Origin: Bacteroidales bacterium
GTDB taxonomy: Bacteria > Bacteroidota > Bacteroidia > Bacteroidales > P3
Assembly: GCA_017545365.1 (NCBI GenBank)
Contig: JAFWOP010000054.1
Location: forward strand, 1 to 20,470
Reading direction: 5' to 3'
Length of the DNA: 20,470 nt
The position numbers were made by a program, and so were the translations under genes. Below the pieces are notes generated by a model. That model saw nothing but the letters and a program-made list of their open reading frames with translations, made no database searches and was not told the origin of the DNA. Shown here piece by piece: positions 1-20,470 of the stretch (position 1 is its first letter; every line of letters begins with the position of its first letter).

Positions 1-477
1 CACCTTCGTGCCGTCCTTCTGGGTGATGGTGGTGTCCTCCACCTCGATGTCGAAGCAGGCCTTGTAGGTGTCCTTAATCTTCCACACCAGCACCAAGCCA
101 ATCATGATGGGGTTGCCGTTCTTGTCGTTCACCTTGATGGGGGCCACGTCCATGTTGCGGGCGCGCAACGAGAGGCGGCGTTTGCCATAGAACGGGTTTA
201 CCCAAAAGAAGCCGTTGTCGGTCACCGTGCCGCGATACTTGCCGAAGAACGTCAGTACCCGGCTCTGATTGGGTTGGATGACCATAAACCCGACGCACTG
301 TAGGATATAGACAAAGCACATCAGGATGCAGAAAGAAATGGCAGCGCCGTCGCCCGCCACCTTCGCCAGGCCCATAGTGCCAAACACGATAGCCGCCAAA
401 AGCAGCAGATTGATAAACAAATGCAGGAAGCCATTGTTGGCCCCGCTCATCTTACGATTAAATTCTTTTGTCTCCAT
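1..477 (-). CDS. SPFH/band-7 domain membrane protein, N-terminal part
   Basis: This is the first 159 codons of a minus-strand gene that runs off the left edge, so the stop is not seen. The ATG at 477-475 opens METKEFNRKM. Two hydrophobic stretches follow (about residues 17-40 and 46-66). Then comes a typical band-7 entry: VIQPNQSRVLTFFGKYRGTV, a conserved NPF, and a strand pattern ending with MIGLVLVWKI. SPFH proteins are membrane-anchored oligomeric scaffolds that form microdomains or protease-regulating cages; which subtype this is cannot be decided from half a protein. Its base composition is GC-rich, like the genes after 15200 and unlike the operon that begins at 1855, so it probably belongs to the ancestral chromosome. 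A well-formed promoter lies upstream at 568-598. Confidence 0.85.
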   Translation of the reverse strand, partial: METKEFNRKMSGANNGFLHLFINLLLLAAIVFGTMGLAKVAGDGAAISFCILMCFVYILQCVGFMVIQPNQSRVLTFFGKYRGTVTDNGFFWVNPFYGKRRLSLRARNMDVAPIKVNDKNGNPIMIGLVLVWKIKDTYKACFDIEVEDTTITQKDGTKV

Positions 478-542
478 TGTATTGAGTGTTTTATGTTACT
501 AAAAAAAGGTTTATCTGTCTGATATTCCTGTATTGATTCGTT

Positions 543-563
543 GTGATATCATTTTAATATCAC
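543..563. promoter_or_regulatory. Perfect 7-bp inverted repeat at the SPFH transcription start
   Basis: GTGATAT (543-549) and ATATCAC (557-563) form a perfect inverted repeat with a 7-base centre. It begins 4 bases downstream of the -7 element, so it covers the expected transcription start. It could be an operator or a hairpin at the 5' end of the mRNA; the sequence alone does not decide. Confidence 0.45.
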
Positions 564-567
564 TTTG

Positions 568-598
568 CAAAAGTACAACCTTTTTTTCATTCCGCAAA
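568..598 (-). promoter_or_regulatory. Bacteroidota-type promoter of the SPFH gene
   Basis: On the minus strand a -33 TTTG (598-595) is followed after exactly 19 bases by a -7 TACTTTTG (575-568). This matches the Bacteroides consensus TTTG / TAnnTTTG. It would start transcription near 560, about 80 bases before the SPFH start codon. Confidence 0.75.
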
Positions 599-1299
599 TA
601 TTTTTTTCAAAAAAAGTTTCATTCCATTTGTAAATTTCAGTATATTTGTATTTTATGACTAGGTATTTTTTTATCCTCCATCAACCCCATATCTTTTCCC
701 ACCAAAAAATACGCCAGCCACCCACATTATTAGCCATAGAACCTCCCCTCATGAAATCCACATCCTTCAAAAAACATCCTCCCTCGTACCTTCGTTCTAT
801 AAAGCGGACAGAAAAAAGTAATTGATATTTTTTTTATACAACAAGGTGAACTGGGTATTAGCCAATGAATTAGTCTAAAATGAATTTCGGTGGCATAAAA
901 AAAACGACCATTTTTTTTTCGTATTTTGACCCTGAAATGTCGTTATTTTTGACACTTTTTTTCGTTTTTCGTTTGACGTTTTGTAATGTCGCCGTCTCCC
1001 GCGAAATATTTTATAGATAAGGAACATACATATTGTGTTTAGTTTCTTTTCTCCTCTGCAGGATAGGGGGGATTTTTAATAGAAAAAGACAAACAACAAA
1101 CGACATTTTTTCGAACAAAAAGTCACTTTTTGGACGATTGTTTTATTTGTCCTCATCTTTTCAGCTCCGGTATGCCTCTGGGATGCTTCCGGGATGCTTC
1201 CAAGGTGGTTCCGAGAAATGGTCAGAGTCATGTCGAAGTTATCACGGTATCATCTATAAAAAAAACACGAAAAATTTATGCTAACAGACTGTTCTCCCA
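599..1299. other. AT-rich intergenic stretch without a supported gene
   Basis: The stretch is dominated by A and T runs and by low-complexity stretches (for example 900-980). The two open frames here (1033-1284 and 1130-1411, plus strand) have no recognisable motif, overlap each other and are made partly of T-rich sequence, so I do not call them. An 11-bp unit, GGGATGCTTCC, is exactly duplicated in tandem at 1180-1190 and 1191-1201. Nothing else is supported. Confidence 0.5.
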
Positions 1300-1309
1300 A
1301 CCTAGGACT

Positions 1310-1411
1310 AAGTTGCAGTTCGCTCGGCGAACTGACCTTCGCGATTTGATCGGTCAGACCGTAGTCAGCGAGAAACTTGTCAAAGTTCGCAACTTTCCCG
1401 AAAATCGCTGA
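1310..1411. repeat. Block of interlocking inverted repeats
   Basis: About 100 bases of higher GC within AT-rich DNA contain four perfect inverted repeats: 1310-1316 with 1389-1395 (AAGTTGC), 1316-1323 with 1327-1334 (CAGTTCGC, 3-base loop), 1341-1347 with 1402-1408 (GCGATTT) and 1365-1371 with 1405-1411 (TCAGCGA). The first and third pairs cross, so they cannot all form in one simple hairpin. A 57-codon minus-strand frame (ATG at 1423) runs through the block. It could be a decayed gene or insertion-sequence remnant, or a structured RNA. Confidence 0.5.
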
Positions 1412-1483
1412 ACAAACATCCATAATCCGCTCAAGAATAGGGAATAAATCATATTATTTGCTTTTACAATCAGCTGATTTAAA

Positions 1484-1491
1484 TATATTTG
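1484..1491 (+). promoter_or_regulatory. Weak candidate -7 element
   Basis: TATATTTG fits TAnnTTTG. The nearest TTTG upstream (1457-1460) is 23 bases away, longer than the usual 19-21, so this is a weaker candidate than the one at 1537. Confidence 0.25.
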
Positions 1492-1516
1492 TAAAGAATC
1501 TTATTCTAGAAAGGCG

Positions 1517-1544
1517 TTGGTATTGAAAAAAAAGTGTATATTTG
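1517..1544 (+). promoter_or_regulatory. Likely promoter of the nine-gene unit and its leader
   Basis: TATATTTG at 1537-1544, followed by CA, is a perfect -7 element. A TTG at 1517-1519 lies 17 bases upstream, slightly short of the usual spacing, so the -33 element is weak and an activator is possible. The predicted start is near 1551, leaving a leader of about 300 bases before the first start codon. Confidence 0.55.
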
Positions 1545-1550
1545 CACCCG

Positions 1551-1854
1551 ATTTTCCAGCAAGAGTCATGCTGGATGATGCGAAAAAGCATTTGTAAGGT
1601 CCGAAAACTGAAATATCGCCAAAATATCAACCCAAGGACTCTGATACTAATGCCTTTTGCTTTGCCTTTATGTTGGCCGTTCTGGCTTCAGCATATTGGG
1701 GGCATAGGATAAGGTTCAATCAGTTTCTATTTGGGTAAGGCGTTTGGCGATGCCTCAGTTTCATAGGACTGCGCAACACGAGTTCTATGCTTTTTTTGTA
1801 TATCCGCAAACTGAGGACCCATAGCGGTATAGATTGAATCAAACAACACATAAT
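1551..1854 (+). ncRNA. Structured leader or small RNA upstream of the operon
   Basis: Pairings seen directly: hairpin 1556-1560/1570-1574 (CCAGC/GCTGG), whose loop bases 1562-1567 (AGAGTC) can pair with 1637-1642 to give a pseudoknot. A competing pairing of 1598-1602 with 1636-1640 would exclude that pseudoknot. A short hairpin lies at 1578-1581/1588-1591. A terminator-like hairpin is at 1762-1789, enclosed by the 9-bp pair 1753-1761/1808-1816. An outer 9-bp pair with one G-U, 1713-1721/1832-1840, ends 14 bases before the start codon. The region has no open frame worth calling. It may be an attenuating leader or a free-standing RNA of about 250 bases ending at the T-run (a 6S-like RNA is one possibility). 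I recognise no known family. Confidence 0.45.
1762..1797 (+). terminator. Terminator-like hairpin inside the leader
   Basis: A 9-bp stem with one G-U pair (1762-1770 with 1781-1789), a 10-base loop and then a run of seven T (1791-1797). It lies 57 bases before the operon start codon. It would either end a separate small RNA or act as an attenuator for the downstream genes. Confidence 0.5.
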
Positions 1855-3129
1855 ATGACAATTACATTTAAAGGTACAAGATTATTAATCGCTGCATTGC
1901 TGATAGCCACAACAAGCGCATGCAGTGGTCCTCAGCACAACGAGAACGAGTATTGGGTTGACAGTGTCTCACCATCCAATAATTCGGCAACACGTACGAC
2001 CACAACTCAAAATACAACCCCAGTCGCCAAAAAGACGAAACCATCGATATATGTGTATGTGGAGAACTCAGGCAGTATGTATGGCTATGTGGGAACTGGA
2101 GATGGAAGTGACTTTAGAAATATGGTTTACAATTATCTCACTGATATAAAGTTATCGGACTTGTTTGCCAATATGCACCTCAATTTCGTAAATAGTTCTG
2201 TAATACCAAAAGGTTCTGCTGTTGACGTTTTCGTAAAGAATTTAAATCCAACATCATTCAAAGTGTCTGGTGGTAATAGTGGTGCAACTGACATTTTGGA
2301 GATAATCAAACGGGTATATCCGAAGAGTGGCGATGTATCCGTGCTCATTTCCGATTGCATTATTTCACCAGGTAAAGGAAATAATGCGTCAGAATACCTT
2401 GAAGCACAACAGACAGGTATTAAGGGTTTTATGGGGCAGAAAAACTTAAGGAATAGTGGTGTAATAGTATACCGAATGCTTGGTCGGTTTAAGGGCTATT
2501 ACTACGACACTGTGGATAACAAGCAACAGTATGTAGGTATTCGCCCTTATTATGTTTGGGTTATGGGTGATATGTCGGCATTAAAAGGTCTGAGGGTGGT
2601 TACCGAGCCTAAGATGAAAGCCAAACCTGACCAAATCTGTGTCATATCAATGGGCGATGCAAAGCCGAAATACGGCATAGTACGTGGCGGTGGCAATTAT
2701 AAAGTGGTAAATTATAACACTATACAGAAAGTGAAAAAGATGAAAACAATGGGTGGGAAAAGAGTGGTAATCAAAATGAATGTCGACTATTCAAACATAC
2801 TACAAGATAGTGCCTATTTGACTAATATTTCGTATTATCAAATTGACAACCCTTCGTTCAGGATAGATAACATTATAAAGATGAAAAATACAGATAATTA
2901 TATCATTACCATGTCATCTCCGATTAACATGAACGGCACTCTGACAGTGCGGTTGAAAAACAAGCCTCCGCAATGGGTGGTTAAATGTTCAGATTGTGAT
3001 GGGGGATTCCCTGATCCAAATGCCAAGCCTCAGACAACATACGGCCTTGCTTATCTGATAGGCGGAGCATATGACGCATATACGGACAAAGGTAATAACC
3101 TTGCTGAAATGAAAATTAACATCAAATAA
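1855..3129 (+). CDS. Lipoprotein with von Willebrand A-like MIDAS domain
   Basis: First gene of the unit, 424 residues from the ATG at 1855. An in-frame TTG at 1834 is possible, but it lies inside a leader stem and would put seven polar residues before the signal peptide. The signal peptide ends in a lipobox (TTSAC, Cys23), predicting a lipid-anchored periplasmic or surface protein. A low-complexity Ser/Thr/Asn linker follows. Then comes a VWA-like core: a strand YVYV, then E70-N-S72-G-S74, T145 (GATD) and D167 (ISDC), matching the MIDAS pattern DxSxS...T...D except that the first Asp is Glu. VWA domains bind partners through a metal ion. The C-terminal 200 residues look beta-rich and are unrecognised. 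The stop is 9 bases before the next gene. The fold assignment rests on motif order and is fairly secure; the partner is unknown. Confidence 0.75.
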   Translation: MTITFKGTRLLIAALLIATTSACSGPQHNENEYWVDSVSPSNNSATRTTTTQNTTPVAKKTKPSIYVYVENSGSMYGYVGTGDGSDFRNMVYNYLTDIKLSDLFANMHLNFVNSSVIPKGSAVDVFVKNLNPTSFKVSGGNSGATDILEIIKRVYPKSGDVSVLISDCIISPGKGNNASEYLEAQQTGIKGFMGQKNLRNSGVIVYRMLGRFKGYYYDTVDNKQQYVGIRPYYVWVMGDMSALKGLRVVTEPKMKAKPDQICVISMGDAKPKYGIVRGGGNYKVVNYNTIQKVKKMKTMGGKRVVIKMNVDYSNILQDSAYLTNISYYQIDNPSFRIDNIIKMKNTDNYIITMSSPINMNGTLTVRLKNKPPQWVVKCSDCDGGFPDPNAKPQTTYGLAYLIGGAYDAYTDKGNNLAEMKINIK

Positions 3130-3138
3130 TAAAATGCT

Positions 3139-3642
3139 ATGGCTAATTTCTTTGGAAACATCTACTATCTGTTTGTAGGCCTCTTCGGCCAGTATTTAAG
3201 TGACTATCTCTGGGGCTTTAATTGTGCGACACAGGCCTACGATGCAAAAGCACACTATCTCCCAATAGGTCTTGTGATGACTGTAGTCACGGTTGTGTTG
3301 TTTGCGGTCTATTATTTTGCAATAAATCATCCGAGGCTAAACAAGTGGTGGCACTGGTTGATTGCAGGCAGCATTGTCCTGATTGTTAATTTTGTAGTTG
3401 GTGGCTCATGGGTGGATTACCATCTTCAAAACGGATTGATACCCGATTGCCTGTTACAATCCCAGCAGCCTGAAGGCTCCAGTGTAATAACCATTACAGA
3501 TATGGATTGCTGGATGTTTGGGTTGGCAAATGGCATTGTGTCGTTCTTGTTGTTTTTTATATTATCAGTTGTTTTCAAGCGGTGGAGCCGCAACTGTCGC
3601 CACACACCATGGAGAAGTATATTTCCGAAAAGAAACAAATAA
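3139..3642 (+). CDS. Small four-helix membrane protein of unknown function
   Basis: 167 residues with four hydrophobic stretches, at roughly residues 6-26, 41-62, 73-94 and 127-146, and a basic tail (KRWSRNCRHTPWRSIFPKRNK region) that should lie in the cytoplasm. The loop between helices 3 and 4 holds two Cys (LIPDCLLQ, DMDCWM) and would be periplasmic if the tail is inside, so a disulfide is possible. I recognise no family. Its place between the VWA lipoprotein and the tubulin-like gene, with 9 and 15 bases on either side, suggests it is an inner-membrane anchor or part of the same complex. The start ATG at 3139 follows an out-of-frame ATG at 3134. Confidence 0.7.
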   Translation: MANFFGNIYYLFVGLFGQYLSDYLWGFNCATQAYDAKAHYLPIGLVMTVVTVVLFAVYYFAINHPRLNKWWHWLIAGSIVLIVNFVVGGSWVDYHLQNGLIPDCLLQSQQPEGSSVITITDMDCWMFGLANGIVSFLLFFILSVVFKRWSRNCRHTPWRSIFPKRNK

Positions 3643-3657
3643 ACACTAAATAAGGAT

Positions 3658-5064
3658 ATGAGCAAACTATATGTATTTGGAATAGGTGGTACGGGTGCAC
3701 GAGTGCTGCGCTCACTCACAATGCTTCTTGCCTCTGGCGTGAAGTGTAATATGGATATTTCCCCAATCATCATCGATCCTGACAGTGGTGCAGACAGCCT
3801 TACGAAAGCAGTCAAGGCACTGGACGAGTACACTGATGTACGCAATAAACTAAATTACAATAGCGGGAACAACCGCTTCTTTGGGACAAAGATTTATGAA
3901 GATGTCCCCCGCTATTATATTCCGCTACAACACACCGCTAACAAGACGTTTGATAATTATATCTCACTCCCAACTATGTCCCAGCAAAATCAGGCCTTGA
4001 TGCGTATGCTCTTCTCTGACGACAATTTGGCTTCTGGCATGCAGGTGGGGTTTAAAGGGAACCCAAATATTGGAAGTGTAGTATTGAACCAATTCGTCAC
4101 ATCAATGGGATTCCAAAGTTTTGCCAATGCGTTCCAGCAAGGAGATCGTATTTTTATCATCAGTTCCATTTTTGGAGGAACAGGTGCAAGCGGGTTCCCG
4201 CTGCTTTTAAAAACGCTGCGAGCCAACAACACTATACCGAACTTCAATCTAATCAACAACTCAGCCATCGGTGCTATCACCGTATTGCCATATTTCACCG
4301 TAACTGTTGACGAGCAAAGTAGCATTGACTCGTCCGACTTTATTGACAAGACTAAATCGGCTTTGGCATACTACGACACCAATATTACTGGTACGAATTC
4401 CATCGACAGGCTATACTATATTGCTGATACGTTAACACCTACGTACACCAACAGCGAAGGGGGCAAAGAACAAAAGAATGAAGCCCATATAGTTGAATTG
4501 CTGTCAGCATTGGCTGTGGTTGATTTTGCCAATGCTCAAATACAAGGTGCAGGACAAAACACAACCTGTTTTGAGTTTGGCTTGAATAATAACACTGACG
4601 GCAATACAAAAACAGTGACTTTCTCCGAGTTAGGGGACACCACAAAAAAGCAGATTGCAAAACCGTTGACATGTTTCCTACTTTTTAGCAAATACCTTGC
4701 CAATGCCTGCAAAGGGCAATACCGCTACCAGCCGTGGGCTATTGATGCCGGATTTGATGGTACATTTTTCTCTTCTGAGTTCGAAAAGAAAGTGGAATCA
4801 GTTCTCGGCCTCTATGACCAGTGGCTTAGAGAGCTTGCCGAAAATACACGGGCTTTCGCCCCATTCGACCTCAAGAAGCAGCAGAACATATTCAAGATGG
4901 TCCAACATGTCGAACCACGACGCACTTACATGAATAATTACGCCCTCTTCGATAATGCCCTCAACGCCCAACATCGTCCAGCTGGCATCAGCAACGAACA
5001 GTGGTTTGTAGACCTGTTCTTCCAAGCAACAATTAATTTAATCACAAGCAAATTCAACTTATAA
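3658..5064 (+). CDS. Tubulin/FtsZ-superfamily (tubulin-like domain) protein
   Basis: 468 residues, cytoplasmic, with no signal peptide. The N-terminus FGIGGTGARVL (glycines 8-13) is the first nucleotide-binding loop of tubulin-like proteins. SSIFGGTGASG places the tubulin signature loop GGTGASG at residues 173-179, close to the GGGTG(T/S)G of FtsZ and tubulin. The long insert between the two loops is usual for the bacterial 'tubulin-like' (Tubulin_2 type) family rather than FtsZ. GTP binding and GTP-dependent assembly are expected from the superfamily but are not shown here. The stop overlaps the next start by one base (TAATG at 5062-5066), so translation is probably coupled to the actin-like ATPase. 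FtsZ itself is unlikely: overall sequence is divergent and no division genes are nearby. Confidence 0.8.
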   Translation: MSKLYVFGIGGTGARVLRSLTMLLASGVKCNMDISPIIIDPDSGADSLTKAVKALDEYTDVRNKLNYNSGNNRFFGTKIYEDVPRYYIPLQHTANKTFDNYISLPTMSQQNQALMRMLFSDDNLASGMQVGFKGNPNIGSVVLNQFVTSMGFQSFANAFQQGDRIFIISSIFGGTGASGFPLLLKTLRANNTIPNFNLINNSAIGAITVLPYFTVTVDEQSSIDSSDFIDKTKSALAYYDTNITGTNSIDRLYYIADTLTPTYTNSEGGKEQKNEAHIVELLSALAVVDFANAQIQGAGQNTTCFEFGLNNNTDGNTKTVTFSELGDTTKKQIAKPLTCFLLFSKYLANACKGQYRYQPWAIDAGFDGTFFSSEFEKKVESVLGLYDQWLRELAENTRAFAPFDLKKQQNIFKMVQHVEPRRTYMNNYALFDNALNAQHRPAGISNEQWFVDLFFQATINLITSKFNL

Positions 5065-8000
5065 TGGCTCATATATTTCGCCTCCACCCAAACGGGGCAA
5101 ACATCAACCCCGACTGGCAGCAGTGCCAGCCATATAGCACAAATGTAATATCTCAGATAGTGCCTCCAAATGGCATGACCGCCAAAACGGAAATAACATC
5201 TATTCCTTCACCTTTCGCCCGAATTGCACTGGTGAAGAGTGCCTTTGGTCAGGCCTCCAGTGACTTGGACGGCAATACAATCTATCACAAAATGGTGTCA
5301 GACAGCCTTGATGTGGCCGAAATATTCTTCAACTACGACAGGTTGGGGAAAATGTTTCAAATTTTTGTATGGGATGTGAATGCAGATATGGCGGCCATGG
5401 CTCAAACACATTCCGAGATATACAACACGTTAGATGTATATTTGAAACAAGATGCCGCCACTTATAATTTTGACAGGATGAAACGTCTTTACGTACTTGT
5501 GTATGTCGGCGAAGGTAGGAAGACTCAGATGGATGTAGTAGGGGCTACATCACCGGCATCTCTCTTCTTCACGCCAGCCAACGACTTGTCATATATTTCC
5601 CCTCATATTTCTTTCGGACAGGATCATCCTTTCGATGGCAGTTTCCAACCATTATACAAGCGGGATCCTTCATTTATTGAATACCTTTTCGCATTCAGCA
5701 AGAGGTATGGGCAGTTTGCCAATGACTTTCCTGAGGTTCACAACTACCTTAATGAGACATTCAAAAAACTGCCACAGCAGATGAAGAATAATGTCAGTAA
5801 CCTGACTGCTACGGCAGTGAACAACTATCTGCCACTACAATTAGACGCTGCCAACACGGTAGATATTTTGGGAATGCCATATCATAAGAAACCCGTCCAA
5901 CCAATTAGAAAAAGTGACTTTATTATTGCCCATAGCCATTACAACAGTAATATTCAGCCTCTGGTTCTACCGGTAGATAGTGGTAATAAATACGCTGGTA
6001 TGTATTACATTGTAGATAAGTGGGGGGCAAACAAGGCACCATATTACGATAACACCCAATGGCTGCAACGAGTTTTGCCACAAGATGGAACACCCCATCC
6101 CTATCTGACAATAAGTGACTTTTTGGAAGATACCATTCTCTTTTATCCCAGAAAGGCTAATACAGGCAAGTTCTTCTTTGGTAATTGGGATGTCTCTAAT
6201 GAGGCGAGTGTCATGCTTCCTCTGAAACCTCTTTTCTTCGAATTCTTCACGGTTGACCAACTGATCAAAGGTATTAATGGAGTGCCTATGCTCACCATGA
6301 GTCGTATTAATACAAATGGCATAGAGGTTCATCTCAACATACCTATTGCTGGTGGTAGTGTTGAATACACAAGAAACTATTATCATAATGCGGTACCTGA
6401 TGCCGACCAAAACAGAGGTTCTATTAATACTATCTCCACATCGTTTGGTTTGGCTATGATGCCGATGGTGCATTGCAATAATCCCTTTGATCGTATTGCC
6501 ATAACGCATGTCTTTAATGACCCTCATCAGTACAAGCTGGACTGCTATTATGATGGCAAAGTGATTAACGGCATACAAGAGGTCGTAAGGAATCAGACGG
6601 ATAAAGCCTACCTAAAAACACATATCTTCATTAACGAGAAAGGTCCGATAGATTACATTCGTATTGGAGTCGGAACTGTTTATGGTGTTGTTGTGCCAGA
6701 TTACAATCAAGCGCAAAAGAATAAAAATTACACATTCGCGGTAGACTTTGGAACTACAAACACACATATAGAGTATACCGATGGTTCATTTGCAGCTTCG
6801 GACTTTAAAGACTGCCAGTTGACATTTTGGGCAGATTATCATGCACAAATAGTGCAAGCCTTCGAAGCAGACCTTGAACCCTTTGAGATAGGGGACAGGT
6901 TTAAGTTTCCAACACGAACAGCCTTATCAGAAGCATCTTTTACCAATTGGAAACAACCAGTTATACCCATGGCTCAGACAAATGTGCCGCTAATATATGG
7001 GCATCGTCCAATCTTTGACTTTAACACCATTACCACTGACCTGAAATGGAGCAATGACCCCGACAACATAAGCAAAGTAAGGAGTTATATTGAGAACCTT
7101 ATGATTATGATGAGAAACAAGGTTCTGTTGGAAGGTGGTAATTTGGACAACACCAAAATAATATGGTTCTATCCGGGTTCGATGACAACTGCAAGACGCA
7201 ACCAATACCAAACGGTTTGGCAGGACGCATTCATAAAATATTTTGGTGCACCCCAGACGAACATCTCTGCCACACTTGAATCGGTAGCCCCATACGAATA
7301 CTTCCGCCGCCAGAGTGCTGCCGCGTCCCGTATGGTGAGTATTGATATTGGAGGAGGCACAACAGATGTGGTTATCGCTGAAAGGGGAAACATCCTTTAT
7401 ACTACCTCATTCCGCTTTGCTGCAAATAGCATATTTGGTGACGGCTATACACAAAACAATGTCATTAATGGTCTTGTGGCTAATTTTGTTGATGATATTG
7501 AAGAAAAATTAGGAAGTAATAGTTTGGATGACCTGAAAGATATTCTCCAATCGCTTAAGGCAAAAGGGGTATCGGCAGATTTGGCATCTTTCTTCTTCTC
7601 TATGAAGAATGATGACAAGGCTATAGAGAGAAGTGCATTCCATCTGCTTGACTGGAACAAGATGCTTCAACAGGATGACAAATACAAGGTTGTGTTCTTG
7701 CTTTTCTATACTGCAATCATCTATCATATAGCCCATATCATGAAGGGCAAAGAACTAGAAATGCCACGCCATATAGCTTTCTCGGGTAATGGCGCACGGG
7801 TCGTTTCTGTATTGAGTCCCAGCACGGACACATTGGCCGATTATACGATGGACGTTTTTTGTCGTGTATATGGCATTAACCAATACCATCAGGATGGGCT
7901 TGATGTTATTTTAATTGACAACCCAAAGGCTGCAACCTGTAAGGGGGGGATAAATATTGTTCAAAATAACAACGTCAATATTGGCATTGGCCAGAAAGTA

Positions 8001-8333
8001 CTGCTCAAAAGCCATAAAGATAAGTCGTTTTTTACCCAAGACAGCACCTATTCCGAAGTCAATACGCTGAAACAAATCACTATCGATGACGTCCGCAATT
8101 TTATCAGTTTTGTGCTGGAGGGTAAAACCCGGTTCTCCGTTAAAGATGAATTTGGGATAAGCCAAGTTGGTATAGATACAGCAAAGATAATTTGTTATAG
8201 AGATTTGGACACTTTTTTCGACAACGGTATGCAAGAGAAACTAAAAGAAAATAGTGTCACTGATCCAATAGAAGAACCACTTTTCTTTTACCCCATCATA
8301 GGAATGCTCCACGAACTTTGTAATAACCTTTAA
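5064..8333 (+). CDS. Large protein with C-terminal actin/Hsp70-like ATPase domain
   Basis: 1089 residues, cytoplasmic. The C-terminal half shows the three signatures of the actin/Hsp70/hexokinase fold in order: phosphate-1 VDFGTTNTHIE (D561), phosphate-2 SIDIGGGTTDVVIAE (D761) and the adenosine motif AFSGNGARVV (G908). The spacing fits a Hsp70/ParM-type ATPase domain of about 400 residues, followed by about 130 further residues. The first 550 residues form a separate region with no motif I can name and no transmembrane segment. Being fused to this region and coupled to the tubulin-like gene, it is unlikely to be a general chaperone; no Hsp70 substrate-binding domain is apparent. ATP binding is well supported; polymer formation is a guess. 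A gap of 11 bases separates it from the next gene. Confidence 0.85.
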   Translation: MAHIFRLHPNGANINPDWQQCQPYSTNVISQIVPPNGMTAKTEITSIPSPFARIALVKSAFGQASSDLDGNTIYHKMVSDSLDVAEIFFNYDRLGKMFQIFVWDVNADMAAMAQTHSEIYNTLDVYLKQDAATYNFDRMKRLYVLVYVGEGRKTQMDVVGATSPASLFFTPANDLSYISPHISFGQDHPFDGSFQPLYKRDPSFIEYLFAFSKRYGQFANDFPEVHNYLNETFKKLPQQMKNNVSNLTATAVNNYLPLQLDAANTVDILGMPYHKKPVQPIRKSDFIIAHSHYNSNIQPLVLPVDSGNKYAGMYYIVDKWGANKAPYYDNTQWLQRVLPQDGTPHPYLTISDFLEDTILFYPRKANTGKFFFGNWDVSNEASVMLPLKPLFFEFFTVDQLIKGINGVPMLTMSRINTNGIEVHLNIPIAGGSVEYTRNYYHNAVPDADQNRGSINTISTSFGLAMMPMVHCNNPFDRIAITHVFNDPHQYKLDCYYDGKVINGIQEVVRNQTDKAYLKTHIFINEKGPIDYIRIGVGTVYGVVVPDYNQAQKNKNYTFAVDFGTTNTHIEYTDGSFAASDFKDCQLTFWADYHAQIVQAFEADLEPFEIGDRFKFPTRTALSEASFTNWKQPVIPMAQTNVPLIYGHRPIFDFNTITTDLKWSNDPDNISKVRSYIENLMIMMRNKVLLEGGNLDNTKIIWFYPGSMTTARRNQYQTVWQDAFIKYFGAPQTNISATLESVAPYEYFRRQSAAASRMVSIDIGGGTTDVVIAERGNILYTTSFRFAANSIFGDGYTQNNVINGLVANFVDDIEEKLGSNSLDDLKDILQSLKAKGVSADLASFFFSMKNDDKAIERSAFHLLDWNKMLQQDDKYKVVFLLFYTAIIYHIAHIMKGKELEMPRHIAFSGNGARVVSVLSPSTDTLADYTMDVFCRVYGINQYHQDGLDVILIDNPKAATCKGGINIVQNNNVNIGIGQKVLLKSHKDKSFFTQDSTYSEVNTLKQITIDDVRNFISFVLEGKTRFSVKDEFGISQVGIDTAKIICYRDLDTFFDNGMQEKLKENSVTDPIEEPLFFYPIIGMLHELCNNL

Positions 8334-8344
8334 TTAGCATAGGA

Positions 8345-9208
8345 ATGAAAACTATAGTTAGGATATTATTATTTGCTGCGACTATTGCATTAGTGTCATG
8401 TCATGGACCACGGGAGAAAGATGTCAGTCAAAATATTAAATCTCCAACGAATACAAGTTATAATGCAACAGAACATCCGGGAACAGGGGACTCCTCTCAA
8501 TTTGCACAACCGAAAGGCGACCGAGAGTATGAGACAACAGCAGAACAAGACGAAATAAAGGAAGAACATAATGCACCCTTTGGGTTTCCCAACTGGCTTT
8601 TATCTCTCATAGTAATTGTAGAAGGACTTGTTATCATTATTCTTTTCTTAAAGGATAGAAAGTGTCTAAAAGAGATAAAAGATGACATAGATTATGCCAA
8701 TAAAAGAATAGATGAAAGAAAAAAAGAAATATTCGCTTTAGGTAATCCATATAGCTATGGCAATGAAAACCTCCACCAGGGATTCACCAATAGCAATAAG
8801 GATAAACAGAATCGTCAATTCGTTTCTAAAGTAGAACAAAAAGATGTATCTGCACCTGAGTCTGAGAAGGCAGAATTAAGGGCACACGAACATAAAGTGG
8901 ATAATCAGGATTTACTTCAGGTTTATGTACGGCATTACAAGGATGATATTCTTGAGCCAGTAGACAAAGATGGTGCATTTTATGAAGTAAATTATCCACC
9001 AGATAACAAAATAGGTTCTTTTACTTTTGTCGGAGACTCACATACTGCAATTAAGAATAGAAGTTCCGAAATCGATGGGGTTTGTGATGCAACTGGTATA
9101 AGTAGTATCGCAAAAAGCATTAAGACAACTAAGTGGGGCAGATGCGAAAGGATGTCAGACGGCAAATGGAAAATATTAGAAAGAGCACAGATAACCTTTG
9201 AACAATAA
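8345..9208 (+). CDS. Lipoprotein-like protein with a second membrane helix
   Basis: 287 residues. The N-terminus MKTIVRILLFAATIALVSC is a signal peptide with lipobox LVSC (Cys20). About 55 polar residues follow, then a strong transmembrane helix (residues 82-101, in NWLLSLIVIVEGLVIIILFL) and a basic, charged stretch KDRKCLKEIKDD. If Cys20 is lipidated, the first segment is periplasmic and the 185-residue C-terminus lies in the cytoplasm, an unusual layout that could pass a signal across the inner membrane. The C-terminal 95 residues (from LLQVYVRHYK) are probably a small folded domain that I do not recognise. The gene lies between the actin-like and MotA-like genes, 11 and 6 bases from them. 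Confidence 0.7.
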   Translation: MKTIVRILLFAATIALVSCHGPREKDVSQNIKSPTNTSYNATEHPGTGDSSQFAQPKGDREYETTAEQDEIKEEHNAPFGFPNWLLSLIVIVEGLVIIILFLKDRKCLKEIKDDIDYANKRIDERKKEIFALGNPYSYGNENLHQGFTNSNKDKQNRQFVSKVEQKDVSAPESEKAELRAHEHKVDNQDLLQVYVRHYKDDILEPVDKDGAFYEVNYPPDNKIGSFTFVGDSHTAIKNRSSEIDGVCDATGISSIAKSIKTTKWGRCERMSDGKWKILERAQITFEQ

Positions 9209-9214
9209 CCGACT

Positions 9215-10795
9215 ATGCATTACGTAATTATTGGACTTATAATTGTTTACATCTTGTATAAACAATTCACAATCTTTAATGATACAAGAAAACGTTTAGA
9301 TACTTTTGGTGATATATTCCCAGATTCATTAAGTGAAGAATATAAGGTTGGTAAGCGTGGTGTAATACTTGTCATAGATACAGAAGAATCCATTAATAAG
9401 GAAATACAAAGGATTGATAATGAGATTGATAAGACTGCAGATTTGGCATATTTAGATTTATTGCGAAGTGAGCGTAGAAGATTGTCACAACTTTTGTACA
9501 ATATAACGAATAGAAAAACTAACAGCGTTTGGGACAAAATCTTATCAAGTATCAACCGTTATCTTGAAAAAAATAAAGGAAGTGTGAGTGACTTCCACCT
9601 TATAAAAGACATTGTTGACCGTAATTGTGATGCCGAAGAAGAGGCCATTCAAACACAGGTTCCAATGCCACTCTATTATGGCTTGATGGGTACAATGGCT
9701 GGTATCATCGTTGGAGTAGGCTATCTGTGGCTTTCTGGAGGACTAAAGGCTCTATTGAGTATGAATCCACAAGCAGGAGTGACTTCAGCAGATGGTATAG
9801 TTGCTCTTTTAGGTGGCGTAGCACTTGCTATGATATGTAGCATTTTTGGTATTTTCCTTACTACAAACAGTTCGTCACGCCTCAAAGATGTCAAAATTAC
9901 ATTTGAGGAACGAAAACATAAGTTCCTCAGTTGGATGCAGGCTGAGTTGCTGCCGAAGCTGAATAATGACTTTGCTGATGCAATGACTAAAATGACATCA
10001 AATCTGTCCCGATTCAACGAAACTTTTTCTGAGAATGCAGACAAGTTACGCAGTACGCTCTCTATTATCAATCAAGCCACTAATGGTCAAGCACAAATAC
10101 TGTCGGCAATTGATAACCTTAAAATTTCCAAGATTGCTACCGCAAATATTGAGGTATATGACAAACTAAAAAACTGTAGTGACGAAATCGGTATGTTGTC
10201 TAAGCAACTGGAAATCAGCCGACAATATCTTGAAGAGGTTCGAACCTTGAACGATAAATTAGACGCATCTGAACAGCGTACCCGTACGATTGAGGACATG
10301 GCATTATTCTTCAAGGAGGAGCGAGGAAATATAGGTGCCATGCAGTCGGTCTTAAATCAGGCTATCGGGGATATTCAAACCAATCTGCGTCAATCAATCG
10401 AAAGCCTAAAGGAAGAGTCGGCTAAGCAGATTTTTGAACTGGTCGCCCACAACACCGAACAGCGTCAGCGTCTGCAAGCTGCTATCAATGATCAAGAGAC
10501 TATTCTACAGCAAAAAACAGCTGAGATTAATCGCCTTATAGATAATCTTAGTTCGGTAGAGAAAATGGTAAAAACTCTTGACTCTTCGGCAAACAAGCAA
10601 ACTAATGCCATATCCTCATTGGCAAAGGATATTAGAGACCTTGCCACTCAGAAGGTCAGCGGAACTATAATGGTGAAACCTGAAAAAATGCCCAAGTGGA
10701 CAAGAACACTGATTATCATTGGTGGGTCGATAGTCACAGCCTATTGCCTTTTGTCACTTACGCTTTGGATTTTAAACCTGATTAACGTATTATAA
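9215..10795 (+). CDS. MotA/ExbB/ZorA-like membrane protein with long coiled-coil tail
   Basis: 526 residues. Membrane segments: residues 2-17, 155-175, 195-217 and a C-terminal helix at about 499-525. The second carries PMPLYYGLMGTMAGI (150-164), the Pro plus GLLGTxxGI pattern of the MotA/TolQ/ExbB proton-channel family; the third, ALLGGVALAMICSIFGIF, fits the partner helix of that family. Residues about 220-490 are Leu/Gln/Glu/Lys-rich and heptad-like, a long cytoplasmic coiled coil as in ZorA of Zorya defence systems and unlike MotA or ExbB. The extra C-terminal helix is not a ZorA feature as far as I know. It is followed after 2 bases by a MotB-like partner, the normal order for such pairs. 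An ion-driven channel or motor subunit is well supported; its output is unknown. Confidence 0.8.
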   Translation: MHYVIIGLIIVYILYKQFTIFNDTRKRLDTFGDIFPDSLSEEYKVGKRGVILVIDTEESINKEIQRIDNEIDKTADLAYLDLLRSERRRLSQLLYNITNRKTNSVWDKILSSINRYLEKNKGSVSDFHLIKDIVDRNCDAEEEAIQTQVPMPLYYGLMGTMAGIIVGVGYLWLSGGLKALLSMNPQAGVTSADGIVALLGGVALAMICSIFGIFLTTNSSSRLKDVKITFEERKHKFLSWMQAELLPKLNNDFADAMTKMTSNLSRFNETFSENADKLRSTLSIINQATNGQAQILSAIDNLKISKIATANIEVYDKLKNCSDEIGMLSKQLEISRQYLEEVRTLNDKLDASEQRTRTIEDMALFFKEERGNIGAMQSVLNQAIGDIQTNLRQSIESLKEESAKQIFELVAHNTEQRQRLQAAINDQETILQQKTAEINRLIDNLSSVEKMVKTLDSSANKQTNAISSLAKDIRDLATQKVSGTIMVKPEKMPKWTRTLIIIGGSIVTAYCLLSLTLWILNLINVL

Positions 10796-10797
10796 CT

Positions 10798-11436
10798 ATG
10801 TCCACCAAACAAAAGAAAGAGTCGTTCTTTTGGACTAGCTACTCTGACCTCATGACATCGATGTTCTTCGTCATGCTGGTATTGTTTGTACTGGCTATAG
10901 GCCTGCTGCATCGTAAAGTTGTCGCCACTGAGGCCCAGTTGGAAAAAATACGCAAACTGGAGGCCTCAATAAGTAAGATTGATACTGACTATTTTGAATA
11001 TAATGAAGAATATAAACGACATACGCTTAAGAATATTTCTGTAAAATTTGAAGAGCGATCAAGCAATATAAATGATATTGATGACATCTACTTAGACCGA
11101 TTGCTTCAAGCGGGTAATTCCATAGTTAAATTCATGGAGCAAGCAAAAGACTCTATCCCTGATGCAGAATATCTGTTAATAATTGAAGGGCAGAGTTCTC
11201 GTGACAATTATTACGACAATGATTGTTTAAGTTATCGTAGGGCATTAGCACTTGTTAATTTTTGGAAAACTAATGGCATACTATTTGACAATCTGCCATG
11301 CGAAGTTATTATTTCGGGTAGCGGTATTTCAAGCCGTTTCAGAGTGTCTCCTGATGTAAAAGGGAACAAGGCAAACCAGCGTTTTGTAATACATATCATC
11401 CCGAAACCTGGCAACTTTACAAAAAAAGGAAATTAA
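10798..11436 (+). CDS. MotB/ZorB-like protein with OmpA-like domain
   Basis: 212 residues. A short cytoplasmic N-terminus leads to FFWTSYSDLMTSMFFVMLVL, the MotB pattern in which the Asp (D17) at the start of the single membrane helix carries the ion. A coiled linker follows, then an OmpA-like peptidoglycan-binding domain at about 125-205, with EGQSS, a SYRRALALVNFW helix, the GSG turn and a final NQRFVIHI (the usual N-x-R-V end). The protein should join the inner membrane to the cell wall and, with the preceding MotA-like protein, form an ion-driven stator. It is short for MotB but similar in layout to ZorB. The next gene begins one base after its stop. Confidence 0.85.
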   Translation: MSTKQKKESFFWTSYSDLMTSMFFVMLVLFVLAIGLLHRKVVATEAQLEKIRKLEASISKIDTDYFEYNEEYKRHTLKNISVKFEERSSNINDIDDIYLDRLLQAGNSIVKFMEQAKDSIPDAEYLLIIEGQSSRDNYYDNDCLSYRRALALVNFWKTNGILFDNLPCEVIISGSGISSRFRVSPDVKGNKANQRFVIHIIPKPGNFTKKGN

Positions 11437-11437
11437 T

Positions 11438-11962
11438 ATGAAGAAGTGTCGATTATTACTACTAACCATAATCCTTTTTGTTGCATGCGGGCCAAGGTCT
11501 TCTATTCATCCAGTAGGCAATACTCATGCCAGTCACTCAAAAGCACCGTCTCATCAGCCAACGTGGGCTAAAGGTGGGAAAACTGTGGTCCCGATGCATC
11601 GTGAAAATGGCGTTTGCTACGTGGTGGTCAAAATAAATGGTGTTGATATGGAGGTCATTTTTGACACCGGGGCATCGGATGTTGTCATCTCTTCTATTGA
11701 GGCATTATTTCTCTTAAAACAGGGCAAGCTCACGGAAGATGACATAATCGGTACATCATATTTTCAAGTGGCAAATGGCGGCGTATCGGCAGGAACGGTG
11801 GTTCGACTCAGTTCCGTCCAAATCGGTGACAAGGTGTTGTCTGATGTTCGAGCCACTGTTGTTGATAATATGGAAGCACCGCTCCTTCTTGGTCAATCGG
11901 CATTGGACAGGTTCTCATCTGTCAGTATTGATTATAGTAGGAATGTGATATACATTGAATAG
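11438..11962 (+). CDS. Lipoprotein retropepsin-like aspartic protease
   Basis: 174 residues. The signal peptide MKKCRLLLLTIILFVAC has a lipobox (FVAC, Cys17), so the mature protein is lipid-anchored outside the cytoplasm. The C-terminal 110 residues match the single-domain clan AA aspartic protease pattern: VKINGVDMEVIFDTGASDVVIS with catalytic D76 in DTGAS, a mid-domain ANGG flap-like turn, and LLLGQSALDRF near the end, equivalent to the LLG-x-S-x-L signature. Such proteins work as homodimers, each giving one Asp, and usually cut a few specific substrates. The substrate may be another member of the complex or the nuclease encoded next. The stop is 7 bases before the next start. Confidence 0.8.
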   Translation: MKKCRLLLLTIILFVACGPRSSIHPVGNTHASHSKAPSHQPTWAKGGKTVVPMHRENGVCYVVVKINGVDMEVIFDTGASDVVISSIEALFLLKQGKLTEDDIIGTSYFQVANGGVSAGTVVRLSSVQIGDKVLSDVRATVVDNMEAPLLLGQSALDRFSSVSIDYSRNVIYIE

Positions 11963-11969
11963 GTGGAAG

Positions 11970-12722
11970 ATGGAGAGGCTTTTTTATATAATACTCATAG
12001 TATCACTTATTCTGCTGATTAATTGTTCTCCACCTGATAACAAGCGTAGTGCTACTAGTAATCATAATAGGATTTCTTATTCAGGCTTCATAGTACAGTA
12101 CAATGCTAACAACCGGCAACCCGACTGGGTGTCTTATACACTGACGGCGCAGCAGGTGTATGCCACTGAAAACACCCCAAAGATACCTCATCAGTTTGGT
12201 CCGGACCCTAATCTGAATCTCCCACAGGCCTCAAATGACGACTATAAAGGCTCGGGATGGTCAAGGGGACATATGGCGCGACATCAGGACATGAAATGGT
12301 CGGTTCAAGCAGCCCATGAGAGTGACTACTACACCAACATATGTCCGCAGAACAGTGGAATGAACAACGGGATATGGAAGCGCATCGAAAACAAGGCGCG
12401 CGACGTGGCCAAACGCTACGGCTCGGTGACTATCGTATGCGGCCCCGTCTTCACGGATACCGCCAACGGCACCATAGGGGCTGACCAAATACCTGTGGCT
12501 GACTTTTTTTTCAAAGCGTTCCTTGTATCAAGCAATGGGCAGTACCACTCCATTGCCTTCCTTTGCCCAAACGAGGCGACACACATGGGTATCAGGACCA
12601 CCGCATGCACGGTCAACCAGATAGAAGCCGTGACAGGTCTGAACCTGTACACTTTCCTCGATGATAAAATTGAGGAAACGGTTGAAGACGAGTTCGTATA
12701 CAGCCTATGGGGGATGCAGTAA
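11970..12722 (+). CDS. Lipoprotein DNA/RNA non-specific endonuclease (NUC1 family)
   Basis: 250 residues from the ATG at 11970; an in-frame TTG at 11955 would overlap the protease gene and is less likely. Signal peptide with lipobox LINC (Cys19). The nuclease core has SRGHMARHQDM (catalytic H101 in the DRGH-type motif, with the first Asp replaced by Ser) and MNNGIWKRIE, where N132 and E140 keep the Asn-x7-Glu spacing of Serratia nuclease metal binding. The VCGPVF strand is also typical. It should be an exported, membrane-tethered enzyme that degrades DNA and RNA, placed in the periplasm or on the cell surface. It is the last gene of the unit. The second half of the gene is visibly richer in GC than the rest of the operon. 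Nutrient scavenging is an alternative role. Confidence 0.88.
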   Translation: MERLFYIILIVSLILLINCSPPDNKRSATSNHNRISYSGFIVQYNANNRQPDWVSYTLTAQQVYATENTPKIPHQFGPDPNLNLPQASNDDYKGSGWSRGHMARHQDMKWSVQAAHESDYYTNICPQNSGMNNGIWKRIENKARDVAKRYGSVTIVCGPVFTDTANGTIGADQIPVADFFFKAFLVSSNGQYHSIAFLCPNEATHMGIRTTACTVNQIEAVTGLNLYTFLDDKIEETVEDEFVYSLWGMQ

Positions 12723-12782
12723 CAAGTTTTTTTGTGCCTAAGGTATCTTTCGGTGGGTTCTAAATATTCTGTTTCAGGTTTT

Positions 12783-12882
12783 GCCCTTACAGGGCGTTGT
12801 TTGTAACTCATTGATTTACCCAAGGCGTTGCCATTGGGCTAGATGTGTTTATGTCCTTTCAGGGCAATTTTTAGAGGTTGCC
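12783..12882 (+). repeat. Partial copy of a hairpin-rich mobile repeat
   Basis: Contains hairpin 12783-12787/12791-12795 (GCCCT/AGGGC), pair 12819-12823/12834-12838 (CCCAA/TTGGG) and a small hairpin at 12855-12863. It ends with AATTTTTAGAGGTTGCC (12866-12882). The same end motif closes the element at 14907-15036, and a related fragment lies at 20411. The left inverted end is missing here, so this looks like a truncated copy. Confidence 0.55.
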
Positions 12883-12986
12883 TTGTACAAGGTGGCCTAA
12901 CGACCGATTTGGGTTGAGGAGGCCTTCACGGGTCTGTACTGCGCCAACAACTGAAGGCCAGCCAAGCCGATTCACGTATGGTCGTT
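12881..12986. repeat. Nested palindromes in the operon-ATPase junction
   Basis: A 12-bp perfect palindrome CCTTGTACAAGG (12881-12892) is followed by two nested inverted repeats: AACGACC (12899-12905) with GGTCGTT (12980-12986), and GGCCTTCA (12921-12928) with TGAAGGCC (12952-12959). The nested pair could fold into one long stem with an internal loop. No gene is apparent. Confidence 0.5.
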
Positions 12987-13000
12987 CTGCTGACACTGAA

Positions 13001-13066
13001 TGTTGCATAAGGTGAGAGCAGAGAGAGCTTGCTCGCTATGCCGAGCCAAGCAACGTCACGGAGTAA
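13001..13066 (-). repeat. Single inverted copy of the 66-bp repeat
   Basis: This is the reverse complement, with a few mismatches, of the 66-bp unit repeated four times at 14608-14871. The single copy and the array therefore bracket the ATPase gene in opposite orientation. The plus-strand open frame through it (13000-13320) is an artefact of the repeat and of the antisense of the ATPase gene. Confidence 0.8.
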
Positions 13067-13118
13067 AGAGAGCATCCGCGCGTGTAGTGATAGTCAATCC
13101 CGATTTTGACAGGCGATT

Positions 13119-14396
13119 TCATGCGCCCAGGCAGCCAATGGGCACCACGTATACTCCGTCGGTTCGGCGGAAGGGGTATTCTCCCACTCCTGTCAGCACC
13201 ATCTTGAATGAGGGCTCTCTCATCTTGCTGGTGTCTATCTTTTCGGCTAAGGCATTGAGGGTCTTAACTCCATCTTCTATCAAGGTGTTCCCTCCCAGTT
13301 TTATCTCTACCAAACCATAATCGCCATTGCGCAGGTGGATGACAGCATCGCATTCTAAGCCGCTCCTGTCTCGGTAATGGTACACTCTGCCATCCAATGT
13401 GTCGGCATAAACACGCAGGTCACGTACCGCCATGGTTTCGAACATGAGTCCCATGGTATTCAGGTCTTGTGTAAGGTCGGCTGGTGACACCCCTAGAGCG
13501 GCAGCGGCTATAGAGGAATCGTTGAAGTAACGGGTGTCGGATGTGCGGATTGCTGTTTTAGAACGGAGGTTGGGGTTCCATGCAGGCAAGTCATCTACCA
13601 CGAATATGCTCCTTAAGGCATTCAAATATAGGGTGAAACTACTTTCCCCCAAGGAGCCCTCATCGTTCAAGGCCATATCTTGACGAATGGTTTCTAATGA
13701 CACTTGTGCTCCTTGGTGTCGTGCCAACGAGCGGGTGAGCCGCCTTGCCATTTCTGCATTTCTATGAATGCCGTCAACTCGCGAGATGTCGGATTCGACT
13801 ACCGCGTCGTAATAGTCAAATGCTAGGGCAAGGGCATCTTCGTCATCCTTGCCGACAGAGTTGGGCCAGCCTCCCCGACAAATCAGGAATGCCAACCGAC
13901 GAAGGTCTATGTCGGCAATACCTCGGGGCTGTTCATCATGTTTTTCAAACAGCCATCGTATACTTACAGCACCTGAGGAGTCGCCAGATTCAAATAATGA
14001 CATTGTCCGCATGGTCAGTCGCGCGAATCGACCGGTACCAGTGTGATGGATCTCGTCTGATTTGGGAGGGACCGCCGATCCTGTCAGAATAAACTGTCCT
14101 TCCGATTTGCGATGGTCTACTTCGTAGCGTACTGCATCCCATAATTGGGGTATCATCTGCCATTCGTCCATCAGGCGTGGCGTATTTCCTTGTAACAGTG
14201 CACTGATATTTAGTTCAGCTGTCTGACGATATATTTTTTGCTTTTCGGGATCATCAAGATATATCGTACTGGCTGCAATTTGCTCTGCTGTGGTTGTCTT
14301 TCCACACCATTTTGGGCCTTGAATCAGCACAGCACCAATTCTGCGGAGCATTTTATTTAACTGAATATCAGCAATGCGAGGTCTATATCTATTCAT
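13119..14396 (-). CDS. AAA ATPase with DUF4143 domain
   Basis: 425 residues read from 14396 down to a TGA at 13121-13119. Walker A is GPKWCGKT (residues 27-34), Walker B RLMDEW (D77, E78) and sensor-1 ILTGSA. The C-terminal part matches the DUF4143 / restriction-endonuclease-like half found in this family, including LECDAVIHLRNGDYGLVEIKLG. The E-(x)-K of VEIKLG and the D of LECDAV are the usual PD-(D/E)xK-like positions. This ATPase family is abundant and often multi-copy in Bacteroidales; its function is not established. It stands alone on the minus strand, convergent with the nine-gene unit, and is surrounded by repeats, which suggests it is a mobile or easily exchanged cassette rather than part of that unit. 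Confidence 0.88.
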   Translation of the reverse strand: MNRYRPRIADIQLNKMLRRIGAVLIQGPKWCGKTTTAEQIAASTIYLDDPEKQKIYRQTAELNISALLQGNTPRLMDEWQMIPQLWDAVRYEVDHRKSEGQFILTGSAVPPKSDEIHHTGTGRFARLTMRTMSLFESGDSSGAVSIRWLFEKHDEQPRGIADIDLRRLAFLICRGGWPNSVGKDDEDALALAFDYYDAVVESDISRVDGIHRNAEMARRLTRSLARHQGAQVSLETIRQDMALNDEGSLGESSFTLYLNALRSIFVVDDLPAWNPNLRSKTAIRTSDTRYFNDSSIAAAALGVSPADLTQDLNTMGLMFETMAVRDLRVYADTLDGRVYHYRDRSGLECDAVIHLRNGDYGLVEIKLGGNTLIEDGVKTLNALAEKIDTSKMREPSFKMVLTGVGEYPFRRTDGVYVVPIGCLGA

Positions 14397-14418
14397 TTTT
14401 CATCAATATTTTCTGATG

Positions 14419-14426
14419 CAAAGATA
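14419..14426 (-). promoter_or_regulatory. Candidate -7 element of the DUF4143 ATPase gene
   Basis: On the minus strand TATCTTTG (14426-14419) fits TAnnTTTG and is followed by CA. It lies 22 bases before the start codon. A TTTG is present only 12 bases upstream, so the -33 element is poor and its usual place falls at the beginning of the 24-bp repeats. Confidence 0.5.
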
Positions 14427-14442
14427 CATATTTTTTGACAAA

Positions 14443-14562
14443 CCACGGCATTTGGCCACAAAATTACCACGGCATTTGGACATAAAACCGCCACGGCATT
14501 TGGACATAAAGCCGCCACGGCATTTGGCCACAAAACCGTCACGGCATTTGGCTATAGGGTTA
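14443..14562. repeat. Five tandem copies of a 24-bp repeat
   Basis: Units start at 14443, 14467, 14491, 14515 and 14539, each opening with CCACGGCATTTGG (the last with TCACGG). They differ at the positions after TTGG (CCACAAAA, ACATAAA or CTATAGG). The array sits directly upstream of the ATPase promoter. Because 24 is a multiple of three, it leaves open frames on both strands that give false repeat proteins. Confidence 0.9.
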
Positions 14563-14607
14563 GAGGTTAGGTGTTGGAGGAATGCTTGGTTGTCTGATTG
14601 CTTGATT

Positions 14608-14871
14608 GTTACTTCGTGACGTTGTTTGGCTCGGCAAAGCGAGCAAGCTCTCTCTGCTCTCACCTTATGCAACGTTACTTCGTGACATTGTTTGGCTCGG
14701 CAAAGCGAGCAGGCTCTCTCTGCTCTCACCTTATGCAACGTTACTTCGTGACGTTGCTTGGCTCGGCAAAGCGAGCAATCTCTCTCTACTCTCACCTTAT
14801 GCAACGTTACTTCGTGACGTTGCTTGGCTCGGCAAAGCGAGCAAGCTCTCTCTGCTCTCACCTTATGCAAC
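14608..14871 (+). repeat. Four tandem copies of a 66-bp repeat
   Basis: Units begin at 14608, 14674, 14740 and 14806, all exactly 66 bp and nearly identical. Each holds a short hairpin (GTTAC-TTC-GTGAC), a stronger one (GCTCG, loop GCAAAG, CGAGC) and a pyrimidine-rich tail ending CACCTTATGCAAC. There are no unique spacers, so it is not a CRISPR array. The unit length of 22 codons keeps frames open on both strands (14403-14981 minus, 14606-15028 plus), but the protein would only mirror the repeat. Confidence 0.92.
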
Positions 14872-14906
14872 GTTTGAGTATTTTTATCGCGGCAGAAAAA
14901 TCTCAA

Positions 14907-15036
14907 GGCAACCTCTAAAATTAGGATTTGAGAGCGCGTCTCTTCGAGACGCATTTTATATCTTGTTGATTCCCCCCACACTAGCGTGTGGGGTTATTGA
15001 TAGTTTGTCCCGTTGGGATAATTTTTAGAGGTTGTC
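14907..15036 (+). mobile_element. MITE-like element with terminal inverted repeats
   Basis: A 130-bp unit bounded by imperfect inverted ends of about 17 bases: 14907-14923 (GGCAACCTCTAAAATTA) and 15019-15036. Inside are three hairpins: 14936-14942/14946-14952, 14974-14981/14986-14993 and 15008-15011/15015-15018. It has no coding capacity. The right end motif recurs at 12866-12882 and partly at 20411-20421, so this is a dispersed family. No clear target-site duplication was found. Confidence 0.6.
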
Positions 15037-15117
15037 TCAATTAAAATGACTCACACATTAACGAATTAGCGCATTCACACATTCAAGCATTCAAGAGTTC
15101 ACACATTTTTTCCATGA

Positions 15118-15151
15118 TTTGTGCATAATTCGATAAATATGTGTAAATTTG
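15118..15151 (+). promoter_or_regulatory. Promoter of the M1 peptidase cluster
   Basis: TAAATTTG at 15144-15151 followed by CA is a good -7 element, with TTTG at 15118-15121 as the -33 element (spacing 22, slightly long). The predicted start near 15157 gives a leader of about 43 bases. Short imperfect CACACATT/GCATTC repeats at 15050-15105 precede it. Confidence 0.6.
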
Positions 15152-15199
15152 CAATGATTTTTGGGCGGCGATGCCGCACGGTATGTACGATTATATTAA

Positions 15200-17548
15200 A
15201 TGATTATGAAAAAGATAGAGCTGTTTTTCATCCTTTTGCTGCTGGCTTTGACACAAGGCAGACTTGCCGCGCAGTCAGCAGCGGAGGATTCGATAGATGT
15301 GTTGCACTATAATTTGGTGCTCGACTTGGGCAATCTACAGCCCAGGCAGCTACAGGGCACGGCAGAGATTACTTTTGTGCTGACCAAGCCGTGCGAAAAG
15401 GTGACGTTCGACCTCATCTGCAACGGGGTGAGCCCGGTGAGCCTCGATGGCACGGTGATTCGCGGCTACAGCTACGACCGCGACAATGCCTTGCTGACGG
15501 TCAATGCCGGCGGCCAGGCGGGCGACACGCATGTGCTCTCAGTGCCCTACGTCTCCAACGGCTATGTGGAGTCATACGGCTTCGGAGGCATGCACATGGA
15601 TGAACACATCCATTACAACCTCGGTGCCGTGTTCGGTATGATACCGCATGCCTTCGGCAGGAGCCTCTTCCCATGCCGCGACAACTTCTACGACAAGGCC
15701 ACCTACCGCCTGGAGGTGACCTCCAAGCCCGGCTGGCGCGCCATCTGTAGCGGCATCCGGCAGTCGGAGGTGACCCACGCCGACGGCAGCAACACCAGCG
15801 TGTGGCAGGTGGAACAGCCCATCCCCACCTATATCTTGGGCATCTCGTCCGCCAACTGGCATATCATTGAGCGTGAATATGAAGGGCTCTATGGCACCTA
15901 CCCCGCCATCATTGGCTATACCAATCAGGACAGCAGCCAAGTGTATGCCACCTACGACATCCTGAGCGACGTCATCCCGATGCTCGAACGCTGCTTCGGC
16001 CCCTACCGTTGGGGCAGGGTGGGCTATATCGCCACCCCCAGGGGGTCGATGGAGCATGCGCAGAACATCGCCCTGGTGGATGCCTGCGTGGGTGTGCTCT
16101 CCAACGAATGCCAGATGACCCTCTGCCACGAACTCGGCCATGCCTGGTTTGGCAACCTGATGACCTGTGCCACCGCGGGCGACATGTGGATTAACGAGGG
16201 GGGCGCCACATTCTGCGAGGAGGTGGCCGCCGAGGCAGCCTTTGGCCGCGGTGCCGCCACGACGTACTACCGCCAAAAACTCGACCAGGTGCTCCGCAAC
16301 GCCCACATTGACGACAATGGCTATCGGTCGCTGTCCAACATGTCGGAGTACTATACCTACGGCACCACCACCTACCAGAAGGGCTCCCTGGTGTGGCACT
16401 CGCTGCGCGGCATCATGGGCGACTCGCTCTTCTACAGCTGCATGAACCGCCTCTTCAACTCCTGCGCTTTCGGCAATATCGACGCTTACGCCCTCCGCGA
16501 CAGCCTCAGCCTCTACAGCGGCATCGACCTGGACGGCTTCTTCGACTTTCATGTCTTCACCCCCGGCTTTGTCGATTATGCTATCGACGACCTTCAGGTC
16601 GACGGCTACAATGCCACGCTGACCCTGCGCCAGCAGCTCCGCGGCACCGACCACTATGCCTATGGCAACCGTGTGCCCGTCACCTTCTACTCCTACGACC
16701 TACAGCGCAGCGACCACTGGATGCTTTTTGACGACAGCGTGGCCAGCCAGACTTTCCAGCTGCCCTTTGTGGCTGCCTTCGCCGTGGTTGATGTGGACCA
16801 TCTGATTTCCGACGCCTGCACCTCCGAGTCCTTGTCGCTCAAGACCAAAAGGGTACATGATTTGAATAAGGCATACTGTAAAATCCAAGTGGTGATGCCT
16901 TACGACTACCCTCATGCCTGGGTGCATGTGGCACACCATTTCACCCATCCCACGGGCGACACCATCGAGGGCGTGACCCGCATGGCCGACCGCTACTGGG
17001 AGGTCAGCGGCTTTGTGCCTTGGGAAGGCGATTACCGCGGCCGCTTCCTCTACAATATGGGCAGCAACGGTTCGGCCGGTGTCTCCAATGTCGACCTGGG
17101 CTTTTACGACAACTACCGCACCCTCGACTCCCTCTGCCTGATGTACCGCCCCAACGCCCACGAGCCGTGGCGCATGGTGTCGCGCCAGCGGACTTCCACC
17201 AGCTCCATATCCAACGGCTACTTCGTAACCCGCCTCCTGCCCGGACAATACACCCTTGCCGTTGTCGACAGCAACCTGGTCTCCATCAACTCGCCCGACA
17301 CCCCGGCGGGGCAAATGAAGCCGAAACTCTTTCCCAACCCCTCTACGAACCATGAAGTAAGGGTAGAACTGCCCGGATATGACAAAAAATTTAACCTCTT
17401 TTTTTATGACAAAATGGGGAAGAAAGTGCTGCAAATGAACGATGTGCGTAGTGGCGACACCGTGCGCCACCACCTCCCTGCCGGAAGTTATGTGGTGCTA
17501 ATTCAAAATAATTTCATATCTTTGCAATCGCAAATAATAGTACAATGA
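15200..17548 (+). CDS. Secreted M1-family metallopeptidase with T9SS sorting domain
   Basis: 782 residues from ATG 15200; an ATG at 15206 would give a more standard MKKIELFF signal peptide and may be the true start. The signal peptide ends near RLAAQSAAED. The zinc site is complete: H310-E-L-G-H314-A-W and E333 in WINEGG, giving HExxH with 18 residues to the Glu, the gluzincin M1 spacing. The exopeptidase-type GxMEH-like element appears as GSMEHAQN. The last 75 residues (from KLFPNPSTN) form a type A sorting domain of the type IX secretion system, ending in QSQIIVQ, so the enzyme should be exported across the outer membrane and kept at or released from the cell surface. Probable role: aminopeptidase acting on external peptides. 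It overlaps the next gene by 4 bases. Confidence 0.92.
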   Translation: MIMKKIELFFILLLLALTQGRLAAQSAAEDSIDVLHYNLVLDLGNLQPRQLQGTAEITFVLTKPCEKVTFDLICNGVSPVSLDGTVIRGYSYDRDNALLTVNAGGQAGDTHVLSVPYVSNGYVESYGFGGMHMDEHIHYNLGAVFGMIPHAFGRSLFPCRDNFYDKATYRLEVTSKPGWRAICSGIRQSEVTHADGSNTSVWQVEQPIPTYILGISSANWHIIEREYEGLYGTYPAIIGYTNQDSSQVYATYDILSDVIPMLERCFGPYRWGRVGYIATPRGSMEHAQNIALVDACVGVLSNECQMTLCHELGHAWFGNLMTCATAGDMWINEGGATFCEEVAAEAAFGRGAATTYYRQKLDQVLRNAHIDDNGYRSLSNMSEYYTYGTTTYQKGSLVWHSLRGIMGDSLFYSCMNRLFNSCAFGNIDAYALRDSLSLYSGIDLDGFFDFHVFTPGFVDYAIDDLQVDGYNATLTLRQQLRGTDHYAYGNRVPVTFYSYDLQRSDHWMLFDDSVASQTFQLPFVAAFAVVDVDHLISDACTSESLSLKTKRVHDLNKAYCKIQVVMPYDYPHAWVHVAHHFTHPTGDTIEGVTRMADRYWEVSGFVPWEGDYRGRFLYNMGSNGSAGVSNVDLGFYDNYRTLDSLCLMYRPNAHEPWRMVSRQRTSTSSISNGYFVTRLLPGQYTLAVVDSNLVSINSPDTPAGQMKPKLFPNPSTNHEVRVELPGYDKKFNLFFYDKMGKKVLQMNDVRSGDTVRHHLPAGSYVVLIQNNFISLQSQIIVQ

Positions 17549-18156
17549 AAAATATTAAGATTGTTTTACTGATAGTTATGGTGCTGACAGCCGCCAGGGT
17601 GTCGGCTCAGTATTCGCAAGACAGACCCAATGTCGAATTCATGATTAAGGTCGAGGCCGGCTACCTGCATCATGTGGGACACTATGGACAGCCCGAGAAA
17701 GAGGCACTCTCTACCTCCGACACCCCTGCGGGTTTCCGGCTGAGGAACAACGAAGAGTGTGCCGGGCTGAACTTCATGGCCGGCGTCAACATCAGCCAGG
17801 ATTTCTTCCTGGGTGCAGGTCTCGGCTACGGCTACTGCTTCCCCTACTATAAGGGCAATGTCGACTACACCTCCAGCAACCTGATGCAGCTGTTTGTCGA
17901 CATGGACTACCGTCCCGTGGGCGACATATGGGCTCCTATGGTAGGCGCCCGCGTGGGTGGCAGCATGCTGATGAACCCCGGCAACTACGGCACCACCATG
18001 AGTCCCTACCTCGAAGTCTACGGAGGCCTCAACTGGTTCTACGACCATGCCCTCCAGCAAATGACCCGCAACTATCACAGCCTCTTCGTCGAAGCCGGTC
18101 TGGTGCTCACCCAGCAGTCGCTCTTCATCCCCATCCGTGTCGGCTGGAGGCTGTAA
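17545..18156 (+). CDS. Small outer-membrane beta-barrel-like protein
   Basis: 203 residues. The start overlaps the peptidase stop (ATGA at 17545-17548), so translation is coupled. The signal peptide MKNIKIVLLIVMVLTAARVSAQ is followed by alternating hydrophobic and polar strands rich in Gly, Tyr and Trp (GAGLGYGYCF, LEVYGGLNWFY, FVEAGLVLTQ), ending LFIPIRVGWRL. That terminal aromatic plus strand pattern is typical of outer-membrane barrels. Eight strands or so would fit. The exact family is not recognised; it may help retain or secrete the preceding peptidase, but this rests only on the coupling. Confidence 0.75.
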   Translation: MKNIKIVLLIVMVLTAARVSAQYSQDRPNVEFMIKVEAGYLHHVGHYGQPEKEALSTSDTPAGFRLRNNEECAGLNFMAGVNISQDFFLGAGLGYGYCFPYYKGNVDYTSSNLMQLFVDMDYRPVGDIWAPMVGARVGGSMLMNPGNYGTTMSPYLEVYGGLNWFYDHALQQMTRNYHSLFVEAGLVLTQQSLFIPIRVGWRL

Positions 18157-18185
18157 CGACAACCCAATGAATCTGTTCGGTAATA

Positions 18186-18563
18186 GTGGAAAGTACCCGT
18201 CAAAATAAAATCTCACGCCTCATCCAGCAGGACTTGGGCGACATCTTCCTGCGCGAGATGAAGCCGGTGCTGGGCAATTCGCTCATCACCGTCACCGGGG
18301 TCCGTATCACCCCCGACCTCTCCATTGCCCGAGTGCACATCAGCATCATGCCCATCGGCGAAATACCCGCCAGCGGCAGCCGACCCGCCGAACCTGCCAC
18401 CAAGCAGGGCATCATCGATGCCATCCTGCTCCACAGCTCCGACATCCGCCGCCGTCTGGGCAACCGCGAGGGTAAGCAGTTGCGTATCATCCCACAGCTC
18501 GATTATTACCTTGATGACTCGCTCGACTATGTTGAGAACATCGAACGACTGCTGAAACAGTGA
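18186..18563 (+). CDS. rbfA: 30S ribosome-binding factor A
   Basis: 125 residues beginning with GTG at 18186; no ATG is available before codon 25, and the GTG start gives the expected MESTRQNKISRLIQQDLGDIF opening of RbfA. The KH-type body follows, with ITVTGVRITPDLSIARVHISIM, a short low-complexity loop (GEIPASGSRPAEPAT), and the closing helix-strand segment RRRLGNREGKQLRIIPQLDYYLDDSLDYVENIERLL. RbfA binds the 30S subunit near helix 1 of 16S rRNA and helps its late maturation and cold adaptation. The stop overlaps the next gene's GTG start. Confidence 0.93.
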   Translation: MESTRQNKISRLIQQDLGDIFLREMKPVLGNSLITVTGVRITPDLSIARVHISIMPIGEIPASGSRPAEPATKQGIIDAILLHSSDIRRRLGNREGKQLRIIPQLDYYLDDSLDYVENIERLLKQ

Positions 18564-19831
18564 ATAGGAGGGGTTTGCGGTTCTTTGTCGCCTGGCGCTA
18601 TTTCTTCTCACGCAAGCAGAAGACGGTCATCAACATCATCTCCTGGATATCCCTTATCGGCATCACCGTCAGCACGACAGCCCTCATTGTCGTACTCAGC
18701 GTCTATAACGGCATCGGCAACCTCACCCAAAGCCTCTTCAACTCCTTCGACCCCGAGCTGCTGGTGCAGCCCGCCAAAGGCAAGACCTTCCACACCTCCG
18801 ACATGCCCTTCGAGCAACTGCGGCAGATGCCCGCTGTGGCCGCAGTGTCGCAGCTGGTGGAGGAGAACGCATGGATTACCTACCGTCACAACCAAGCCAT
18901 TGTCTCCCTGCGGGGGGTCGACAGCCAGTATCCTAAGGTGTCAGGCCTCGACACCATGCTCTACGAAGGGGTCTATGGCCTGAAGACAAGCCTGTCGTCA
19001 CCCCAACCTGCACCCGACGAGGACACCCTCGGTCAGTGGGGTGGGGCAGGGGAGCTCTACTTCCTGCTCTTCGGAGCCGAGGTGTATTACAATCTCGGCA
19101 TCCGCGAGGCCTCTAATGTGCCGGTGGCGGTACACATCCCCAAACGGGGTGCCGCCATGGGCATCACCATGGACCAGGCCCTGAACACAGCCTACGCCAT
19201 GCCGGGGGGCAACTTCTATATCCAGCAGGACATCGACAACCGCTATGTGGTGGCCGACATCGGCTTTGTGCGCCAGCTAATGAACTATGCCGACGATGAA
19301 TGCACCGCCCTCGCCGTTGCCCTTGCCCCGTCGGCCAAGGCCAAAGCCAAAGCCAAAGAGCGGGTGCAGACGCTCCTCGGCGACAACTACACGGTGAAAG
19401 ACCGCTTCGAACAGCAACCTATCTACTATAAAGTCTTCCGCAGCGAGCGGCTGGGCATATACCTTATTCTGGCACTCATCGTGCTTATCTCCACGCTCAA
19501 CCTCATCGCGTCGCTCTCCCTGCTGGTGATGGACAAGAAAAAGGACATCTCGATACTGCGGAGCATGGGGATGGAGCTATCACACATACGCAGCATCTTC
19601 CGTGTGGAAGGGGTGATGATTGCCGCCCTCGGGGTGGTGGCGGGGCTGGTGCTGGGCTTCGTCATCTGCTTCGTGCAGCAACGCTTCGGCATCATCAAGA
19701 TGGGCGACAACTTTGTCGTCCCCGCCTTCCCAGTGGACATGCGGTGGGTCGACTTCCTAACCACATTCCTCATGGTGATAGCCATCAGCAGCTTCGCCGT
19801 CGTCTTTGCCGTCCGAAAACGTAAGTTCTAA
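18560..19831 (+). CDS. FtsX/LolCE-type ABC transporter permease
   Basis: 423 residues, starting with GTG in a GTGA overlap with the rbfA stop (18560-18563). The N-terminal RRGLRFFVAWRYFFSRKQK and a first membrane helix (INIISWISLIGITVSTTALIVVLSV) lead to a periplasmic domain of about 230 residues. Three further helices follow at the end: IYLILALIVLISTLNLIASL, GVMIAALGVVAGLVLGFVI and FLTTFLMVIAISSFAVVFAV. The cytoplasmic VMDKKKDISILRSMGM between helices 2 and 3 is the coupling element of the FtsX family. This layout fits LolC/LolE-like permeases that extract lipoproteins from the inner membrane. No ATPase gene is seen next to it here, so an ATPase from elsewhere would be needed. It overlaps the next gene by one base. 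Confidence 0.9.
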   Translation: MNRRGLRFFVAWRYFFSRKQKTVINIISWISLIGITVSTTALIVVLSVYNGIGNLTQSLFNSFDPELLVQPAKGKTFHTSDMPFEQLRQMPAVAAVSQLVEENAWITYRHNQAIVSLRGVDSQYPKVSGLDTMLYEGVYGLKTSLSSPQPAPDEDTLGQWGGAGELYFLLFGAEVYYNLGIREASNVPVAVHIPKRGAAMGITMDQALNTAYAMPGGNFYIQQDIDNRYVVADIGFVRQLMNYADDECTALAVALAPSAKAKAKAKERVQTLLGDNYTVKDRFEQQPIYYKVFRSERLGIYLILALIVLISTLNLIASLSLLVMDKKKDISILRSMGMELSHIRSIFRVEGVMIAALGVVAGLVLGFVICFVQQRFGIIKMGDNFVVPAFPVDMRWVDFLTTFLMVIAISSFAVVFAVRKRKF

Positions 19832-20262
19832 TGGATACAGATGCCCTGTCCGAAAAAGCCTTGCAGATAGCCCGTGTGGCGCATGCCGAACAGCGCGACA
19901 AGGCGGGAACCAACTATATCCTCCATCCCCTCCGGATGGCAGCTAGTTGCAATAACGCCGAAGCCAAGGTCGTGGCATTGCTGCACGACACCATCGAGGG
20001 CACCCCTGTCACTGCCGACTATCTGCGCCAGCAGGGCATCCCGGAAGAGATAGTCGAAGCGGTGCTCTCCGTCACCCGGAGGGAGGGCGAACCCTATGAG
20101 CAGTATATCCTCCGTGCCGCACAGAATCCCTTAGGCCGCGAGGTGAAGATTGCCGACCTCGAAGACAACATGAACCTCCGGCGGCTGCCGGAAATAACCG
20201 CCGCCGATGTCGCCCACACCGGCAAATATATGAGGGCATGGCGTTATCTGCGTGGTAGCTGA
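19831..20262 (+). CDS. HD-domain phosphohydrolase, small SpoT/MESH1-like
   Basis: 143 residues. The HD metal site is visible: H32 (YILHPLRM), H52-D53 (ALLHDTIEGT) and D109 (VKIADLEDN), as in the hydrolase domain of SpoT and in the stand-alone MESH1-type enzymes that cleave (p)ppGpp or NADPH. The usual HDxxED motif reads HDTIEG, so the Asp after Glu56 is replaced by Gly, which leaves substrate choice open. The protein is shorter than typical MESH1 (about 180 residues) and may lack C-terminal helices. It starts on the last base of the permease stop (TAATGG), the end of a string of coupled genes. Confidence 0.8.
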   Translation: MDTDALSEKALQIARVAHAEQRDKAGTNYILHPLRMAASCNNAEAKVVALLHDTIEGTPVTADYLRQQGIPEEIVEAVLSVTRREGEPYEQYILRAAQNPLGREVKIADLEDNMNLRRLPEITAADVAHTGKYMRAWRYLRGS

Positions 20263-20410
20263 CTATGCCTGTGGCGACCCACCTTCTTCATCCGTTGGTG
20301 AATTGTGCGTATGATTTGACAGAATTGTTTTGTAGTACTCCCTTTGTTTAGACCAGATTATGATTGATATTGCGGAAAAGGTTTAACATTATTTGTGAGT
20401 TTAACTGTTG

Positions 20411-20421
20411 TTTAGAGGTTG
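20411..20421 (+). repeat. End motif of the MITE-like family
   Basis: TTTAGAGGTTG is the core of the end motif seen at 12866-12882 and 15019-15036. The sequence on either side shows no other part of the element. The rest of 20263-20470 holds no gene, clear promoter or hairpin that I can support. Confidence 0.35.
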
Positions 20422-20470
20422 TTGTTTGTAGGGTCTTGATGCTGTTTTATGCTGCTTTTGAAGCATTGCC

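Follow-up and report, generated by a model that had tools for sequence, protein, structure and literature searches.

A horizontally acquired nine-gene operon of a Bacteroidales bacterium combining tubulin-, actin- and motor-like proteins with exchangeable enzymes

A nine-gene operon on an inserted island

What is the function of a unit in which a tubulin-like and an actin-like protein are encoded next to a putative motor pair, a vWA-fold protein, a protease and a nuclease? The question is raised by a 20,470-nucleotide stretch of a Bacteroidales genome (contig JAFWOP010000054.1), hereafter the window. A sequence-only reading of this DNA had described nine tightly packed plus-strand genes at 1855-12722, and the ORF calls agree, with intergenic gaps of -1 to +15 bases when gene 9 is started at the ATG at 11970 and not at the alternative TTG at 11955. 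The nine genes form one operon. Upstream of it, the promoter-like TATATTTGC at 1537-1545, judged against the Bacteroides -7 consensus, may mark the start of a leader; the window contains no Rfam match at gathering scores and no tRNA. The features are as follows, with homologue counts for genes 1 to 7 given out of 84 sequences (the best 80 of 436 genome loci, three loci from a viral collection and the window), several of which end at contig ends.

608-15150, no strand: inserted island that begins at the 607/608 junction and ends, with an approximate right edge, immediately in front of an M1 peptidase gene
1537-1545, plus: promoter-like TATATTTGC, possible start of a leader of about 300 bases, from sequence
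1855-3129, plus: gene 1, predicted vWA-fold protein with lipoprotein-like N-terminus and variant MIDAS ENSGSM (E replacing D); homologue in 82/84
3139-3642, plus: gene 2, small protein with three TM helices predicted from hydropathy; 81/84
3658-5064, plus: gene 3, tubulin/FtsZ-superfamily protein, GTP-loop FGGTGASG; 84/84
5064-8333, plus: gene 4, 1089 residues, an N-terminal half and an actin/MreB-fold domain at about residues 553-979; 83/84
8345-9208, plus: gene 5, protein with a lipobox and a TM helix, its C-terminal domain being predicted to be cytoplasmic; 70/84
9215-10795, plus: gene 6, ZorA/TolQ/ExbB-like putative motor subunit with a coiled-coil region and, towards the C-terminus, another TM helix; 68/84
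10798-11436, plus: gene 7, ZorB/MotB-like protein, TM helix with invariant Asp17 and OmpA-like domain; 59/84
11438-11962, plus: gene 8, retropepsin-type aspartic protease (DTGA), lipobox; PF13975
11970-12722, plus: gene 9, NucA-type DNA/RNA non-specific endonuclease, lipobox; PF01223

The nine genes lie on a horizontally acquired island. The genes flanking it in the window, 14.7 kb apart there, are separated by 155-227 bp in all seven relatives that were fetched, and blastn placed the left edge at 607/608 in six of them and at 598 in one. Six of the seven gave no match to gene 3 at 1e-10, and the seventh carries the operon elsewhere in its genome. At a second insertion site, where the gene beyond purE is purL according to Pfam, a tyrosine recombinase adjoins the operon and the site is empty in two of eight relatives. 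A recombinase family is found immediately upstream of gene 1 in eight loci, the member at locus L029 being a phage integrase by Pfam, and the GC content of the operon is below that of its flanks in 47 of 54 loci.

There were 436 confirmed genome matches, and in nearly all of the best 80, which were examined, the first four genes stand in the order of the window; the recurrence of genes 1 to 7 across the 84 sequences indicates that this order is beyond chance. Bacteroides acidifaciens DSM 15896 (locus L046) is a cultured carrier of the operon. The tubulin- and actin-family genes are co-inherited and not scattered, as the 10 of 247 order-level genomes with strong matches to gene 3 are also those with strong matches to gene 4, in 11 adjacent pairs. 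Nor are these core genes at one fixed site, since the operon was found in 11/247 and 6/296 genomes of two genome sets, with two sites seen empty and a third location occupied; its patchy occurrence together with the empty sites ruled out a core housekeeping operon. A phage or prophage gene set was likewise rejected, as no phage record matched and the viral collection contributed three loci in all, two of them alike in layout.

If such loci were to cluster in defence islands, as the sequence-only reading had envisaged, their flanks should be enriched in defence families. We scanned 148 of 303 eligible flanking proteins with PADLOC at a threshold of 1e-8, and used as control 148 of 202 proteins encoded in 20 arbitrarily chosen stretches of carrier genomes. 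Flanks matched 64 families vs 45 in the control, the latter with more members per family among the matches listed, and the flanks were thus not clearly richer in PADLOC matches than random proteins.

Cytoskeletal, membrane and motor-like proteins

Gene 1 has no Pfam VWA match, and its predicted structure aligned mostly to vWA and I-domains, suggesting a vWA-fold protein. Four lipid-anchored proteins had been proposed from the sequence; a lipobox pattern is present in genes 5, 8 and 9 and absent from gene 1 of the window. Among 28 aligned relatives at least 90% retain Cys23 of gene 1, and the lipobox pattern fits 59 of 79 gene 1 proteins. The identification of gene 3 (468 residues) as a tubulin-superfamily protein is supported by a match to Tubulin_2 (E 1.4e-4; 21.7 bits, under the Pfam cut-off of 27), by PF13809 precomputed on many of its homologues and by a GTP-loop motif in 76 of the 84 sequences, while its profile found nothing in the PDB better than E 0.11. 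Gene 4 matched FtsA at E 1.8e-4, under the Pfam cut-off, and its C-terminal half has the actin/MreB fold, consistent with the actin-type protein that had been suggested.

The evidence for a MotA/MotB-type pair is direct for gene 7 and comes through relatives for gene 6. Gene 7 matched ZorB1 of PADLOC at E 9.4e-12, and the best PDB match of its profile was 8vvn (6e-14), a type I ZorB according to the available text of PMC11890865. The same profile aligns to MotB/OmpA chains, Pfam gave MotB_plug (0.011) and OmpA (0.019), both under the cut-off, and Asp17 in the TM helix is invariant in the alignment. Gene 6 of the window itself had no motor-family match in Pfam, PADLOC or curated profiles; its relatives matched ZorA (best E 2.6e-7) and, in 4 of 21 cases, MotA_ExbB (best E 7.5e-6), and their alignment shows a conserved PxPLYxGLxGTMxG. 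An N-terminal profile of gene 6 matched lactose permease best (6.6e-4), with ZorA at 0.59, and we judged the permease match to be a chance TM similarity. Coiled-coil-like matches cover about residues 250-511 of gene 6, those in PADLOC being to LeoBC (2.5e-8), JetC and LmuB, and a further TM helix is predicted at 499-517. Taken by their sequences, the two proteins appear to belong to the wider TolQR/ExbBD class and to be closest to ZorAB. The earlier suggestion of a single unit that spans the envelope and includes a motor pair resembling that of Zorya is supported.

An exchangeable enzyme slot

Gene 8 matched the aspartic protease family PF13975 at E 1.9e-16 and gene 9 the nuclease family PF01223 at E 2.5e-48, both over the Pfam cut-off. 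In the 56 loci with gene 7 and something downstream of it, the position after gene 7 holds a protease and/or a nuclease in 51, a transglutaminase-like protein in one and neither of these in four; where both enzymes are present, the protease precedes the nuclease. Their identity varies, with a trypsin-like protease in 30 of the 56 loci counted and a recognised nuclease absent from 30 of the 56, and along the gene 3 tree the protease class switched at least 12 times and the nuclease class at least 15 times. The 3' slot is thus a place of exchangeable proteases and nucleases, which is new. A lipobox or a hydrophobic N-terminus is present in the majority of slot enzymes, and from lipobox and hydropathy patterns these enzymes are predicted to be lipid-anchored and periplasmic. 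A basic tag, C-x-[HRKN]-x-S-[GR], lying after the lipid-anchored cysteine, was found in 22 of 59 slot enzymes vs 1 of 79 flank candidates and is often common to unrelated enzymes of the slot, a putative shared signal that is also new.

The unit recurs, and what did not hold is the constancy of its full set, as one enzyme replaces another and some relatives lack the motor pair. A five-gene core without motor or enzymes was found on a cyanobacterial plasmid typed as mobilizable, and this occurrence is new. Since the core exists there without them, its role requires neither the motor nor a nuclease.

Possible function and relation to known systems

We propose that the nine-gene operon may encode one envelope-spanning anti-invader machine that senses wall damage by means of a Zorya-like ion motor and turns a protease and a nuclease in the periplasm against DNA coming in, a reading which we hold tentatively and put a little short of an even chance. 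When a phage perforates the envelope, the OmpA-like domain of gene 7 would grip the peptidoglycan, ion flow would move gene 6, and the coiled-coil region of gene 6 would pass the signal on to the gene 3 and gene 4 products, assembled in the cytoplasm; genes 2 and 5 would tether this assembly to the membrane, and the vWA lipoprotein would connect it with the periplasm. As a result the lipid-anchored protease would be gathered or unlocked and would in turn activate or release the nuclease, itself lipid-anchored, so that DNA crossing the periplasm is cut, and the common tag may keep the slot enzymes at one place. Motor similarity, patchy co-inheritance, island insertion, the effector-like slot, the tag and published precedents lead us to favour this machine, whereas the lack of a PADLOC excess in the flanks, the few PADLOC matches, the core without motor or enzymes and the 30 of 56 loci without a recognised nuclease count against it. 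More doubtful is the full picture of a "cytoskeletal inflammasome", in which a Zorya-type motor on the wall would trigger the tubulin- and actin-family proteins to deploy interchangeable, tagged, lipid-anchored enzymes in the periplasm and so destroy viral DNA before entry. If the anti-invader reading is right, defence can combine both classic cytoskeletal folds and can work within the periplasm through enzymes that are interchangeable; with the exchangeable slot, the tag common to the lipoproteins and the cleanly empty sites, the function is directly testable.

An unlikely but serious alternative is a membrane-remodelling or vesicle/secretion machine, in which the cytoskeletal pair would shape the envelope with the motor pressing against peptidoglycan, and the enzymes would serve as cargo. 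FtsZl1, vWA and OmpA proteins were tied to membrane remodelling in 2010 (available text of PMC2875224), and the enzyme-free core of the cyanobacterial plasmid and a second FtsZ adjoining the operon in one genome also speak for such a role; the patchy, island-borne occurrence and the repeated swapping of protease and nuclease, in contrast, suit conflict better than housekeeping. Even as a remodelling device, an operon that is transferable and unites proteins of the tubulin, actin and motor families would be unusual. We consider it improbable that the operon serves the foraging and uptake of macromolecules, with lipid-anchored enzymes digesting outside polymers and the motor powering import like Ton/Tol. 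The N-termini of most slot enzymes and the place of the motor pair within the wider TolQR/ExbBD class would fit, but no recurrent outer-membrane receptor or transporter family was seen among the flanking-gene clusters, part of which are annotated, and tubulin- and actin-family partners are unexpected for uptake. Very improbable is a module for segregation or transfer of a mobile element, in which the tubulin- and actin-family proteins would play the parts of TubZ and ParM. The island insertion, the recombinase family directly upstream of gene 1 and the mobilizable plasmid can be cited for it, but segregation needs neither envelope proteins nor lipobox enzymes, and matches were confined to two plasmid records and no phage record.

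Turning back to the favoured anti-invader machine, no described system with the full nine-gene set was found in the open-licence literature, in line with the sequence-only reading, and its relation to known systems can be set out one by one. Adjacent ZorA-like and ZorB-like genes, by which Zorya is recognised, are present as genes 6 and 7 (gene 6 through relatives), and the operon resembles Zorya in this motor pair and in having a nuclease within it. Zorya defence requires the ion-path Asp and peptidoglycan binding, according to the available text of PMC11890865. Unlike Zorya, in which ZorAB is accompanied by ZorCD, ZorE or ZorFG, the nine proteins gave no match to ZorC/D, ZorE or ZorF/G in PADLOC at E up to 1, where the ZorB match of gene 7 and the coiled-coil matches of gene 6 were the only ones, and gene 7 reached 27.9 bits against a curated ZorB1 equivalog cut-off of 400. 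By these tests, with the cut-off missed and the type-defining effectors unmatched, membership in Zorya was rejected. Further differences are the tubulin, actin and vWA partners, the nuclease with a lipobox and predicted periplasmic location, and the coiled coil of gene 6 being followed by another predicted TM helix. Zorya is also characterised by a ZorA tail that is long and free in the cytoplasm.

SNIPE, which cuts phage DNA during injection, is likewise a nuclease bound to the membrane that attacks DNA as it enters, as predicted here, but unlike the present unit it appears without cytoskeletal or motor partners in the available text of PMC13190303. Tubulin/HSP70-containing and NucA-trypsin conflict systems were predicted by Kaur (2020; PMC7159879, as far as its available text goes). 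The DO-GTPase/GAP1 systems described there likewise combine tubulin-family, Hsp70/actin-superfamily and vWA proteins with variable effectors; unlike them, the nine proteins gave no match to a P-loop GTPase family in Pfam at E up to 0.1, and the unit has a motor pair, whereas the main text names neither MotA nor ZorA ("Zora" being an author name). As in the NucA-trypsin systems (System 3), for which a proteolytic cascade was proposed, a NucA-type endonuclease lies beside a protease, but here the protease of the window is an aspartic one and an envelope machine is encoded upstream.

Part of the association was already predicted in 2010 as FtsZl1-vWA-OmpA (Makarova and Koonin, 2010; PMC2875224), in line with the sequence-only reading, which named an FtsZ-like family linked computationally with vWA and OmpA proteins; no tested function of that machine was found in the open-licence literature. 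As described in the available text, FtsZl1 has an extended coiled coil and a helical C-terminal domain after its FtsZ-like domain, and an OmpA-type peptidoglycan-binding protein is encoded nearby in several genomes. The operon shares with these neighbourhoods a divergent tubulin-family gene near genes for vWA, membrane and OmpA-type peptidoglycan-binding proteins, the last being gene 7 (OmpA 0.019, under the cut-off). It differs from them, as far as that text describes them, in its 468-residue tubulin-like protein, its actin-fold protein, its ZorAB-like motor and its exchangeable protease and nuclease genes.

Gene content and distribution of the operon

The sequence-only reading had claimed a unit of nine plus-strand genes spaced by -1 to +15 bases, and ORF calling bore this out at 1855 to 12722 when the last gene is read from its ATG start. 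Pfam cut-offs were passed by only two of the nine proteins, the aspartic protease (gene 8; PF13975, 1.9e-16) and the NucA-type endonuclease (gene 9; PF01223, 2.5e-48); the window proteins' matches to tubulin, FtsA/actin, MotB and OmpA all fell below them, and identities were therefore checked through relatives and folds. Upstream of gene 1, positions 1537-1854 carry a promoter-like TATATTTGC followed by a leader of about 300 bases, and gaps of at least 200 bases at this place recur among relatives.

A genome scan confirmed 436 relatives of the tubulin-family gene 3 in public genomes, the best 80 of which were kept and joined by three loci from a viral collection and the window (84 sequences). 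Gene order was constant among these, a few duplicated or displaced genes excepted. The profiles were trained on the same loci, some of them truncated at contig ends, so the presence counts are descriptive and no independent test.

Presence of each gene among the 84 sequences (window-built profiles)
Gene 1, vWA-fold lipoprotein-like: 82
Gene 2, small three-TM protein: 81
Gene 3, tubulin-family: 84
Gene 4, actin-fold: 83
Gene 5, lipobox and TM: 70
Gene 6, ZorA/TolQ-like: 68
Gene 7, ZorB/MotB-like: 59
Gene 8, aspartic protease: 13
Gene 9, NucA-type nuclease: 20

Within one order, gene 3 was matched at E<=1e-20 in 11 of 247 genomes and gene 4 at 1e-10 in 13. Strong matches to both fell in the identical 10 genomes, one of them the search centre and a carrier known beforehand, and formed 11 adjacent pairs; the remaining matches, from one genome for gene 3 and from three for gene 4, were weak. 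A phylum-level set gave matches in 6 of 296 genomes, the known search centre included. The operon is thus patchily distributed and genes 3 and 4 are co-inherited, so that neither universal core genes nor scattered genes, the outcomes that would have spoken against the sequence-only reading, were found. Weak, distant relatives of gene 3 and/or gene 4 in four genomes (G016:C251, where they lie about 2.5 kb apart, G020, G038 and G039) possibly represent a second, divergent type of system.

Insertion as an island

The operon is an acquired island, bounded in the window by two genes:
1-477: Band_7 gene (PF01145), left flank
15200: M1 peptidase gene, right flank

These genes lie 14.7 kb apart in the window, as against 155-227 bp (tblastn edges) in 7/7 fetched relatives. 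A peptidase match was obtained in 64 of 101 genomes, and the relatives were chosen among the eight that ranked highest; in the one left out, the gene begins 528 bases from a contig end. Left-side nucleotide similarity ends at window 607/608 in six relatives and at 598 in one. Six of the seven empty-site relatives lack a gene 3 match at 1e-10, and the seventh (G680) has one on a different contig (E 1.3e-223), where genes 1-8 stand in order, 35-80% identical, up to the contig end. The operon also occupies a second, unrelated site (L029), where it is accompanied by a Pfam phage integrase; a GSCFA gene flanks the two on one side and purE-purL on the other. Among eight relatives, GSCFA and purE are adjacent in two (327 and 333 bp), both without gene 3, and 6.7 kb apart in one; in five the GSCFA gene was not seen within the fetched stretch. 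Conservation at one and the same site, which would likewise have contradicted the earlier reading, is therefore not what these loci show. Eight of the 84 sequences have a member of a recombinase family directly upstream of gene 1. GC is lower in the operon than in its flanks in 47 of 54 not fully independent loci, by 7.7 points on average (Wilcoxon p 1.6e-8).

Downstream, window 12852-15037 looks like a nested mobile unit: an AAA_14/DUF4143 ATPase gene (13119-14396, minus strand) between 32-base direct repeats (78%), with a 68-base inverted arm at 12999-13066 and 66-bp tandem units at 14608-14874.

Exchangeable enzymes, a shared tag and a motor-less core

The slot after gene 7 was surveyed in the 56 loci where gene 7 is followed by one or more genes, counting plus-strand content up to 4 kb from gene 7; one or two members of each family were checked by Pfam.

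Slot content (loci of 56)
Serine protease alone: 20
NucA-type nuclease alone: 10
Aspartic protease alone: 6
Transglutaminase-like: 1
Serine protease + NucA: 4
Aspartic protease + NucA: 3 (window included)
Serine protease + SNase: 3
Serine protease + alpha/beta-hydrolase-like + NucA: 2
Serine + aspartic protease: 1
Aspartic protease + exo-endo-phosphatase-fold nuclease: 1
Aspartic protease + SNase + exo-endo-phosphatase-fold nuclease: 1
None: 4

A protease or nuclease was present in 51 loci, and where both kinds occur the protease is always upstream. Two more exo-endo-phosphatase-fold nucleases adjoin the operon on the minus strand (L028, L076). A lipobox or other hydrophobic N-terminus was found in 30/30 serine proteases, 20/21 NucA, 12/13 aspartic proteases, 4/5 SNases and 3/3 exo-endo-phosphatases. 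On the gene 3 tree (56 rows), no fewer than 12 changes are needed for protease class and no fewer than 15 for nuclease class, where shuffling gives means of 22.8 and 21.9, and one locus with aspartic protease and NucA (L039) is nested amid serine-protease loci; the enzymes are partly inherited and frequently swapped. Six loci (L008, L013, L021, L023, L024, L032) carry, at or near the position of motor pair (genes 6 and 7) and enzymes, a protein family that is zinc-ribbon-like in inspected members and perhaps an alternative output module.

At the putative lipid-anchored cysteine, the pattern C-x-[HRKN]-x-S-[GR], derived by inspection of these same data, occurs in 22 of 59 slot enzyme lipoproteins, many of them closely related serine proteases, as compared to 1/79 flank candidates; gene 1 and gene 5 proteins have it in 1/65 and 1/39. 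Basic residues in the nine positions after the cysteine number 3.15 in slot enzymes versus 1.19. Between unrelated folds, tag similarity averaged BLOSUM 5.5 within a locus (13 pairs, driven by few, with five scoring below 0) and -1.1 between loci, the former being reached in 1 of 10,000 draws. This within-locus likeness is more telling than the raw count.

A mobilizable-typed plasmid of Picosynechococcus PCC 7003 keeps the operon order for five genes: vWA-like, small TM, tubulin-like, actin-like (1096 residues) and gene 5-like, the last of these present as several copies; the motor pair was not found on it. Profile scores were 20 bits for gene 1 (E 1.6e-7), 155 for gene 3 (1.9e-48), 119 for gene 4 (9.6e-38) and 30 for gene 5 (2.6e-10) in a search space of nine proteins, and the gene 2 counterpart was assigned only by position and TM look. 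By this comparison, the motor pair and the enzymes have the look of an add-on to an older core.

Proposed function and relation to known systems

Our preferred reading is an anti-invader machine at the envelope. It rests on a motor whose closest counterpart is Zorya, on the patchy spread of the island and on a last slot that swaps proteases and nucleases with predicted export signals. We infer each step of a chain that would run from wall sensing to DNA cutting. Published work describes a requirement of Zorya defence for the ion-path Asp and peptidoglycan binding (PMC11890865), a nuclease, SNIPE, able to act while a genome is injected (PMC13190303), and a proposed proteolytic release of NucA-type nucleases in other systems (PMC7159879). 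Two results count against the anti-invader reading: the clustering in defence islands that had been suggested as a check was not shown, a PADLOC comparison of operon-flanking proteins with random proteins of carrier genomes having given no clear excess of known defence families, and 30 of the 56 loci lack a recognised nuclease.

Other neighbours were seen at single loci. In Bacteroides acidifaciens (L046:18837-20093), a complete second FtsZ gene (PF00091, FtsZ_C), 57% identical to the other FtsZ of that genome, directly follows the operon's protease gene, a possible connection of the system to cell division. TerY-type vWA, PP2C phosphatase, kinase and DnaJ genes lie upstream of the operon in Myroides (L067:2-6800), and an AAA_21 ATPase and DUF4435 gene pair lies near it at L017:1653-3502.

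Searches of a collection of open-licence papers turned up none describing the full gene set, in line with the earlier statement that none was known. The computational link of an FtsZ-like family with vWA and OmpA proteins that the sequence-only reading named matches Makarova and Koonin (2010; PMC2875224), who connected a divergent family of FtsZ-like proteins to genes for vWA, OmpA, GTPase and kinase proteins, proposed membrane remodelling as its function and included a Bacteroides sequence in the alignment. To that prediction the present analysis adds an actin-fold partner, a ZorAB-like motor, an exchangeable protease-nuclease slot, a shared tag and evidence of insertion. We class the gene set with the FtsZ-like/vWA kind predicted by Makarova and Koonin and not with Zorya.
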